The position numbers and the translations under genes were made by a program. From positions 79,989 to 143,988 of the forward strand of contig JAGWHF010000003.1 of the NCBI GenBank assembly GCA_028866895.1: a DNA stretch of 64,000 bases, in the 5' to 3' direction. Numbering within the stretch: the stretch's first letter is position 1; every line of letters starts with the position of its first letter. Under the pieces are notes generated by a model. The model made no database searches and was not told the DNA's origin. It was given only the letters and a program-made list of their open reading frames with translations. Positions 1 to 64,000 of the stretch are shown in pieces. Origin of the DNA: Nitrososphaerota archaeon (GTDB lineage: Archaea; Thermoproteota; Nitrososphaeria; Nitrososphaerales; Nitrosopumilaceae).

Positions 1-80
1 TTATTAGAGCCCGTTTTTGCAATAGGCATCCATCGTGTTACCATTTCATTAACTTGATCATTTTTACCAAATTCAAGCAA
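1..80 (-). CDS. partial open frame running off the left edge
   Basis: On the minus strand a frame opens at a TTG at 80, overlaps the stop of the next gene upstream by 8 bp and stays open for 26 codons to the window edge. It begins L-E-F-G-K-N-D-Q. The length is too small to exclude chance, and no family is recognisable. The overlap with the HEPN-like gene on the same strand would fit a two-gene operon. Confidence 0.25.
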   Translation of the reverse strand, partial: MLEFGKNDQVNEMVTRWMPIAKTGSN

Positions 81-804
81 GCCTTTCCGCTTTAGGCGAT
101 TTAAGCAACGACATCTTGTTGGATAATATGAAATCTGCTATCGCAAAACATTTTTTTGCGTCATCTCTTTCCACTTTAAGAAAACCATGTGCTAAGTTAT
201 TTCGAATGTCTCTGAATTTTGTCAATGTTTGATACTTTTCATTAGATATTATGCCTAAAAGATTACTGATTTCAAGAACACGACCAAGTGACCACTCTCT
301 CTTATGATTTAGGAATTGACTGGTCCTATCATTAGATAATTTGAGACCTTTAATTTTGTAATCCCAATCACTGAATATTTTTCTCTCTAGAATTAACCAC
401 GAAAATAGGAAAGATGCAGCATAGTCTCTGTTGTTTAGATGTTCACGAGAATCTGTTAATAGCAATAATTCTTCCATTAATTCTTTATTTTTGTAGATTT
501 TGCCTGATTCTATAATAGCTTCTATCAATTCTTTTTCTGTAATTTTCCCCTTTACCATTCCACAGGGATCCGATGAGAAATTGGAAAAATTGCAATCAAA
601 ATTAGAATCATAATAAACCTCAATAAGTTTCCGTACCTTGATTCCAGAAGGATAGCATTGAAAATTAGCTAGATTAGATTTTATGATATTTGAAATCGTA
701 TATGCTTTTTCTTCATCATCTGTTCCAATTACAACATGACCTTCTTTGAAAACAATCAGAGGCATCTGAGAAAATTTCATAACAAAAATCTTCGTTGGAT
801 TCAT
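73..804 (-). CDS. HEPN-like hypothetical protein
   Basis: This 243-aa cytosolic protein has no signal peptide or membrane segment. Its C-terminal half is helical and carries the motif R-N-N-L-A-H at residues 201-206. This matches the R-x4-H signature of HEPN domains, which form RNase active sites in many toxin, defence and stress proteins. Other HEPN proteins carry the motif without RNase activity. The N-terminal 90 residues are a different, unrecognised domain. The gene lies in the AT-rich block that also holds a Rep protein and an integrase, so it is probably cargo of a mobile element. No cognate antitoxin is obvious beside it, although the start of a possible partner may lie at the left edge. 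The HEPN call rests on the motif and helical context only; the function is inferred. Confidence 0.6.
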   Translation of the reverse strand: MNPTKIFVMKFSQMPLIVFKEGHVVIGTDDEEKAYTISNIIKSNLANFQCYPSGIKVRKLIEVYYDSNFDCNFSNFSSDPCGMVKGKITEKELIEAIIESGKIYKNKELMEELLLLTDSREHLNNRDYAASFLFSWLILERKIFSDWDYKIKGLKLSNDRTSQFLNHKREWSLGRVLEISNLLGIISNEKYQTLTKFRDIRNNLAHGFLKVERDDAKKCFAIADFILSNKMSLLKSPKAERLA

Positions 805-1039
805 TTTTAATTTTACTAGATACTATTCTTGCATTTCTTGTTCTATTTTTTACAATAACGTAATCAAGACAAAATAGAAATCCAAGTTTACTCAATTCAA
901 TATTCTTTGGTGTCTGGTCGAATAAACCTTCTAGTGCATAGGTGACTTTAGTTCAATACTTACTCCTTTTGCCGCAAGACCCACGTAAACAAATGGATAA
1001 CCTTAATTCAAAACACAGGTAAAAATCAGACAGGACAAC

Positions 1040-1144
1040 TTGGAAAATTCTACACATGACCCTCATTTTACGGCATTTGCATTCTTAGCTGGAACGACAT
1101 TAACTGCACTTTTTTCCTACTTCAGGCTGATTCAAAAAATGTAG
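1040..1144 (+). other. short hydrophobic frame, possible 5' part of the next gene
   Basis: A TTG-initiated frame of 34 codons encodes one hydrophobic segment (F-T-A-F-A-F-L-A-G-T-T-L-T) and ends at a TAG directly after a run of six A (1134-1139). A -1 shift in that run would join it to the membrane protein that continues from 1147 with no break in hydrophobic character. It may therefore be the real N-terminus of a gene carrying a frameshift, whether a true mutation, programmed slippage or a sequencing error. Confidence 0.35.
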
Positions 1145-1146
1145 CC

Positions 1147-1518
1147 GTGCTTACATTTCTCGGCATAGCAGCTATACTGTTCTTGGTTGCTACTATAGCT
1201 CGTCTTAATGTAACAACAGGTAGAATTCCAAAAGGAAGCACATACTCTAACACCGTTGCAGGTTTGACAATAGTAGGAATTGGATTATTGCTAACTAGCA
1301 TAGGTTTCATTGTTTACGATTTCAATTTTATTAGTGGCATAATAACAATAGCCATTCTATTGCTCAGCCTCTTCTCAGTGGATAGATTAGCAAGAAAAGC
1401 TAGAAAAAATCCCATCATACCACCACCTGAACCAATATATCAGAAACTGGAAAATATTGAAAATTTACTATCGGACATGTACAAATTAATGAAAGAATCA
1501 AAACCAAAGTCAGGCTAA
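1147..1518 (+). CDS. small multi-pass membrane protein
   Basis: This 123-aa frame starts at GTG. It has a hydrophobic segment at residues 2-20, two more at about 38-57 and 60-78, and a soluble basic C-terminal tail (R-K-A-R-K-N) followed by a short helix. No family is recognised. The preceding 34-codon frame (1040-1144) reads like a missing first transmembrane helix, so the intact protein may have about four helices. It lies in the AT-rich block with mobile-element genes. A membrane location is clear; the function is unknown. Confidence 0.5.
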   Translation: MLTFLGIAAILFLVATIARLNVTTGRIPKGSTYSNTVAGLTIVGIGLLLTSIGFIVYDFNFISGIITIAILLLSLFSVDRLARKARKNPIIPPPEPIYQKLENIENLLSDMYKLMKESKPKSG

Positions 1519-1666
1519 TTCATTCATCTATCTAAAAGAAATGAAACCCAAAAGCAAACAACTCTACTTTACCGCTGCTAAATAGGTATTAGATTATGCC
1601 TTTGATATTTTCGAAGAAGCTACAATATTGTATGATAGAAGATTTTTTTAGGTTGTACTACATTCA

Positions 1667-2173
1667 ATGAGTATGGGAAAATTCAGATACGCCATATACG
1701 TCATATATACAATTATCAAATATTTGATTACTACAAAGGCAATTCCACTCATAAAAGACACTTTTTCGAACATAGTAACAATATACGTAGCTGTAATAAG
1801 CGGTTTAACTGCAGGTCATTTTGTATTTCCAAATCAAAGCATAATTCTATTGAATACAGTATTAGGTAATGTCAATACTTACCATCTGATTTGGATATTA
1901 TTGGCCATAGGTGTATTCCAATTAATTCTAAAGCATAAAAAATACGTTGTGACATACACATCGAATACAAATAGGTGGTTAAAGGCAATTCATAGTGCCT
2001 CACTTGAATCATCAGCACTTACATTACTCATAGTTGGTTCAATAATACAACTATCAACATTATTTTTACCTACTGGGATTGTCTTGGCAGAAGCAATTGC
2101 ATTTGTATTTGTATTGAGAATATATTGGATTACAAGAAACAAATGGATATACTCAACAATTCGACTGCAATAA
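1667..2173 (+). CDS. hypothetical membrane protein
   Basis: This 168-aa protein has four likely transmembrane helices at roughly residues 32-52, 66-84, 113-134 and 136-154, separated by short basic loops (K-H-K-K at 89-92). There is no cleavable signal peptide and no catalytic motif. Upstream is AT-rich sequence containing several TATA-like stretches. The base composition matches the surrounding mobile-element block rather than the core genome. No family is recognised. Confidence 0.5.
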   Translation: MSMGKFRYAIYVIYTIIKYLITTKAIPLIKDTFSNIVTIYVAVISGLTAGHFVFPNQSIILLNTVLGNVNTYHLIWILLAIGVFQLILKHKKYVVTYTSNTNRWLKAIHSASLESSALTLLIVGSIIQLSTLFLPTGIVLAEAIAFVFVLRIYWITRNKWIYSTIRLQ

Positions 2174-2262
2174 AGACAAACCTTGGTTAAAATTATTTGG
2201 CTAATGTCACAGTCTATTGCAGTTTTCTCATTATATGAAAAAGATTTCTAGGACAATTAATT

Positions 2263-3237
2263 TTATACTGTCAATGATTTCAATATTTCATTTAGATCTC
2301 TAAATGGGGCATAATCGAATCTATTATCTTCATTCCCAATCCATTTTCCAGTTTCCACTGTCTTCCAATGCCCATCCGAGTCCACCAAACCCTCAAAATG
2401 CCGCTCTGGGGTCACTATGGGGTGCACTCCTTCATAGTAAACAGGCACAAATTCGCCTCCGCAGGCAGGACAACAGGTGTTTTTTGGCTCTTTTTCAGAA
2501 GGTACTTTGCTATATGATAACTCCATTATCCAAGTTACCGTATGGTGTTTCTTTCTTATGCCGCAATGTGAGAGAAGATAACAGAACGTCTGAAAGACTG
2601 ATTTTCTTTCCTCTGCTATTTTGACATACCATTTGTATCTTCCAAATGCTCGTGCAATCCTATCCTTTTCTCCAAATCCTACCAGATGAAAATGAGGTGC
2701 GTAATAGAATTGCCTAGAATGTTCGTTGAACTTGAAGGGATGAAAGATAACTGCCCCACCTTCCCATTGAGCTATCTTGAGTATCTCCATCATACGTTTT
2801 CTAAGCAAGTCATAGGGAAGATCATATTGGGAAGGATTAACCATGAGCATAAGATGAATTGGTTTTTGAGCTGTTAGTTTGGCATATTCTTCAATTCTTC
2901 TAGTTGCCCTATTTGCCTGTCTTGCTATCCATTTAAGATAACATTCCATGCAAGATGATCTGTAACATGATCGTTGGTAATGTTTTATGTAAACACGTCT
3001 TCCCTTTCCTAACATTTCATGCAGTCTATCTTTCAGACAACCAAAAGTTACCCATAGACCGCACCAGTCATATTTATCAAGAGTGCATGGAAGCTTCCAT
3101 CCATCACGTTCTATTGTCATCCAATTTGTCATAAACTTGTGGTCTGCAACAAATGCTGCTACTGCTGCTAGAATCTGAGTACTTTGCTTAGAGGCAGGAC
3201 GGAAATATTTTATCAAAGTTTCATTTTCGGATTTCAT
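2263..3237 (-). CDS. HUH-type replication initiator (Rep-like)
   Basis: This 324-aa protein carries the metal-binding HUH signature of rolling-circle Rep endonucleases at residues 182-184 (A-P-H-F-H-L-V-G). About 35 residues later comes a Y-L-L-S-H segment with the candidate nicking tyrosine Tyr220, as in replication proteins of small archaeal plasmids and viruses. Cysteine pairs at 91/96/99 and C-C-P-A-C near 255-259 suggest two zinc-binding sites flanking the HUH core. Such enzymes nick one DNA strand at an origin and stay covalently attached through the tyrosine. It is the last gene of a tight minus-strand operon after an AbrB-like regulator and a small Cys-rich protein (gaps of 0 and 6 bp). 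Together with the nearby integrase it indicates an integrated plasmid or virus. Motif spacing supports the family; activity is not shown. Confidence 0.7.
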   Translation of the reverse strand: MKSENETLIKYFRPASKQSTQILAAVAAFVADHKFMTNWMTIERDGWKLPCTLDKYDWCGLWVTFGCLKDRLHEMLGKGRRVYIKHYQRSCYRSSCMECYLKWIARQANRATRRIEEYAKLTAQKPIHLMLMVNPSQYDLPYDLLRKRMMEILKIAQWEGGAVIFHPFKFNEHSRQFYYAPHFHLVGFGEKDRIARAFGRYKWYVKIAEERKSVFQTFCYLLSHCGIRKKHHTVTWIMELSYSKVPSEKEPKNTCCPACGGEFVPVYYEGVHPIVTPERHFEGLVDSDGHWKTVETGKWIGNEDNRFDYAPFRDLNEILKSLTV

Positions 3238-3243
3238 TTTTTG

Positions 3244-3453
3244 TCACTTCAAAATGGTTAGTACTTTTGGATCCGAAGAGTCTTTGACAAGCTGTTTTGA
3301 TTTTATGAATTTCTGAAACACTAGAAAACTGTCATAGCATGACTGACAGACCAATACAGGAAGATCAGGTGTAGGTCCTCCATCGTATATGATGAGATAA
3401 TCTTTCTTGTTTTCACAGCATTTTCTAAGCTTGTCAAGATTAGACGCCTGCAC
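3244..3453 (-). CDS. small Cys-rich protein, probable zinc binder
   Basis: This 69-aa protein starts at a GTG placed immediately after the stop codon of the AbrB-like gene, which argues for translational coupling. It has a C-C pair at residues 12-13 and a C-x2-C pair at 36-39, enough for one zinc site of treble-clef or ribbon type. The rest is charged and helical. It ends 6 bp before the Rep gene. A role as nucleic-acid-binding accessory to replication is plausible from position only. Confidence 0.55.
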   Translation of the reverse strand: MQASNLDKLRKCCENKKDYLIIYDGGPTPDLPVLVCQSCYDSFLVFQKFIKSKQLVKDSSDPKVLTILK

Positions 3454-3630
3454 TTAATCCACATCCAATTTTCTGACAAGCAAACCGTCAGATCTTTTCT
3501 CTATAATTACGTGGACTGGCTTGTCAAGACCATATTCGATCGCAAACCTTTTTGGGATTACAAGCGTACAGGAACTGTTGCCAGTGAGCCAGGTCTTTAC
3601 AATCTCTTTATTGTCAGCATTTTCTTGCAT
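3454..3630 (-). CDS. AbrB/SpoVT-like DNA-binding regulator
   Basis: This 58-aa protein reads as a swapped-hairpin AbrB domain: a short N-terminal strand with T-W-L-T-G-N-S, then T-L-V-I-P-K-R-F-A-I-E-Y-G-L, then a second hairpin (V-H-V-I-I-E-K) ending L-L-V-R-K-L. The I-P-K and Y-G-L positions match the family pattern. Such proteins are dimeric repressors, often autoregulatory or antitoxin-like. It is the first gene of the operon that ends with the HUH Rep. Just upstream lies a perfect 8-bp inverted repeat in the divergent promoter region, a natural operator candidate. A Rep copy-control or lysogeny-type role is inference. Confidence 0.65.
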   Translation of the reverse strand: MQENADNKEIVKTWLTGNSSCTLVIPKRFAIEYGLDKPVHVIIEKRSDGLLVRKLDVD

Positions 3631-3649
3631 TCAATATAATAATAGATAT

Positions 3650-3676
3650 ATGTAACATAATGTATTACTGTTACAT
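3650..3676. promoter_or_regulatory. inverted-repeat operator candidate in divergent promoter
   Basis: Arms ATGTAACA (3650-3657) and TGTTACAT (3669-3676) are perfect inverted copies with 11 bp between them. The dyad lies between the AbrB-operon start (3630, minus) and the plus-strand gene, overlapping that gene's start codon at 3675. The flanking sequence is TATA-rich (AATATAATAATAGATATA). An AbrB-like dimer binding here could control both directions. Confidence 0.5.
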
Positions 3677-4373
3677 GAATAAGCAGGTTCATAAGATTGG
3701 TGAGGTAAAAAGTTACATTCCCAACGAGACACTAGTCAACTTTATCCAAGAATGGTTACAATTACACAGAGAAAAGGAAAATCTGACCAAGGCGGGCAAG
3801 GAACTTTCAACAGATGAAAAGAAGAAAATTCGAGAATTAGACAGGATGAAAGTATACGTTCTTGATACTGTTATTTTTCCTGCAATGGCTGATCTAACAT
3901 ATTTTTTTGAATCAATAGCGGTTAGTCAAAAATTATCAGAAACATTTGAGGACGAAGTAGCTGAATTACTAGATCCTCGAAAGGCTGCACAGGCTGCCAA
4001 ATTTAGTGGAAACAATATGCGATTTAACAGTATACAGTTCAGAAAAAATAATCTTGCAAGGCTGATCATGTCAATGATTAGTATTCCTAATGGAAAAGTA
4101 CGAGGTGGAAAACCAACAACAGATTTCAGGGTTGGGATAATGTATCAAATGTTAAATGTAATCGGAGACATGATGGACCACTTAATATCTAGCCAGTATT
4201 CATTTGGAAATCAAATCTGGAAGTCTGCATACGAAGATTATGCTAGATTGATGGGATGGCTATCTCTTTTAGCAGGTTTAACTGAGGAGCAACCAAAAGA
4301 CTACGACCGACAGATTGGATTCGAACCTATATGGCATTCAAATAAAGCTAATCTAGCTGGCTTTCATTTGTGA
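3675..4373 (+). CDS. unknown protein of the integrated element
   Basis: This is a 232-aa protein if started at the ATG at 3675; an in-frame ATG at 3660 would add five residues. The 3675 start suits leaderless transcription, since an AT-rich TATA-like stretch ends about 25 nt upstream. The protein is soluble, largely helical and charged, with a lysine/glutamate-rich segment near residues 35-55 and no motif I recognise. Its 3' end overlaps the 3' end of the convergent integrase gene by 26 bp and includes the tRNA T-arm-like 11-mer. It is probably an element-specific gene under the divergent operator. Confidence 0.55.
   Translation: MNKQVHKIGEVKSYIPNETLVNFIQEWLQLHREKENLTKAGKELSTDEKKKIRELDRMKVYVLDTVIFPAMADLTYFFESIAVSQKLSETFEDEVAELLDPRKAAQAAKFSGNNMRFNSIQFRKNNLARLIMSMISIPNGKVRGGKPTTDFRVGIMYQMLNVIGDMMDHLISSQYSFGNQIWKSAYEDYARLMGWLSLLAGLTEEQPKDYDRQIGFEPIWHSNKANLAGFHL
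4317..4327 (-). other. tRNA T-arm-like 11-mer, candidate attachment site core
   Basis: Read on the minus strand, this is GGTTCGAATCC, the consensus centre of a tRNA T-arm. It lies 20 bp beyond the 3' end of the tyrosine integrase gene, where archaeal elements often keep their att site. The flanking stem is imperfect (one mismatch in the five pairs) and no complete tRNA is present, so this would be at most a tRNA 3' fragment. An 11-base match could also arise by chance. Confidence 0.35.
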
Positions 4374-5457
4374 AGGGTGGCTTTCTCTCTTCACTCTTTG
4401 TTCCTGAGATTAAATCCAGTTTATGAATCACGGCAGCCACCTGTTCTTCTAATTCTGCAATTCTCATAGCTTTTTTATCGGATTCTGATTTTTCGGCTGA
4501 TAATTTAGCAATAGTTATTTTATCTCTTTCTGAGTCACTAATGACCAAATTTGTAATGTGAAGCTTAAATTCTTCAAATAAAGTCTTGACATCTGGTTTG
4601 TGGTATCTACCATCCAGATCAAAAACTCCTTTGTGACCCATCAACTTTTCTTTTAACGCAATATTGCCTATAGAATTGTTCTTAAGTAATGTATTGAATC
4701 TCTTTCTGAATCCATGGTCCAGTTGTATGCTGTATCTCCTTCCTTGTTTGAGCCTCTCAATATTGGCTGCATGTATTACATCAGTCATCTTAGCCTTTAA
4801 CAAAACCGTGTTGACTGGCTTGACTTTAGCCCCTCCAAGTCTGTACCTTTGTCTAAAGAGCGGTGAATCAGAACTCAAGATTTCGCCATCAGATTTTCGT
4901 TTGTTTAAATATTCATCCAAGACTATGCTTGCCTCAGGTGTCAGAAACACAGTGTATTCCTCGGTTGTTCCCTCATAGATCTTGACAGTCTTACAATTTT
5001 CAATATCTGAAACGTGTTTTAATTTAATGTCAGGTATGGCTCCTATTCTACAACCTGTAGATGCAAGAAAGTGAATTAGTGCCTTCTCTCGTTTGCTTTT
5101 AGTACTCTCAAGCATTTTCTTTATGTCTTGTGTAGACCATGCCTCCCCACCTGTTCTTTTGACTGTAGCAGGAAACATCTTTTTGATTTTTTCCCAGTTC
5201 AGCACTTTGTCATTCATTGAAAAGAAAAGCTGTAAGGCTGAGAATCTTTGTGGAATAGAGTTGGGCGAAATTTTCTTTTTCAGGTCAAACAGAAAATCTT
5301 CCACAGCTTCCTGCAGAAATGATTCTTTGAGCTGTAACAGTCCATCATCTTCTCTTATCTTTACAAATTTCTTGAAGTTTTCAAGGTAATACCTGTACAT
5401 CTTTCTGGTATGCTCTGATTTGATCGCATTCTCAAAGCGTAGGGTGCTTCTCTGCAT
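4348..5457 (-). CDS. tyrosine recombinase / integrase
   Basis: This 369-aa site-specific recombinase has an N-terminal SAM-like core-binding region (about residues 1-100, with S-E-H-T-R-K-M-Y-R-Y-Y) and a C-terminal catalytic domain. The catalytic set is visible: Arg in S-T-G-C-R-I-G-A-I, His and Arg in L-D-H-G-F-R-K-R-F, His in L-M-G-H-K-G, and the nucleophile Tyr in D-G-R-Y-H-K-P. The last 70 residues form a charged coiled-coil tail (E-L-E-E-Q-V-A). It catalyses strand exchange through a 3'-phosphotyrosine and most likely integrates and excises the AT-rich element to its left. An A/T-rich promoter (ATTATATAATAT) lies directly upstream. The reading frame is intact, so the element may still be mobile. 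Confidence 0.85.
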   Translation of the reverse strand: MQRSTLRFENAIKSEHTRKMYRYYLENFKKFVKIREDDGLLQLKESFLQEAVEDFLFDLKKKISPNSIPQRFSALQLFFSMNDKVLNWEKIKKMFPATVKRTGGEAWSTQDIKKMLESTKSKREKALIHFLASTGCRIGAIPDIKLKHVSDIENCKTVKIYEGTTEEYTVFLTPEASIVLDEYLNKRKSDGEILSSDSPLFRQRYRLGGAKVKPVNTVLLKAKMTDVIHAANIERLKQGRRYSIQLDHGFRKRFNTLLKNNSIGNIALKEKLMGHKGVFDLDGRYHKPDVKTLFEEFKLHITNLVISDSERDKITIAKLSAEKSESDKKAMRIAELEEQVAAVIHKLDLISGTKSEERKPPFTNESQLD

Positions 5458-5543
5458 TATCGTTCTATAGGCTTGGAATTATATAATATAGGTTATTGCT
5501 AGATTAGTTATTACGTTAATTGATGCTAAAAGTAATTCAAAAA

Positions 5544-5993
5544 CTACTGGAAAATGTTTATGGTAACAGATTTTTTTAGCTCCTCACCACCTACAGGCAA
5601 AGTGTTGGCATCTATTACGTACCTGCCCTCGAAGACCTTGGCACCGCCAGTCCGTGTCTGATTCCAGACAAATACCTTCTCCTCATGCGGATCTAGGAAG
5701 GCTCCGGATTTGCCAGATGGAGGCACGAAGATAACAGTCCCGTCAAGTCCCCTTACTTTCAACCCAAATGACGAGTCCTCGAACTGAAGCCTAGTTGTCC
5801 CCGAGTTTATTATTCTGATGTGCACCGGCTCATTCAGCAAGTAGTTGATCTTGTCTGGTATTATCGTGAGCGATGGTCCGTTTGTGTAGACAAGAGTAGG
5901 GACATGGGTTGAGACCTGATACAGGTATGAACCAAGCATGCCAGCCCCTACGACGCCTATTATGAAACATACTGTTGCCCCTCTTGGAATCAA
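5544..5993 (-). CDS. membrane-anchored beta-sandwich protein, BsuPI-like
   Basis: This 149-aa protein has one N-terminal hydrophobic segment (about residues 8-26) that should act as an uncleaved anchor or signal peptide. The exported domain looks like an immunoglobulin-like sandwich: P-V-H-I-R-I-I-N-S-G early, then a strand ending V-F-V-W-N-Q and a G-R-Y-V-I-D near the end. This pattern resembles the BsuPI (intracellular proteinase inhibitor) fold, which also occurs in exported proteins. It follows cbf5 on the same strand by 27 bp, so it may be co-transcribed with it, but its function is unknown. Confidence 0.5.
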   Translation of the reverse strand: MIPRGATVCFIIGVVGAGMLGSYLYQVSTHVPTLVYTNGPSLTIIPDKINYLLNEPVHIRIINSGTTRLQFEDSSFGLKVRGLDGTVIFVPPSGKSGAFLDPHEEKVFVWNQTRTGGAKVFEGRYVIDANTLPVGGEELKKSVTINIFQ

Positions 5994-6020
5994 CTTTCAT
6001 GGGTTGGGCCTGATTCCCTT

Positions 6021-7019
6021 TTAACTGTTAATTACCGCCTTGGAACGCCAGCTCTTCGGATAGGTGTTTGGGGCCATTATGATCCTTTTTATCTTAAATG
6101 CAAATCCCTTGGTGTTCTCGATTATCTCATCCTCGGACATTATAGCCTCGGCCAAGGCCACCACTTCTCCTTTCTGGGTATAAATCCCCGCCAGATCTCC
6201 CTTCTTGAGCCCCCACGAGATCTCAAGTATCCCCGGTATTGCGAGCTGTGCTCCGTGACACAGAGCATCCACGGCAGAATCCCGAATTACGACAGATTTT
6301 ATCTCACTGAGGCAGTATTCTATAGGCATCAAAATCTTACGCAACTTCGACTCGTCACCCTTCTCTTTCCATTGTGCGTATGCGTCCACAAGATCATGCA
6401 TCCTTACAAGATTTGAATCCTCATTGAACTGTCCCACCCTAGTTCTCCTCAGCTCTATCATAGTAGCCCCTGGGCCCAGAATCTCACCCAAGTCGTAAAA
6501 GATCTTTCTGATGTAAGTTCCCGCCTCACACAATATGCGCGCAAGAATGAGGCGTTCTTTCTGTTCAATGACATCTATTTCATATACAGTCCTTATCCTC
6601 GTCTGCCTTGAGACCGACGATCTCTGGGGGGGTTTTTGGTATATCTTTCCAGTCAGCTGCCTCAACACCTCGTCGAGTCTCTCCTTCGACGGGAGTGAAT
6701 GCAACCTCCCCAGTGCATGGTATTCCTTTGGTCCCAGAAGAAGCACTATCAACGCCTTTGTAGCCTCCCCCAGCCCTATAGGCAATATGCCCGAAACCTG
6801 CGGGTCAAGTGTACCGCTGTGCCCCGCCTTTTCCACGTTAAGTATCTTCTTCACCCAAGCCACCGTCTCGTGGCTTGTCGGTCCGTTTGGCTTGTCCAGC
6901 AATATGAAGCCATAGCTCAGTAACTGCTCTATCGACCTGCTGTCGTAGTACGTCCCGTACGAATCGTTTGTTATGTCCTGGTCTATGACCCTAAGACCTT
7001 CCAACTGTTTTAGTCCCAT
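6021..7019 (-). CDS. cbf5: Cbf5, tRNA/rRNA pseudouridine synthase (dyskerin family)
   Basis: This 332-aa protein is the catalytic subunit of archaeal H/ACA RNPs; it isomerises uridine to pseudouridine under guide-RNA direction. The TruB-type catalytic loop G-H-S-G-T-L-D-P carries the nucleophilic Asp near residue 72. It is preceded by the L-L-D-K-P-N-G-P-T-S-H segment, and a C-terminal PUA domain spans about residues 250-325 (G-D-L-A-G-I-Y-T). It is the distal member of the uL18-to-Cbf5 operon and overlaps cmk by 29 bp, an order typical of archaea. The N-terminus has the archaeal extension upstream of the catalytic domain. Confidence 0.93.
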   Translation of the reverse strand: MGLKQLEGLRVIDQDITNDSYGTYYDSRSIEQLLSYGFILLDKPNGPTSHETVAWVKKILNVEKAGHSGTLDPQVSGILPIGLGEATKALIVLLLGPKEYHALGRLHSLPSKERLDEVLRQLTGKIYQKPPQRSSVSRQTRIRTVYEIDVIEQKERLILARILCEAGTYIRKIFYDLGEILGPGATMIELRRTRVGQFNEDSNLVRMHDLVDAYAQWKEKGDESKLRKILMPIEYCLSEIKSVVIRDSAVDALCHGAQLAIPGILEISWGLKKGDLAGIYTQKGEVVALAEAIMSEDEIIENTKGFAFKIKRIIMAPNTYPKSWRSKAVINS

Positions 7020-7575
7020 AATGATTTTTCACCGCAGCCTTGGCCTGTTCAAGAACCTGTTCCGGTCCTAGATCATCAGTATTTATTATTGCGTCAAAAA
7101 CGGACAGGTCGTCCCCAAAGTCAAAACCATAGAGCTTCTTGTATATCATCTTGTTCTCCGCATATCTCTTCCTTACTATTTCCGATGCCTCTTCATACGA
7201 TATATGGTCCCTCGTAGTCATTCTTTTAGCGCTGTTTTCCTGAGATCCAGCCAGCCATATCTTCATGCCGCCATCCACAAGCCACGGGAGTGTGTAGCTC
7301 GTAATCACAACATCCTCCGTCAAGAACAGGTTCCTGAGCTTCTCGTCAACCTTCCTGTCGAACTGTGGGTTTCCTTTCCTCATGTTTAGGAATTTCATTC
7401 CTGCCTCAGTATCCCAGAAATCGTCCCTTCCCGTACTGAACCCCTCATCCCTTGCCAAGTCCTTTAGCACGTCCCCTCCGCTCAAGTACTTTAGCTCAAA
7501 CTCCTTTGCCAGCCCCCTCGCTATGGTGGTTTTTCCGATTGCGGGCGGACCCGATATCACTACTGACCTAAACAA
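6991..7575 (-). CDS. cmk: cytidylate kinase, archaeal type
   Basis: This 194-aa P-loop kinase transfers phosphate from ATP to CMP or dCMP in pyrimidine nucleotide supply. The Walker A motif G-P-P-A-I-G-K-T-T is at residues 9-17, followed by the helical NMP-binding region and the lid R-M-T-T-R-D-H with its arginines. The size and the short lid fit archaeal Cmk. It sits between adk and cbf5 as in many archaeal spc-type operons and overlaps cbf5 at its 3' end. Confidence 0.88.
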   Translation of the reverse strand: MFRSVVISGPPAIGKTTIARGLAKEFELKYLSGGDVLKDLARDEGFSTGRDDFWDTEAGMKFLNMRKGNPQFDRKVDEKLRNLFLTEDVVITSYTLPWLVDGGMKIWLAGSQENSAKRMTTRDHISYEEASEIVRKRYAENKMIYKKLYGFDFGDDLSVFDAIINTDDLGPEQVLEQAKAAVKNHYGTKTVGRS

Positions 7576-7646
7576 TTCAACTTGTTCCTACTACTTTGAA
7601 CATACGGCCCGCCGCTCCACGGGCAGCTTCTATAATATTAGACATC

Positions 7647-8252
7647 CTATACCACTCCATTGTTAAATCCCATCGCACTTACAATTCCCCTTGCAGCCTC
7701 ATCTATCTTTCCCTCAGTATTGAGTACCATCTTGATAGGCGAACCGCAGAGAATAGAACAAGTAGAAAGCATAGCGCTAGTAACATCAAGTTCCTTCTTG
7801 ATTGCGTCAATCGATACAATGTCTCGGACTCGCGTTGTGTCCTTCATCCTCCTGTTATAGATCTCTTCCGGCCTGGCAGTAATCATGATGAAGCTGTCAG
7901 GCATCAATATCTCCAAAACATTGTGCGGGAGGCCTGGGTAAAATCCCTCCTTTGTCGATATGAATGCGTGCGTATCCACTATGACCGCTTCATCCGTTAT
8001 GGCTGCGATTTTTCGTGCTGCCATCGACTGGAGCTCCTTCTGCTCCTTGACTGTCAACCTGCGCAGGTCATCCCTGCTTTGAACTCCCTTTGTCTTTTTA
8101 GCCTCGTCGAACATTACAGTGCCGAAAATTGAGACGCTAACGCTGATATTTTTTTCCTTCAGCAGATCTACAACCTTTGAAACGACTGTGGTCTTTCCAA
8201 CCCCAGGAATCCCAACAATAATTACCCTTTTACTTTCTGCCAAGCAGAGCAC
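7647..8252 (-). CDS. adkA: adenylate kinase, archaeal AdkA type
   Basis: This 201-aa enzyme interconverts ATP + AMP and 2 ADP. Walker A is G-I-P-G-V-G-K-T-T near residues 14-22, and the archaeal-specific segments V-D-T-H-A-F-I-S-T and R-P-E-E-I-Y-N-R-R identify the AdkA family rather than the bacterial type. The longest frame starts at GTG (8252), inside the 3' end of secY. A TTG at 8243 would place the start closer to the usual K-R-V-I-I-V beginning of the family. The position directly after secY is conserved in archaea. Confidence 0.9.
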   Translation of the reverse strand: MLCLAESKRVIIVGIPGVGKTTVVSKVVDLLKEKNISVSVSIFGTVMFDEAKKTKGVQSRDDLRRLTVKEQKELQSMAARKIAAITDEAVIVDTHAFISTKEGFYPGLPHNVLEILMPDSFIMITARPEEIYNRRMKDTTRVRDIVSIDAIKKELDVTSAMLSTCSILCGSPIKMVLNTEGKIDEAARGIVSAMGFNNGVV

Positions 8253-9663
8253 CCAAGGCAGGCATTACCTCTTCCACCCTTTCCCTCACAAGCAAGTTGT
8301 AGTAGTTTATCAAGATGTCTACTGTAAGAAGCATTCCCGTCCCCGATCCGAAGGTTCCAAGAACGTTAGATATACCCGCCAGCAACCCCAGAATTATAGA
8401 ACCTATTATTGTAACAGACGGAATGTATTTCTGAAGGAGGCTTTCAACCGGCTGGTTGGACCTCCTAAACCCTGGCACCTGCACTTCTGCATCAAGCAGG
8501 TTCTTTGCGGCGCTTTTTGCTGATAGACCACCAAGCTCAATCCAAAGTCTGCCAAAGAGCACAACTATTCCCACCATGAAAAGTATGTAGACAACGGCGC
8601 GGACCGGATCAAGCGCAACTATATCAAGCCCCAAAGGAGCAGTCACATAATACAATATTCCACCGGTCGGGGTGGATGGCGATGTTGGATCGAACATGCC
8701 TAGAAAATTCAGGAATTGATTGGCATTTCGGGGGTTAAAGTTGGCCCAGAGGATTTGGCCTATAAACACAGCATTGGCAGTAAGTGCTGATGCAAGGATG
8801 ACTGGAATGTTTGATACATACATCAGCTTGATCGGATACACTGCGGAGAACCCCCTGTATTTCGTCGATACTATTGGAATCTCAACTTTGATGCCCTGCG
8901 TGTAAACCAGTATGAGCATAACACCCACGGTGATTAGAAGGCTGAACACACTTGGAATCTGGTTGGCCCTAAACAACAGGTTGTTAAAGTCGTTATGTAC
9001 AAAAGCGGCCACTATGTTTGCAAAAACTCCAACAGGACCACCATCTCCTGCAGGAATTGGGCTTATCATGGACCAGATAATCTGTTGCGATACACCTGCA
9101 GCTATGAAAAGACTGATTCCGCTTCCGATGCCCCAACCCTTCTGGACCAGCTCGTCAAGGAGCATAATTATCACCGATGCACCAATCAGCTGCCCTATCA
9201 GGATTACCTCAGTTTCGTGGTTTGGAAGCCTAGGGCCATACACTGCAATCCCGTACAGAGAGGCCTCTGCGATGATAACAATATAGGTAACAATCTTTGT
9301 TGCCGTCTGGTAAAGTTCCCTGTCTTCTGGCTTTTTGAAGTCCAGATGAAAAATCTCAGAGCCCTTGAGCAGCTGCATCAACAATCCCGCCGTCACTATA
9401 GGCCCTATGCCAAGCTCGACGAGGGTTCCCTGCTGCGATGCGAAGATTACCCTTGCAAACGCCAAGAAGTCAAATGCGGGGGTCGTTGCACCGTACAGTG
9501 GAGTCTGGCCCATAATCATGTATATGAAGAGGGCAAGACCGCACCAAATCAGCCGTATGTGGAGAGGTATCTTCTTTTTCGGCTTTGGTACCTGCGGAAT
9601 GTAGGTTTCCGCCTTTGAGATTATCGTTCTAAGAAAACTGGTCGGGGTCCCCTCTTCACTCAT
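8230..9663 (-). CDS. secY: SecY (Sec61-alpha) protein-conducting channel
   Basis: This 477-aa integral membrane protein has about ten transmembrane segments and forms the pore for Sec-dependent export and membrane insertion with SecE (22679-22858 here) and SecG/Sec61-beta. Recognisable parts are the N-terminal amphipathic stretch ending K-K-K-I-P-L, the plug-region segment M-G-Q-T-P-L-Y-G, the cytosolic loop K-G-I-K-V-E-I-P and the C-terminal part with the conserved G-R-L-W-I-E-L-G-G. It starts 4 bp inside the end of uL15, in the conserved ribosomal operon. Confidence 0.95.
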   Translation of the reverse strand: MSEEGTPTSFLRTIISKAETYIPQVPKPKKKIPLHIRLIWCGLALFIYMIMGQTPLYGATTPAFDFLAFARVIFASQQGTLVELGIGPIVTAGLLMQLLKGSEIFHLDFKKPEDRELYQTATKIVTYIVIIAEASLYGIAVYGPRLPNHETEVILIGQLIGASVIIMLLDELVQKGWGIGSGISLFIAAGVSQQIIWSMISPIPAGDGGPVGVFANIVAAFVHNDFNNLLFRANQIPSVFSLLITVGVMLILVYTQGIKVEIPIVSTKYRGFSAVYPIKLMYVSNIPVILASALTANAVFIGQILWANFNPRNANQFLNFLGMFDPTSPSTPTGGILYYVTAPLGLDIVALDPVRAVVYILFMVGIVVLFGRLWIELGGLSAKSAAKNLLDAEVQVPGFRRSNQPVESLLQKYIPSVTIIGSIILGLLAGISNVLGTFGSGTGMLLTVDILINYYNLLVRERVEEVMPALGALLGRK

Positions 9664-10082
9664 GCTGCTGCGAGCACCTCGCCGCCAGACTTTTTGAGTT
9701 TCTCCTCGGCAGTAGCCGAGAAACGTCCCACCTTGACAACGTAAGCGTTCTTGGTCTGACCTCCTCCCAACAACTTGTCATATCCAAGCTCGGACAAATC
9801 TATCACCTTCTTTCCCCCTTCTTGCTTTCCATGTTTCGCGTAGATATCGTCCAGATCCCTGACGCTTGCCCACTTTCTTACCAAGTTTGGATGCGGTGGG
9901 TGGGTCGAGTCATGACCAAAATGGTTTGGGTCCGTCATAAGCATCCTGATAAAATGATGTTTATGCATACCAGATTTGCCAAGTCCGCCCTTATGGCCGC
10001 TTGCCCTGTGCTGTCCAATCTGTCCCCAGCCATGGTTTCGTCCTCCCCTGTACTTCCTAGTCTTGCGCAGTCTTGTGGCCAT
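9660..10082 (-). CDS. rpl15: ribosomal protein uL15
   Basis: This 140-aa large-subunit protein has the glycine- and arginine-rich N-terminus typical of uL15 (R-K-T-R-K-Y-R-G-G-R-N-H-G-W-G), which threads into 23S rRNA, and a compact C-terminal domain. The order uL30-uL15-SecY with ATGA-type overlap is canonical. Confidence 0.95.
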   Translation of the reverse strand: MATRLRKTRKYRGGRNHGWGQIGQHRASGHKGGLGKSGMHKHHFIRMLMTDPNHFGHDSTHPPHPNLVRKWASVRDLDDIYAKHGKQEGGKKVIDLSELGYDKLLGGGQTKNAYVVKVGRFSATAEEKLKKSGGEVLAAA

Positions 10083-10559
10083 CTACATCATCAACCTCAC
10101 TTGTGCTAGCAGCTCCTTGTGATTGCCGAGTATTCCGCCCTCACCATACATCTTTTTGGTGCTTCTCTTAAAACCGTGTCTCGGAGGAGACAGAGCAAAC
10201 CACGGCTTGAGCGGCTTCAACTTTGACAGTGCCACAGATCCCTCGGCAATTGACTTTGCAAGATCATCAGTTGTCTTGAAACCCAGCTTCGAAATGTCTT
10301 CTGTGGTGACTTTTCTGTAGCCTCCCTTTCTAGCCTTCTTTTCAAGCAGTTCTTTTGCTGTTGGCACGTCGATCTCTTGCCAAGAAACATAGTGTTTTAT
10401 CTTGTTTAACATTCCCTTCGTGTTATCCCTATCTGGAACTATCGTTGCTCTAAATCTCTTGTCAAGATGGAGCAGGTCCAGAGTAGTGTTTGCCCAGTGC
10501 GGCACATTAATTGTTCCTTTCATTCGTACCACCAAGAAAGCTTTGCCCATTACACTCAA
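10083..10559 (-). CDS. rpl30: ribosomal protein uL30
   Basis: This 158-aa protein is an archaeal/eukaryotic-length uL30. It begins with the R-M-K-G-T-I-N-V-P strand, followed by the helix with L-L-H-L-D-K-R-F, and ends in the F-A-L-S-P-P-R-H-G-F segment absent from short bacterial L30. It lies between uS5 and uL15 and overlaps uS5 by 4 bp. Confidence 0.95.
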   Translation of the reverse strand: MSVMGKAFLVVRMKGTINVPHWANTTLDLLHLDKRFRATIVPDRDNTKGMLNKIKHYVSWQEIDVPTAKELLEKKARKGGYRKVTTEDISKLGFKTTDDLAKSIAEGSVALSKLKPLKPWFALSPPRHGFKRSTKKMYGEGGILGNHKELLAQVRLMM

Positions 10560-11185
10560 CCTTGACTAAATGTCTGCCTTAGGCAGTTTAGAACAGCCCT
10601 TGACGTAGAAGTCATCGTGTTAGTAGATCCGGTACTCTTTGTCCACGCATCCTTTAACCCAGCAAGTTTAAGCAAGTTCCTGATGTTTCCTCCAGCCACC
10701 AGCCCGAGTCCTCTTGGCCCTGGAATTATTTCAACTGTAACGCTTCCTCCCCTCCCCCTAACCTTAAACGGGACAGAATGGTATTGGTCACACTTGCATT
10801 CCCAACTTCCACAGCCCAACTTTACGGGGCTTACGTTGAGATAAGCTTGATTTGTTGCCTTTTCTATCGCAATTCTCATCTGCTTTGATTTTCCCTGCCC
10901 TATGCCAAGCCAACCGTTCTCGTCTCCTGCTGCGACAAGTGCCTTGAACCTAGTATATTCACCGTTTGTCGTCTGTTTTTGCACTATGCCGACATCGATT
11001 ACCTCGGTTCGTATCCCAGGGAGTAATTTTTTGATTATTCCAGCCTCTTGAATTCTGTAGCCATTTTCGTATATCTCCTTCATGGTGGTAATTTTTTCAG
11101 CAGCCACGAGTTTGCCCAGAGTTGTCCTTGGCACCCATACTTCCTCTGGCTCCCTAGATCTTTGCCTTGTTTCTGTTCTGCTCAT
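10556..11185 (-). CDS. rps5: ribosomal protein uS5
   Basis: This 209-aa small-subunit protein contributes to decoding accuracy. The N-terminal half is the double-stranded RNA-binding-like S5 domain with N-G-E-Y-T-R-F-K-A-L-V-A-A-G-D. The C-terminal domain has the G-R-G-G-S-V-T-V-E-I-I-P and P-R-G-L-G-L-V-A-G-G segments. An insertion with two cysteines (K-L-G-C-G-S-W-E-C) is typical of the archaeal/eukaryotic form. It overlaps uL18 by 4 bp. Confidence 0.95.
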   Translation of the reverse strand: MSRTETRQRSREPEEVWVPRTTLGKLVAAEKITTMKEIYENGYRIQEAGIIKKLLPGIRTEVIDVGIVQKQTTNGEYTRFKALVAAGDENGWLGIGQGKSKQMRIAIEKATNQAYLNVSPVKLGCGSWECKCDQYHSVPFKVRGRGGSVTVEIIPGPRGLGLVAGGNIRNLLKLAGLKDAWTKSTGSTNTMTSTSRAVLNCLRQTFSQG

Positions 11186-11670
11186 TTAGATCTTACCTCC
11201 GAGTCTATGGCAGACTTTACTTTCTGAATCTCGTTTGCCACCTTCAGGTGTTTTCCAGAAATTCTGTCCTCTGAAGGAAATGTTTCTTCGTCTGCTGGTA
11301 CTTCTATCCCTGCATCAATTACTCCTTTCAAGGCTGATGCGATTCTCTGCGTATACCGCCTTGTTCCCACATAGAGAACTGCGTTGCCAATTCCTCCAGC
11401 AAGTGCCTTCTTTCCTGCAAGATATCCAGTCAGATAGGCCGCAGGAATACTCTTTCTGGAGCCCTTCCACCCCTGCTTCAACAGAGATCTGGAATGAGCG
11501 GATGAGAGAACCTTGTCGCCCTCCAGCTCTGGCTTGTGAATCTGTACAAGCGTGTTCTCGTTCGTTATCTGAACTGTAATAAAGTTACGCCTACCCATGA
11601 GAAGATTCCTTCTTCTGCCATAGTTGGTCTTTTCCTCCCTAGCCCGGCGCAATATTTGCGAATATCCCAT
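11182..11670 (-). CDS. rpl18: ribosomal protein uL18
   Basis: This 162-aa 5S rRNA-binding protein has the family's R-R-R-E-E-K-T-N-Y-type basic N-terminus (R-R-A-R-E-E-K-T-N-Y-G-R-R), the A-Y-L-T-G-Y-L-A-G-K-K-A helix and the P-S-E-D-R-I-S-G-K-H segment near the end. It is the first gene of this transcription unit: upstream (11705-11715) lies a TTTATAAG-like TATA box on the minus strand. In most archaea eL32 and eL19 come directly before uL18; here they are 8 kb away. Confidence 0.95.
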   Translation of the reverse strand: MGYSQILRRAREEKTNYGRRRNLLMGRRNFITVQITNENTLVQIHKPELEGDKVLSSAHSRSLLKQGWKGSRKSIPAAYLTGYLAGKKALAGGIGNAVLYVGTRRYTQRIASALKGVIDAGIEVPADEETFPSEDRISGKHLKVANEIQKVKSAIDSEVRSK

Positions 11671-11833
11671 CTATATTACCTGTTTACAAAAAATTTTGGT
11701 GAAGCTCTTATAAACGTTTGATAGGTTCATGTTGTGAACCTCCGTAGAACAGATCAGAGAGTCAAAAAACGTTACCGACCTGCACAGTATTGCCTGAAGG
11801 CACGTTATCGAACATCATAGTGGTTCCTAACCT

Positions 11834-12763
11834 TCAGAGCCTGCCAAGCAACGCAGCCATAAGAGCCTTTTGCACGTGCAGTCTGTTTTCCGCCTCATCC
11901 CACACAACAGACTGGTGACCGTCTATTACATCGCTTGTAACCTCTTGACCCCTCTTGGCTGGAAGGCAATGCATGAAGATGGCTGACTTGTTTGCCTTTT
12001 TCATCAAATCAGTATTTACCTGAAAGCGGGGAAGAAAATCATTTGTCCGGTCAGTAGTCTGGTGATGAATGGAGACAAAAGTATCTGTAACAACTATATC
12101 AGCTTCAGCAACAGCCGTCTCTGGATTGTTTGAAAGTTTTACCTCAGACAACTTGGTTGATTCCTTGACAACATCGTGTTTTGGTTCATATCCTTTTGGC
12201 GTGGCAATACTCATGTTTATTCCCACCTTTGCACAACCATATATCATCGAATTACATACGTTGTTTCCGTCTCCCACCCATGCCAGCCTGAGCCCTGACA
12301 ATTTCTTTTTCTTCTCCTTTATTGTCATCAGATCAGCCAGAATCTGACAAGGATGGAAAGAATCAGACAATCCGTTTATCACAGGGATTGGAGAGTTTTT
12401 TGCAAGTAATTCCAATTCTTCATGAGAATATACTCTCGCCATTATCAAGTCAACGTATCGTGAAAGCGTCTTTGCTGTGTCCTCTATCGTTTCTCCCCGC
12501 TTTAATTGTAATTCATCCGCAGAAAGGTTCAAGGCGTGTCCCCCCAACTGAAAAGCCCCAGTCTCAAAACTGACTCTTGTCCTTGTAGAGGGCTTTTGAA
12601 ATACCATTGCGAGTGTTTTATTTTTGAGTAGAGGTTTGGAAATTCCTCTTTTCAGATCTTTTTTCATCCTTATTGCATGATCTATCATTCCCAGCAATTC
12701 CGATTTATCCAACTCGTTTAACGTCAGGAGATCCTTGGTTTTCAATTTCATTTCTTCATCCAT
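11834..12763 (-). CDS. argF: ornithine carbamoyltransferase
   Basis: This 309-aa enzyme forms citrulline from ornithine and carbamoyl phosphate in arginine synthesis. The carbamoyl-phosphate loop S-T-R-T-R-V-S-F-E is near residue 57, the H-P-C-Q segment near 140, and the ornithine-binding H-C-L-P-A-K-R-G near 265. These mark OTCase rather than aspartate transcarbamylase. The first codons overlap ftsY by 16 bp; a start at the fifth-residue Met (12751) would leave only a 4-bp overlap. Confidence 0.94.
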   Translation of the reverse strand: MDEEMKLKTKDLLTLNELDKSELLGMIDHAIRMKKDLKRGISKPLLKNKTLAMVFQKPSTRTRVSFETGAFQLGGHALNLSADELQLKRGETIEDTAKTLSRYVDLIMARVYSHEELELLAKNSPIPVINGLSDSFHPCQILADLMTIKEKKKKLSGLRLAWVGDGNNVCNSMIYGCAKVGINMSIATPKGYEPKHDVVKESTKLSEVKLSNNPETAVAEADIVVTDTFVSIHHQTTDRTNDFLPRFQVNTDLMKKANKSAIFMHCLPAKRGQEVTSDVIDGHQSVVWDEAENRLHVQKALMAALLGRL

Positions 12764-14169
12764 CCAAACATTGAACGTTTTTTCTTCGATTTTTCCTCTC
12801 GGGATAGTTCTCCGCTAGTCTCCTCTTCCCGCATTTCTGCCTTCTTTCCAGGTTTTGGCCTGCCATCAGAAACCCACTTGCGAATTTTCGACGCCATCTG
12901 CCTTGCCTCTTCGTCACTTTCTGGGGGTGCTACATCATACAAACCGGAATAGTCCTCAATATCGTTTGTAGCAATTCCTGCAAAGGGATCTCCCTCACCA
13001 TCTTGAGCCGTTTTGGCTCCTGCCTCCTGTTTCACTTCGGCCCTTGGAGCTGCCTGTTCCTGTTTCACTTCGGCCCTTGGAGCTGCCTGTTCCTGTTTCA
13101 CTTCGGCCCTTGGAGCTGCCTGTTCCTGTTTCACTTCGGCCCTTGGAGCTGCCTGTTCCTGTTTCACTTCGGCCCTTGTAGTCATTTCGTCAGAAATCTT
13201 TTCATCAGTTACTTTATCCTCCTTTTGTTGCGGCTTTTGCTGTGTACTAATCTCTGACACAGATTCTGGCCCAAAAAGCGAATCCAAAAATGACATCTTG
13301 TCGAACGGTCTCAGATCCTGGTATTCCTGACCCACGCCCAGATACAATATTGGAGCTGATGTTATCTTCACTATAGAAATTGCTGCGCCTCCACGTGCGT
13401 CCGCGTCACTTTTTGTAAGGATCGCTCCATCAAATTTGGCATAGTTATGGAACTCCCTTGCCTGGCTTACAGTATCGTTTCCCGCAAGCGAGTCTCCTAC
13501 AAACAGCTTCAGGTCAGGATTTACCACCTTGTTTATCTTCGACATCTGGTCCATTAGGTTCTTGCTTGTCTGCATTCTACCCGCAGTATCTATTAGAACA
13601 CAGTCCACCTTGTGGGACTTGGCATACAGAACGGCATCCCGCGAGACAGCTGCGGGGTCTGACCCGTAGTTCTGTGCTATTACCTTGATGTTGAGCCTCT
13701 TCCCGTGTTCCGATATCTGTTCTATTGCTCCAGCCCTGTATGTGTCTGCCGCGGCTATCACCGAGGACAGCTTGTTTTCCCTCAGAAGGTTGGCGAATTT
13801 TGCTATCGTCGTGGTCTTGCCAGTCCCGTTTATACCCATAAATAGTATGACATATGGTTCTCCCTTCTCCTTCTTTCCGCGTATGTTTGAGATGATATCT
13901 ACCCTTGCCGTAGAATCAAACATGCTTGAGATGCTCTCCCTGAGGCTCTCCTTTACAAATTCATCAATCTTGTCTTTCTGGACGGTCGTTCCGACGAGCT
14001 TCCCCTTGAGGTCAGATTTTATCATGTCTATCACCTCAGTAGCCACATCCGACTCTAATAGTGCTATCTCAAGCTCAAACAAAACCTCCTCGATATCTTT
14101 TTCCTTAAGTTCCTTCTCCCCGAGGCTTTTGACAGCTGACGAGAAAGCATTCCGTAATTTTTCAAACAT
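12748..14169 (-). CDS. ftsY: SRP receptor FtsY with a C-terminal repeat extension
   Basis: This 473-aa GTPase docks SRP-ribosome complexes at the SecYEG membrane site. The N domain (about 1-95) is followed by the G domain with G1 G-I-N-G-T-G-K-T-T near 113-121, D-T-A-G-R-M near 193-198 and T-K-S-D near 252. The NG core ends near residue 302. The usual acidic A domain lies N-terminally in other FtsY proteins and is nearly absent here. Instead about 170 residues follow the core: five copies of an 11-residue R-A-E-V-K-Q-E-Q-A-A-P unit, an acidic linker, and a basic tail ending K-K-K-R-S-M-F-G-W-M-K-K. The tail may take over membrane contact (inference). The gene follows prefoldin alpha by 11 bp and overlaps argF. 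Confidence 0.92.
   Translation of the reverse strand: MFEKLRNAFSSAVKSLGEKELKEKDIEEVLFELEIALLESDVATEVIDMIKSDLKGKLVGTTVQKDKIDEFVKESLRESISSMFDSTARVDIISNIRGKKEKGEPYVILFMGINGTGKTTTIAKFANLLRENKLSSVIAAADTYRAGAIEQISEHGKRLNIKVIAQNYGSDPAAVSRDAVLYAKSHKVDCVLIDTAGRMQTSKNLMDQMSKINKVVNPDLKLFVGDSLAGNDTVSQAREFHNYAKFDGAILTKSDADARGGAAISIVKITSAPILYLGVGQEYQDLRPFDKMSFLDSLFGPESVSEISTQQKPQQKEDKVTDEKISDEMTTRAEVKQEQAAPRAEVKQEQAAPRAEVKQEQAAPRAEVKQEQAAPRAEVKQEAGAKTAQDGEGDPFAGIATNDIEDYSGLYDVAPPESDEEARQMASKIRKWVSDGRPKPGKKAEMREEETSGELSREEKSKKKRSMFGWMKK
13031..13177 (-). repeat. 33-bp tandem repeat within ftsY
   Basis: Units begin at 13031, 13064, 13097, 13130 and 13163 with an exact 33-bp period. The copies look identical except at the two ends. 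Each encodes eleven residues (A-A-P-R-A-E-V-K-Q-E-Q). Identity at the DNA level points to recent slippage or unequal recombination, so copy number may vary between strains. Confidence 0.9.
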
Positions 14170-14180
14170 GATAGATTTCC

Positions 14181-14603
14181 TTACTGGGTAGAACCGCGAC
14201 TTGATTGTATAAGTTTGTTCATTTCATGCTGGCCTTGCTCAAGCCGCAATGATATCTCCTGCCTTTGAGCTGCTAGTTGCTGGAGCACAACCTCCAATTC
14301 TTTTATTCGCGATTCCACATAATTAATAGCCGATTCCCTGTCCTGTTCTATGGAGGCACCAGCACCCACATTGACAATGATCTTTTGGTTAGGTTCTATA
14401 CTTGCTTTGACGTAGGCTCCCATACCAACCGGCACAAGCGTCTCGCTTGCAGTCTCTCCACCTACAGTTTTCATGGACTCTACCGCGCCTGATGCCTCCT
14501 GCAAAAGTCTCATCACCGATTCCTCCCTCTGCAGGACATCCGCCAAGTAACCCTCAAGTGCTTGCAGCTGTTGCATGAGGGCTTGCGCCTGCTCTTCACT
14601 CAT
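14181..14603 (-). CDS. pfdA: prefoldin alpha subunit
   Basis: This 140-aa chaperone subunit forms the alpha2-beta4 jellyfish-shaped holder that captures unfolded proteins for the thermosome. It has the expected layout of an N-terminal helix (M-S-E-E-Q-A-Q-A-L-M-Q-Q-L), a central beta-hairpin region (V-P-V-G-M-G-A-Y-V-K-A) and a C-terminal coiled-coil helix. The ATG at 14603 gives the usual length; the longer frame to 14675 would add 24 residues unlike the family. A TTTATAG box lies about 20-25 nt upstream of 14603. It heads the prefoldin-ftsY-argF unit. Confidence 0.9.
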   Translation of the reverse strand: MSEEQAQALMQQLQALEGYLADVLQREESVMRLLQEASGAVESMKTVGGETASETLVPVGMGAYVKASIEPNQKIIVNVGAGASIEQDRESAINYVESRIKELEVVLQQLAAQRQEISLRLEQGQHEMNKLIQSSRGSTQ

Positions 14604-14707
14604 TTGCAAAAAATTCCCTTCCCCGCCTATAAATGCATTCTGAAACTCAAAGCACTCCCAAGCCTTCAAAGGCAACCTAAAACCAAAATTTTGAAAATGA
14701 ACCGATT

Positions 14708-14721
14708 AAAAAACAAAAAAA
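14708..14721 (-). terminator. oligo-T terminator of the sod gene
   Basis: On the minus strand, seven and six T (T7-G-T6) follow the superoxide dismutase stop codon within about 20 bp. This is the usual archaeal intrinsic termination signal. Confidence 0.6.
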
Positions 14722-14727
14722 GGAAGG

Positions 14728-15351
14728 CTATGCCTTTACCTTCGAGAGTCTCGCATCTACCTCGTCCCAGTTCACCACGTTCCACCAAGCTCCAACGTAG
14801 TCTGCTCTCCTATTCTGGTACTTGAGATAGTACGCGTGTTCCCAAACGTCCAATCCCAGCAATGGGATTAATCCTTTCGTCCTTGGACTTGTCTGGTTCG
14901 GCATCGTGGTAAACTCTGTCTTCCCGCTCTGCGGATTATAGGCGAGCCAGCCCCAGCCACTTCCCTGGATTGCAGTGGTATCCTTTGAGAATTTCTCCTT
15001 GAAGCTGTCAAAACTGCCAAATGACGCACTTATTGCGTCTGCCAGTTTGCCTCCTGGTTTCCCACCTCCTCCTGGCTTCATACTAGTCCAGAAGAGCATG
15101 TGGTTCTCATATCCTCCGCCATGAAAGTTCACCGCGCCCCTTGCATTTTCTGGGACCTTTTCCACACTTGCCAGCAGCTTTGTAAGTTCCATGTTCTGAA
15201 ATTCAGAACCTAGTGTCTCCAAGGCCTTGTTAAGGCCGTCAGTATACCCTTGATGGTGTTTCGAATGGTGAATTTCCATCGTTCTGGCATCTATGTGAGG
15301 CTCCAATGCATCGTATGCGTACGGTAATTTCGGAAGTTCGTATTTTGCCAT
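14728..15351 (-). CDS. sod: superoxide dismutase (Fe/Mn family)
   Basis: This 207-aa enzyme dismutates superoxide to oxygen and peroxide. Metal ligands fit the family: His in E-I-H-H-S-K-H-H-Q near residue 29, His in the F-H-G-G-G-Y-E-N-H region near 80, and Asp plus His in D-V-W-E-H-A-Y-Y near 165-169. G-S-G-W-G-W-L-A is the conserved core. The metal cannot be assigned from sequence alone. The start at M-A-K-Y-E-L-P (15351) is preceded by a GGTGAG ribosome-binding site; the frame extends four codons further upstream. Confidence 0.94.
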   Translation of the reverse strand: MAKYELPKLPYAYDALEPHIDARTMEIHHSKHHQGYTDGLNKALETLGSEFQNMELTKLLASVEKVPENARGAVNFHGGGYENHMLFWTSMKPGGGGKPGGKLADAISASFGSFDSFKEKFSKDTTAIQGSGWGWLAYNPQSGKTEFTTMPNQTSPRTKGLIPLLGLDVWEHAYYLKYQNRRADYVGAWWNVVNWDEVDARLSKVKA

Positions 15352-15363
15352 AGAATTCCTCAC

Positions 15364-15826
15364 CAGTTATTGCAATTTATGGTTTTGGTTACAACGGTTC
15401 AGTCAATATATCGGTTGATAAATCAACTCACTTGCTTCCACTTTCAGGATTACCGTCAGTCTCGGATTCCTGCGCCACCCCTTCCATTGCATGTGCATCC
15501 ACTCGAACCGTGGCATTTGCATGCCATTCCCGTCCCAAACCTGTCCTACAACAGGCTTGCCTCACAATTTGTTTGTCCGGTTTTACGCTTGTCAGACAGC
15601 CATTTACCAACAGACTTCCCCAGTCTTCGTCAACTGATGACGCCTGTTTTAACAGAGGTTTTGAAACTAAACACTATCAATCACAATATGACGCAGGATT
15701 GTTCTGTTGCCGGCTGTAGAGTTTGGACGTTCGGATTGATGGCAACTGAGCCTTTAATACACCACAAATCCGCAAGTTAACAGAGTCGTTGCAATGCATT
15801 TTATCTAAGCAAACATCAGGTAAGTC
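15364..15826. other. intergenic region, no confident gene
   Basis: This 460-bp gap lies between the divergent sod and protease genes. Short frames on both strands (up to 136 codons on plus) lack recognisable content and promoters. A TATA-like CATTTTATC at about 15796-15804, some 25 nt before the GTG at 15827, fits leaderless expression of the protease. I see no RNA gene here. Confidence 0.5.
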
Positions 15827-17866
15827 GTGGCCCGCAGAATACTGGTTCTTCCCTTAATCCTTGTTTTTCTCGCAGCCCTGTTCGCACCAAGATTAAGCGA
15901 GCAGTATTCCCTGCAAGATCAAAAAAGTATGGAGTTAGTAGGAGTCGATGCTGCAAGACTCGAAGGCCTAGAGGGACAGGGAGTCAAGGTTGGAATAATA
16001 GACACCGGTATAGACTACCAACATCCGGATCTTCTTGGCTACGGCCCCTCTGGCAAGATAATAGGCGGATACAACTACATGAACCCTAGCCAGAAGCCCC
16101 TTGATACCGACGGACACGGAACAGAAGTTGCGGGAATAATTGCGGCTGACGGCAAGTTTACAGGGATTGCCCCAAAGGCGAAGCTACTTGCGTACAAGGT
16201 CTCCTCAACAGGCGAGGATGTTTCGTCAAACTTTATCGTCAGCGCCATCAAGCGCGCAATGGAGGACGGAGTCAACGTCATAAACATAAGCCTCGGAGTC
16301 AACAGGACAAACTACATGATCGATGATGCCATTGATCAGGCCGTAAAGCGGGGAATTGTCGTAGTAGTTGCAGCCGGGAATAATGGTCCTCAGAATGATT
16401 CCATAGGGAGCCCTGGGAGGGACTTTAACGCGATTACGGTAGGTGCCTCCTATAACAACGTCACCTCAAGCCTCGTAGCCACGTTCGAGGTTGGAGGAAA
16501 GAAGTACAACGTCCTTCCAATGGTAGGATCCGCAGGACTTCATGGTCCGCTAAAAGGACACATAGTATATGGTGGATACGGCAGGGCAGAGGACCTCAAA
16601 AATATCGACGTGAAAAATTCCATACTCCTAGAGGAGCGCGGAAGTGACGTCAAAGGTCAGAAGGTCTACTTTGCAGAGAAGGAAAAAAACGCTGCAGACC
16701 ATGGTGCAAAGGCACTTGTCATTTTCAATAATGAGACGGGCAACTTCCTTGGTGAACTGGTAGTGCCGAATTCGACGTCGTCGTATGCACCCAGGATTCC
16801 CGTCATTTCCATGTCACAGCAGGACGGCCTTGCACTCAAGTCAAAGATAGATCCTTCCACCATTGGAAGGCTTGACGTCTTTTACCATCCCGATTTTGCT
16901 GCCCCCTTCAGCTCAGAGGGGCCAGTCTCACCATTCTACATAAAGCCGGACCTTGTTGCACCAGGAGTTTTCATCAATTCTACCACCCTTGGAGGAAAGT
17001 ACAACCTCACAAGCGGAACAAGTTTTTCCGCACCCCACGTGGCAGGGGCCGCTGCGATCATCCTTCAAAAGTACCCGTGGATGTCCCCTGCAGATGTGGC
17101 ATCGCTGCTTGTAACTACAACGGATCCCGTAACCGATGCTTATGGAAACCCGTTTCCCATCTCACTTGTAGGCAGTGGACGCCTGAACATTACAAGGGCG
17201 TTGGACTCTAAGATCATCTTCAGTCCACACAGTCTCGTCTTCAACCTAAGTTTGGACAATACGTCCGAGGTAAAGACGCTCCACATCATGACAGTGGACA
17301 GTTCACCAATTCCTAAACTCAGAGTTTCGTTCCATTCCAGCGAACCCGGGCTTTCCTTCTCCTCAACCCAATTTAACGATACGCTCAAAGTAAAAATTTC
17401 ACAAAACAAAGTAAGCGAAGGATCTTACGATGGTTTCCTAATCCTGAGCGACTCCCGTACACAATACCGCATTCCCGTCATAACCCATGTCACCAATGGT
17501 ACCCTCATTGTGCGCCAAAAAAACGGTACCCTATACTTCTCACTCGACTACCCCGGCAGATGGACATATGCTAAAATATTCCTCACGGAGGCAGGCACGG
17601 ACAACACTAAGAGTACCGCAATAACCCCTGACCATGCCAGGTCCCTTGCCGTCTATGAAAAAGGCAACTACTGGATCATTGCCCAGATAGCAAGCTCAAA
17701 CAGGACCGACGAGGCCTACCAGACGGTCATGGTAGGCAAGCCTGCGGAAATAAACCCAATTGACCTACAGAATATCGGCGTACCCTCCAGAGAGGCAGGC
17801 ATCATCTCTGCCATTGCGGTTGCCGTCGTGGCTGCTGGGCTTGGAGCAAGACGCATGAAGTCCTAG
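15827..17866 (+). CDS. secreted subtilisin-like serine protease (S8)
   Basis: This 679-aa protein has an N-terminal signal peptide (residues 1-22, L-V-L-P-L-I-L-V-F-L-A-A-L-F-A). The catalytic triad is Asp59 in I-I-D-T-G-I-D, His97 in D-G-H-G-T-E-V-A-G, and Ser399 in G-T-S-F-S-A-P-H-V-A-G. A protease-associated (PA) type insertion lies between the His and Ser blocks at about 215-360. The C-terminal third is a beta-rich region ending in a transmembrane helix (A-I-A-V-A-V-V-A-A-G-L-G) and a basic A-R-R-M-K-S tail, so the enzyme should be anchored on the cell surface. The start is GTG with a TATA box in leaderless position. It ends by overlapping the convergent pckA by 4 bp. Substrates are unknown; surface-protein turnover or nutrient acquisition are possibilities. 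Confidence 0.88.
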   Translation: MARRILVLPLILVFLAALFAPRLSEQYSLQDQKSMELVGVDAARLEGLEGQGVKVGIIDTGIDYQHPDLLGYGPSGKIIGGYNYMNPSQKPLDTDGHGTEVAGIIAADGKFTGIAPKAKLLAYKVSSTGEDVSSNFIVSAIKRAMEDGVNVINISLGVNRTNYMIDDAIDQAVKRGIVVVVAAGNNGPQNDSIGSPGRDFNAITVGASYNNVTSSLVATFEVGGKKYNVLPMVGSAGLHGPLKGHIVYGGYGRAEDLKNIDVKNSILLEERGSDVKGQKVYFAEKEKNAADHGAKALVIFNNETGNFLGELVVPNSTSSYAPRIPVISMSQQDGLALKSKIDPSTIGRLDVFYHPDFAAPFSSEGPVSPFYIKPDLVAPGVFINSTTLGGKYNLTSGTSFSAPHVAGAAAIILQKYPWMSPADVASLLVTTTDPVTDAYGNPFPISLVGSGRLNITRALDSKIIFSPHSLVFNLSLDNTSEVKTLHIMTVDSSPIPKLRVSFHSSEPGLSFSSTQFNDTLKVKISQNKVSEGSYDGFLILSDSRTQYRIPVITHVTNGTLIVRQKNGTLYFSLDYPGRWTYAKIFLTEAGTDNTKSTAITPDHARSLAVYEKGNYWIIAQIASSNRTDEAYQTVMVGKPAEINPIDLQNIGVPSREAGIISAIAVAVVAAGLGARRMKS

Positions 17867-19479
17867 ACTCTGGGCCCTGCGTCCACTATCTCCCTTGAAA
17901 CACTGCCAAACTTCCTAAAGTTTTCCACGAACATCTGGGCAAGTTTTTTTGCCGAACTGTCATAGGCCTCTTTCTCCGACCAGGTATTGCGCGGGTTAAG
18001 CACTTCGGACGGCACTCCGGGGCATTCCGTAGGCACATCAACGTTGAATACATCATCATGTCTGTACCGGACTCCCTCAAGCTCCCTTGTGAGTGCCGCT
18101 GTCACCATCTTCCTTGTATGAGATATATTCATCCGCTTCCCTATCCCATATGGTCCTCCGGACCACCCCGTGTTAACAAGATACACATTCGTGTTGTGCT
18201 TTGTTATCTTATCTCCAAGAAGTTTTGCATATACTGATGCGTGTCTTGACATAAATGGAGCCCCAAAACACTCCGAGAATGTTGCCCTAGGTTCCGTTAT
18301 GCCCCTCTCCGTCCCCGCCAGCTTGCTTGTATAACCTGACATGAAGTGGTACATCGCACCCTCCTTCGTCAGCTTTGCGATTGGAGGCATCACCCCGAAT
18401 GCATCCGCGGTAAGAAATATTATAACGCCCGGATTCCCGCCCAAGCTTGGTATGACTGCACCCGGTATGTAATCAAGAGGATACGCGGCTCTGGTATTTT
18501 CCGTCAGGCTGCTGTCATTAAAGTTGGGCTCCAGCGACTCCCTATCCACCACGACATTCTCAAGAACGGTCCCAAACTTTATGGCGTCCCAGATTTGCGG
18601 TTCCGCCTCCCTGTTCAGGTTTATGCACTTTGCATAGCATCCTCCTTCGAAATTGAACACACCATTTTCTGACCATCCATGCTCGTCATCACCTATCAAC
18701 ATCCTGTTGGAATCCGCAGACAGCGTAGTCTTGCCTGTGCCAGAAAGTCCAAAGAAGAGGGCGGTATCCCCTTCCCTCCCAATATTTGCCGAGCAGTGCA
18801 TTGGAAATACACCCTTGGCAGGAAGGAAATAATTCATTACTGAAAACATGGCCTTCTTTATCTCACCAGCATATGGTGTACCTCCTATGAGGACGATCTT
18901 CTTGGAATAGTTCAGAATTATGAACACGTCAGACCTTGTACCGTCTACCTCCGGTACAGCCTTGAAATCATTTATGGCAAGGAGCGTGAATTCTGGCTTG
19001 TGTTCCTCAAGTTCCTCCTTTGTAGGCCTAATGAAGAGCTGCCTTACAAAGAGACTTTGCCAGGCATGGTCGGTGATAATCCTAATGGGGAGCCTGTGAT
19101 TCTTATCGGCTCCCACAAAACCGTCAAAGACGAATATATCCTTGTTCTCAATGTGTTTCTTCATCTTCCCAAGCAGATTCTCAAACTTGTTGCTTGGGAA
19201 CGGGTGGTTGATCTTACCCCAGTCTACGGTGTCGTGGGTCATTTCGTCATCAACTATGAACCTGTCGTCAGGTGATCGCCCAGTGTATTTGCCAGTCCTT
19301 ACCGCCACAGCCTTGTTAAGGGTCAGAGTACCCTCATTTTTCTCGATTATAACATCCATCAGATCTTGGACCCGGAGGTTTCTTCGTATGTTCCCAGGCC
19401 TGATGCCGATCTGTTCTAGTTGAGATACTACCAGACGAGTACTGGCCGGTTCCAAATCCTCAATCATTGGATAGACCAT
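17863..19479 (-). CDS. pckA: phosphoenolpyruvate carboxykinase (ATP)
   Basis: This 538-aa enzyme converts oxaloacetate + ATP to PEP + CO2 + ADP and links the TCA/3HP-4HB intermediates to gluconeogenesis. The kinase-1a motif G-L-S-G-T-G-K-T-T-L-S and kinase-2 motif G-D-D-E-H-G-W are both present, along with G-G-T-P-Y-A-G-E-I-K-K and R-T-G-K-Y-T-G-R-S-P-D-D. These define the ATP-dependent family rather than the GTP-dependent one found in many other archaea. Length is normal. It is monocistronic. Confidence 0.95.
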   Translation of the reverse strand: MVYPMIEDLEPASTRLVVSQLEQIGIRPGNIRRNLRVQDLMDVIIEKNEGTLTLNKAVAVRTGKYTGRSPDDRFIVDDEMTHDTVDWGKINHPFPSNKFENLLGKMKKHIENKDIFVFDGFVGADKNHRLPIRIITDHAWQSLFVRQLFIRPTKEELEEHKPEFTLLAINDFKAVPEVDGTRSDVFIILNYSKKIVLIGGTPYAGEIKKAMFSVMNYFLPAKGVFPMHCSANIGREGDTALFFGLSGTGKTTLSADSNRMLIGDDEHGWSENGVFNFEGGCYAKCINLNREAEPQIWDAIKFGTVLENVVVDRESLEPNFNDSSLTENTRAAYPLDYIPGAVIPSLGGNPGVIIFLTADAFGVMPPIAKLTKEGAMYHFMSGYTSKLAGTERGITEPRATFSECFGAPFMSRHASVYAKLLGDKITKHNTNVYLVNTGWSGGPYGIGKRMNISHTRKMVTAALTRELEGVRYRHDDVFNVDVPTECPGVPSEVLNPRNTWSEKEAYDSSAKKLAQMFVENFRKFGSVSREIVDAGPRV

Positions 19480-19567
19480 TTTCTTGCAATTTCCTTATTA
19501 TCTCTTCGGATCATTCATACTAGAACAAGAAACGTATTTATTGTAAAATTCAAGCAGAGACGTCTAC

Positions 19568-19969
19568 ATGCCGATCAACAAGGATGCGCTCGAGTTGAGG
19601 AAGAAAGTTCTAGAAAATAAACCTAGTTTCGTTAGACAGGAAAGCTGGAGATATGCAAGACTTTCAGAGTCATGGAGGAAACCAAAGGGCATAGACAACC
19701 ACCAGAGAAAACAGAAAAAGGGCTGGCCATCACTGGTAAAGATCGGCTACGGTGGGCCAAAGATCGCAAGAGGCCTACATCCATCAGGCTATACTGACAA
19801 TCTGGTTCATAATTTGAAAGATTTAGAGAGGCTCGATCCCAAGACCGATGGCATCAGGTTCGGCCACGGGGTAGGAAAGAGGAAGAGGCTTGAGATAATA
19901 GCCAAGGCAAAGGAGAAGAAGTTCAAGGTTTTCAACGCGAGAGTGTCAACAAGTGGTAGTAAATCTTAA
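19568..19969 (+). CDS. rpl32e: ribosomal protein eL32
   Basis: This 133-aa large-subunit protein is specific to archaea and eukaryotes. The basic segment S-W-R-K-P-K-G-I-D-N and the P-K-I-A-R-G-L-H-P-S-G-Y signature are visible. A TATTTATT box at 19535-19542 lies 25 nt upstream of the ATG, indicating a leaderless transcript. It overlaps eL19 by 17 bp. The pair has its own promoter instead of lying upstream of uL18 in the spc operon. Confidence 0.94.
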   Translation: MPINKDALELRKKVLENKPSFVRQESWRYARLSESWRKPKGIDNHQRKQKKGWPSLVKIGYGGPKIARGLHPSGYTDNLVHNLKDLERLDPKTDGIRFGHGVGKRKRLEIIAKAKEKKFKVFNARVSTSGSKS

Positions 19970-20402
19970 ATCAAAAAGGCGGCTCGTCTCAAGAATCCTC
20001 GGCGTAGGAGCTGACAGGGTGAAATTCGATCCTGCATACCTTGATGATGTGGCGGATGCAATCACGCGAGACAACATCAGGAGTCTCATAACGGCGAATG
20101 TAATCGAGGTCAAGGCAATCAAGGGAACTTCCAAGGGACGCTCTTATTTTAAGAAAGTCCAACACAAAAAACGAAGTAAGAAACAAGGCTCGAAGAAGGG
20201 CAGGAAAGGTGCAAGAATGGGCAAGAAGGAGATTTATGTGAAACGTATAAGGGCCATGCGGCACCAGCTCCATGTCTCCAAGTCAAGGAAGGAAATTACC
20301 AACGATGCATATTGGAAACTTTACAAACAGGTAAGCGGCAACCAAGTGAGAAATCTGGCCCACCTGCGAAGCCTGATAACCGAAGTCAAGTCCAAAAAGT
20401 AA
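19953..20402 (+). CDS. rpl19e: ribosomal protein eL19
   Basis: This 149-aa protein starts at GTG within the end of eL32. It begins M-V-V-N-L-K-S-K-R-R-L-V-S-R-I-L and has the long basic linker K-K-R-S-K-K-Q-G-S-K-K-G-R and the R-A-M-R-H-Q-L helix typical of eL19, which joins the two subunits by an rRNA bridge. Translation is probably coupled to eL32. Confidence 0.94.
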   Translation: MVVNLKSKRRLVSRILGVGADRVKFDPAYLDDVADAITRDNIRSLITANVIEVKAIKGTSKGRSYFKKVQHKKRSKKQGSKKGRKGARMGKKEIYVKRIRAMRHQLHVSKSRKEITNDAYWKLYKQVSGNQVRNLAHLRSLITEVKSKK

Positions 20403-20404
20403 AC

Positions 20405-20701
20405 CTAAAACCTATGAATCAGATCGGGATTTGCGAGCCTTCCATTCCTAATCCGCACACCCTCCCTTTCCAGCATGTTGGTCTTTATCTCCTCTCCCCA
20501 CGCATAACCTCCCACCCTGCCGCTTGACATTATCACACGGTGGCACGGTACAATCACAGGATACGGGTTTTTGTTCATCATCCTTCCGATCGCTCTCTGA
20601 CCATTTTTCAGCCCCACCGCCTTTGCAAGATCCCCATAAGTCGTGACCTTGCCCTTTGGAACCTCCAATAATTTTTTGTAAACCCTTTCCTCCAGTTTCA
20701 T
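20405..20701 (-). CDS. ogt: methylated-DNA-protein cysteine methyltransferase
   Basis: This 98-aa protein corresponds to the C-terminal active-site domain of Ogt/MGMT or to an alkyltransferase-like protein. The acceptor cysteine is Cys53 in V-P-C-H-R-V-I, preceded by the DNA-binding helix-turn-helix with R-A-I-G-R (arginine finger) and N-K-N-P. It lacks the usual N-terminal domain. It would repair O6-alkylguanine by a suicide transfer to Cys53. It overlaps dtdA by 4 bp in one operon. Confidence 0.88.
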   Translation of the reverse strand: MKLEERVYKKLLEVPKGKVTTYGDLAKAVGLKNGQRAIGRMMNKNPYPVIVPCHRVIMSSGRVGGYAWGEEIKTNMLEREGVRIRNGRLANPDLIHRF

Positions 20702-21477
20702 ACCTTCACCAACTCAAGCCCTGCGTTACCTATAAGATCAACCATCTTTTGCTTGCTCCTGGCAAGTCCCCTCCAGTCCACAAGTGCGTGGGTTGCTCCT
20801 TTGTTTCTTTCAAGTATATGTGCAAAGAGAACCTCATCTACCTCCCCTAGCGCATGCCTTGGTACCACGGTCCCAAGTGCAAACTCTCCCTCGATGAGTT
20901 CCCTATTGAATTTCGTGGGATAATGTGTGCCGCCAAAACAAATCGCCACCTGGTGCCTTTCCTCACTGCCTCCTAACTCTCCAACTACTATGTCAGCCAC
21001 GCTCCTACACAAATCCTTGTCATTCCACTCGCTCTGTGTTGTCCCAACCTCTATGAACAGGACAGGCTTTCCAAGGGCCGTGGGCCCGTGATGCGTAGCC
21101 TCTATAGTAATCTCAAACTTTGAAAAATCATCCCTCCTATCCCACAGGTGTCGCATGTATGATTTCTGCAGATGCGGATGCGGTATGGCGACCTGTTTGG
21201 CATACCCCCCAAACAGGGCCTCAGAAAAGTTTCCCGTGCTGTGACATGTTAGCGCTAGCTTCCCGCTTTCAGCCGCATGCTTTGACAAAAAGACGTACCC
21301 CTCATACCTATACCTATCCTCAAGCCAGTCGGCGGAGATTGCAGGGCTTTTTATTATTACCAGATCAAATTTCTTTCCAGTATAGAGACCGTCCCCCCGT
21401 GACTTTAGTCCCTCGGCTATGTAGGATGCCATGTTGTATCCTGCAGGGTCAGACTCGTATGCTACAAGCAACTGCAT
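20698..21477 (-). CDS. dtdA: D-aminoacyl-tRNA deacylase (DtdA/GEK1 family)
   Basis: This 259-aa zinc-dependent hydrolase removes D-amino acids mischarged on tRNA. Characteristic segments are S-K-H-A-A-E-S-G-K-L-A-L-T-C-H-S-T-G-N-F, E-A-T-H-H-G-P-T and the F-G-G-T-H-Y-P-T-K-F motif. The histidines of the last two match the metal site of archaeal/plant DTD2. Length is normal for the family. It is the first gene of the dtdA-ogt unit. Confidence 0.92.
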   Translation of the reverse strand: MQLLVAYESDPAGYNMASYIAEGLKSRGDGLYTGKKFDLVIIKSPAISADWLEDRYRYEGYVFLSKHAAESGKLALTCHSTGNFSEALFGGYAKQVAIPHPHLQKSYMRHLWDRRDDFSKFEITIEATHHGPTALGKPVLFIEVGTTQSEWNDKDLCRSVADIVVGELGGSEERHQVAICFGGTHYPTKFNRELIEGEFALGTVVPRHALGEVDEVLFAHILERNKGATHALVDWRGLARSKQKMVDLIGNAGLELVKV

Positions 21478-21614
21478 GCAATACCGACCAAAATGCCGTT
21501 ATTAAACTAAAATCCTCCCGCCAGACGATCTGTCCTTCCCAAATGGTGTTCTATTTTTTAAACAAACTGATGCTTATTGTACATCCCGGACAAGCTGGTG
21601 GCATAGGAGATCCA

Positions 21615-22193
21615 ATGTCAAGGTACACCATACGGATAGAAAGAAGGATGCCAGAATGCAGGGAGGGCAGATGCGGACATCTCCACGAGATTGCGGTTGA
21701 CCTAAAGCAGAAACAGATAGTCTGCTCCAACCTCTCATGCAGGGAAATGGAGAGTTCCCTTGTAAGGCACATCTTTGTGCCCTATGACGGTTCGGCCTAT
21801 TCCAACCGCGCCTTCGAATTCGCTCTTGACCTGGCAAGAAAATACACGGCCGCGATCACAGTCGGTACGGTGATGTCCGGTTCCACAATCACAGATCCCA
21901 TCACCGATACGGAGGAGTACGGGAAGAAAATCGTCGACAAGGAGAGGCTTGCATCGATTGAGAGACAGTTTGACAAGATCCACCAGCTTGGAGAAAGGTT
22001 TTTGATCCCCGTAAAGACCGAGATATTCATCTCTTCCGTGATTTCCGACTCCATCATAGACTTTGCCAACTCAAACAACGTAGACTTCATAATCATGGGT
22101 ACTAGGGGCAAGGGCGAGAACTGGATGATGATGGGAAGCGTATCAACAGCTGTCTCGCAGAAGGCTCGTGCTGCAGTCCTGCTTATCAAATAA
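21615..22193 (+). CDS. zinc-ribbon + universal stress protein fusion
   Basis: This is a 192-aa protein from the ATG at 21615, which has a GGAGAT Shine-Dalgarno 6 nt upstream. Residues 1-44 hold two C-x4-C pairs (E-C-R-E-G-R-C-G-H and V-C-S-N-L-S-C) that look like a zinc ribbon. Residues 45-192 are a complete UspA domain, starting H-I-F-V-P-Y-D-G-S and ending with the nucleotide-binding type G-T-R-G-K-G...G-S-V-S motif. ATP binding is therefore likely. An in-frame ATG at 21747 would give the Usp domain alone. A TATA-like TTTTTTAAA at about 21555 fits a short leader. The function is stress-related by family only. Confidence 0.82.
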   Translation: MSRYTIRIERRMPECREGRCGHLHEIAVDLKQKQIVCSNLSCREMESSLVRHIFVPYDGSAYSNRAFEFALDLARKYTAAITVGTVMSGSTITDPITDTEEYGKKIVDKERLASIERQFDKIHQLGERFLIPVKTEIFISSVISDSIIDFANSNNVDFIIMGTRGKGENWMMMGSVSTAVSQKARAAVLLIK

Positions 22194-22678
22194 GACTGCA
22201 TGAGGTTCGTTCCAGAAAAGCCGGTTGATAAAACGGTTCTGTTTCAGTGCAGACCTACGCCACAAGTACCCTTGCCTCCAGCGATTCCAGATTAGTGGCC
22301 TTTCTTCTCCCATGTTTCGCCTCCCTGCTTCACCTAAAAGTTATCTTGCATGCCAAAAGCACATTTCACGTCAACCTGCCAAACTTGCAGGCCTTTGCTA
22401 CCATTACAACTGGCCCTCGATTTCCAGCCAAGATTGTTTCTTCCATGCACCCTTTCAATCAGTCCTCACGTATGGAAACATTGGTGGAATTGATGGTTGT
22501 ACATTATGGCTCAAGCCTGAAAACGACTTGGCCATTATGTCATGATGAAGGATTGTCTCAACATGAGGCATAGGTCTTCCTTACGTATCCGACCCCTTGG
22601 CATGATCAGATGATCAACTGGCAAGTAACTCCGTCAGCCAAAATAAGAATTATAAGTACACTTTGGTATTGCCTTTTG
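22194..22678. other. intergenic region upstream of secE
   Basis: This gap is about 480 bp. Two overlapping plus-strand frames of just over 100 codons are present, but neither has recognisable content or a clear start signal. The only firm element is the secE promoter: AATTATAA at 22648-22655, 23 nt before the ATG at 22679. Confidence 0.5.
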
Positions 22679-22858
22679 ATGGTAAATCCAAGACAGATGT
22701 TAAAGGACATGGCAAACACCATGAAGCTTGCAAGGAAGTCCGACAAGGACGACTACATGCAGCACTTGCGATTGGTTGTTCTGGGAATCGCTACCGTTGG
22801 CGGCATCGGTTTCATAATTGAGTTCACATTTGCAGTAATCAACCTAGGACACGGATAG
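22679..22858 (+). CDS. secE: SecE (Sec61-gamma) translocase subunit
   Basis: This 59-aa protein has an amphipathic N-terminal helix (M-L-K-D-M-A-N-T-M-K-L-A-R-K) and one transmembrane helix (V-V-L-G-I-A-T-V-G-G-I-G-F-I-I-E-F), the standard archaeal SecE form. It clamps the SecY pore. The ATG at 22679 is 23 nt from a TATA box, so the mRNA is likely leaderless. It forms an operon with spt5 and uL11, as in other archaea. Confidence 0.9.
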   Translation: MVNPRQMLKDMANTMKLARKSDKDDYMQHLRLVVLGIATVGGIGFIIEFTFAVINLGHG

Positions 22859-22860
22859 GA

Positions 22861-23316
22861 TTGACGCAAGAGATCAAGTCCCACTTCTTTGCGGTAAGGA
22901 CGACCGGGGGCCAGGAGAAAGTCGTCCTAGGCCTTCTGGAAAACAGGATCAAGCTGAAAAAGCTGAACCTCCAGTCAGTCCTCCTCCTTGAGAACCTCAA
23001 GGGTTATGTCATAATAGAAGCAATAGACGCAAACGCTGCGTTTGACGCCCTCCAAGGCATGCGACACATCAGAGGGCAGCTGAGAGGCGAGCTACAGTTC
23101 AAAGATATCGAGGGATACCTAGTCAAGAAATCCACAGTATCTGAACTATCAGTTGACCAGATAGTGGAGATAATCGGCGGTCCCTTCAAGGGCATGAAGG
23201 CCACCATAACCAGGATTGACCACGACAAGGAGGAAGCTACTGTAATCTTACTTGATGCACCGTACCAGTTGCCTGTGACGGTTGATGCCAACTATCTGAA
23301 ACCATCTTCCCAGTAG
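22861..23316 (+). CDS. spt5: transcription elongation factor Spt5 (NusG family)
   Basis: This 151-aa protein starts at TTG two bases after secE. An NGN domain (residues 6-90, F-A-V-R-T-T-G-G-Q-E-K-V-V) is followed by a KOW domain (about 95-145, I-V-E-I-I-G-G-P-F-K-G-M-K-A). It binds the RNA polymerase clamp with Spt4 and closes the DNA channel. The secE-spt5-uL11 order supports the call. Confidence 0.93.
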   Translation: MTQEIKSHFFAVRTTGGQEKVVLGLLENRIKLKKLNLQSVLLLENLKGYVIIEAIDANAAFDALQGMRHIRGQLRGELQFKDIEGYLVKKSTVSELSVDQIVEIIGGPFKGMKATITRIDHDKEEATVILLDAPYQLPVTVDANYLKPSSQ

Positions 23317-23353
23317 GAAGGATTAAATTTACAGGAAAGTGGGAAATGAGATT

Positions 23354-23836
23354 ATGGCAGATGTCCAAACAGTATCCGCACTTGTGACTGGCGGTCAGGC
23401 AAGCGCAGGCCCTCCCTTGGGACCAACATTGGGGCCACTAGGTGTCAACATTCTGCAGATAGTAAATGCCATCAACGAAAAGACAAAGGATTTTGAGGGC
23501 ATGAAGGTGCCTGTCACCGTATCCGTCGACAAAAAGACAAAACAGTGGTCGGTAGATGTCGGAATCCCATCCGCGGCCGCATTGATCCTAAAAGAGGCAG
23601 GCCTCCAGAAGGGCTCCGGAACATCAGGGGCTACTTGGGTTGGGGATATCACTTTGGACTCGGCTGTGAAGGTTGCAAAACTGAAGATAGACTCGTCCTA
23701 CGCCACGGACCCAAAGGCTGCCACAAAGGAAGTAGTAGGTACATGCCTCTGCTTGGGAGTGAAGGTCGATGGGAAGAATCCCAAGGAAGTAACTGCGGAA
23801 ATAACTTCTGGCAAGTGGGACGACAAGTTCAAGTAA
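23354..23836 (+). CDS. rpl11: ribosomal protein uL11
   Basis: This 160-aa protein of the GTPase-associated centre has the N-terminal G-G-Q-A-S-A-G-P-P-L-G-P-T-L-G-P signature and a C-terminal rRNA-binding domain (G-T-C-L-C-L-G-V-K-V-D-G). The ATG at 23354 (M-A-D-V-Q) is preferred over the GTG five codons upstream. It is the third gene of the secE-spt5-uL11 unit. Confidence 0.95.
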   Translation: MADVQTVSALVTGGQASAGPPLGPTLGPLGVNILQIVNAINEKTKDFEGMKVPVTVSVDKKTKQWSVDVGIPSAAALILKEAGLQKGSGTSGATWVGDITLDSAVKVAKLKIDSSYATDPKAATKEVVGTCLCLGVKVDGKNPKEVTAEITSGKWDDKFK

Positions 23837-23837
23837 T

Positions 23838-24296
23838 TTATTCTACAAGAGCATAGACAGGATCTTTCTCGGTTCTCTGTAGCTCTACAAAGGTTTCCGT
23901 ATTCTGAATTCCTTCTATCTTCCCTATCTTCTCGATTGCTACTGTGTGCAATTCCTCCAAGTTCTTCGAGCGTAGTGTGATGAGTATGTCAAATCTTCCT
24001 GTGACCTCGGAGATCTCAATCACCTCAGGAGTCCTCATCAGTGCTTTGTGAATGGGGTCCTTGAGTTTGGGATCCCTGTTGATCCCCATCGTGGCACGCA
24101 CTCCAATCCCTATAAGGGATTCATCCACGATTATCGTGAATTTCCTTATCAGTTTCTTTTTTACCAGCCTCTTTATCCTGCTGTACAACACAGAAGTGTT
24201 AATTCCAAGTTTTTTCGAGAGGTTTGGAACCGAGATGCTTCCGTCACGGCTAAGTTCGGTTATTATTTTCATGTCCAGTTCGTCAAATTTGTGCAA
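23838..24296 (-). CDS. Lrp/AsnC-family transcriptional regulator
   Basis: This 152-aa protein has an N-terminal helix-turn-helix (residues 5-55, L-D-M-K-I-I-T-E-L-S-R-D-G-S-I-S) and a C-terminal RAM domain (about 68-150). Such proteins form octamers that sense amino acids. The start is a TTG at 24296, 25-29 nt from TTTATTAAATAG on the minus strand. It diverges from rpl1 and converges on rpl11, so it could regulate the ribosomal-protein cluster, but its target is unknown. Confidence 0.9.
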   Translation of the reverse strand: MHKFDELDMKIITELSRDGSISVPNLSKKLGINTSVLYSRIKRLVKKKLIRKFTIIVDESLIGIGVRATMGINRDPKLKDPIHKALMRTPEVIEISEVTGRFDILITLRSKNLEELHTVAIEKIGKIEGIQNTETFVELQRTEKDPVYALVE

Positions 24297-24430
24297 GTTT
24301 GCGACTACTTTTTGTTACTATTTAATAAATGTAAGTTCTATTGTCTAAAACTGCTGTTCTTACATCATAACGCAAATAAGATGAAATTTTTAGATCTCAT
24401 GAGATTACGAACAATTCCTCCTCTAAACGA

Positions 24431-24438
24431 TTTTAAAT
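24431..24438 (+). promoter_or_regulatory. TATA box of the uL1-uL10 operon
   Basis: TTTTAAAT lies 24 nt before the ATG of uL1 at 24463. This places the transcription start at or next to the start codon (leaderless). Confidence 0.65.
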
Positions 24439-24462
24439 AGGCACTCAGAAAGCCCATTCGTA

Positions 24463-25119
24463 ATGATCAACGAGTCACAGATAGCACAGTTGATAACGGA
24501 GGCAAAAAAGAACACCAAGGAAAGGAAGTTCAAGCAATCCCTTGAGCTCATCATGGTTTTCAAGGATATAGATGTCAAGAAAGGGTTTGCAATCAACGAG
24601 ACGGTCCAACTCCCAAAGAAGCTCAACCATCCTGCTTCAGTCTGCGTCATCGCATCAGGGGATCTCGGCCTCAAGGCCAAGAACGCAAATGCTGACAGGG
24701 TTGTAGACGGGACGGAGGTCGCACAGATAGGCACCAACAAGAGGGAGTCCCGCAAGCTCATCAACGGTTATGATTTCTTTCTTGCAGATACCCAGCTAAT
24801 GGCAAACGTCGGAAAGACCTTGGGCCAGTTCATGGGACCTAGAGGAAAGATGCCTACTCCTGTACCGTTCAACGCACCCATAGAATCCATCTTGGATAGG
24901 TTCAAGTCATCCATCAGGGTAAGGCTGAGAAACTCCCTTTCACTTGCATGCAAGATAGGAGACGAGACTATGTCTGACGAGGACCTGTTCGCAAACGCAA
25001 ATGCCATCATAGGCACCATCGAGAAGAAGCTTCCAAGTGGTGACAAGAACATCAAAAAGATAATGGTGAAGACAACAATGGGCAAGATAATCAAGCCACA
25101 GGTGGCAGGAGCAAAATAA
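24463..25119 (+). CDS. rpl1: ribosomal protein uL1
   Basis: This 218-aa protein of the mobile L1 stalk has conserved segments R-K-F-K-Q-S-L-E-L near the start, the central M-G-P-R-G-K-M-P-T-P-V-P-F and the C-terminal V-K-T-T-M-G. In archaea it can repress its own mRNA; the leaderless start gives no room for an upstream leader site. One base separates it from uL10. Confidence 0.95.
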   Translation: MINESQIAQLITEAKKNTKERKFKQSLELIMVFKDIDVKKGFAINETVQLPKKLNHPASVCVIASGDLGLKAKNANADRVVDGTEVAQIGTNKRESRKLINGYDFFLADTQLMANVGKTLGQFMGPRGKMPTPVPFNAPIESILDRFKSSIRVRLRNSLSLACKIGDETMSDEDLFANANAIIGTIEKKLPSGDKNIKKIMVKTTMGKIIKPQVAGAK

Positions 25120-25120
25120 G

Positions 25121-25987
25121 ATGCATCAGAACAGGACTACTTATCCGCAAAAGAAAGTCCAGATGTACCAGCAAGTTCAAGAACTTCCGAAGAAATACAA
25201 GGTCATAGCACTGGTTAGGATGGAGAAGGTGCGCTCCTCCCAGCTTTTGCCGCTAAGAAAGAAGTTCAAGGGGGAGGTTGAGATCATCAGCATAAAGGAC
25301 AAGGTAGCCCAAAAGGCCCTCGCCACGCTCAAGATTCCGGCAATCGAGAGACTTGCCGACAAGCTAGTCGGACAATGTGTCCTCATGTTCACAAATCTCA
25401 GCCCACACAAGCTGAACATACTCCTAGGCAGGAACAAGATAATGCTGGCTGCAAGGGGTGGCGACAAGGCAAGCATCGACGTTGTCATCAAGGCCGGAAA
25501 TACTGGAATCACCCCAGGACCAATCCTTACCGACTTCAAGGAAGCAGGGGTTGCCACGAAGATTGACCAAGGCACAATATGGATTACAAAGGATTCAACT
25601 GCCGCCAAGAAAGGCGATGTCATATCGGCAAAACTGGCAACTCTCCTCAGCAAGCTTGACGTCAAGCCAGTCGAAGCCGGGATCATCCTAAACTCCGCCC
25701 TTGAGGAGAGCACAGTCTACAGCCAAGAGGAATTGGTAATCGACGTCGAGAAGTATAGGGAGGCGTTTGCAAGGGCCCACCAAGAAGCAATGTCACTTTC
25801 CATCGAGATAGGCTATGTAACGAAGGACAACGTCACTGCAGTTCTTGCCAAGGCAGCCCAGCAGGCAAGATCCCTTGCAACAGAGACAGGTTATCTCACT
25901 GAAGACACAAAGAGGCAGACTTTACAAAAGGCCCATGCCCAAGCCTCAGCACTTGCAGGCAAGCTCAAAAATTATACCCCCCAGTAG
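25121..25987 (+). CDS. rpl10: ribosomal protein uL10 (P0)
   Basis: This 288-aa base of the P-stalk has an rRNA-binding N-terminal domain (to about residue 105) and an inserted domain (about 106-185, P-G-P-I-L-T-D-F). A long C-terminal helical spine follows with three consecutive P1-dimer binding helices, visible as repeated I-E-I-G-Y-V-T and A-T-E-T-G-Y-L-T. The protein ends K-N-Y-T-P-Q and lacks the acidic factor-binding tail found on many archaeal P0 proteins; P1 (26696-26998) retains that tail. Confidence 0.92.
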   Translation: MHQNRTTYPQKKVQMYQQVQELPKKYKVIALVRMEKVRSSQLLPLRKKFKGEVEIISIKDKVAQKALATLKIPAIERLADKLVGQCVLMFTNLSPHKLNILLGRNKIMLAARGGDKASIDVVIKAGNTGITPGPILTDFKEAGVATKIDQGTIWITKDSTAAKKGDVISAKLATLLSKLDVKPVEAGIILNSALEESTVYSQEELVIDVEKYREAFARAHQEAMSLSIEIGYVTKDNVTAVLAKAAQQARSLATETGYLTEDTKRQTLQKAHAQASALAGKLKNYTPQ

Positions 25988-25990
25988 GGG

Positions 25991-26626
25991 CTACCTTTCC
26001 CTAGCCTTTGGAAGATTCCAGTTGTATTTCATTGCTACCAGCCTCAGCGATGTAGCAGCTACAATGGATATTATGCCGGCAAATTCAAGATTGAATCCTG
26101 CTCCTAAAAACAGGAAGAAGACAACTACACCTGCAAAACTTGCAGACGCATAAAGTTCCTTTTCAAAGACCAAGGGCATCTCGTTCACGAAAACGTCGCG
26201 CAGAATTCCCCCGCCTATGGCCGTCATCATCCCCCCAAGGCAGATTGCTAGAAAGTTCATCCCGTATGCCTCGTATGCAAACGTGGACCCTATTGCAGTA
26301 AAAACTCCAAGGCCTATTGCATCGAACTTCAGGAAAAGATTCCAGTGCCCCTGCAGCCTAGGATAAAGGAAGAAGATCGCTACGGCGGTAGCCACAGTTA
26401 TTACAACATAATATGGATCCGAGACCGAGTGGGGAGGAAAGTGGCCCAGTACAACGTCCCGAATGGTCCCCCCTGCTACGCCTGTTATGGTTGCCAGAAT
26501 TATTATGCCCACGATGTCTGCCTTGTGTTCTATAGCCTTGAAAGCACCGGTCACTGCAAATGCCATCGTACCAAAGAGATCCAGGGCAAGAACGGTATCC
26601 TGTACTGGCATTGAGATCACGGTCAA
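25991..26626 (-). CDS. TRIC/UPF0126-family membrane channel
   Basis: This 211-aa protein has about seven transmembrane helices and two glycine-rich repeats, G-V-A-G-G-T-I-R-D-V-V near residue 48 and A-I-G-G-G-I-L-R-D-V-F near residue 137. These are typical of the prokaryotic trimeric intracellular cation channel fold. The two repeats mark the internal duplication. An alternative start at M-P-V-Q (26611) is possible. It is inserted between the P-stalk genes uL10 and P1 on the opposite strand to uL10. Ion selectivity is not predictable. Confidence 0.82.
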   Translation of the reverse strand: MTVISMPVQDTVLALDLFGTMAFAVTGAFKAIEHKADIVGIIILATITGVAGGTIRDVVLGHFPPHSVSDPYYVVITVATAVAIFFLYPRLQGHWNLFLKFDAIGLGVFTAIGSTFAYEAYGMNFLAICLGGMMTAIGGGILRDVFVNEMPLVFEKELYASASFAGVVVFFLFLGAGFNLEFAGIISIVAATSLRLVAMKYNWNLPKARER

Positions 26627-26669
26627 CTCAAATGGTATGGGATCTATGAGTAAATAATCTTGAGGGCGT

Positions 26670-26684
26670 AAAAAATTGTAAAAA
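26670..26684 (-). terminator. oligo-T terminator of the P1 gene
   Basis: On the minus strand, T5 and T6 runs separated by four bases follow 11 bp after the P1 stop codon, a plausible archaeal terminator. Confidence 0.45.
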
Positions 26685-26695
26685 GATTCACAGGT

Positions 26696-26998
26696 TTAAC
26701 CAAACAGCGCAGACAGGCCTTCCATTGCCTGCTCTTCGCTCTTTGCAGAAGTCTCTGCTTCTTTCTTCTCTTCCTTGGCTCCTCCCGCTGCCGGGGCCGC
26801 TGGAGCTGCTGCCGCCACTGCGACTGGCGCGGCTTTTATCGCCTCTTCAATATTGACATCGGCGAGGGCCGCGATGAGGGCCTTTACCTGAGCTTCATTT
26901 ACCTCTGCTCCGGAAGCCTTGATTATGTTACCAATGTTCGCCTCGTTAATCTCCTTCTTCTCCTTGTGCAAGAGTAACGCAGCATATACGTATTCCAT
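26696..26998 (-). CDS. rpl12: ribosomal protein P1 (archaeal L12)
   Basis: This is a 100-aa acidic stalk protein. It has an N-terminal dimerisation domain ([11 protein letters not shown]), an Ala/Pro-rich hinge ([11 protein letters not shown]) and an acidic linker. The tail M-E-G-L-S-A-L-F-G recruits translation factors. The start at 26998 matches the family. It is normally directly after uL10, but here it is on the opposite strand beyond the channel gene and must have its own promoter. Confidence 0.94.
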
Positions 26999-27068
26999 CG
27001 TAACCAAAATTCCCAACAGCCATAATATAAAACTATGGAGATTATCTAGAAAAATTCCAAGCGGGCTG

Positions 27069-27581
27069 CTAGTTGAGAATCTTCAGGCTTCTACAAACCG
27101 AATACATGTATCTCTTCAGGTCCTTGTCATACAGCGTATCCATCCTCTGTTTCAAGACCCTCTTTGCCTGATCCCTCTCCGGCCCGTCCGGCAGAGAGAT
27201 CACATTGTTTATCATCTCGGGAATCGACTCCCTTATCCATCCAGTAAGTATGGTGTACATGATCTTGTTCAGCTTTACAACCGGGTCCTTCTTGACATCA
27301 AACACCCCGATAAAGTTGTCATGTTCGACCCTGTAGATAAGTGCAAAGACGGCCTCCTTTGGATTTGGGCTCCTCAGGACTTGCTCAGACTGCGGTCCTG
27401 CCTTGCCTTGCGCTACTTTGTTCTTTAGTCCTACCGCATTTACGACAATGCCGTTTACCCCTATCTTGGATTCCTCGACGCCGGTAACCATTCCTATCAC
27501 TATATCCCTATAGGTGCCGTTCGGGTGCGATGCAAAAACATAATCACCCTCCTTCCATCCCTTGCCTTCAAAAAGGAACAT
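27069..27581 (-). CDS. conserved-looking protein of unknown function
   Basis: This 170-aa soluble protein begins with a small beta-rich part ([15 protein letters not shown], then V-I-G-M-V-T-G-V). A helical C-terminal half follows with several charged helices. No signal peptide or known motif is seen. It shares an upstream AT-rich region with the divergent alaS. It could be a thaumarchaeal family protein, but I cannot name it. Confidence 0.6.
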
Positions 27582-27706
27582 ATGAAAATCTCAAGAAAGA
27601 TCATATTTAATGTGTTGCTTCCGACCAAGCAGATGTATGCAAATTTTCATACATACGCAGAATTTCCTCAGAATGCTTAATATCCTTCAGAGCAAAAACT
27701 TTTGAA

Positions 27707-30412
27707 ATGGACAAGGACCGCATCCTCACAAAGTTCTCAGCTGATCCTGCGAGGTTTTACAAGGTCGCGCTGTTTGAAAACGAGGGCTTTAAGCGAAAGG
27801 CATGTTCCAAGTGTGGCAGATATTTCTGGGTGCTAGACGACGGAAAAACGCTTTGCCCTGACCACGTAGAGGACAGCTATTCTTTCATAGGAGAACCCCC
27901 CACCTCGAAGCGGTTTGATTATGCCCGCGCTTGGAAAGAGGTCGAATCCTTTTTTGTAGCCAACGGTCACAAGTCGGTAAGCCGGTATCCAGTCGTATGC
28001 CGGTGGCGCGATGATCTTTATTTCACCATTGCATCAATAGTAGACTTTCAGAGGGTGATGGGCTCAAAGGTAGTCTTCGAGTTCCCTGCCAACCCCTTGG
28101 TGGTGCCTCAGACCTGCCTCCGTTTCAAAGATCTCGAAAATGTCGGAGTTACCGGGAGGCACTTTTCGAGCTTCTGCATGATAGGCCAGCACAGCATACC
28201 AAATTCCGACGGCTACTGGAAGGACAGGTGCGTCGAGCTCGATTTCAGGCTGCTTACGGAAAGGTTCGGCATCCCCAAGGATGAAATCGTTTTTGTCGAG
28301 GACGTATGGGCAGGCGGTGGCTCGTTCGGGTCTTCTCTCGAATATTTCGTACGCGGGCTTGAGCTCGGCAATGCAGTTTTTACCGAGTTCCAAGGAGAAC
28401 CAGACAAATACACAGTCCTCGACCAGAAGATAATTGACATGGGTGCAGGCCTTGAGAGGTTTGCATGGATAACCATGGGATCCCCCACCGCGTACGACTG
28501 CTGCTTCGGCCCCATTACGAGCATCATGTTGGAAAAGGCCGGTATCGATTCCCACTCCGAAGTGATCTCAAGATATTTCCGTGCCATCGCCAAGACACTT
28601 TCCGAGTCGCCCGACCTTGCCATAGCAAGGAAGAGAGCGGCCTCACTTGCAGGCATAGACAACGGGGTGATTGACCGCATAATTTCACCCCTTGAGGGCA
28701 TCTACCTCATAGCAGACCACCTTAGAACTCTCGTCTTTGCGATATCTGACGGAGCCCTCCCCTCCAATGTAGGTGGCGGGTACAACCTAAGGATGATCCT
28801 AAGGCGCACCCTTGCCACTATGGACAGGTTTGGTTGGAATTTTAATCTAGACGAGCTCATAGATCACCATGTGGACTACCTCAAGATGACTTACCGCGAG
28901 CTTGAGGAAACAAGGAAGGATGTCAAGACCATCCTCGGGATCGAGAAGGACAGATACAAGGAATCACGTACGAGAATGACAAACATAGCAAGCACGCTGA
29001 GGAACCAGAACAAGCAGCTCTCAGTTGAGGATCTCATTCGCCTATACGAGTCAGACGGCATAACGCCGGACTTTCTGAAGGAGACCCAGATTATAACCGA
29101 GATACCCCCGACCTTCTACGAGAGGCTGTCGGACCTCCACCAGTCAGAAAAGGTCGAGAAGAACATCCAGCTTGACCTATCAGGACTCCCCGAGACATCA
29201 CTCCTCTACTACAAAGAGGATCCCCACGAGTTCCAGGCTACGATACTGCGGGTCATAAATGGAAGGTATGTCATACTTGACAGAACCTCCTTCTACCCAA
29301 GGGGCGGGGGTCAGGAGCCTGACCACGGAAAGATAGGAACCTACGATGTAGTTGACGTATCAAAGCATGGAAATGTGGTAGTCCACGAGACCAGTGGAGG
29401 ATCTCCAAGAGAGGGGGAGACCATGTCCTGCAAGATAGACGTCCCACGCCGATACGGCATCACCCGCCATCATACCAGCACCCATGTGGTAAATGCATCC
29501 GCGAGAAATGCATTAGGCTCATGGATTTGGCAGCACTCCGCCTTCAAGGAAAAGGACTATGCCAGACTAGACATTACCCACCACTCCAACCTCACTGAGG
29601 ACGAGATCACAAAGATAGAAGATCTTGCAAACAAGGCCATAAGGAAGGATGTCCCGGTCCTAATCAACGAGTTCGAGCGTGGCGATGCAGAGCAAAGATA
29701 TGGGTTTAGGATCTACCAAGGAGGCGTTGTGCCAGTAAAGCTAGTGAGGATAGTCAACATAGACGGGCTCGATGTTGAGGCATGCGGCGGAACCCATGTA
29801 AGCAAGACGGGCGAGATTGGCCTCATCAAGATTACAAAATCTGAAAGGATTCAGGACGGCGTGGTAAGACTCGAGTTCGTCGCTGGCGAGGCCGCACTCA
29901 AGTACACCCAGAATCAGGACAGAAAGATCTCACAAATCGTAAAGTCTCTCGGTTCCAGCCGTGAGAAGTTGCTAGAGTCATTTGACCATGCCATAAAGGA
30001 TGGAGATGACGCTAAGAGAAGGGTAAAGCAGATAATAAAACGGACGGCAGAGGCATCTGCACATGCAGCAATTGCCCAAGCAAAGAGTCTCGGTACCGTT
30101 AGGTTATTCTGCACAGTCGACGAGGAACTCGACGAGGAGTACCACATTGCCATCGGAGAGCAGGCTGTTGGACTTGACAAATCCCTCATCTATTGTGCCA
30201 TGATAGTAAAGAACGGATCAATCCGTGTAATCGCATTCTCAGGCACCGAGGCCGCACAGACGAAGAAGGCAGGAGATCTTGTCAGGGATGTTTCCAAGGT
30301 CCTCGGCGGTTCCGGAGGTGGGAAAGACACGTTCGGACAGGGCGGGGGAAAAGACATTCTCAAGGTAAAGGAGGCGCTCGTGGCTTGCGAGCAGTTCGTC
30401 CTAGGAAAGTGA
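27707..30412 (+). CDS. alaS: alanyl-tRNA synthetase, archaeal type
   Basis: This 901-aa enzyme charges tRNA-Ala. It begins with the archaeal zinc-containing N-terminal module (C-S-K-C-G-R-Y-F and C-P-D-H near residues 36-56). Class II motifs follow, then the helical tRNA-binding region. The editing domain has H-H-T-S-T-H (metal site, about 592-597) and C-G-G-T-H-V, and the C-terminal oligomerisation domain ends in G-G-S-G-G-G-K-D. Five bases separate it from leuS, so the two synthetases are probably co-transcribed. Confidence 0.95.
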   Translation: MDKDRILTKFSADPARFYKVALFENEGFKRKACSKCGRYFWVLDDGKTLCPDHVEDSYSFIGEPPTSKRFDYARAWKEVESFFVANGHKSVSRYPVVCRWRDDLYFTIASIVDFQRVMGSKVVFEFPANPLVVPQTCLRFKDLENVGVTGRHFSSFCMIGQHSIPNSDGYWKDRCVELDFRLLTERFGIPKDEIVFVEDVWAGGGSFGSSLEYFVRGLELGNAVFTEFQGEPDKYTVLDQKIIDMGAGLERFAWITMGSPTAYDCCFGPITSIMLEKAGIDSHSEVISRYFRAIAKTLSESPDLAIARKRAASLAGIDNGVIDRIISPLEGIYLIADHLRTLVFAISDGALPSNVGGGYNLRMILRRTLATMDRFGWNFNLDELIDHHVDYLKMTYRELEETRKDVKTILGIEKDRYKESRTRMTNIASTLRNQNKQLSVEDLIRLYESDGITPDFLKETQIITEIPPTFYERLSDLHQSEKVEKNIQLDLSGLPETSLLYYKEDPHEFQATILRVINGRYVILDRTSFYPRGGGQEPDHGKIGTYDVVDVSKHGNVVVHETSGGSPREGETMSCKIDVPRRYGITRHHTSTHVVNASARNALGSWIWQHSAFKEKDYARLDITHHSNLTEDEITKIEDLANKAIRKDVPVLINEFERGDAEQRYGFRIYQGGVVPVKLVRIVNIDGLDVEACGGTHVSKTGEIGLIKITKSERIQDGVVRLEFVAGEAALKYTQNQDRKISQIVKSLGSSREKLLESFDHAIKDGDDAKRRVKQIIKRTAEASAHAAIAQAKSLGTVRLFCTVDEELDEEYHIAIGEQAVGLDKSLIYCAMIVKNGSIRVIAFSGTEAAQTKKAGDLVRDVSKVLGGSGGGKDTFGQGGGKDILKVKEALVACEQFVLGK

Positions 30413-30417
30413 ATGTG

Positions 30418-33288
30418 ATGGACTGGATCCAGATGGAGGCGAAATGGAGGAGACGGTGGGATGAGATGAGGCAGTTTGAAAGCAATCCCGACGGCAGGAA
30501 AAAGTTTTTTGTCACGGTAGCATATCCGTATCCCAACTCGCCGCAACACATAGGCCACGGCAGGACGTACACTCTTGCCGACGTACATGCTAGGTTCATG
30601 CGGATGCGGGGATACAACGTTCTCTTTCCAATGGGATTTCACTACACCGGCACTCCAATCCTCGGCATGGCAAGAAGGGTCCAGGAAAACGACAAGGGCA
30701 TCATAGATGCTTTCAGGACCATATACAAGGTACCCGACAAGGCGATAAGAGAGTTCGCAGAGCCAGTAAAGATTGCGGACTATTTCCACCGCGAGATAAA
30801 GTCAGGCATGATCGAGATGGGCTACTCCATAGACTGGAGACGCGAATTTACCACGATTGATCCCTTTTACAACAAATTCATAGAGTGGCAGTTTAGAAAG
30901 CTGAGGGAAGGCGGTCTCGTAGTACAAGGAACCCACCCAGTAGGATGGTGTCCCAAGGACCAGAATCCCGTCTCCCAGCACGACACCCTCGGTGACGTCG
31001 AACCAAGCTTTACAGAATATGTCGTAATCAAGTTCAGGCTTGGAGACCGCATCCTTCCCACTGCGACACTTCGCCCCGAGACGATATTCGGGGTCACCAA
31101 CATCTGGATAAATCCAGCCGTCACCTACGAGGTTGTAAGAGTGGACGGGGAGGAATGGATAGTCAGCCCCCAGTGTGCGACCAAGCTGGCCTTCCTCAAC
31201 AAGAAGGTGGAAAGGACAGGAAAAATCACTGGCTTGGAACTTGTTGGCAAGACTGTTCACATCCCCCAGAGGCACGGTGAGATACCAATTCTGCCCGCCG
31301 ACTTTGTGAGCAGCGACAACGGGACGGGCGTGGTAATGTCAGTCCCCGCGCACGCCCCATTCGACTATCAGGCACTCGAAGACCTCAAAAAGGATGGCAT
31401 CTCATACCCTGGCCTGCCACCGCTCTCCGAGGTTAGGCCCATACCCATCATAGAGACAGCAGGATACGGCGAGATACCCGCAAGGGACGTCATTGCAAGG
31501 CTTGGCATAGAGAACCAGAGGAGTCCCAAGCTTGAAGAGGCCACCAAGGAACTTTATTCAAAGGAGTTCTACGGTGGCAGGCTTAAGCAGAACACGGATC
31601 GTTTTGCAGGCAGATCGGTAGCGGAAGCCAAGGAAGAAGTCAAGAAATGGATTCTTGACAGCGGGGATGCCGACATTCTCTACGAGCTTAACGAGAACCC
31701 TGTAAGGTGCAGGTGCGGAACGGAATGCGTCGTGAAGCTACTTGACAACCAGTGGTTTCTTGACTACTCAAATCCTCAGTGGAAGAAAAATGTTCACTCA
31801 TGGATTAACGAGATGAAGATCCTGCCGGAAGAGATCAGAAACGAGTTCGACCATGTGGTAGACTGGCTCAAGGAGAGGGCGTGTGCAAGACAACATGGCC
31901 TTGGAACCAACCTGCCGTGGGACAAGAACTGGATTATAGAGAGCCTCTCAGACTCTGTCATTTACATGGCATACTATACCATCTCCAAGTTTGCCAACTC
32001 CGGAGATATAACAGCAAGCAGCATAACCGATTCCTTCTTTGATTACATATTCCTAGAGAAAGGCGATGCTCAGACGGTGTCCTCCGAATCCAAGATTCCC
32101 CCCGAAATTCTTGACCTAATGAAAAAAGAATTCCAATATTACTATCCAGTCAACGCAAGGCACTCTGGACGGGACCTTGTACCAAACCACCTCACCTTCT
32201 TCATCTTCAACCACGTCGCAATATTCCCAAAAAAGTACTGGCCGGAAGGGATCGTGGTCAACGGCTCCGTCCTAATGGATGGCAAGAAGATGTCAAAATC
32301 CATGGGGAATATAATCCCGCTGAGAGACGCGATAAGATCCCATGGAGCAGATCCTATACGCCTTGCCATTCTCATCTCTGCCGAGCTCCTACAGGACGCA
32401 GACTTTAACCAGGAGGCGGTCCATGGGATAAGGACCAAGCTTGAGAGCATGATGGAAGAGTCTTCAAGATTCAAATCTGAAAAAGTCGGTAGCCTCGAGC
32501 AGGAGGATCGCTGGATTGTCAGCCGCCTGCAGCAGCTTATAGACAGGGTCACAAACTCCATCCAGAAAATGAGACTAAGGGAGGCACTCCACCACCTCCT
32601 ATACGAATTTGACTCTGACATACAATGGTACCTAAGGAGGTCAGAGGCGAAGGGAAGGCATGACCATGCAGGAGTCCTCCGCGAGGTCCTCTCTACCCGT
32701 GTTTCCATGTTGTCACCATTTGCCCCGTACGTTTCCGAGGAGATGTGGTCAAGGCTGGGAAATCCAGGACTTGCATCCCAGTCGGCATGGCCGCTCCCCG
32801 ACACTGTCAAGATAGACCATCTCTCAATTCAGTCAGAGGCACTGCTGAGGTCCGCCCTTGATGACATCAGGAACATCGTGAAGGTTACAAAGATCAGCCC
32901 CAAAAATATAACCATCTACACTGCTGCATCATGGAAGGCAAAAGCCTACCAGAAGATTCTTTCCAGAGTCCTCGAGGGCGATATCAACATAGGGGGCATG
33001 ATAAAGGCCCTCATTGCAGACAGGGAAACAGAGGAGATTAAGAAGGATCCCGACTTTGTCAAGAAGATGGTCAACGACATACTCTCAGAGCCCGAACAGG
33101 AAAGAAAATCCAAAGCCAGCATTGGGCCTGTCGACGAGACAAAAATACTGTGCGAGCTTGCCTCACTTGCCAGCGCCGAGTATGAGGTAGGAATCCAGAT
33201 CTTCTCCGAGTCCGACAAGGACAAGTATGATCCCAAGAACAAGGCTCGCACAGCAAGGCCATACAAGCCTGCCATTCTCATCGAATAG
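30418..33288 (+). CDS. leuS: leucyl-tRNA synthetase, archaeal type
   Basis: This 956-aa class I synthetase carries the HIGH motif as P-Q-H-I-G-H-G near residue 41, the CP1 editing domain in the archaeal position (T-L-R-P-E-T-I-F-G-V), and K-M-S-K-S near residue 623. A C-terminal extension contacts the tRNA long arm. The ATG at 30418 lies 5 bp after alaS. The open frame continues far upstream within alaS, but that part does not resemble LeuRS. Confidence 0.95.
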   Translation: MDWIQMEAKWRRRWDEMRQFESNPDGRKKFFVTVAYPYPNSPQHIGHGRTYTLADVHARFMRMRGYNVLFPMGFHYTGTPILGMARRVQENDKGIIDAFRTIYKVPDKAIREFAEPVKIADYFHREIKSGMIEMGYSIDWRREFTTIDPFYNKFIEWQFRKLREGGLVVQGTHPVGWCPKDQNPVSQHDTLGDVEPSFTEYVVIKFRLGDRILPTATLRPETIFGVTNIWINPAVTYEVVRVDGEEWIVSPQCATKLAFLNKKVERTGKITGLELVGKTVHIPQRHGEIPILPADFVSSDNGTGVVMSVPAHAPFDYQALEDLKKDGISYPGLPPLSEVRPIPIIETAGYGEIPARDVIARLGIENQRSPKLEEATKELYSKEFYGGRLKQNTDRFAGRSVAEAKEEVKKWILDSGDADILYELNENPVRCRCGTECVVKLLDNQWFLDYSNPQWKKNVHSWINEMKILPEEIRNEFDHVVDWLKERACARQHGLGTNLPWDKNWIIESLSDSVIYMAYYTISKFANSGDITASSITDSFFDYIFLEKGDAQTVSSESKIPPEILDLMKKEFQYYYPVNARHSGRDLVPNHLTFFIFNHVAIFPKKYWPEGIVVNGSVLMDGKKMSKSMGNIIPLRDAIRSHGADPIRLAILISAELLQDADFNQEAVHGIRTKLESMMEESSRFKSEKVGSLEQEDRWIVSRLQQLIDRVTNSIQKMRLREALHHLLYEFDSDIQWYLRRSEAKGRHDHAGVLREVLSTRVSMLSPFAPYVSEEMWSRLGNPGLASQSAWPLPDTVKIDHLSIQSEALLRSALDDIRNIVKVTKISPKNITIYTAASWKAKAYQKILSRVLEGDINIGGMIKALIADRETEEIKKDPDFVKKMVNDILSEPEQERKSKASIGPVDETKILCELASLASAEYEVGIQIFSESDKDKYDPKNKARTARPYKPAILIE

Positions 33289-33341
33289 CGGCCTTACCGT
33301 GCCACATCTTTTTATTAGGTCAGTTAAGGTATTAAGCTCGT

Positions 33342-34349
33342 TTGAAGATAGCTGTAGTTGGCATAGGAGTAGCAGGCGCATACCTCCTTGCAAGACTCAA
33401 AGACCATCACGAGGTGGTCGGATTTGAGAGAAGCACCATTGAAAATCATGATTCGATCTGTGCCTGGGGTACCACCAAGGGCCCGATGGAACAATTCGCA
33501 GAAAAGTGCAATCTGGACTTCAATGACTACCTGATTCACGATGGAAAAAAAATGTACATCAGCATGAATTCCGAGCAGTTCACAATAAAGTTGATGGGCC
33601 TTTGTACATACAACAAGATCGGAATGATAAAGGACATGGCAAAGGGCTGCAAGATCAACTACGGACAGGCACCCAAGAAAGAGGATCTTGAATCCGAATT
33701 TGACGTCATAGTGGATTCTACCGGATTCCATAGGTCCTATCTTCCAAGACTTGCCCAGGACTTCCATCTTCCCACGTTCCAGTACAAGATAGAGTATGAA
33801 AATGGCGTTCCGTTTGATGATTTCTTCCTAAAGCCGTTCTCCTCGATGAGCGGCTACTTTTGGTATTTCCCGCTGGGAAAGAACATCGCACACATCGGCG
33901 CAGGCGATAAGAATAGGCGCCACATAGAGGAGACCAATGCCTTCTTCAAAAAATATGGCGGCAAGATAATCAAGACCGTCGGAAGGCCTATCCGGCTTGC
34001 CACGCCAGACCTGTGTGAGCCCTTCTATAGCGGCAAGGTCGTTGGGGTCGGAGAATCAATAGGTACTGTCTACCCACTCCTTGGAGAAGGGATCATCCCA
34101 AGCATGACATGTGCAGACATATTCATCGAGAACCTAGGAAATAACGAGAGGTACCGCCAGCAGGTACTGGAAAAGTTTTCCATCTATCCAAAGGTTCTGT
34201 CTTTTGTAAGGAACAAGATGGACAACAGGTTTGGCATGCTGAAGAACATGGCAGACCTAATCTCGATTTACAGATACATGAAGAAGAACGAGTGGCGCTT
34301 TGGCATGGAAATCCGCATGGCAGACATGATGAAGGTAGCACGAGCCTAG
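33342..34349 (+). CDS. geranylgeranyl-reductase-like FAD oxidoreductase
   Basis: This 335-aa flavoprotein has a Rossmann dinucleotide motif (V-G-I-G-V-A-G-A-Y) at residues 5-14 and the conserved G-E-S-I-G-T-V-Y-P-L-L-G-E-G-I FAD-binding segment near residue 225. This layout is that of the GGR family, which saturates archaeal lipid isoprenoid chains or quinone side chains. The start is TTG with TTTTTATTA 24 nt upstream (leaderless). Exact substrate is uncertain, since archaea carry several paralogues. Confidence 0.82.
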   Translation: MKIAVVGIGVAGAYLLARLKDHHEVVGFERSTIENHDSICAWGTTKGPMEQFAEKCNLDFNDYLIHDGKKMYISMNSEQFTIKLMGLCTYNKIGMIKDMAKGCKINYGQAPKKEDLESEFDVIVDSTGFHRSYLPRLAQDFHLPTFQYKIEYENGVPFDDFFLKPFSSMSGYFWYFPLGKNIAHIGAGDKNRRHIEETNAFFKKYGGKIIKTVGRPIRLATPDLCEPFYSGKVVGVGESIGTVYPLLGEGIIPSMTCADIFIENLGNNERYRQQVLEKFSIYPKVLSFVRNKMDNRFGMLKNMADLISIYRYMKKNEWRFGMEIRMADMMKVARA

Positions 34350-35050
34350 CCCATGCTCACGTGTCCAAAGTTCTCCCTTGCAGTCCTACTTGACTTCATT
34401 GTGTAATCATAGATTGTTTTTGAATAATCCTCCAAGACATTCCCCATCTCGTCCACAGATTTCCCGCAGTAGAACCCTGGGCAATCACCCGTAAACTGGA
34501 ATGTTGCATGAACCCTGGCCCTGCCACCTTCATTCTCAAGCCATGACGAGAACGGATACAGATAACAGACCCCTGGTCTTGAAGGGTGCAGGCTGCAATA
34601 CCCATTTCCGTCCAAGAACCTGCACTTTATGTGAGTCCCGTCCTCGGCCTCCGCCTCGTCGGCTTTTCTCTTGAGGTTTATCATTGTCATTATTATCGGA
34701 TTTCCTCCAGGCCCTCTCTCTTCCCACGTATTTGTGTTAGTCTCCTTTTTTACAAAATCTGAGACTTTATCGTACTTCAGACCCCTGCTGATAGTCAAGA
34801 GATCGCTGGAGGTAAGGGGCAGCCTGCCCTGCCTGTTGCAACAGTTGTGACAATCCGGCCAGTAACACTTCCAGAGCACATACCACGCGCCATCAGAAAG
34901 GTACGGGATATGAAATACCACGTCGTTGACCCTAACCTGAAAGTCAGATGCATCGCCTCGCCTCCCGAGCATAAAATCCCGGATCGCAGGATCTATCTTC
35001 CACTCCTTGGAGAGGGACTCTAGTGCCTCCTCAATCCCGTTTTGCATCAA
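34346..35050 (-). CDS. YkgJ-like cysteine-cluster protein
   Basis: This 234-aa protein has clustered metal-type cysteines: C-Y-W-P-D-C-H-N-C-C near residues 62-71, then K-C-R-F-L (about 143), G-Y-C-S-L-H-P-S-R-P-G-V-C (about 150-162) and G-D-C-P-G-F-Y-C-G (about 188). The C-x-L-H-x-x-R-P-x-x-C arrangement is the hallmark of the YkgJ/UPF0153 zinc- or iron-chelating family. A role in metal handling or in metalloprotein modification is inferred. It overlaps the preceding convergent gene by 4 bp. Confidence 0.78.
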   Translation of the reverse strand: MMQNGIEEALESLSKEWKIDPAIRDFMLGRRGDASDFQVRVNDVVFHIPYLSDGAWYVLWKCYWPDCHNCCNRQGRLPLTSSDLLTISRGLKYDKVSDFVKKETNTNTWEERGPGGNPIIMTMINLKRKADEAEAEDGTHIKCRFLDGNGYCSLHPSRPGVCYLYPFSSWLENEGGRARVHATFQFTGDCPGFYCGKSVDEMGNVLEDYSKTIYDYTMKSSRTARENFGHVSMG

Positions 35051-35085
35051 CTATTAAATTGAGATAACGCTTTTGAACGTTGTCA

Positions 35086-35406
35086 ATGTTGAGCCAGAAG
35101 GGAAAGTACGCTTCTGCTACGCAAAACAGGAGGCTTGTTTGGGAGAGGGTGATGTGGCCGCTCATTCTTGAGACAAACAGCACCAGTTTTACCCTTGAAC
35201 AATATAAGAAAAAACGCAACGAGATATGCAAAGAGCTCGGAATACCGTCGTCTAGGGTCGCTGGCGGCTTTGTTTCCCTTCTCCTCAAGGGCATACTCTA
35301 CAAGGAAAGAAACCTCTACTCCATCCACTACCGCCTTATCCCATATCTCAGGCTTGGGGCAGATTGTGATTATGCCACCGCCGTCAGAGAGGCAAGCGCA
35401 AAATAA
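35086..35406 (+). CDS. small conserved-looking protein, unknown function
   Basis: This 106-aa basic protein starts at an ATG with TATTAAATT (35052-35060) 25 nt upstream, indicating a leaderless transcript. Its helices, including F-T-L-E-Q-Y-K-K-K-R-N-E-I and S-R-V-A-G-G-F-V-S-L-L-L-K-G-I-L, have the size and order of a winged-helix fold. The remainder Y-R-L-I-P-Y-L-R-L-G would then be the wing. This is only a suggestion; no family is recognised. Confidence 0.55.
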   Translation: MLSQKGKYASATQNRRLVWERVMWPLILETNSTSFTLEQYKKKRNEICKELGIPSSRVAGGFVSLLLKGILYKERNLYSIHYRLIPYLRLGADCDYATAVREASAK

Positions 35407-35473
35407 ATCAGCCGCAATTGGAAGGCGGTGGGCTGAGCATGAGTTTTATAGAATGACGCATTACCGCCCCCAG

Positions 35474-36118
35474 ATGAGAAAATTTTATGCCGTTGGGGTG
35501 GCATTATTTGCGGCCTTCGTAATCCTTGCATCGCTTGTGGTCTTTGACCGTTCTTCCATAACTGGACCTGACTACAGGGCATTTGAGGCAATGAACAAGC
35601 CCGATGGCAGGATAGTCAGCCAGATAATGGTAGACCTGACAAAATACGGCAGGGAGGAGGTATGGATAGCTGCCACCGCGCTGCTTTTCGTTCTGGGTGG
35701 AAAGGATGGGAAGAAGACGGCAGGCCTTCTTTTCATAACGTTTGCCATCCTGATACCACTTGGAACCGGGATAAAGGATGCAATCGACAGGCCAAGACCC
35801 ACGCCAGTCATGCCCCAAAATCTCTTGGTCCCGTCAGACAAGGACTCATCCTTCCCGTCAGGCCACGCAGTCATTGTCTCAGCAGGTGCATTTGTAGTAC
35901 TTGCTAGGTTCAGTAGGAAAAGGCAAATGGCCGTTGCCCTGACCCTCCTAGTAGAGGCCCTTCTGGTAATCTATTCAAGAGTTTATGTCGGGGCTCACTA
36001 CCCGCTTGACCTAGTTGGCGGCACATTGCTCGGTGCCGGCACTGCCTCACTCGTGATAGGCTCGGACAGGTACTTTTATCCGGTCTTTTCACGGCTCTAT
36101 TCTATGGCCAAAAGATGA
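35474..36118 (+). CDS. PAP2-family membrane phosphatase
   Basis: This 214-aa membrane protein has about six transmembrane helices. The three phosphatase motifs are visible: K-D-A-I-D-R-P-R-P, P-S-G-H-A and S-R-V-Y-V-G-A-H-Y-P-L-D, with the catalytic histidines in the last two. It probably dephosphorylates a polyprenyl pyrophosphate or lipid phosphate at the membrane. The ATG at 35474 is 23 nt from a GTTTTATAG box. An ATG seven codons upstream (35453) is too close to that box for a leaderless start. Confidence 0.85.
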   Translation: MRKFYAVGVALFAAFVILASLVVFDRSSITGPDYRAFEAMNKPDGRIVSQIMVDLTKYGREEVWIAATALLFVLGGKDGKKTAGLLFITFAILIPLGTGIKDAIDRPRPTPVMPQNLLVPSDKDSSFPSGHAVIVSAGAFVVLARFSRKRQMAVALTLLVEALLVIYSRVYVGAHYPLDLVGGTLLGAGTASLVIGSDRYFYPVFSRLYSMAKR

Positions 36119-36146
36119 TGTGTCAATAAGGATGCACTTCCCATGG

Positions 36147-37163
36147 TTACCGATATTCTGCGCCACAATCCCCTATACTCTCATAAAGGTCATTGGATCT
36201 TGATGTTACAGACCTAATTTCATTCAGGTCTTCACTCTCAAGTCGTAGCCTAAAGACGCGGCAGTTGTCGGATATGTGTTCTGAGATCCCAAGCCTCGCA
36301 CCAATTATCACGCCGGCTACATTGGGTTTGTCAAGTATGTACCTAGTCGCAACGTTTGCAATACTCACACCGTGCTTTTGTGCAATCGCATCGAGTACCT
36401 CAAGAAGTTCCTGAAAGAGGCCCCAACCTCCCCACACGTCAATCATGTGCTTGTATTTCTGGAGGCTGAGCGTATAAAGGCCAGACCTTGTCGGCTCCGG
36501 GGCCCCCAGATATCCCTCAGAAAGAAAGTCTCCGAGAAGGGTCCCGTACGTAAGCAGCTTCATACCGTGCTTTTGGCAGAAGGGCACCATGCAGATTTCA
36601 GGACGCTGGTCTATGACGGAGTATTGCACCTGATTTGAAACCATCTTGAAACCGCTTTCAATTATAATCTGTAACCTCTCGGTATCGAAATTGGTAAGCC
36701 CCAAGGTCCTTATCTTTTTCTCTCCTTGAAGCTTGGAGAGATAATACAGTGCATCAAGATAGCTTGTGTCGTTGTAATCCCACCAGTGGAACTGCAAGAG
36801 ATCAATCGAATCAACCCCCATCCTGCGCCTGGATTTATCCACAAAGTGTTCCACCGTTGCCCTAGTCATGCGACCAGGAGACGGCACGAACTTGGTCAGT
36901 GCCTGAATGTTACCAAGTTCTCTCAAGCCCATCTTTTTTGCAAGCAGCATCCTGAATTTTCCAAGAAACTCCTCGGCAGGGCCATAGATGTCTGCCATGT
37001 CCCATGTGGTCAGGCCTGATCCATGGTAGGAGAGCATTTCATTTATCGCATCATGCTCTTTTATCTGCCCGTGCCCGCCGGCTGTTTGCCACATCCCGTT
37101 GATTATCCGGCATATCCGAAGGTCGTCAGAAAGTTCAAAGTGATCTATCTTCTCATCTTCCAT
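36147..37163 (-). CDS. aldo/keto reductase
   Basis: This 338-aa NAD(P)H-dependent TIM-barrel oxidoreductase shows the catalytic tetrad: Asp and Tyr in W-D-M-A-D-I-Y-G-P-A-E, Lys in A-L-T-K-F-V-P, and His in L-Q-F-H-W-W-D. The C-terminal cofactor segment is V-I-I-G-A-R. Substrate is unknown. It is transcribed as a single gene or with the small downstream elements on the same strand. Confidence 0.88.
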   Translation of the reverse strand: MEDEKIDHFELSDDLRICRIINGMWQTAGGHGQIKEHDAINEMLSYHGSGLTTWDMADIYGPAEEFLGKFRMLLAKKMGLRELGNIQALTKFVPSPGRMTRATVEHFVDKSRRRMGVDSIDLLQFHWWDYNDTSYLDALYYLSKLQGEKKIRTLGLTNFDTERLQIIIESGFKMVSNQVQYSVIDQRPEICMVPFCQKHGMKLLTYGTLLGDFLSEGYLGAPEPTRSGLYTLSLQKYKHMIDVWGGWGLFQELLEVLDAIAQKHGVSIANVATRYILDKPNVAGVIIGARLGISEHISDNCRVFRLRLESEDLNEIRSVTSRSNDLYESIGDCGAEYR

Positions 37164-37187
37164 GTTTTCCTATTCCTGCCAGCGTTA

Positions 37188-37466
37188 TCAAATATAGTCC
37201 TTTTTTGAAACCATGCCGTTGACCATTTTTACAATCCTCCTAAATGCAGGATTATCATCGCTTCCTTCGATCTCAAGCCCACCGTCCAGATGGTAAAAGA
37301 CCGAGATCTTCCCGTCAAGTGAGACTATCTCAAATGAATCCAGCATCGAGTCGTGGAAGGCAGGATAATGCGTAAGGACAAAGTTCCCAGCAAGGGATCT
37401 TTTGATCGATTGATAGACATCGGGAGGAAGGTCCTTGTATTTTACCACATATTTCCAAGCTGCCAT
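37188..37466 (-). CDS. small hypothetical protein
   Basis: This 92-aa soluble protein has mixed alpha/beta character (W-K-Y-V-V-K-Y-K at the start, then two strands K-I-S-V-F-Y-H-L and G-L-E-I-E-G). No motif is recognised. It lies 24 bp upstream of the aldo/keto reductase on the same strand, so co-transcription is likely. Confidence 0.55.
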   Translation of the reverse strand: MAAWKYVVKYKDLPPDVYQSIKRSLAGNFVLTHYPAFHDSMLDSFEIVSLDGKISVFYHLDGGLEIEGSDDNPAFRRIVKMVNGMVSKKDYI

Positions 37467-37510
37467 ATCCTAAAAAATCTACAAGTGACTTCAGCCTGAC
37501 CTAGACGAGT

Positions 37511-38554
37511 CTAGATGGACTTGGAGTCTATTACGAACCTGTACCTGACGTCACTTTTTATGATCCTCTGGTATGCCTCGTTTACCTTCTGAATTGGGAT
37601 GACCTCGACGTCGCATTCAATGTTATGTTTTCCGCAAAAGTCGAGCATCTCCTGAGTCTCCTTTATTCCCCCTATGAGCGAGCCTGCAAGGCTGCGCCTT
37701 CCCCCTATGAGCGAGAAGGCCCCCAGAGGAACCTCCGTTTCAGGAATCCCGACCAACACCATTGTCCCGTCAAGCGCGAGCATCTCAAGGTACGAGTTCA
37801 GATCAGTTGGTGAAGAGACAGTGTTTATCAACAGATCAAAGTATCCCTTCAGATTCTCAAGCGTGCCCTGCTCAGAAGTGGCATAAAACCTGTCGGCCCC
37901 CATTCTCGTGGCATCTATCTCCTTTGCACGTGAGTGGGAAAACACTGTTACCTCCGAGCCCAGCGCATGGGCTATCTTTACCCCTATATGCCCCAGTCCT
38001 CCAAGTCCTATTATTCCGACCTTCTTCCCAGGCCCTGCACGCCAGTGCACAAGCGGCGAATATAGCGTGATTCCAGCGCAGAGAAGGGGCGATGTCCTGT
38101 CAAGATGAAGGTTTGCTGGAATCCGAAGCACATAGTTCTCATCCACCACTATCTTGTTGGAATACCCGCCCTGCGTGCGTGTATGCCCATCACGCTCGAC
38201 GCCGTTGTATGTTGCTACCATGCCCCCACTGCAAAATTGTTCCAGTCCATTCTTACAAGGCTCGCAGGTACGGCACGAGTCCACAAAACATCCAACTCCT
38301 ACCTTGTCCCCAATCTTGTAGCGTGTCACTTTCGGACCCACCTTAGATACGGTACCGGTAATCTCATGTCCTGGAACCATCGGATAGACTGACCCGCCCC
38401 AACCATTCGTTACCTGATGTATATCGGTGTGGCATATTCCGCAATACTGTATATCTATTAATACATCATAATCCCCCGGGTCACGCCTCTGGAAGGCGTA
38501 CGGCTCGAGGGGCGCACCAACTCTTTCAGCAGCAAAGCCCTTTACTGGAATCAT
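37511..38554 (-). CDS. zinc-dependent alcohol dehydrogenase (YahK/CAD-like)
   Basis: This 347-aa medium-chain dehydrogenase carries the catalytic zinc motif C-G-I-C-H-T-D-I-H and G-H-E-I-T-G. The structural zinc cysteines are in C-R-T-C-E-P-C...C, and the NAD(P)-binding motif is G-L-G-G-L-G-H-I-G. The overall pattern is that of the cinnamyl-alcohol/aldehyde reductase branch, which often prefers NADPH and aldehydes. The start at M-I-P-V-K-G-F (38554) fits the family. A frame to 38584 adds ten unlikely residues. Confidence 0.9.
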   Translation of the reverse strand: MIPVKGFAAERVGAPLEPYAFQRRDPGDYDVLIDIQYCGICHTDIHQVTNGWGGSVYPMVPGHEITGTVSKVGPKVTRYKIGDKVGVGCFVDSCRTCEPCKNGLEQFCSGGMVATYNGVERDGHTRTQGGYSNKIVVDENYVLRIPANLHLDRTSPLLCAGITLYSPLVHWRAGPGKKVGIIGLGGLGHIGVKIAHALGSEVTVFSHSRAKEIDATRMGADRFYATSEQGTLENLKGYFDLLINTVSSPTDLNSYLEMLALDGTMVLVGIPETEVPLGAFSLIGGRRSLAGSLIGGIKETQEMLDFCGKHNIECDVEVIPIQKVNEAYQRIIKSDVRYRFVIDSKSI

Positions 38555-38584
38555 CCCAATCCACCCCCATCTACGGGCAAACAC

Positions 38585-39411
38585 TTACCTAGTGTCTCCA
38601 AAGATTCAAGCGTGAACCTTGCTCCGTTCAAGTCCACCCATAAAGGAATGCCTCGAATATTTAAAATCGATCTCGGGCATTTCTGCAGTCTTCACAGTTA
38701 TTTCGCCTTTTCAAAAAACGGCAGATAGGTATTTTTAGATATGCTCAATTGCACGTCATAACCAAGTATTGCCCTGTTTTGGCATCAACATAATGTTCCC
38801 TAGCACAATCATAATACGCCTTCTTTGAGGAACTTCAACAAATGGGACACTCCCTGCAAATAGGTGAGTTTCATTCCACAAAAACCACGAGGATCGGCAA
38901 TCAATTGGAGTTTTTGTTCAATTTTGTGTAATTATTTTTGAATATGGATTTGCATTGTAAACTATTATGCCGGGAAAACAATTTATGCAATATTGACGTT
39001 CCTTTTTTAACAGGAAGAAAACTGTTTGTGAGACCATCTTATCCTATACTGTTTGATTCATGATTTTGATACAGAACACTTTTACAATAAACCAGTTTGT
39101 GCCCTGAAAATTACTTGTGATTCCTTTTCATGTATTACAATTACACTAATGATGACTATTGGGATTCCTAGACCAGGTAGATTTGCGGTCCTTTCATTAT
39201 GTTGAATTAAAGCTCATAATTTAAAATTATTTACGTTTTGCGTCCTGAATTAAGGTCATCCATTGTTTTCTCCTTCGATCGGTATACCACAGGCTTCGAA
39301 GACTTTTTACTCTCCAATCCTCTCAAGCATTAATTCATGCCGTTTTAAGATTGTTGTAGACCCATTTCCTGCTCTTACTTATGTGCTCCCAGAAGATAGT
39401 CCTATGGACCG
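38585..39411. other. AT-rich intergenic region without recognisable genes
   Basis: This stretch of roughly 820 bp has frequent stop codons in all frames and high A+T relative to its neighbours. I find no tRNA, repeat or conserved RNA motif. It may be a decayed region or hold an untranslated RNA that cannot be seen by eye. Confidence 0.5.
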
Positions 39412-39639
39412 TCACAAGGTATCAAGAGTGAGAACTGAATTAACCGGATAAATCTTCCTAATCTTATCCGATATGGTCTTCCTGATGTCATTCTCGGAAT
39501 CAGCCTCAAGTTTTGCTATGACGTCGTAAACTCCCATAATCTTCTGAATCTCTCGTACCTCTTCAAGTTTTGACAGTTCATCCACCACCATATCCTCGCA
39601 GCCGTTCTCACAGTTGATGAGAAGAAATGCTTCCTTCAT
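39412..39639 (-). CDS. stand-alone RAM (Lrp/AsnC ligand-binding) domain protein
   Basis: This 75-aa protein consists only of the alpha-beta sandwich of Lrp/AsnC regulators (A-F-L-L-I-N-C-E-N-G, then G-V-Y-D-V-I-A-K-L near residue 36). It has no helix-turn-helix. Such proteins sense amino acids or modulate full-length Lrp partners by co-assembly. A full-length Lrp gene is present at 23838-24296. Confidence 0.82.
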   Translation of the reverse strand: MKEAFLLINCENGCEDMVVDELSKLEEVREIQKIMGVYDVIAKLEADSENDIRKTISDKIRKIYPVNSVLTLDTL

Positions 39640-40470
39640 AGGATTTCATATGAGCTCCGCATATTTTAGAAACACCACGATCTCCTTCATAACGATCTTC
39701 TAGAATTTGATAACATGATTGTAAACAAGCTCTGCCCATACAAGCAATAACAAATTTTCCTAAAAAAATTATAGAAAAATATTACTTACTGTTACAGTGA
39801 GCACGCCTTAATTATCAATACGTCTAGTTATCATGTCATTCCCACTGCCTTTAATCCTTATGAGATACGAGGAGGGATCGGATGACAGGATAATAAAAAT
39901 TTGGAAAGTAGCGATAAGAGGGGAGAGTCCTTTCAGCAATTGGTCATTACGACTGGTTGCCAAGGTAACCTCCTCAAGCCTTATTGCATTGATAAGATGG
40001 TTGGCGAGATCCGCAAGATGGGCCGTACATTCTATCAAGATGTCACCATGAATGAATAAACTGCACATGTAGGGTTTGAGATTTCCTAATCATTACATCC
40101 CTCCCCTGAATGTTGACCTTATTTCTATTCAAGACAGGATTCCTAAGAGACCCTTCGCAACTTCTCTACTCTCCCTTCCCTATGGAAATAAGAGGGGTGC
40201 CCCAGCATTACAAAGTGGTGCTTGAACTTCGAATCCAGTTGTTCCAGTGTTTCGCCAGATGCTTCGAAATCACACGAGGAACAAATCCCGTAAACTTTCA
40301 TAGAATACAAGAGTTTTTTTAATATTTAGATCATTCTATTAATTGGGCCCTTTTACTATAGAAAGATCTACTTAATGTTGGGAAACCTAATGAATCAAAA
40401 ATGAATACTGCGGGCCGAAGGTTGTTCTTTCTCCCAGTTAAAGTTTCGGTCCTTTTTAGTAAACGTCCTT
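39640..40470. other. gene-poor region
   Basis: This is about 830 bp with two overlapping frames on opposite strands: minus 39808-40068 (86 codons) and plus 39833-40051 (72 codons). Neither has a clear promoter, start signal or known motif, so I do not call a gene. Several T-rich stretches lie near 40310-40325. Confidence 0.4.
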
Positions 40471-41112
40471 TTAGTGTCCATGTTGCCATCTCGCATGATC
40501 ACCAACTCCTGGATTTTGTTGTCCCAATGGCGTGTGTTGTTCCTGATTCTGCTTTTGTAATTCTCTTTGCTGTTCCTGTTTCTGTTGCTGCTGCTGTTGC
40601 TGATTCTGCTTTTGTAATTCTCTTTGCTGTTCCTGTTTCTGGTGCTGTTGCTGATTCTGCTTTTGTAATTCTCTTTGCTGTTCCTGATTCTGCTGCTGTT
40701 GCTGCTGCTGTTGCTGCTGCTGTTGCTGTTCCTGATTCTGCTGCTGTTGCTGCTGTTGCTGATTCTGCTGCTGCTGTTGCTGATTCTGCTGTTGCTGTTG
40801 CTGCTGCTGTTGTTGCTGCTGTTGCTGTTCCTGATTCTGCTGTTGCTGCTGTTGCTGTTCCTGATTCTGCTGCTGTTGCTGTTGCTGCTGCTGTTGTTGC
40901 TGCTGCAAATTGTACTCTGCCTGCCACGAATCCTGCATTGTGGGTTTCACCTCTGCCTCATCAATAGGATGAATGTACGATGATTTGCCCTGTTGATTGA
41001 GGAAGCCTTTGCTTGCCACAGCATAGGCCGGCTGAACGGCCAGTCCGGTCTCGGCAACAATCACCATCAATAGAATAGAGGCTGCCAAGAATTTGAGGGA
41101 TCCGCTCTTCAT
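40471..41112 (-). CDS. secreted poly-glutamine protein
   Basis: This 213-aa protein has a clear signal peptide (S-G-S-L-K-F-L-A-A-S-I-L-L-M-V-I-V-A, cleavage near A-Y-A, about residue 31). A short conserved-looking segment follows (S-S-Y-I-H-P-I-D-E-A-E-V). Then come about 125 residues dominated by Gln runs broken by Asn and Glu (Q-N-Q-E-Q), and three imperfect copies of a Q-R-E-L-Q-K-Q-N unit. It ends with a short H/G-rich tail. There is no anchor, so it should be released or held in the surface layer. Poly-Q tracts tend to form coiled coils or aggregates; a structural surface role is inference. The next gene upstream is another exported protein. Confidence 0.7.
   Translation of the reverse strand: MKSGSLKFLAASILLMVIVAETGLAVQPAYAVASKGFLNQQGKSSYIHPIDEAEVKPTMQDSWQAEYNLQQQQQQQQQQQQQNQEQQQQQQQNQEQQQQQQQQQQQQQQNQQQQQQNQQQQQQQQNQEQQQQQQQQQQQQQNQEQQRELQKQNQQQHQKQEQQRELQKQNQQQQQQQKQEQQRELQKQNQEQHTPLGQQNPGVGDHARWQHGH
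40545..40914 (-). repeat. CAG/CAA triplet repeat and longer unit repeats
   Basis: Within the poly-Q gene, the coding strand has long mixed CAG/CAA runs between about 40680 and 40914. A longer unit containing GATTCTGCTTTTGTAATTCT (plus-strand reading) starts at 40545, 40602 and 40653. The mixture of CAG and CAA codons may limit slippage. Tract length is likely to vary between strains. Confidence 0.8.
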
Positions 41113-41230
41113 AATCAGATTGCGTCAGATTGGATATTAATCACGACGGCAATATCTCATGATTTGCGGTACCAATTTGGATCGAATTTTCTTCTTTTCG
41201 AAACTGCTTAGAAAACCTTCGAATTTCTTA

Positions 41231-42157
41231 TCACATGCAGACAGAATTGTTGATACATGTCCTTATAGTTTCAGGAAATTGTGAATTCTCAAGATCAACA
41301 TTTTTCAAATTTGCGTCCTTCAAGTCAACATTAAACAAGACATCGTTAGTCAGTATCGCGTTTGTCAAATCACTCTTTTCAAATTTTGTACTCCCAAATT
41401 TTGCAAAATTGAAATTTGCGTCTACCAATGTTGAATGAGAGAGGTTAGACCCAACTAAATCTGCATAGGAGAGATTATCAGCACTCAGGTTATCATGAGA
41501 TAAGTTAGATTGAGTCAAATTTGCATTGAAAAAGTTCGTCCCAGAAATGTCCACGTAGTCAACATTCGTTCCACCCATATTTGCATCAAAGAAATTAACG
41601 TTTGCCATCTTTGCGTCAGTAAGGTTTGATCCTGTAAGATCAACGTAATTCATGTTAGCACCCGACAAATCTGCCTTGCTGAGGTTGCAATATTTTACAT
41701 CAGCATATGAAAAATCTGCAAATGCCATCACAAGGTGCGACATGTCCTGGCCTTCAAGGTTGGCCCCTGAAAGAGACGACCCGTAAAAGGTTGCTCCGTG
41801 AAGGTTTGCTCCTTGTAGGTCGGTCCCGTATAGTTTTGCATTGGAAAGATCTGCCCCAGAAAGGTTTGCCCCTTGCAAGTCAGACCCTGAAAGGTTCACT
41901 CCGCGGAGGTCAGACCCCCTCAAGTCGGCGCCCTTCAGATCTGCATATGCCAAGTTGGAACCTGCCAGGTTTGCCCCTACAAGATATTTTCCCGCCATTT
42001 CACATTCGTGCCAGTCGATTCCGGGCTGGGCTGACACATAGCAATTTGTCAATCCGCCAGAGGCAGCCCATGCACCATGTAGAAAATACCCATTAGTAAG
42101 AAGCATTGCCACTACCAACAAACCAAGGCAGACTGTTCCGCGCAGAAAACTTCCCAT
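41231..42157 (-). CDS. exported pentapeptide-repeat protein
   Basis: This 308-aa protein begins with a signal peptide or N-terminal anchor (V-C-L-G-L-L-V-V-A-M-L-L). From about residue 60 to 300 it is an almost continuous series of A-(D/N)-L-x-x pentapeptides, which form a right-handed quadrilateral beta-helix. Two cysteines near the N-terminus (N-C-Y and H-E-C-E) and a pair at the end (R-T-C-I-N-N-S-V-C) may form capping disulfides outside the cell. The function is unknown. A TATA-like TTAATACATTA lies about 25 nt upstream on the minus strand. Confidence 0.85.
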   Translation of the reverse strand: MGSFLRGTVCLGLLVVAMLLTNGYFLHGAWAASGGLTNCYVSAQPGIDWHECEMAGKYLVGANLAGSNLAYADLKGADLRGSDLRGVNLSGSDLQGANLSGADLSNAKLYGTDLQGANLHGATFYGSSLSGANLEGQDMSHLVMAFADFSYADVKYCNLSKADLSGANMNYVDLTGSNLTDAKMANVNFFDANMGGTNVDYVDISGTNFFNANLTQSNLSHDNLSADNLSYADLVGSNLSHSTLVDANFNFAKFGSTKFEKSDLTNAILTNDVLFNVDLKDANLKNVDLENSQFPETIRTCINNSVCM

Positions 42158-42327
42158 AACAACGATTCATCGTCTAATGTATTAATGAGGGTGGAAAAAA
42201 CGCCCCCAAGGTTGTGCCAATATGGATCTCATGCTTTGGTTTCTAAAACATATGTAAAAAGGCAAGCAGTCCTTGGTCCCGGCCCCACCGATTATCTGAT
42301 CCCAACTCCCCCACATTACGACACAAT

Positions 42328-42335
42328 AATTATAT
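42328..42335 (+). promoter_or_regulatory. TATA box of tRNA-Gln
   Basis: AATTATAT lies about 27 nt before the first base of the tRNA, the expected archaeal spacing. Confidence 0.55.
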
Positions 42336-42361
42336 TCTCAACGTATACCACCCGTTTCGGT

Positions 42362-42465
42362 AGCCCGATAGTCTAGTGGCCAAACAATTTTTGGGCTAGG
42401 GATTCCAGGCTCTGGATCTTACGAGAGGAAACCTGGAGACGGCAGTTCGAATCTGCCTCGGGCTA
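42362..42465 (+). tRNA. tRNA-Gln(CUG) with two introns
   Basis: The acceptor stem is AGCCCGA (42362-42368) paired with TCGGGCT (42458-42464), with discriminator A. The T-arm is GGCAG-TTCGAAT-CTGCC (42441-42457). The anticodon stem CCAGG/CCTGG encloses CTCTGG plus an insertion; a loop of CTCTGGA gives anticodon CUG. About 15 nt (near 42416-42430) must be removed after position 37, the canonical intron site. The D-stem GTCT/GGAT encloses 25 nt instead of about 9, so a second insertion of about 16 nt (near 42384-42399) lies in the D-loop. Its flanks CCAAA/TTTGG can pair as in a bulge-helix-bulge site. Removing both leaves 73 nt. Exact splice points are inferred by length. Confidence 0.85.
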
Positions 42466-42486
42466 TCCTACTTTTAAAAAGCCCGC

Positions 42487-43086
42487 CTATCGCGAGGCCA
42501 TTGCTATTCTTTCTAATTCGTTCTTCTTCTTGACAGATGGTGCCGACATGTCGTTTGAGGCAGCAAGAATCAGTTGTTCTGCCAAGTTCTCCTCTATAGC
42601 CTTCGGATTTGAAAAAGAGGCATCGCGTACACCCTCTGCAATAAACCGCAATGCAAGGTCGACTCGCCTTAGAGGCGCCACGTCTACTGACACGTGATAA
42701 ACGGTACCACCGTAGACAATCCTCGTCGTGTCCTCGTTTGGAGCAGAGTTTTCCACTGCCCTAATCAATACCTCCACAGGGTTCTTTCCTGTCTTGAGAG
42801 AAATGATTTCGAGCGCTGCCCTGACCGTATTTATAGCATGATTTTTCTTGCCACCCATCCTTCCCGTGTTCTTTGCGTATTTTTTTCCAAAATGCAAAAT
42901 TTTGTTAACAAGTCTTTCCACGATGTTCACCTCAGCCTTGTTAAACCTCTTCAGTGCAGAGCGCCCAAAGGACATGGGGATTATCTCCTTCTTTAGAGAT
43001 ATGACGTTCTTCAAACCCGGATCCTTTATCTCAACCTTGGATGTGTCCCACTTCCTAAAAAGCAACAGGTTCTGTGTCTCTGTCAT
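42487..43086 (-). CDS. rps7: ribosomal protein uS7
   Basis: This 199-aa small-subunit head protein binds the 3' domain of 16S rRNA. Recognisable parts are K-N-T-G-R-M-G-G-K-K, N-P-V-E-V-L-I-R-A-V-E-N-S-A-P and the S-V-D-V-A-P-L-R-R-V-D segment. It is the last gene of the rpo/ribosomal operon here. EF-2 or EF-1alpha, which often follow in other archaea, are absent; instead the convergent tRNA-Gln begins within 25 bp. Confidence 0.95.
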   Translation of the reverse strand: MTETQNLLLFRKWDTSKVEIKDPGLKNVISLKKEIIPMSFGRSALKRFNKAEVNIVERLVNKILHFGKKYAKNTGRMGGKKNHAINTVRAALEIISLKTGKNPVEVLIRAVENSAPNEDTTRIVYGGTVYHVSVDVAPLRRVDLALRFIAEGVRDASFSNPKAIEENLAEQLILAASNDMSAPSVKKKNELERIAMASR

Positions 43087-43088
43087 TC

Positions 43089-43526
43089 CTATCTCCTCGG
43101 CTTTTCCTTTTTACCGTAAACAAGTTCCTTAAGCGAAGTACCGTTAACCTTGAAGACCTTCCACCTGACACCCGGAATATCACCCATCGCACCACCCATC
43201 GATGCACCCATTCCCTCCACGTGCACCTCATCATGCTCATCAACAAAGTTTAGCGCACCGTCCTTTGGAAGGAAGGCGGTCACGGTCTTACCGTTCTTGA
43301 TTAGCTGTACACGCACACACTTTCTTACGGCAGAGTTTGGCTGCTTGGCCTCAATTCCCACCTTCTCAAGCACTATCCCCCTTGCCTGAGGCGCCCCTCC
43401 AAGCGGGCTTGCCTTCCTGTCAAGCCCAAGCTGTCTCCTCTTGTAGGTACCAATTGACCACCTCTGCCTCTTTCTCTTGTCCCTTAGTACTCTTCCTGCA
43501 AATAGACCAAGTGGGGATTTTGCCAT
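43089..43526 (-). CDS. rps12: ribosomal protein uS12
   Basis: This 145-aa decoding-centre protein has the universally conserved [14 protein letters not shown] loop and the P-G-V-R-W-K-V segment, which are sites of accuracy mutations in other organisms. It lies between nusA and uS7 with gaps of 2 to 9 bp. Confidence 0.96.
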
Positions 43527-43534
43527 TATTTCAT

Positions 43535-44026
43535 CTACTCCATTATTTTTTCCGGACTTTGTATCAACACACTAGAAATTTGAAAGTATCGCCTAGCAAG
43601 TAACCTTGCCTTCTCGGCATTTCTTCCCTCCCTTCCTACCACGATGCCCTTCTTCTTGGCATCAACCAAAACTATGGCCTGAAGGGAACCGTCCAGCCTT
43701 TTGTTTATTTTCACCTCAGAAACCAGTTTGGGATTTAGCATGTTCTTTAGGAACTCTGCGGGATCTTCCGAATACTCCACAAGCTCAACATTCCTCTTTA
43801 CCACGTTCTGCAGGTTCCTGATGGTAGAACCACCCTTCCCTATTGCAAGCCCCATCTTTCCCTGATTTACAACAAAAATAACCCTGTCCTGCTTCTCGTC
43901 CTCTATGCAGTCGCGTGCGGTGGCACCCGTTACGTTCTGGAAAAGTGACATTAACTTTATCTGATCTGTTGTTAGTTTGATTGTCTCAGTCATACCTTTT
44001 TTAAACTCGATCTCTTTGGGGGACAT
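43535..44026 (-). CDS. nusA: NusA-like KH-domain transcription factor
   Basis: This 163-aa archaeal NusA consists of two KH domains ([13 protein letters not shown] near residue 80 and [11 protein letters not shown] near 130) without the bacterial polymerase-binding N-domain. The longest frame starts at 44026; M-T-E-T-I-K at 43993 may be the true start. It lies between eL30 and uS12, the conserved archaeal position. Confidence 0.9.
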
Positions 44027-44069
44027 TTAAATCTTGATGGGTGGGAGTGTAAAAACAAGACATTCATTC

Positions 44070-44381
44070 CTACTCAACTTCCGCATCTTTTATAATCGCC
44101 TTAAGATTGGCATCACTCAAGGTTTTCAGCGAAACCGCGGAAATCCTGAATTGCGTTCCGCACAGCCTGCCAAGCTCCACGGAAGATCCTCGGTAGTTCA
44201 GGGTCGGCACCTTTGCCCCCTTGGCAGCCTCCATTATCTTTTGCATCATATCCGTAGGCACAGAGTGAGAAAGAACAACAAGCTTCGAGTTCTTGAGAGA
44301 ACCCAGTACCTCCTTCGTCCCGAAGGAGCACTTGTTGTCTTCCACCGCGTCCTTTATTGCCTTCTCGAGTAGCTTAACCAT
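44070..44381 (-). CDS. rpl30e: ribosomal protein eL30
   Basis: This 103-aa L7Ae/L30e-fold RNA-binding protein (K-A-I-K-D-A-V-E-D-N-K-C-S-F-G-T, then L-V-V-L-S-H-S-V-P) overlaps the end of rpoA by 8 bp. The order rpoA-eL30-nusA is conserved in archaea. Confidence 0.92.
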   Translation of the reverse strand: MVKLLEKAIKDAVEDNKCSFGTKEVLGSLKNSKLVVLSHSVPTDMMQKIMEAAKGAKVPTLNYRGSSVELGRLCGTQFRISAVSLKTLSDANLKAIIKDAEVE

Positions 44382-47300
44382 CCTCTACCACCTTCATGTA
44401 AAGATCCACCGTTCCTGTGCCTATCGGAATGTTCGCACCTACAATGACGTTCTCGGTAACGCCCTTCAGCTCCTCGACCTCTCCGGCCAGCGCGGCCTCT
44501 GCTATGGTCGGAACCGTAATTTCAAACGCCGCCCTTGCCAGGACACTTGTCTTTGTCCCTGCAATGCCGTGCCTTCCTATCTGCTGCAGGTATCCCCTTG
44601 AGCACATGAGATCGGCCACAAGCATGATGTATCTAACATCGACCTCCAGTCCTTGGTCCTCAAGTGTCGAACTCAGCTCATTTATCAGGGCATTGCGTGC
44701 CGCCTCTATCCCCAACGTGTTTGCTATCTCAAACACGTTGTTGGTCCTGATATTCCTCTTGTCTATTCCGTCCACCTCCATCACCTTGGCGATGTTGGAG
44801 CCGGATGTCTGAATCACCCACTCCTCGCCCTGCTGAACTATCGTCACGCGCTCCACATCAGTAACGCCCTTCACGGTGGCCGAGAGAACCTTGTTCCTAA
44901 TACCGAGCACGGTCTGCGCATCCGCCTCTTCCGGAAGAGTGAGCGTGATGGAGTTCCCGCTTGTCTCTATCTCAAATTTTTTCTTCGATGACTGCAATGC
45001 GGCAACAACGTCCTCTACAGTGCAGGCTCTCTCTTTGAGCCTGTCCTGATTGAGGTTCAGCTTTATCTTCGTAGAATAATCAGTCTCAGTGCTCGTTATC
45101 AGCGCACTTACCTTGGTGTGGAGAATCTCCCTTGCGACCTTTATCGACTTCTCCTTGGATTTCTTATGAGCCTCCTCCAGGTAGATATCCATCGTTGGTG
45201 TGACGGGCTTCTTCCTTGCATCCACAAGCTCGATGAGTCTTGGCAGTCCCAATGTCACGTTTCTTTCCCGGATACCTGCAAAATGGAATGTCCTCAGGGT
45301 CATCTGGGTACCAGGCTCTCCAATGGACTGCGCCGTCACCACACCTACTGCCTGTCCAGGCTCTACCTTCGCGTTCTCATATAGATCAAGAGTCTTCTTG
45401 AGCACCTTCTCAACTCCCTCCCTGCTCAGCTTCGACTCTGCAAGCGCGTCATGCACCGTCTGTGCAAGACGGGGGTTGAACGTCTTTGTGTATTTCTTTA
45501 CAAGATCAACTATATCCTCCTTTGTAGCCTTCTTTCCAGAGTCTATGATGCTCTCCGACTCTATCAGCCTCTGAATCCTAAAGGCCTCCCCATGGTCGCT
45601 CTTTGATACGTCTATACCATCCTCACCGTAAAGGAACTGTATGATATGTCCGTGCGGATCCCTCACAGTCTGGTCGTATTCAAGCTTGAGATGTTCAAGT
45701 GCGTTGATGAGCCTCCTCTGCATGTAGCCGCTCTGCTGAGTCCTCACGGCAGTATCTACCAGTCCCTCCCTTCCTCCCATGGCATGGAAGAAGAATTCCA
45801 GGGTTGACAATCCCTCCCTGTAGTTTGATTTTACAAATCCCCTCGAGTCTGGATTGGTATCGTTTTCCTTGAAATGCGGCAGCGCCCTGTTGCTGTAACC
45901 CTTGTGAATCCTCCTGCCACGGATGGACTGCTGGCCCAGAGCTCCCGCCATCTGTCCAATGTTAAGCGAGGACCCCCTCGCCCCCGTAGTAGCCATTATC
46001 CTTCCCGCGTTAGTCTCGTCAAAGGACTTGTCTGCCATGCTGCCTGCCTTGTCCCTTGCTTTCGAAAGCTCGTTCACAATGTAAGCCTCAAGCGCCTCTT
46101 CCGCCGAGAGACCCCTGCTCAGCTGAAGCGTCCCTTTCTTTGCCTGCGATATAAAGTCGTACACCTTCTCGTATGACTCGTTGATCTCCGAAAGTATGCC
46201 CTCCTTTGTCTTTTCGGAGAGCTCAAGGTCTGCATACCCGTAACTGAACCCGTATCCCGTGATGAACTGCTTCAGCATGATGAGAATTGAATTTAGGAAT
46301 CGCTTGGCAGTGTCATAATCATAATCCTTTGCAATCCTGTGCAGTACGCTGTCCGGTTCCTCGGCCCCAATTGATGCCTTGTCGATCACCCCGCTTACAA
46401 GCTGGCCGTTCTTTATCACAACATCCTTCGACGGACCTTTTGTTCCTTTTGACCACTTGGAGGTAATGACATAGTTGAAGTCCTTTGGCAGGAAAAGCGA
46501 GAACAGCTGCTTGCCCGTGTATAGTGGCCCTCCCCTACCCTTTGCCTGTGGCTCTGGGAAGGCTCCATCATACCCCGCAAGCATCGCAAGGTTTGCAAAC
46601 TCCTGAGGAGTAAGAGTGGTATCATCCTTCGTGAGTAGGTATGCCCCAGTAATGAAGTCTCTCAGTGCACCTATAATCGGACCACCATACCTCGGGGAAA
46701 TTATCTGGTCTTGTACCCGCATCAGCAGTATTGCTTCTGCCCTGGCCTCCTCGCTCTGTGGCACGTGAAGGTTCATCTCATCCCCGTCAAAATCAGCATT
46801 GTATGGCGGACAGACGGAGGGATGAAGCCTGAAGGTCTTGTTCGGCAGCACCCTCACATAATGGCCCATAATCGACATCTGGTGCAGCGATGGCTGCCTG
46901 TTGAACATGACGATGTCTCCGTCGGAGAGGTGCCTCTCCACAAGATACCCTATCTCGATGTTATTGGCTATCGTTTCCCTGTCCTCTACAAAGTCGAGCC
47001 TTATCTTCACGCCATCCGGCCTCACAATATAGTTCGCACCCGGAAACTTGTTTGGCCCGTTGATTACAAGCCTCTTTAGCCTGTCGATATTCCATTCCGT
47101 CACCACCTCAGGTATCGTGAGCTTCGTTGCAACAGATTCCGGTACGCCCACTTCTGAGATCTCAAGGCTCGGATCAGGCGAAATCACGGTCCTGCTTGAG
47201 AAATCAACCCTCTTTCCCGAGAGAGATCCCCTGAACCTGCCCTCCTTGCCCTTTAACCTCTGAGTCAGTGTCTTCAGCGGCCTTCCAGATCTGTGATGAG

Positions 47301-48168
47301 CCTGCGGTATTCCTGACACCTCGTTGTCAAAGTATGTAGTGACGTGATACTGCAACAAATCCACGAGATCCTGCACTATGAGGGGCGGTGTTCCTGCCTC
47401 CTTGCTCTCCTTAAGTCTCTGGTTAACTCTTATGATGTCAACAAGCTTGTGCGTAAGATCATCCTCAGATCTTATACCTGTCTCCAGAATAATGGAAGGT
47501 CTCACAGTGACTGGAGGGACAGGCAGTACCTGAAGTACAAACCACTCAGGTCTCGCCGTAGTCGGGTCATATCCCAGAAGCCTAAGATCATCATCAATCA
47601 TATGCGAAAATCTTTCACGTATTGTGATGGGAAGCAGTCTGTTCTCTCCAAGTTCCGTGCGCTCGATGAAGATTGTGGGCTTTGTAAATATCATCTCATA
47701 CTGGGCCTTTCCGCAGTGTGGACATGTCTTCTCCTTCTTTGCCCTTTCGATAATCTCGTCAGGTATGTGCTTTATTGAGATTACACTGTATGCGGCCTCT
47801 TTCTTCATTATGGTATGATATTCCTCAAGCTCCTCCTGCGGGATCTTCAGCCGCGCGCAGGATCGACAGGTAGTAAGGAGAAGCTTGTAGATATTGTCAA
47901 TAAACGCGATGTGCAGTACAGGCTCGGCAAGTTCGATATGCCCAAAATGTCCCGGACATCTTGCTGCCGTGTTCCCGCATGTCAGGCACTTCTGTCCAGG
48001 CTCCAGAGTTCCAAGCCTGCCGTCCATAAGTCCTCCCTGCACGGACATTCCGTCCTCATCATAGGTTTCCGGCGCCGTTATCTCGGCCACCGAATACTTC
48101 CTAATCTCAGTGGGCGACCACACCGAGAATTTTATCCCGTCAATAACCTTGATTGTCTCAGACGACAT
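44374..48168 (-). CDS. rpoA: RNA polymerase subunit A, unsplit (A'+A'')
   Basis: This 1264-aa catalytic subunit has the N-terminal zinc clamp (C-L-T-C-G-N-T and C-P-G-H-F-G-H) and the active-site Mg-binding motif N-A-D-F-D-G-D-E-M-N near residue 450. The bridge-helix/trigger-loop region includes R-T-F-H-F-A-G-I. Many archaea encode A' and A'' as two genes; here a single frame covers both, as in other Thaumarchaeota. It starts on the last base of rpoB and belongs to the rpoH-to-uS7 operon. Confidence 0.96.
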   Translation of the reverse strand: MSSETIKVIDGIKFSVWSPTEIRKYSVAEITAPETYDEDGMSVQGGLMDGRLGTLEPGQKCLTCGNTAARCPGHFGHIELAEPVLHIAFIDNIYKLLLTTCRSCARLKIPQEELEEYHTIMKKEAAYSVISIKHIPDEIIERAKKEKTCPHCGKAQYEMIFTKPTIFIERTELGENRLLPITIRERFSHMIDDDLRLLGYDPTTARPEWFVLQVLPVPPVTVRPSIILETGIRSEDDLTHKLVDIIRVNQRLKESKEAGTPPLIVQDLVDLLQYHVTTYFDNEVSGIPQAHHRSGRPLKTLTQRLKGKEGRFRGSLSGKRVDFSSRTVISPDPSLEISEVGVPESVATKLTIPEVVTEWNIDRLKRLVINGPNKFPGANYIVRPDGVKIRLDFVEDRETIANNIEIGYLVERHLSDGDIVMFNRQPSLHQMSIMGHYVRVLPNKTFRLHPSVCPPYNADFDGDEMNLHVPQSEEARAEAILLMRVQDQIISPRYGGPIIGALRDFITGAYLLTKDDTTLTPQEFANLAMLAGYDGAFPEPQAKGRGGPLYTGKQLFSLFLPKDFNYVITSKWSKGTKGPSKDVVIKNGQLVSGVIDKASIGAEEPDSVLHRIAKDYDYDTAKRFLNSILIMLKQFITGYGFSYGYADLELSEKTKEGILSEINESYEKVYDFISQAKKGTLQLSRGLSAEEALEAYIVNELSKARDKAGSMADKSFDETNAGRIMATTGARGSSLNIGQMAGALGQQSIRGRRIHKGYSNRALPHFKENDTNPDSRGFVKSNYREGLSTLEFFFHAMGGREGLVDTAVRTQQSGYMQRRLINALEHLKLEYDQTVRDPHGHIIQFLYGEDGIDVSKSDHGEAFRIQRLIESESIIDSGKKATKEDIVDLVKKYTKTFNPRLAQTVHDALAESKLSREGVEKVLKKTLDLYENAKVEPGQAVGVVTAQSIGEPGTQMTLRTFHFAGIRERNVTLGLPRLIELVDARKKPVTPTMDIYLEEAHKKSKEKSIKVAREILHTKVSALITSTETDYSTKIKLNLNQDRLKERACTVEDVVAALQSSKKKFEIETSGNSITLTLPEEADAQTVLGIRNKVLSATVKGVTDVERVTIVQQGEEWVIQTSGSNIAKVMEVDGIDKRNIRTNNVFEIANTLGIEAARNALINELSSTLEDQGLEVDVRYIMLVADLMCSRGYLQQIGRHGIAGTKTSVLARAAFEITVPTIAEAALAGEVEELKGVTENVIVGANIPIGTGTVDLYMKVVEDG

Positions 48169-51100
48169 TACACTCTCTCCTTTATCAGCAGTCTTGGCGC
48201 CACGTCAAGACTCATCATCTCTTGAAGCAGTAGTTTGAACGCATAGGCAACAGAGACGGACGTAACTTTCGCCTTGTCTCCACACACCCGGCACACAAAT
48301 CTCCTCTGCTTTATATCATAATATGAAACCAGTCCGCACCTCTCACACACATAAATTTCCGCCTTGTCCGACTCCTCAAGCAGTCTATCCTTCAGCATCA
48401 TTGATGCCCCATATGCGATAAGACAGTCCCTTTCCATCTCACCAAACCTCAATCCTCCGCCCCTTGCACGTCCCTCGGTTGGCTGCTTTGTCAGCATCTG
48501 CACCTGGCCCCTTGCCCTTGCATGTATCTTGTCAGCCACCATGTGGTGCAGTTTCTGGTAATATACAACACCCACGAACACGTCTACCGGGAAGGCCTTG
48601 CCAGACCTTCCGTCATACATGGTCTCCTTGCCTGAATACTTGAAACCGGCAGCCTCCAGGACTCCCTTGATATCCTCAAGCTTTTCTCCCACAAACGCAG
48701 ACCCATCCATCTTTGACCCGCGCAATGCGGCAGCCTTGCCAGTAACAGACTCGAGAAACATTCCCACGGTCATCCTTGAAGGGAATGCATGCGGGTTGAT
48801 CATGACATCAGGAACCACGCCCTCGGCAGTATACGGAAGATCCTCATGATTTACCAAAAGTCCTACCACACCCTTCTGTCCGTGTCTTGACGCAAACTTG
48901 TCACCAATCTCCGGTATCCTCAAATCCCTCACCCTTATCTTGTACATCCTACCGCCATCGTGCGATTGTGTCATGACTACCGTATCAACAACGCCATTTT
49001 CCGAAGGCCTCACTCCTATCGATGTGTCCCTCCTATATGGGCCCTTTACCTCAAATTCCCTGTACTCCTCCATGAACCTTGGAGGGCTTGTCTTTCCTAT
49101 GAGTATGTCCCCTCCCTGGACCGACGATTCGGTTGCAATAACGCCATCCTCCTCCAACAACCTGTATGCCTTGTCGCCCCTGAATCCACGTATGTTGCCA
49201 TCAGCAGTAGGGATCTCAAAGTTATCCCGCATTCCTCCGGGATACTGCTTTGCTTCGGCCTCATAAATCCGGTAGAAGAAGGTCCTTCCAAGTCCCCGGT
49301 CCACTGACGATTTGCTTAGCACTATAGCATCCTCTATATTGTAACCGTCAAACGGTAGTACCGCAACCACGCAATTTTGCCCAGCAGGTCTGTCCTCCAA
49401 TCCCAAGAGGCCCATTGCTTTCGTCGTAACTATCGGAGTCTGGGGATAAAGCATTAGGTGCTGCCTGACGTAAGTGCTCGCATTCATAAGCGGGGTTGAG
49501 AAGCCCAGGCTCTGCTTGGCCATGGCCGATTCGTATGTGTTCCTTGGAGACTGGTTGTGTTCAGGATACGGTATGATTGACGCACCGGCCCCGAGTATTG
49601 CCGAGGGGAATATCTCCATGTGGGTGTGTTTCTTCATATCAGTCTCATCGATGGCGATGTAGCAGTTCTCCTCCTCGTTTGCGTCAACAAGCTCAATCAC
49701 CCCCATATGCAGCAAGTCCGTCCAAGACAGAAACTTCTTGCTGACCTTGTCTATCAGCTCCTGGGTGAGCAAGGGCTTGCTGTCCTTTATAACGATAAGA
49801 GGTCTTAGTACCCTGCCCGCATTACAGTTGACATACAGTCTCTTTGTAGATCCTTCCACGCCAGACTGGTACAGAAAGATGCCCACGTGCGAGTGTATCT
49901 TGAAGTTCCTCCTTAGATCCCTTAACGAATCTACGAGTTTCTGCCCATCCCTGTAGTAACCAATAAGCCTACCGTCAACGAATACCCTGGTACCCTCCTT
50001 CTTCAGGTCATCCTTTGCGTCAGAGACATAAGTCACGCCTAGATCGTAAAGCTTCTCAATGATGTCCTCCGATGCCACATTTACCGATATTATGGCTGAC
50101 AGAGCTAGGTTCTTGACCAGTCCACAGTTGGATCCCTCCGGGGTCTCGCTTGGGCATATCCTTCCAAAGTGCGTTGCGTGAAGGTCCCTTGCCTCAAAGT
50201 TTGGCTGACTTCTGCTCAGCGGAGACTGTATCCTTCTAAGGTGGCTTATGGTGGAAAGATAATTTGTCCTGTCAAGAAGCTGCGTGACGCCAACGCGACC
50301 GCGTCCCCAGTTTCCGGTCGCGATTGCATTGTTGAGTTTGTCCGTAACGATTCCAGGTCTCACCGCGGCCGCAACAGCATTTATTCCCCGCTTCTGTCCC
50401 GACCTTTCCAGCTGATACTTCATATCCCGGACCAAGTTCCTAAACGCGGTTCTAAATAGGTCGGCAAGCATCTGGCCTGCAAACTTTATCACCTTGTTAC
50501 CATAGTGGTCCTTATCATCAGGTGTTAGCCATCCAAGCTTCAATTCAATTAGTTTGCAGGTAGCCTCACCAAGAAAGAGTGACTTTTCCTTCCGGTTGTC
50601 AGGATGCTTGCCAAGATGAGGGAGTAGTCCCCAATCAAGCAATGTCTCAGCTCTCTTGATCTGGAATTCCTCCAGCATTCCAGGAGCAATCCTTTTGCTG
50701 ATGTACACTATTGCATCCTTTGCAGTAGGTACGTCGCCCGATTTTTCAAAGGAGGCCTCAAGTTCGTCCTGAATGTCATCTACAAGCGACACTGCAGCTG
50801 CAATCTCCCTGTCAGACTCTAGCCCGAGCGCACGCATCAGTGTAACCACAGGTATGTCCACCGGTGAACCCGGGATCTTTGCCACGATAAGGCCGTCGTT
50901 TTTCATCACAAGCTCAAGCTTTGCCCTGTATCCAACAATTGACGAGTACACCTTTGCCTTGAAGACTGTGTTTCCCCCCACAGTTTCCTTGTCAACAATT
51001 ATCTTGTTGTATGAGAGGTCCTCAAGCCCCACAATGACACGCTCCGACCCGTTTATGATAAAGTACCCGCCTGGGTCGTTTGGATCCTCACCATATTCCA

Positions 51101-51515
51101 CAAGCTTTTGCTCTGAAAGGTTGTGCAGTATGCAGGCGTTTGATCTGACCATGACCGGCATGTCGCCTATATGCACGTACCTTGATTCTAGAATTTTCCC
51201 ATCCTCGACTACGCTTGCCTCAAGCATTATCGGTGAGGCATAAGTTACGTTTCTTAGCCTAGCCTCCATCGGAGCAATGTGTGTGATGGATCCATCCAGT
51301 TCCATCATCCTAGGCTGTTGAAGCTTCACCTTTCCAAGCTGAATCTTGTACGGATATTCCGCACTTTCAATTTCTATCTGCCCAACCTCATCAATAATGC
51401 TCTGAAGACCCCTTTCGAGAAACTCATCATACGAATTCAGGTGCTGTCTAGCTATACCCTCCCGTTTTAGAATATCCTGAACTATGGGCCAGCGTTTATG
51501 AGATATATGCGCCAT
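48168..51515 (-). CDS. rpoB: RNA polymerase subunit B, unsplit
   Basis: This 1115-aa second-largest subunit spans the protrusion, lobe and fork (G-R-I-C-P-S-E-T-P-E-G-S-N-C-G-L), the hybrid-binding region (K-F-A-S-R-H-G-Q-K-G) and the C-terminal anchor with zinc cysteines (C-E-R-C-G...C-R-V-C-G). It is a single gene, unlike the B'/B'' split of methanogens and halophiles. It overlaps rpoH and rpoA by one base each. Confidence 0.96.
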   Translation of the reverse strand: MAHISHKRWPIVQDILKREGIARQHLNSYDEFLERGLQSIIDEVGQIEIESAEYPYKIQLGKVKLQQPRMMELDGSITHIAPMEARLRNVTYASPIMLEASVVEDGKILESRYVHIGDMPVMVRSNACILHNLSEQKLVEYGEDPNDPGGYFIINGSERVIVGLEDLSYNKIIVDKETVGGNTVFKAKVYSSIVGYRAKLELVMKNDGLIVAKIPGSPVDIPVVTLMRALGLESDREIAAAVSLVDDIQDELEASFEKSGDVPTAKDAIVYISKRIAPGMLEEFQIKRAETLLDWGLLPHLGKHPDNRKEKSLFLGEATCKLIELKLGWLTPDDKDHYGNKVIKFAGQMLADLFRTAFRNLVRDMKYQLERSGQKRGINAVAAAVRPGIVTDKLNNAIATGNWGRGRVGVTQLLDRTNYLSTISHLRRIQSPLSRSQPNFEARDLHATHFGRICPSETPEGSNCGLVKNLALSAIISVNVASEDIIEKLYDLGVTYVSDAKDDLKKEGTRVFVDGRLIGYYRDGQKLVDSLRDLRRNFKIHSHVGIFLYQSGVEGSTKRLYVNCNAGRVLRPLIVIKDSKPLLTQELIDKVSKKFLSWTDLLHMGVIELVDANEEENCYIAIDETDMKKHTHMEIFPSAILGAGASIIPYPEHNQSPRNTYESAMAKQSLGFSTPLMNASTYVRQHLMLYPQTPIVTTKAMGLLGLEDRPAGQNCVVAVLPFDGYNIEDAIVLSKSSVDRGLGRTFFYRIYEAEAKQYPGGMRDNFEIPTADGNIRGFRGDKAYRLLEEDGVIATESSVQGGDILIGKTSPPRFMEEYREFEVKGPYRRDTSIGVRPSENGVVDTVVMTQSHDGGRMYKIRVRDLRIPEIGDKFASRHGQKGVVGLLVNHEDLPYTAEGVVPDVMINPHAFPSRMTVGMFLESVTGKAAALRGSKMDGSAFVGEKLEDIKGVLEAAGFKYSGKETMYDGRSGKAFPVDVFVGVVYYQKLHHMVADKIHARARGQVQMLTKQPTEGRARGGGLRFGEMERDCLIAYGASMMLKDRLLEESDKAEIYVCERCGLVSYYDIKQRRFVCRVCGDKAKVTSVSVAYAFKLLLQEMMSLDVAPRLLIKERV

Positions 51516-51766
51516 TACTCTTCCACCACGTACCTATAGTAGATGCTCTCCCCCGCGGTTGGACTTTTCCTTGTTATCCTTATCATGTCCCCAGGCTTTA
51601 CGCCGAGTCCCTTTATTGCAGGATCACTGACATAAATCAACGGCATTTCAGTCGGCTTTGTATGATATTTTTCCAGCACCTTCTCCGCCTCCTCCTTTGT
51701 CATTATCTCGTGTTTTGGAACATAGATGTGATCGGGAATCAGAATTTTTTCTTTCTTACCTGACAT
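51515..51766 (-). CDS. rpoH: RNA polymerase subunit H (Rpb5-like)
   Basis: This 83-aa protein carries the Rpb5 C-terminal assembly domain: D-H-I-Y-V-P-K-H-E near the start, then I-K-G-L-G-V-K-P-G-D and I-T-R-K-S-P-T-A-G-E. The ATG at 51766 has a strong AAGGAGATTT Shine-Dalgarno just upstream; the frame extends seven codons further to 51787. It is the first gene of the rpo operon. Confidence 0.93.
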   Translation of the reverse strand: MSGKKEKILIPDHIYVPKHEIMTKEEAEKVLEKYHTKPTEMPLIYVSDPAIKGLGVKPGDMIRITRKSPTAGESIYYRYVVEE

Positions 51767-51838
51767 ATGAAAATCTCCTTTGAACATTAGCTGTAAACAG
51801 GAAACTATGTAACAAACTACGATGTTTCTACCGAGAGG

Positions 51839-51849
51839 TTAATATATAT
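51839..51849 (-). promoter_or_regulatory. promoter of the rpo operon
   Basis: The A/T-only stretch TTAATATATAT lies about 75 nt upstream of rpoH, so transcription should start near 51815 and leave a leader of about 50 nt. This fits the Shine-Dalgarno in front of rpoH and contrasts with the leaderless genes elsewhere in the window. Confidence 0.5.
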
Positions 51850-51885
51850 CTAATCTAGGATGGTCTTATTCATCGGGGGATCCCG

Positions 51886-52083
51886 GATTTAAATAGCATC
51901 CTAGTCCGGACTTGCAATTTTTCGTTGTCATTTGCAAATGTACCGCTTCTCTCCCTCCGGAGGCTGGGTCTGTCAGGTATTTTCATTTTATGGATCGGAA
52001 GAGCGCCAGTCATTGCCACCTAGTCCCGCTCCCAGGTTATGAAAAAATTCCCGCGGTTTCCATCACGGGGTTGAAGGTGGTTG
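51886..52083 (+). other. possible short transcript or small ORF upstream of the PEFG array
   Basis: GATTTAAATAGC (51886-51897) is a good TATA box, yet the nearest gene starts 230 nt later behind its own promoter. A 34-codon frame (51938-52042, starting M-Y-R-F-S-P-S-G-G-W) lies in between. Two GC-rich hairpins follow the box: CCTCCGGAGG near 51952-51963, and CCCG/CGGG flanking GTTTCCATCA near 52050-52072 just before a T6 run. Small protein or non-coding RNA cannot be decided. Confidence 0.3.
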
Positions 52084-52206
52084 TTTTTTAAATATACATA
52101 AATACCCATTCAACTTAATCGCAGGCAAGATGAGTACTCATAAAGAATACGCGTTGATCGCTATTCTTGCAACGGCAGCCATTGTAGGTGTTGGCCCTGC
52201 ATTCGG
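52084..52206 (+). repeat. 123-bp direct repeat, copy 1
   Basis: This copy is identical, as far as I can align by eye, to 52766-52888 (offset 682 bp). It contains the promoter, the 5' untranslated bases, the start codon and the first 25 codons (signal peptide) of a PEFG-CTERM gene. Confidence 0.9.
52095..52109 (+). promoter_or_regulatory. shared promoter element TACATAAATACCCAT, copy 1
   Basis: This TATA-type element lies about 25 nt upstream of the first PEFG gene. The same 15-mer recurs at 52777-52791. A one-base variant (TACATAAATACTCAT) stands at 54724-54738 before the fourth gene. Confidence 0.65.
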
Positions 52207-52720
52207 TTTCTGCCCACCAACGTGTGCACCAAGGGCCGAATATACTGCGTCCATGATGACGGGAAATACGTCTGGCCTTGCTTCAATCGAGGAACCACAG
52301 AACATCATTCCTCTCACGGTCAGTACCGACAAGACCACATATGATCACAATTCGGTCATCATGGTGAGCGGTCATGTGATACACCCCTATCCTGGTCAGG
52401 ACGTGGCATTGAGGGTAACAAGTCCGGAAGGAAATGTTGTATTTGCAGCACAGTTAGCACTTGACAACAACGGCAACTTCAATACCAAGATAAACACATC
52501 AAGCCCGCTCATGACTGAAAACGGTCAATACACCTTGTATGTACAACAGGGCAACGAGCAGGCAAGAACCAACCAGGTTCAATTCCAACTCGCAGGACAA
52601 GCACAACCTACACCAATTCCAGAATTTGGCCCGATCGCGGCTCTGGTATTTGCTATCGCAATCGTATCAATAGTTGCAGTATCTGCAAAGACCGGACTAG
52701 GGTTCAAGCCAAAATACTAG
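52130..52720 (+). CDS. PEFG-CTERM surface protein 1
   Basis: This 196-aa protein has a signal peptide (M-S-T-H-K-E-Y-A-L-I-A-I-L-A-T-A-A) and a short C-P-P-T-C segment that could form a disulfide. A beta-sandwich domain spans residues 65-155 (T-D-K-T-T-Y-D ... G-H-V), resembling Ig-like/macroglobulin-type stalk modules. From residue 164 comes a C-terminal P-E-F-G motif, a hydrophobic helix and a basic end (K-P-K-Y). This is the PEFG-CTERM tripartite sorting signal, thought to be processed by an archaeosortase. The protein should be exported and attached to the cell surface. It is the shortest of four tandem paralogues and lacks the second domain of the others. Confidence 0.85.
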   Translation: MSTHKEYALIAILATAAIVGVGPAFGFCPPTCAPRAEYTASMMTGNTSGLASIEEPQNIIPLTVSTDKTTYDHNSVIMVSGHVIHPYPGQDVALRVTSPEGNVVFAAQLALDNNGNFNTKINTSSPLMTENGQYTLYVQQGNEQARTNQVQFQLAGQAQPTPIPEFGPIAALVFAIAIVSIVAVSAKTGLGFKPKY

Positions 52721-52726
52721 GATTCT

Positions 52727-52742
52727 CTTTTTTTCATTTTTT
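52727..52742 (+). terminator. oligo-T terminator after PEFG gene 1
   Basis: Runs of T8 and T6 interrupted by CA lie 6 bp after the stop codon, a typical archaeal terminator. With the promoter copy at 52777 it makes gene 2 an independent transcription unit. Confidence 0.6.
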
Positions 52743-52765
52743 AAGGCGTCGATACCGCGATGGTA

Positions 52766-52888
52766 TTTTTTAAATATACATAAATACCCATTCAACTTAA
52801 TCGCAGGCAAGATGAGTACTCATAAAGAATACGCGTTGATCGCTATTCTTGCAACGGCAGCCATTGTAGGTGTTGGCCCTGCATTCGG
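52766..52888 (+). repeat. 123-bp direct repeat, copy 2
   Basis: This is the second copy of 52084-52206; it includes the promoter, start codon and signal-peptide codons of the second PEFG gene. Sequence diverges immediately after the signal peptide. Confidence 0.9.
52777..52791 (+). promoter_or_regulatory. shared promoter element TACATAAATACCCAT, copy 2
   Basis: This is identical to 52095-52109 and at the same distance from the start codon (52812). Confidence 0.65.
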
Positions 52889-53741
52889 ATACTGCCCGCC
52901 AGACTGTACTCCAAAGACAAACTACACAGCGGGTTTGATGACAGGCAACAATGTAACGACTGTTCAACCGATCGTAATCCCTGTATCGTTACCACTCAGC
53001 TTAACGACAGACAAGACTACATATGATCGCCAGTCGGTAGTGGATGTTACTGGACACGTCCAGAACGTCATTCCTGGGTTGCCAGTAACGCTGAGAGTTT
53101 CGGATTCGCTTGGAAACATAGTCGAAGTCAGCCAGCTGACAGTGGACAACAAGGGAAACTTTGAAACCAAATTCGACACATCAAGTCCGTTGTGGTCAAG
53201 AGGTGGCACATACACCATCTACGCACAGTACGGAGTACAACAAGGCTTGCGCATGGCACAGACACAAATCACCATCGGTACGGTCATCGCCGGAGCGGCA
53301 AGCTGCCAGCCAAATCAGCTTGCAGCCAAGGTTGACGGACAGCAATACTGTATCGGTTATAGCATAACAGGAGGGACCGCCACCGGGGCAACCATAAGCA
53401 CCATATCCAAGGAGCTCACAGTCAACATACAGTCAACCCAGAGTGGCCAGATAACTCTCACAATACCAAGAACAGTGCTAGATGCAAAAGCTGGTGTCAA
53501 GGATGACAGCTTCTTTGTCCTAGCCAATGGTCAAGAACAAGACAGCTTCACTGATACGCCAAGTGCCAATGCGAGAACATTGACAATACCATTCACGGCA
53601 GGAACTGAACAGATAGGGATCATAGGTACCCAGGTAGTTCCAGAATTTGGCCCAATCGCGGCTCTGGTATTTGCAATTGCAATAGTATCAATAATTGCAG
53701 TATCTGCAAAGACCGGACTACGACTCTTGCCAAAATACTAG
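52812..53741 (+). CDS. PEFG-CTERM surface protein 2
   Basis: This 309-aa protein has the same signal peptide as protein 1, followed by C-P-P-D-C. A first beta-sandwich spans about residues 58-155 (T-D-K-T-T-Y-D-R-Q-S ... G-H-V). A second conserved domain spans about 165-275, with Y-S-I-T-G-G-T, I-P-R-T-V-L-D-A-K and R-T-L-T-I-P-F. The sorting signal P-E-F-G plus helix begins at 277 and ends L-L-P-K-Y. The protein is predicted to be anchored at the surface. The last 88 bp of sorting-signal DNA are identical to gene 4. Confidence 0.85.
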   Translation: MSTHKEYALIAILATAAIVGVGPAFGYCPPDCTPKTNYTAGLMTGNNVTTVQPIVIPVSLPLSLTTDKTTYDRQSVVDVTGHVQNVIPGLPVTLRVSDSLGNIVEVSQLTVDNKGNFETKFDTSSPLWSRGGTYTIYAQYGVQQGLRMAQTQITIGTVIAGAASCQPNQLAAKVDGQQYCIGYSITGGTATGATISTISKELTVNIQSTQSGQITLTIPRTVLDAKAGVKDDSFFVLANGQEQDSFTDTPSANARTLTIPFTAGTEQIGIIGTQVVPEFGPIAALVFAIAIVSIIAVSAKTGLRLLPKY

Positions 53742-53747
53742 AACGCC
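53636..53747 (+). repeat. C-terminal repeat shared with PEFG gene 4
   Basis: Positions 53636-53747 match 55955-56066 with one mismatch (53724), including 6-7 bases beyond the stop codon. The bases before the repeat differ strongly, which suggests local gene conversion or recent recombination. Confidence 0.85.
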
Positions 53748-53764
53748 TTCTTTTCCATTTTTTT
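53748..53764 (+). terminator. oligo-T terminator after PEFG gene 2
   Basis: A T-rich stretch (TTCTTTTCCATTTTTTT) follows the stop codon closely and precedes the third gene. Confidence 0.55.
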
Positions 53765-53810
53765 GTCGAACCATAGTAAAGGAAATATACGACATAAAGA
53801 GAAGTCGAAT

Positions 53811-54695
53811 ATGCGAATAGCTGCCCTTCTTATCGTTTCATTTTTTGTTTTGTCCTTATTTCCAATGAGTGTGTTTGCCCAAACCACGACTCCCTCGACT
53901 ACTCCCTCAACCACCTCCCCCTCAACAATTTTGGCTACCCCGCCCACCGCGCCGGCAATCACGGTTACCACAGACAAGCCGTCGTACCTAGTGGGAGATA
54001 CCATAGTAATTTCAGGCCAAGTTCAGGCAGTGGTTCCCGGAACACCTCTCACCGTCCAAATACTTGACTCCAACAACAACCTTATCCATGTAGACCAAAT
54101 CGACGTTTCTTCCGACGGCAAGTTCACCGAATCATTCCTTGCCTCAGGGCCGCTGTGGAAATCAAACGGAGTATACACAATAAAGGTCCAATATGGCCTT
54201 CCCAACGTGACAGCCCAGACAACATTCAACTTCCAGAGCTCAATCACACCCGTAAGCAATGTCTTCAAGGTAGTAGATCCCAACAGCCAGCAGGTTTTCG
54301 CAGTCAACTACACCATTACTGGCGGGACTGTCAATAACATTAAGATTGACGCCCAAAGCATATCGCTAATAGTCTCCATCAATTCGACAAATGACGGTTC
54401 CATAAGCCTGACCATGCCAAGAACACTTATTGACGCAAAGACGAGCGGCGGTCAGGATGATTCCTTCATAATTTTGATTGACGGGGCAGAGATCAAGCCC
54501 CAAAGCGAGTCTTCGGATCCAAACTATAGGACCCTGACCATCCCATTCCTGCAAGGAGATCAGAACATCGAGATCATCGGAACCCAGATCATCCCAGAAT
54601 TCGGCCCGATTGCCGGAGTGGTGTTTGCAATTGCAATCATATCAATAATTGCGATCTCCACAAAAACAAGATTAAAGATAGTGCCAAAATACTAG
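53811..54695 (+). CDS. PEFG-CTERM surface protein 3
   Basis: This 294-aa protein starts at the ATG at 53811. Its signal peptide (R-I-A-A-L-L-I-V-S-F-F-V-L-S-L-F) differs from genes 1 and 2. A Thr/Pro/Ser-rich linker follows (T-T-P-S-T-T-P-S-T-T-S-P), a likely glycosylated stalk. Next come the T-D-K-P-S-Y beta-sandwich, the second domain (Y-T-I-T-G-G-T and M-P-R-T-L-I-D-A-K) and the P-E-F-G signal at 262. Sorting-signal codons are more diverged than in genes 1, 2 and 4. A longer frame from 53763 would add sixteen polar residues before the signal peptide and is unlikely. Confidence 0.85.
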   Translation: MRIAALLIVSFFVLSLFPMSVFAQTTTPSTTPSTTSPSTILATPPTAPAITVTTDKPSYLVGDTIVISGQVQAVVPGTPLTVQILDSNNNLIHVDQIDVSSDGKFTESFLASGPLWKSNGVYTIKVQYGLPNVTAQTTFNFQSSITPVSNVFKVVDPNSQQVFAVNYTITGGTVNNIKIDAQSISLIVSINSTNDGSISLTMPRTLIDAKTSGGQDDSFIILIDGAEIKPQSESSDPNYRTLTIPFLQGDQNIEIIGTQIIPEFGPIAGVVFAIAIISIIAISTKTRLKIVPKY

Positions 54696-54723
54696 AACTA
54701 CAAGTCAAATTTTGTTTTATCAA

Positions 54724-54738
54724 TACATAAATACTCAT
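54724..54738 (+). promoter_or_regulatory. promoter element of PEFG gene 4
   Basis: TACATAAATACTCAT differs by one base from the element before genes 1 and 2 and lies about 25 nt before the ATG at 54762. Confidence 0.6.
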
Positions 54739-54752
54739 GATCAGTGAGTATT
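54730..54752. promoter_or_regulatory. inverted repeat overlapping the gene 4 promoter
   Basis: AATACTCA (54730-54737) and TGAGTATT (54745-54752) are perfect inverted copies separated by 7 bp. The dyad starts inside the TATA element and ends about 10 nt before the start codon, a position suited to repressor binding. Genes 1 and 2 share the TATA element but lack this dyad. Confidence 0.5.
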
Positions 54753-54761
54753 GGCTAGCAA

Positions 54762-56060
54762 ATGAGAGCATCACCCAAATTTTGCGCTACGCTAGTAGCA
54801 CTTATTGCAGTTTTTGCGTCATCATTTCTCGTCCTTCACCCAGCAAGCGGCTTAAGCTGCCCTGCAACCGGATGCGTCCAAGGAGGAGATACCTTGAATG
54901 TAAGTATAACCCCCACAACCGGTTCAGCACCCTTGCAGGTAACCTACAAGGCATCGCTTGCAAGCGGAGGCTCTATGAAAAGCATCGTGTGGAACTTTGG
55001 TGATGGAAGTTCCCTCAGCGGCGTGACAAATGGAACGCATACGTATGCATCGGCTGGCAACTACACTGGCACGGTCGATGCCGATGCCATGGACGGCACA
55101 AGCTACACTCAGACGTTCGCAGTTTCTGCCACCGGCAGCATTGGAGCAAACATTGGTGCAAATGTAACAGTCCCCAACCCTAAAACCGGTACTGTCACAG
55201 CATACCAATTGCTCCAGCAAGAGCACAACGGCTCCCTAGTGGCGACAAGTCTGCCCCCACTTTCAGTCCAGACTGATGCCCTGTCCTACTCCCAAGGCGA
55301 CACAATAATCATACACGGAACTGTAAAGGATGTTTCAAACCAAACAGCAGTGACTGTCAGAGTCGTAAACGACTTGAAAAACATGGTATCCATAGCTCAG
55401 CTTATTCCGTCATCAGATGGCAGCTTCTCCACCAAGGTACTGGCCACAGGTCCACTATGGACAAAGCCTGGCAATTACACCGTCATTGCACAATACGGCC
55501 CCCTTACTAATGCGACCACCTTATTCCAGTTTGGAGGTGGCGACGGAACGACAAGACTTGCAGCACCACCCATAAGCAGCACATTTTCGCTGCAGACAAG
55601 TGCGGGCACCTTCAACATACCCTACACGATAAGGGGCGGCACGGTGCAATCAATACAGCTTCAAGGACAACAGCATGTGCTAGTAATCTCCATAAACGCA
55701 CCCTCAAACGGCTCCCTCAGCATAGACATACCAAGAGCACTCATAGACTCCAAGGCCCAACCCCCGGTTCCGACAGGTCCAAACCAGACTTCAACCACAC
55801 AGATAAACCAGTCCGAGCTTCCCGACCAGCCGTTTACCGTACAAGTTGGCGGCCAGAACGTGCAGGTGACTGAAACAAGCGACCTCAACTCAAGGACTCT
55901 CGGCATCCCATTCCACAAGGGAGATACCACCATTGACGTAATGGGAACAGTATCAGTTCCAGAATTTGGCCCAATCGCGGCTCTGGTATTTGCAATTGCA
56001 ATAGTATCAATAATTGCAGTATCTGCAAAGACCGGACTACGATTCTTGCCAAAATACTAG
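54762..56060 (+). CDS. PEFG-CTERM surface protein 4 with PKD domain
   Basis: This 432-aa protein has a signal peptide ending near residue 27. A PKD domain follows at about 36-122, with the signature W-N-F-G-D-G-S and H-T-Y-A-S-A-G-N-Y. Then come the beta-sandwich (T-D-A-L-S-Y-S-Q-G-D, about 165-260) and the second conserved domain (Y-T-I-R-G-G-T and I-P-R-A-L-I-D-S-K) with a Pro/Gln-rich insertion. P-E-F-G begins at 400. PKD domains typically mediate surface adhesion or protein-carbohydrate contacts. It is the largest of the four paralogues and looks like the common architecture extended at the N-terminus. Confidence 0.86.
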   Translation: MRASPKFCATLVALIAVFASSFLVLHPASGLSCPATGCVQGGDTLNVSITPTTGSAPLQVTYKASLASGGSMKSIVWNFGDGSSLSGVTNGTHTYASAGNYTGTVDADAMDGTSYTQTFAVSATGSIGANIGANVTVPNPKTGTVTAYQLLQQEHNGSLVATSLPPLSVQTDALSYSQGDTIIIHGTVKDVSNQTAVTVRVVNDLKNMVSIAQLIPSSDGSFSTKVLATGPLWTKPGNYTVIAQYGPLTNATTLFQFGGGDGTTRLAAPPISSTFSLQTSAGTFNIPYTIRGGTVQSIQLQGQQHVLVISINAPSNGSLSIDIPRALIDSKAQPPVPTGPNQTSTTQINQSELPDQPFTVQVGGQNVQVTETSDLNSRTLGIPFHKGDTTIDVMGTVSVPEFGPIAALVFAIAIVSIIAVSAKTGLRFLPKY

Positions 56061-56066
56061 AACGCC
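55955..56066 (+). repeat. C-terminal repeat shared with PEFG gene 2
   Basis: This is the partner of 53636-53747 (offset 2319 bp, one mismatch). It covers the PEFG signal and the first bases after the stop codon. Confidence 0.85.
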
Positions 56067-56471
56067 CCCAACAGCCTTTCGCAACCTCAAAGCACACCCA
56101 ACTCTTTTCCAGACATCTCAGTCCCCAGACAATCAGATGCTTCCCGTACCGGAACCCGAATTTACTCCACGCGTAGAACCGCATGCCGACCTACACCTGA
56201 AATCAAAGTATCCTCCAACAGCCATTCCTTATTGCATCCCCATGGTGTGCTCCCAAGAAGGCGTCCCTTACAATAAGAACGTCATGTCTTCCAACCCACC
56301 AGTCCCCAGACAGAATGCTACTCACCCGAGGTCGACCTGATTTTTAAAAATTGGGCAGTCCCAGGTTGCTGCAAAGTTCATCAAAATTTTCCCGCCATAC
56401 CAATCTCAAATGCACAGGGGTAGGCAGAGCCGCACGCTGCACTCGCCGTCCTTAGATTATTATACAAGCAG
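56067..56471. other. intergenic region after the PEFG array
   Basis: A plus-strand frame continues past the array to 56340, but it overlaps gene 4 in another frame and has no start signal, so I do not call it. GATTTTTAAAAATTGG near 56339-56354 is an A/T-rich palindrome that might be a terminator or promoter. Nothing else is recognisable. Confidence 0.4.
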
Positions 56472-56822
56472 ATGAAAAACCATCTAATGAATTTCGAATT
56501 CGAAGAATTCGAGTCACCTGACGACATATTCCTGTACATGTCCACAATCGCTCCACCCATGAAAAACATGCTGCCTATAAACTCCTACAAGGGATATATC
56601 TTCTCCATGATCCCCCTAAACCCCAACACGGGCGAGTCATATCTTATAATATACACTAAAGGGAAGATCGACGGCAAGTTACTAGAGTTTGACATCAATC
56701 ACAAAAAATCGAGGCCGGTAGAGCAGGCAGAGAGGGCGGACAAGACATATTTCGTCGTCCTCACACCCAAACGCAACACCATTGCGGATGCGGCAATAAA
56801 ACACTTGGAAAAATCTACTTAG
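56472..56822 (+). CDS. small hypothetical protein
   Basis: This 116-aa soluble protein has mixed alpha/beta segments (Y-K-G-Y-I-F-S-M-I-P-L, Y-L-I-I-Y-T-K-G-K-I) and a short acidic N-terminus (F-E-F-E-E-F-E). No family is recognised. It ends 8 bp inside the convergent radical SAM gene. TTATTATACAA shortly upstream could be its TATA box. Confidence 0.5.
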   Translation: MKNHLMNFEFEEFESPDDIFLYMSTIAPPMKNMLPINSYKGYIFSMIPLNPNTGESYLIIYTKGKIDGKLLEFDINHKKSRPVEQAERADKTYFVVLTPKRNTIADAAIKHLEKST

Positions 56823-58380
56823 TATAAACAGGTGCGCTAACGGACTTGCTTCTTGCGTATCTGTCCATCATCTCCTCCGGAAGTTTTCCATTGAAAAGTT
56901 CCTTGCACAGTCCCCTCAGGTATCGCATGATAGCCCAAGTCCCTGCCTTTATCATGCTGTACATCACGGGCTTCATTAGTGGTCCGTATGTCTTGTTTCT
57001 CAGAATTATCGGGATAATGTCGTTGATAACCCGCAGGTTGTGCTGCCAACATTTCCAGAACAGCGTAAACTGTGCCTCATTGAGGTTGCCGAAATGCATC
57101 GAGTTCTTCTCGTTGAAGTCCTGGTACAAAAGTGGTGCCACTATTCCCCTCATGCGCATGCGCTCAAAATCATCAATCAGATCAATTGTATAGGCCGTCT
57201 CGTCGGGTGTCTCGTCAGGCCATCCTATGATAAGTGTTGCCGCAGGGAACCAGTGGTTCTGGTTCATTATCTTTGCACCTTCCCTTACCACCCAGCCCCA
57301 CTCATCAGTAGAAAATGGTTTTGTCTTGACTCCGAGGTGTTTCTTTACCATCCTTGGAGCCACCGTCTCGATTCCCAGATTCGTCGCCAGCCATTTCTCA
57401 TTGCTCATTCCGTTGATCTCCGAGATGTCATGGAAAAGTTTCGGGTCGGCACATACTGCGGAGAATGTCATGTGAGTCGTCCCGACAAACCTTGCCCCTA
57501 AGGACTTGAGCCCTCGCCAGAGTTCTGTTATTGCATCATAGTTGGGCCTAAACTCCCTGTTATCACAGCCATAAAGCAGCATCTCATCCGAGTGCAGCCA
57601 TATCGAGTCAAACCCATAATCAAGATTCATTTTTGCTTCCTTTTGGAGCCTTTCAAGCGGCAGGTCCTTCTTTGATCTCTTGTTGACGTCGCAAAAGTCA
57701 CATCCCCTCCCGCAGCCCCTCATTGCCTCTATAAGAGAATTAACCGTGGGTCCCTGAATCAGCGGAATATTCTGAATGTTTTTCACAAAGCAGTGCATTA
57801 GCTCTGGCGCGTCTCCTTTCTCAAGATCGTGGAACAGGTCCAGAGCAAGCTCGTCTGCCTCACCCACTACGACGGTATCAATCCCGTGGATCCTCATCCT
57901 CTCGGTCTTTGCGAGCTCCCAAGCCCCGTTCCCGCCTACAGCCACATGGAAGTTATACTTTTTCTTTAGCTGAATTATCTTGGCACACATCCTCTTGAAT
58001 TTCATCGCAACATACGACAGTTTCTCAGGTGACATCGTCGTGGTTACGGGGGCCATCCCCAGCGGGTCCATCACGTTTATCCCGACTACCTTGGTGTCAG
58101 GACCTATACACTTTTCAAGATAATCAGGATTGGCAACAAAGACCTCCTCCCTCTTGTAACCCTGGAGAAGCGATGCCTCAACCCTGCGCAGTCCCACTTG
58201 GGCAACCTTTGCCTCCCCGGTGTTCACGTCCGTCTCTACAGGAGGACAGAATACCTTGTCAAACACGAATTCTGGAACAAGCTCATAAGGTCCACATGCT
58301 ATGAACCCATAGAGAAAATTACCTCGATAATTTGTCATCAGGCTACGATCAGCGGTGAGAACTATTCTCTTGCCTGCCAT
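56815..58380 (-). CDS. radical SAM protein with cobalamin-like N-terminal domain
   Basis: This 521-aa protein has an N-terminal alpha/beta domain (about 1-190) resembling the cobalamin-binding module of class B radical SAM enzymes. It lacks the D-x-H-x-x-G cobalt-ligand motif; the matching place reads M-D-P-L-G. The radical SAM cluster motif is C-G-R-G-C-D-F-C near residue 230, followed by a TIM-barrel core (S-D-E-M-L-L-Y-G) and a helical C-terminal domain. The start T-A-D-R-S-L-M-T-N-Y is reminiscent of archaeal B12-type radical SAM proteins that include the GDGT ring synthases (Grs) of membrane lipids. That specific assignment is uncertain. Confidence 0.8.
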   Translation of the reverse strand: MAGKRIVLTADRSLMTNYRGNFLYGFIACGPYELVPEFVFDKVFCPPVETDVNTGEAKVAQVGLRRVEASLLQGYKREEVFVANPDYLEKCIGPDTKVVGINVMDPLGMAPVTTTMSPEKLSYVAMKFKRMCAKIIQLKKKYNFHVAVGGNGAWELAKTERMRIHGIDTVVVGEADELALDLFHDLEKGDAPELMHCFVKNIQNIPLIQGPTVNSLIEAMRGCGRGCDFCDVNKRSKKDLPLERLQKEAKMNLDYGFDSIWLHSDEMLLYGCDNREFRPNYDAITELWRGLKSLGARFVGTTHMTFSAVCADPKLFHDISEINGMSNEKWLATNLGIETVAPRMVKKHLGVKTKPFSTDEWGWVVREGAKIMNQNHWFPAATLIIGWPDETPDETAYTIDLIDDFERMRMRGIVAPLLYQDFNEKNSMHFGNLNEAQFTLFWKCWQHNLRVINDIIPIILRNKTYGPLMKPVMYSMIKAGTWAIMRYLRGLCKELFNGKLPEEMMDRYARSKSVSAPVYTK

Positions 58381-58483
58381 TCCTCTAAGTTTTTTCTACT
58401 ACGATATAAATCGTATACTCTGTATCCTGATCAGCGCGAGGTCTCTCTTTTCACATATAAACTGGTCCCACCTAAGCATCTGC

Positions 58484-59203
58484 ATGAGCATTTCCGAGCC
58501 CAGGCATGTTGAGAGACATCAAAAAGAGAGCAGCTCGATAAGGGATTTTGTGTTCGGTTTCGGAGACGGCATAAACACTTCGCTTGGTCTCGTAGCTGGA
58601 GTTGGAGGAGCCGACCAAGCATCAAGCGTGATCATCCTTGCCGCCATGGTAGCTATGTTTACAGGCGCAAAAGCTATGGCTGTTCAGAACTATTTGGCAG
58701 TCCGGTCGCAGAGGCAGATCCTGCAGTCGGAGATCGAAAGGGAAAGGTGGGAGATGGAAAATGTCCCAAAAGCCGAGCGCTCCGAAATCGAGGACATCTA
58801 CAAGGCAAAGGGATTTTCAGGCCCCGAACTGGAGAGCATAGTCAACAAGATCACTTCCGACAAGAAGGTTTGGCTTGACACCATGCTCACCGAAGAACTA
58901 AAACTCAACGTCGATATTGTTGGAAGCCCCCTCAAGAGCGCCTTCCGGATGTTCGGTGCCTTCCTTGTAGGCGGCATTCTCCCGATAATCCCCTACTTCT
59001 TCGCTAGCGGATTCGAACCGCTGATGATTGCCATCGGTACAAGCCTGTCGGCCTCCTTTATCATAGGAGCTGCCAAGTCCAGGATGGCAAACCTCAACAT
59101 GGCGTGGGGAGGCCTGGAGATGGCGGGCCTTGGGACTGGGATAGCGCTCCTTGGATACGGGATAGGTTCAGAGCTTGGCCACTTGGGAATCATCAATCCC
59201 TAG
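58484..59203 (+). CDS. VIT1/CCC1-family iron or manganese transporter
   Basis: This 239-aa membrane protein has the family start R-D-F-V-F-G-F-G-D-G-I-N-T-S-L-G-L-V and A-M-A-V-Q-N-Y-L-A-V-R-S-Q in the second helix. A charged cytosolic metal-binding region of about 70 residues follows (E-I-E-R-E-R-W-E-M-E), then three C-terminal helices. It moves Fe2+ or Mn2+ out of the cytosol. The ATG at 58484 lies 22-23 nt from an ACATATAAA box (58453-58461), so the start is leaderless. Confidence 0.87.
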   Translation: MSISEPRHVERHQKESSSIRDFVFGFGDGINTSLGLVAGVGGADQASSVIILAAMVAMFTGAKAMAVQNYLAVRSQRQILQSEIERERWEMENVPKAERSEIEDIYKAKGFSGPELESIVNKITSDKKVWLDTMLTEELKLNVDIVGSPLKSAFRMFGAFLVGGILPIIPYFFASGFEPLMIAIGTSLSASFIIGAAKSRMANLNMAWGGLEMAGLGTGIALLGYGIGSELGHLGIINP

Positions 59204-59975
59204 ACTTTCGTGATGCCGCCCTGTTGGCAATATTTGCAGCAAAAGCCCCAGCACCTATCCCATTGTCAATATTCACCACAGAGAGTCCAAGCGTGCAGCT
59301 CTGAAGCATAGAGGCCAATGCGGCCACGCCCTTTGCCCCGTACCCATATCCCACCGATGATGGGACCCCAATCACCGGTATGTCAACAAGCGCGGAAACC
59401 ACCGATGCCAGTGCTCCCTCCATTCCCGCTACAACTACAATTGCATCCACCTCCTCCCCCACCAGCCTCTTAATTATAGGGAAAATCCTGTGAAGGCCCG
59501 CTATCCCCACGTCATAGCTTGTGATCGATTTGCAACCCATTGCCTCACACATCAATCTTGCCTCCTCGGCGATTCCTATGTCCGAGGTACCTGCAGTAAC
59601 CACCCCCACCTTTCCGCCGGATAAACTAATCTTCTTGAAAAAAAGTATTGATGTGGTATTTTTCCCCGTCTGTATCCGGAGGTGGTGCCTTTTGGAAAAT
59701 GAAATAACCCTCTTGTAGTGATCCTCGTTGATTCTTGACACAAGGACGCAGTCAGTCCTTGCAAGTGCCCCGAGTATTATCTTCTTCAGGTCACCAAGAT
59801 TCTTGTTCTGGGCAAATACCACCTCCGGAATACCCCTCCTCATTCTCCTTCCCACATCAAACTTTGCAAGATCCTCAATCCTCTCAATCGAGTGAAGGGA
59901 GAGCAATTTCTTTGCCCTGCTTGCGCTCATCTCTCCCATCTCAAGCGATTTCAGAATCTCCATAAGGTCCAACAT
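59193..59975 (-). CDS. larB: LarB, nickel-pincer cofactor carboxylase/hydrolase
   Basis: This 260-aa protein has a variable N-terminal helical part and a C-terminal PurE-like domain from about residue 118 (G-V-V-T-A-G-T-S-D-I-G-I-A-E-E, V-V-V-A-G-M-E-G-A-L). LarB carboxylates nicotinate adenine dinucleotide and hydrolyses the product, the first step to the nickel-pincer nucleotide. PurE itself is shorter and lacks the N-terminal part. larC and larE are 1.1 kb away on the other strand, which supports the call. Confidence 0.88.
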   Translation of the reverse strand: MLDLMEILKSLEMGEMSASRAKKLLSLHSIERIEDLAKFDVGRRMRRGIPEVVFAQNKNLGDLKKIILGALARTDCVLVSRINEDHYKRVISFSKRHHLRIQTGKNTTSILFFKKISLSGGKVGVVTAGTSDIGIAEEARLMCEAMGCKSITSYDVGIAGLHRIFPIIKRLVGEEVDAIVVVAGMEGALASVVSALVDIPVIGVPSSVGYGYGAKGVAALASMLQSCTLGLSVVNIDNGIGAGAFAANIANRAASRKSRD

Positions 59976-60090
59976 TATCTTTACTTATTTTGAGGTTAAA
60001 AATTTAATCAAGACCTCACATCTACGCTACGGCCAGCCAGATATAGTGGCTACAGAGGCACGTGATATGCAGGAATGGATCAGGAAAAAA

Positions 60091-61005
60091 TTAAATCTCT
60101 AGCCCGGAAATAGCAGCCTTGACGCTTGCAACCCCCTTTGCGAACCATTCCCTTTCTGACGAGTCCAAATCCAATTCGATTATCTTTTCTACGCCGTTTC
60201 TTCCCAGCACTGCAGGAACTCCAATGGAGACTCCCGAATGCCCATACTCGCCCTCAAGGTACGTTGCGACTGGTATCACCTGCTTCTTGTCCCTCATGAC
60301 TGACTCCACTATGGCGGAGATGGCATTTCCCGGCGCGTGGACAGTGGCTCCCTTGAGCTCAATAACCTTTGCCGCAACCTGTCTCGTACCCTGAACTATC
60401 TCCTCCGCCTTCTCCTTAGACAGCAGGGAGGACAGAGGCACTCCCGATACAGTGGAGAACCTTGGAAGTGGCAACATGTTCTCACCATGTTCTCCTATGA
60501 CCAAGGCACGAATTGAGCTGCGTGAAAAGCCAGTAGATTCATGAATAAATTGCACGAACCGCGATAGATCAAGCATGTTGCCCATTCCAAATACTCGATT
60601 TTTCTCAAATCCCGATACCTTGTAGGTGAGATATGCCATAGGGTCAAGGGGGTTTGTGACGGGGAGGATCATCGCATCCTTTGCAAACTTTTTTACATTC
60701 TCGACAACCCCCTTCACTATCGAGGCGTTTATCTTCAACAAGTCCATCCTCGTCATCCCGGGCTTTCTGCCGGATCCTGCGACCACTACAACAATGTCCG
60801 AACCCTTCATCTCTGAATAATCGTTAGAACCTCTGATATTGACATCAATTCCCTTCTCCGACAGCATGTGGTTGAGGTCCATTGCCTCGCCCTGCGGCAG
60901 CCCCTGCACGACATCCAACAAAAGAATTTCGTCGGTCACCTTTCGCAAGGCCGTAAAAAGTGCGGCTGCGCCTCCCACCTTGCCGGAGCCGACTATCGTA
61001 ATCAT
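60091..61005 (-). CDS. mdh: malate dehydrogenase (LDH/MDH family)
   Basis: This 304-aa NAD(P)-dependent enzyme carries the Rossmann motif G-S-G-K-V-G-G-A and the substrate arginines in [11 protein letters not shown] (the R at the specificity loop indicates malate rather than lactate). V-T-N-P-L-D and the catalytic histidine in G-E-H-G-E-N-M follow. It interconverts malate and oxaloacetate in carbon metabolism. It lies 115 bp upstream of larB on the same strand and diverges from larC; a functional tie to the nickel cofactor is not required. Confidence 0.92.
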
Positions 61006-61121
61006 ATTTTGCGGTCCCTTTATTCACCTATTAAACCTCACTATTTTTCAGAGGTCTTGAATCGCAAGCGACCTTTTTTTGCAATTACAATTTATATTCA
61101 TTCGAATCGGTTTACACGATC

Positions 61122-62354
61122 ATGGTCGTAGTCATCGATTCCCAAGTAGCGGGAATTTCTGGAGACATGTTTCTTTCCGCGCTTGTCAACTTGGGGGCAA
61201 GTAAATCCAAGATAGTTGACGGCGTCAAGTCCTGCGAAAACTATCTCAAGGGCTCCAGAATCAAGTCCATGGAATTCCAGAGGACTGTAAAACACGGGAC
61301 CGGGGCCACCATGTTGGTCCTCGATGTACAAGAGGAACACCACGAGAGGAAGGGAATCGAGATTCAGGATTGCATACTTCAGACATCGGACAGGATCGGC
61401 CTTTCCCAGAATGCCAAAGTATTTGCCAAAGAGACCATCAAGTCCCTCATCAAGGCGGAATCGAAAATTCATGAAGAGCCCGTAGAGTCAGTTCATTTCC
61501 ACGAGGCGTCAAGCATCGATACCGTTGTGGACATCATAGGCTCGGCCATAGCACTTGACGATTTAGGGTTATTTTCAGAAGAGATAGTATCAACCCCGGT
61601 CGCGGTAGGAGGGGGTACAATGACTTTTTCACACGGGACCACATCCAATCCCGCAAGCGCAATACTAGAGGTTTTCAGGAATTCCGGGATCATGATAGTA
61701 GGCGGAAGTGTAGGTCAGGAACTTACCACCCCCACAGGAGCAAGCCTTCTTGCAAATATTGCCGGCCGGTGTTCCGAATTCTATCCCCCAATGAAGGTAG
61801 GAGCTGTCGGCTATGGTGCTGGAAGCAAGGATTTCGAGGGCTTCCCCAACGTACTGAAGATAGTGAGGGGGGAGGCTGCCCATCAGTTTGAACATGATAC
61901 TGTCCATGTTGTCGAGACAAACCTCGACGACGTTTCAGGTGAGATAATAGGCCACATGATTGACAGGCTGTCCTCCCTTGGAGCAAGAGATGTCACGGTA
62001 GCTCCCGCAATAACAAAGAAGAACAGACCCGCCAGCCTTGTTTCCGTGATATGCGACCAGTCCAACCTTAACGAGATAATAAATGCCATAGTTTCCGAGA
62101 CTGGAACTCTGGGCTTGAGGATAACTTCCGCCAGCCGCTACCTAGTCCCAAGGACCATTGTCACAGTACCAATAGACATAAACGGCAGAAACTTTACCGT
62201 GCAATGCAAGATTGCCAAGGGCGTGGACGGCAGTAGCAGTTTCAAGGTGGAGGCTGACAACATAAAGGCTATCTCACAAGCGCTTGGAATATCCTTCAGG
62301 GACGCCAATACATTGGTTATTACGGAGGTTAGGCGAAAGATACACCTGAAATGA
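61122..62354 (+). CDS. larC: LarC, nickel insertion protein
   Basis: This 410-aa CTP-dependent cyclometallase inserts nickel into the pincer nucleotide. It begins I-D-S-Q-V-A-G-I-S-G-D-M-F, has a central His-rich segment (V-H-F-H-E-A-S-S-I-D-T-V-V-D), G-T-T-S-N-P-A-S-A and the C-terminal E-T-N-L-D-D-V-S-G-E. It is one continuous frame; in Lactobacillus plantarum the gene is split into larC1/larC2 by a programmed frameshift. TTTATATT (61091-61098) lies 23 nt upstream, so the start is leaderless. It overlaps larE by 4 bp. Confidence 0.9.
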   Translation: MVVVIDSQVAGISGDMFLSALVNLGASKSKIVDGVKSCENYLKGSRIKSMEFQRTVKHGTGATMLVLDVQEEHHERKGIEIQDCILQTSDRIGLSQNAKVFAKETIKSLIKAESKIHEEPVESVHFHEASSIDTVVDIIGSAIALDDLGLFSEEIVSTPVAVGGGTMTFSHGTTSNPASAILEVFRNSGIMIVGGSVGQELTTPTGASLLANIAGRCSEFYPPMKVGAVGYGAGSKDFEGFPNVLKIVRGEAAHQFEHDTVHVVETNLDDVSGEIIGHMIDRLSSLGARDVTVAPAITKKNRPASLVSVICDQSNLNEIINAIVSETGTLGLRITSASRYLVPRTIVTVPIDINGRNFTVQCKIAKGVDGSSSFKVEADNIKAISQALGISFRDANTLVITEVRRKIHLK

Positions 62355-63151
62355 GCAAGCTAGATCTCCTAATCAGATGGTTCGACGGAAGGGGAAGCGT
62401 CATGGTGGCACTTTCCGGCGGCGTTGACAGCGCCCTTGTGGCCTATGCCGCCTACAAATCAATTGGAGTTATGGCCACGGCCGTCACCGCAGACTACAAG
62501 ACGCTCGCACAGGACGAGTTGAATTCTGCAAGGATGATCTGTTCCGAGATTGGCATACCGCACATAATTACAGAATACAATGAGCTTGAAAACCCGGATT
62601 TTGTAAAGAATGACAAGACCCGCTGCTTCCACTGCAGGACGCAGCTGGCCTCACATCTGGTGGAAATTGCATCAAGTAAGGGAATATCCACGATTGTAGA
62701 CGGCACAAACCTTGACGACTTGGGCGAATACAGACCGGGAATAGCTGCGCTGCGTGAGGGCGGAGTGCTGAGCCCTTTGGTAGAGGTAGGACTTGCAAAG
62801 GCCGAGGTTCGAAATTTTGCACGAGAGGCTGGCCTCTCAGTTTATGACCGGCCATCAAACTCCTGTCTTGCATCAAGAATCCCATGGGGTCAGCAGGTTA
62901 CGGCTGAAAAACTTGTAATGATAGAGAAGGGCGAGAACATAGTAAAACACCTGCTGGGTGCAAGGCAGGTACGTGTGCGATACCTCGGCAACGAGGCTCG
63001 CGTGGAGATTGGACGGAACGAGCTGCATCTCCTCTCCGATAAGCCGAGGATCTCCCTTGTGAGGGAACGCCTGATGCAAATCGGATTTGAGCAGGTATCC
63101 ATAGATGAGGAAGGTTACAGGCCAGGAAAACTAAATGTGATTGTTGATTGA
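62351..63151 (+). CDS. larE: LarE, sacrificial sulfur transferase
   Basis: This 266-aa PP-loop protein (S-G-G-V-D-S at residues 22-27) adenylates the pincer precursor and transfers sulfur. The conserved cysteine Cys172 in S-N-S-C-L-A-S-R-I-P matches the sacrificial position known from Lactobacillus LarE. Two further cysteines (C-F-H-C, 92 and 95) lie in K-T-R-C-F-H-C-R. It overlaps larC at its start and the cysteine desulfurase at its end, by 4 bp each. Confidence 0.9.
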   Translation: MSKLDLLIRWFDGRGSVMVALSGGVDSALVAYAAYKSIGVMATAVTADYKTLAQDELNSARMICSEIGIPHIITEYNELENPDFVKNDKTRCFHCRTQLASHLVEIASSKGISTIVDGTNLDDLGEYRPGIAALREGGVLSPLVEVGLAKAEVRNFAREAGLSVYDRPSNSCLASRIPWGQQVTAEKLVMIEKGENIVKHLLGARQVRVRYLGNEARVEIGRNELHLLSDKPRISLVRERLMQIGFEQVSIDEEGYRPGKLNVIVD

Positions 63152-64000
63152 TATACCTAGACAACGCAGCGTCCACGCCTGTTCACCCCAAGGTGATAGA
63201 CAAGATGATCCCGTACCTTAAAGAGCAATATGGAAATCCCTCATCCATCCACAGGCTAGGACGAGCAGCCAACAGCGCGATTCAGAACGCAAGGAGAGAG
63301 ATAGCGGATCTGATCGGCGCCGATTCCAGGGAAATTCTCATTACTTCCGGAGGTACGGAATCAAACAACACGGCCGTCAATGGCATAATGCAGCATGGAA
63401 GGGGCAGGCATGTCATAACTTCTGCAATAGAACATGATGCTGTTCTTGAGCCCTGCAGGCGCCTTGAAAAGGATGGATGTAGAGTATCATACCTTCCCGT
63501 TGACTCCCAAGGACTTGTGAGTGTAGAGGATCTCAAACGTGAAATCTCAGAAGAGACGGCCCTTGTCACAATCATGTTGGCAAATAACGAGGTAGGCACG
63601 CTGCAGCCCATCAGGGAGCTGGCAGAGGTTGCCCGAAGCAAGGGCATAGTCTTCCACACTGATGCAGTACAGGCCGTGGGCAAGACACACATCAATGTTA
63701 ACGACCTCGGAGTGGACATGCTCTCCATCTCGTCCCACAAGATAAACGGCCCCAAGGGGGTTGGGGCCCTATACATAAGAAAGGGTGTCCCCATCACTCC
63801 TCTGATTCTTGGAGGTGGGCAGGAGATGGGTATGCGGTCAGGGACAGAGAATGTTGCGAGCATAGTAGGCTTTGGAGAGGCCTGTAAGATTGCAAGAGAG
63901 AACATGGAACAAAACATCATTCATTTCAGGAACCTTTCAGCCATCCTTTCCAGAAGAATCCTTAGCGAGATCCCAGCGACCACAATTAACGGCCATCCCC
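63148..64000 (+). CDS. cysteine desulfurase (NifS/IscS family), partial
   Basis: The frame starts at TTG, overlapping the larE stop by 4 bp, and runs off the right edge after 284 codons. It begins I-Y-L-D-N-A-A-S-T-P. It has the PLP-binding lysine in S-S-H-K-I-N-G-P-K-G, the histidine in E-H-D-A-V-L-E-P and A-N-N-E-V-G-T. The active-site cysteine loop lies beyond the window. It supplies persulfide sulfur for Fe-S clusters or thiolation. Overlap with larE suggests it may also re-sulfurate LarE, which is inference. Confidence 0.9.
   Translation, partial: MIYLDNAASTPVHPKVIDKMIPYLKEQYGNPSSIHRLGRAANSAIQNARREIADLIGADSREILITSGGTESNNTAVNGIMQHGRGRHVITSAIEHDAVLEPCRRLEKDGCRVSYLPVDSQGLVSVEDLKREISEETALVTIMLANNEVGTLQPIRELAEVARSKGIVFHTDAVQAVGKTHINVNDLGVDMLSISSHKINGPKGVGALYIRKGVPITPLILGGGQEMGMRSGTENVASIVGFGEACKIARENMEQNIIHFRNLSAILSRRILSEIPATTINGHP

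Follow-up and report, generated by a model that had tools for sequence, protein, structure and literature searches.

A tRNA-Gln(CUG) gene interrupted at two positions

The window, by which we mean the whole 64,000-nt stretch of DNA analyzed here, belongs to a Nitrosotalea-type genome (G000; 2.26 Mb, 99.7% complete) of a soil-type ammonia-oxidising archaeon. On its forward strand, positions 42362–42465 are occupied by a 104-nt gene for tRNA-Gln(CUG). A cmscan search of the local stretch placed RF00005 exactly over this interval (43.8 bits, E 3e-8), and the alignment contains two insert blocks, one of 20 nt in the D-loop and one of 18 nt in the anticodon loop. The acceptor stem is AGCCCGA/TCGGGCT, the discriminator A is at 42465 and CCA is not encoded. 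The ends of the gene given in the original prediction are thus exact, as judged from the acceptor stem, the discriminator and the RF00005 span.

Exon 1 (42362–42383) comprises the 5′ acceptor strand, the 5′ strand of the D-stem and the D-loop up to nucleotide 21. It reads AGCCCGA TA GTCT AGTGGCCAA, with its extent defined by RF00005 and by intronless orthologues (GGTCAA/GGAT). The 16-nt D-loop intron, ACAATTTTTGGGCTAG (42384–42399), follows at position 21/22; it is delineated by an empty site at the orthologous locus, covariation and length variation. Exon 2 (42400–42415; RF00005 and ARAGORN), GGAT T CCAGG CTCTGG, provides the 3′ strand of the D-stem (GGAU), nucleotide 26, the 5′ strand of the anticodon stem and CUCUGG, in which the CUG anticodon lies at 42412–42414. 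Next comes the 15-nt canonical intron at 37/38, ATCTTACGAGAGGAA (42416–42430), placed by folding and comparison of relatives. Exon 3 (42431–42465; RF00005 and ARAGORN), A CCTGG AGAC GGCAG TTCGAAT CTGCC TCGGGCT A, supplies A38, the 3′ strand of the anticodon stem, the variable loop, the T-arm, the 3′ acceptor strand and the discriminator. All these features are on the forward strand. The convergent neighbor taken from the ORF list, rps7 (ribosomal protein S7; 42487–43086, reverse strand), was named by its own sequence and by its neighbors rps12, nusA, rpl30e and rpoA, and it served as our synteny anchor.

Removal of both inserts yields a normal 73-nt tRNA cloverleaf with a CUG anticodon. The original prediction, which proposed about 16 nt in the D-loop and about 15 nt after position 37, was therefore borne out with 16 nt after nucleotide 21 and 15 nt after nucleotide 37. 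This two-intron reading is backed by the empty site, a covarying bulge–helix–bulge (BHB) motif, variable intron length and a two-gene splicing endonuclease. The whole-genome Rfam search found no CUG-type tRNA-Gln other than the window copy, and the sole other tRNA-Gln found in the genome, L012, is intronless and has the anticodon UUG.

A standard finder reports no tRNA-Gln(CUG) here because the gene carries two introns. ARAGORN in default mode found no tRNA in the window; with introns allowed, it miscalled the locus as tRNA-Val(TAC), and it gave tRNA-Gln(ctg) only after both inserts had been removed. The earlier warning that automatic predictors may miss the gene thus holds for default ARAGORN and for the whole-window Rfam scan, which also missed it, but not for the genome-wide Rfam search, which detected it. 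tRNAscan-SE 2.0 may well find it too.

Structure and covariation of the intron sites

In the window, the D-loop BHB motif reads GGCC AA^A CAA UUU UUG GGCU AG^G. The central helix pairs GGCC (42378–42381) with GGCU (42394–42397), and the inner hairpin pairs CAA (42385–42387) with UUG (42391–42393); both helices are defined by comparison of relatives and covariation. The motif thus has a 4-bp central helix and two 3-nt bulges on opposite strands at the exon–intron borders. Among relatives, the insert varies both in sequence and in length (11–25 nt). What is kept is the architecture: exon GGYC, bulge AA^N, a variable inner hairpin, intron GRYY, a 2-nt bulge half and the D-stem GGAU. For example, the motif is GGCC AA^U CGGGCGC..GCGCCCG GGCC AG^G in L086 and GGUC AA^U UGGU..ACCA GAUC AA^G in L108. 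Even within Nitrosotalea, two sequences (L168 and L189) have GGUC..GAUC instead of GGCC..GGYU. The orthologue L131 of Ca. Nitrosotalea devanaterra, a member of the genus to which G000 belongs, contains both introns as well.

Across 27 distinct sequences, 97% of the BHB pair cells are standard, and 28 cells carry two-sided changes, compared with 8.6 +/- 3.4 in shuffles. Sliding the partner by 1–3 columns leaves at most 7 such changes. The central helix is complete (4/4 bp) in all parsed family sequences with the intron, except for the short-intron genomes L091 and L094 (11 nt), where it has only 3 bp. The empty site fixes the mature sequence. Short repeats lie on both sides of the insert (in many relatives TCAA...TCAA), and we therefore relied on the BHB rule to position the exact cut.

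In thermodynamic folding of the sequence from the window, the BHB helix has a pair probability of 0.25–0.37 and is not part of the minimum-energy fold; a register-shifted CCAAA/UUUGG hairpin is preferred. In most, though not all, of the folded intron-bearing relatives, the probability of the BHB helix is about 0.6 or higher. The minimum-energy fold contains a stable hairpin inside the D-loop, which speaks for a different reading: the mature tRNA could keep the insert as a hairpin that enlarges its D-loop, with the canonical intron alone being spliced. Against this reading, it is the BHB bulge lengths and helix that are kept, while the loop is free to vary.

The canonical intron is 15 nt long in most relatives, and its relaxed BHB has a CUCU:AGAG helix. 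Over the relatives, this helix (CUCU:AGNG) is imperfect: 83% of its cells are paired, the second pair is broken in 12 of 27 sequences and the 3′ bulge has 4 nt. The site must therefore be cut as a relaxed motif. The flanking anticodon stem is paired in 100% of cells and shows compensatory changes between relatives.

An empty site at the orthologous locus

A BLAST search with the 104-nt gene gave matches in 121 of 151 genomes of the family. In most genera, the gene is about 100–110 nt long. In most of the genus g11 (Nitrosopumilus) it has 88–91 nt and lacks the D-loop insert alone (GTCT AG[CT]GGTCAA/GGAT), so that the D-loop encoded at the same locus has the standard 9 nt. The gene is convergent with rps7 at 105 intron-bearing and 27 intronless loci, counts that include some genomes twice. 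Both forms of the gene thus occupy the same place beside rps7, and the orthologous locus of the intronless genomes is a true empty site. The D-loop intron persists in a few g11 genomes (L093/G149, L097/G124, L100/G146, L388/G281 and L389/G290), and the loss is therefore to be placed within or near g11.

At 10 further intronless loci, tRNA-Gln is encoded on the same strand as rps7 and downstream of it. These loci, from a subset of Nitrosopumilus-type genomes (L116, L136, L138, L149, L178, L183, L187, L190, L242 and L243), are arranged as if the gene had been inverted in place. In Nitrosotalea sp. t3.48 (L079/L185), tRNA-Gln(CUG) has lost most of its anticodon arm: about 15 nt are deleted between GGATCT repeats, which is either an assembly error or a real lesion.

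Could the window locus be a decaying pseudogene, with CAG being read by tRNA-Gln(UUG)? The UUG isoacceptor L012 could in principle read CAG, and the Nitrosotalea MAG just described has lost the anticodon arm of its gene. However, all exon stems of the window gene pair, the anticodon stem shows compensatory changes between relatives, and the gene is kept beside rps7 in more than 130 relatives. On these grounds we rejected the pseudogene as extremely improbable.

Distribution of the intron across Nitrososphaeria

A covariance model built from these sequences recovered tRNA-Gln across the order and the class. In what follows, families are denoted by anonymous labels (f-numbers), and names ending in "-like" are presumptive, being based on the size and gene content of the genomes. 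The 21/22 intron with the GGYC:GRYY helix is present in families f4, f6, f7, f11, f12 and f13 of the order and also in f16 of another order (L380 and L381). Families f2 and f3, one genome of f9 and a tRNA-Gln(UUG) of f10 instead carry an intron at 24/25, three nucleotides downstream. The helix of the latter intron is CAAG:CUUG in L258, L259, L270 and L271 and imperfect in L260. A third intron, at 10/11, occurs in several f7 (Nitrososphaera-like) genera and in L260/L261, with the BHB motif CGGU CG^A ... GCCG AA^U (L292–L297). Some f9 genomes have a tRNA-Gln(CUG) without any intron, and the tRNA-Gln of f18–f20 has no D-loop intron.

The shifted site bears on whether the mature tRNA keeps the D-loop insert. 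If it did, it would be hard to explain why several other families carry an equivalent intron three nucleotides downstream. Together with the covarying BHB motif and the standard D-loop of the empty-site orthologues, this led us to reject the retained hairpin, which we consider highly improbable.

The genus g19 (Nitrosopelagicus-like) has a different set of genes. Its genomes (G019/G036 and 29 further; loci L284, L285, L288, L290 and L334–L363) contain two intronless UUG-type tRNA-Gln genes with the anticodon loops CCTTGGA and CCCTGGA. This pattern was matched in 31 of 31 genomes, with the loops read in 30. Position 33 is C33 in both genes; U33 is nearly universal in tRNAs. In this genus, a second copy of the UUG gene seems to have taken the place of the intron-bearing CUG gene.

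Splicing machinery and proposed processing

The genome encodes two PF01974 (splicing endonuclease) proteins. The nearest match of the EndA alpha subunit is the catalytic subunit of Aeropyrum pernix EndA (3p1z_B, E 6.5e-46); the GPGIDHAP and VRK motifs are aligned, and KP is found in the region of the crenarchaeal-specific loop. The second protein is a divergent homologue, in which the sequence read lacks the GPGIDHAP histidine, as expected of a structural beta subunit, and it is probably just that. The enzyme probably assembles as (alpha-beta)2. The genome thus encodes what appears to be one of the broad-specificity forms of EndA, (alpha-beta)2 or epsilon2, alongside the introns. Enzymes of the (alpha-beta)2 type, including those of Thaumarchaeota, have been linked to non-canonical introns (PMC4090602; PMC12397907).

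Taken together, the window gene is almost certainly a functional single-copy tRNA-Gln(CUG) whose precursor has BHB introns at 21/22 and 37/38; excision of both by EndA, followed by ligation of the exons, is the most likely route to the mature tRNA. The same high confidence extends, jointly, to the D-loop intron being old in Nitrososphaeria and precisely lost in part of Nitrosopumilus; such statements of gain and loss rest on comparison of loci and imply no particular number of events. Once the gene is transcribed, the two-gene EndA would cleave both bulges of the D-loop motif behind their second nucleotide (AA^A and AG^G); at the canonical site, the cuts would fall at GG^A and A^A38. Ligation of the exons, presumably by a ligase of the RtcB type, would give a 73-nt tRNA reading CAG, and the introns would be expected to circularize.

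A stronger proposition is that the D-loop intron is an ancient and selectively maintained intron of Nitrososphaeria. The intron might, for example, time or guide modification of the D-arm or the anticodon, or regulate the supply of a single-copy tRNA. The 21/22 and 24/25 introns would then represent alternative solutions to the same need, and both the loss in Nitrosopumilus and the gene replacement in the Nitrosopelagicus-like genus would reflect release from it. We consider selective maintenance unlikely.

Relation to known archaeal tRNA introns

The D-loop intron of tRNA-Gln(CUG) is of a kind already known; it is ordinary in kind, and its comparative record is unusually clear. Our literature searches turned up no paper that describes it, and the 21/22 intron of tRNA-Gln may already be catalogued in GtRNAdb. 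Archaeal intron sites that have been listed include 20/21, 22/23, 25/26 and others (PMC4090602), and the paper on the N. devanaterra genome notes putative introns in various tRNAs but gives no particulars (PMC4836417). The original prediction regarded two introns in one tRNA, one of them at a non-canonical site, as best known from Thermoproteota. Such introns are not confined there: tRNAscan-SE 2.0, which has a dedicated Thaumarchaeota intron model, reported 107 non-canonical introns in Thaumarchaeota genomes (PMC8450103). Like those, the D-loop intron is a BHB intron located off 37/38 in a pre-tRNA of the same phylum, and we see no essential difference between them.

The D-loop site was rightly called notable but is not unprecedented, as D-arm introns have been experimentally confirmed in Sulfolobus tokodaii (tRNA-Glu) and A. 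pernix (tRNA-Thr), and EndA cleavage of the former has been demonstrated in vitro (PMC4307357). These too are D-arm introns at a BHB-like motif. However, they belong to other isoacceptors in another phylum, whereas tRNA-Gln(CUG) adds a canonical intron and has a D-loop intron conserved across an order. Multi-intron tRNAs of Thermoproteales likewise have two or three introns per gene, but many of those introns are recent and have spread between tRNAs (PMC4090602; PMC4033280). In tRNA-Gln(CUG), by contrast, a single site in a single isoacceptor is occupied through much of the order, apart from losses and a shift of the site by 3 nt. What is added to the known picture is this wide conservation, in the majority of related genera and outside the order, the shifted 24/25 site of several other families, the third, 10/11 intron of the Nitrososphaera type and the loss elsewhere.

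For the window gene, the intron borders are now given to the base. The clade provides a natural series for one tRNA gene, with three, two, one or no introns and a shifted site, which is useful for testing the gain, movement and loss of archaeal tRNA introns as well as the tolerance of a mesophilic two-gene EndA.

Other tRNAs and neighboring ORFs

tRNA-Arg(CCU) (L030/L304; G000:C8:31650-31742) has a D-loop insert as well, GCGCAG^AGTCAAAGCGACGCGAA..CATGGACAGCGC. Nitrosotalea sequences retain its GUC..GAC hairpin around a loop that varies, and matches across the family are of about equal length; from these sequence features, it is probably a second D-loop intron, near 15/16. A CAU-anticodon tRNA (L034; G000:C1:9637-9729) has an apparent intron near 30/31, and tRNA-Glu(UUC) (L040; G000:C3:20908-20971) is interrupted in the T-arm. 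We did not recognize tRNAs for Asp, Trp, Lys(UUU) and others in the set of RF00005 hits of the genome, which makes further intron-split genes likely.

Two ORFs on the reverse strand lie on the other side of the tRNA gene from rps7. The ORF at 41231–42157 (308 aa), immediately upstream of tRNA-Gln(CUG) and divergent from it, begins with a signal-like sequence and contains repeats of the pentapeptide type (A[DN]LxG). The ORF at 40471–41112 (213 aa), about 1.2 kb from the tRNA gene, begins with what resembles a secretion signal and contains a long repeat rich in glutamine (Q/NQEQ runs).
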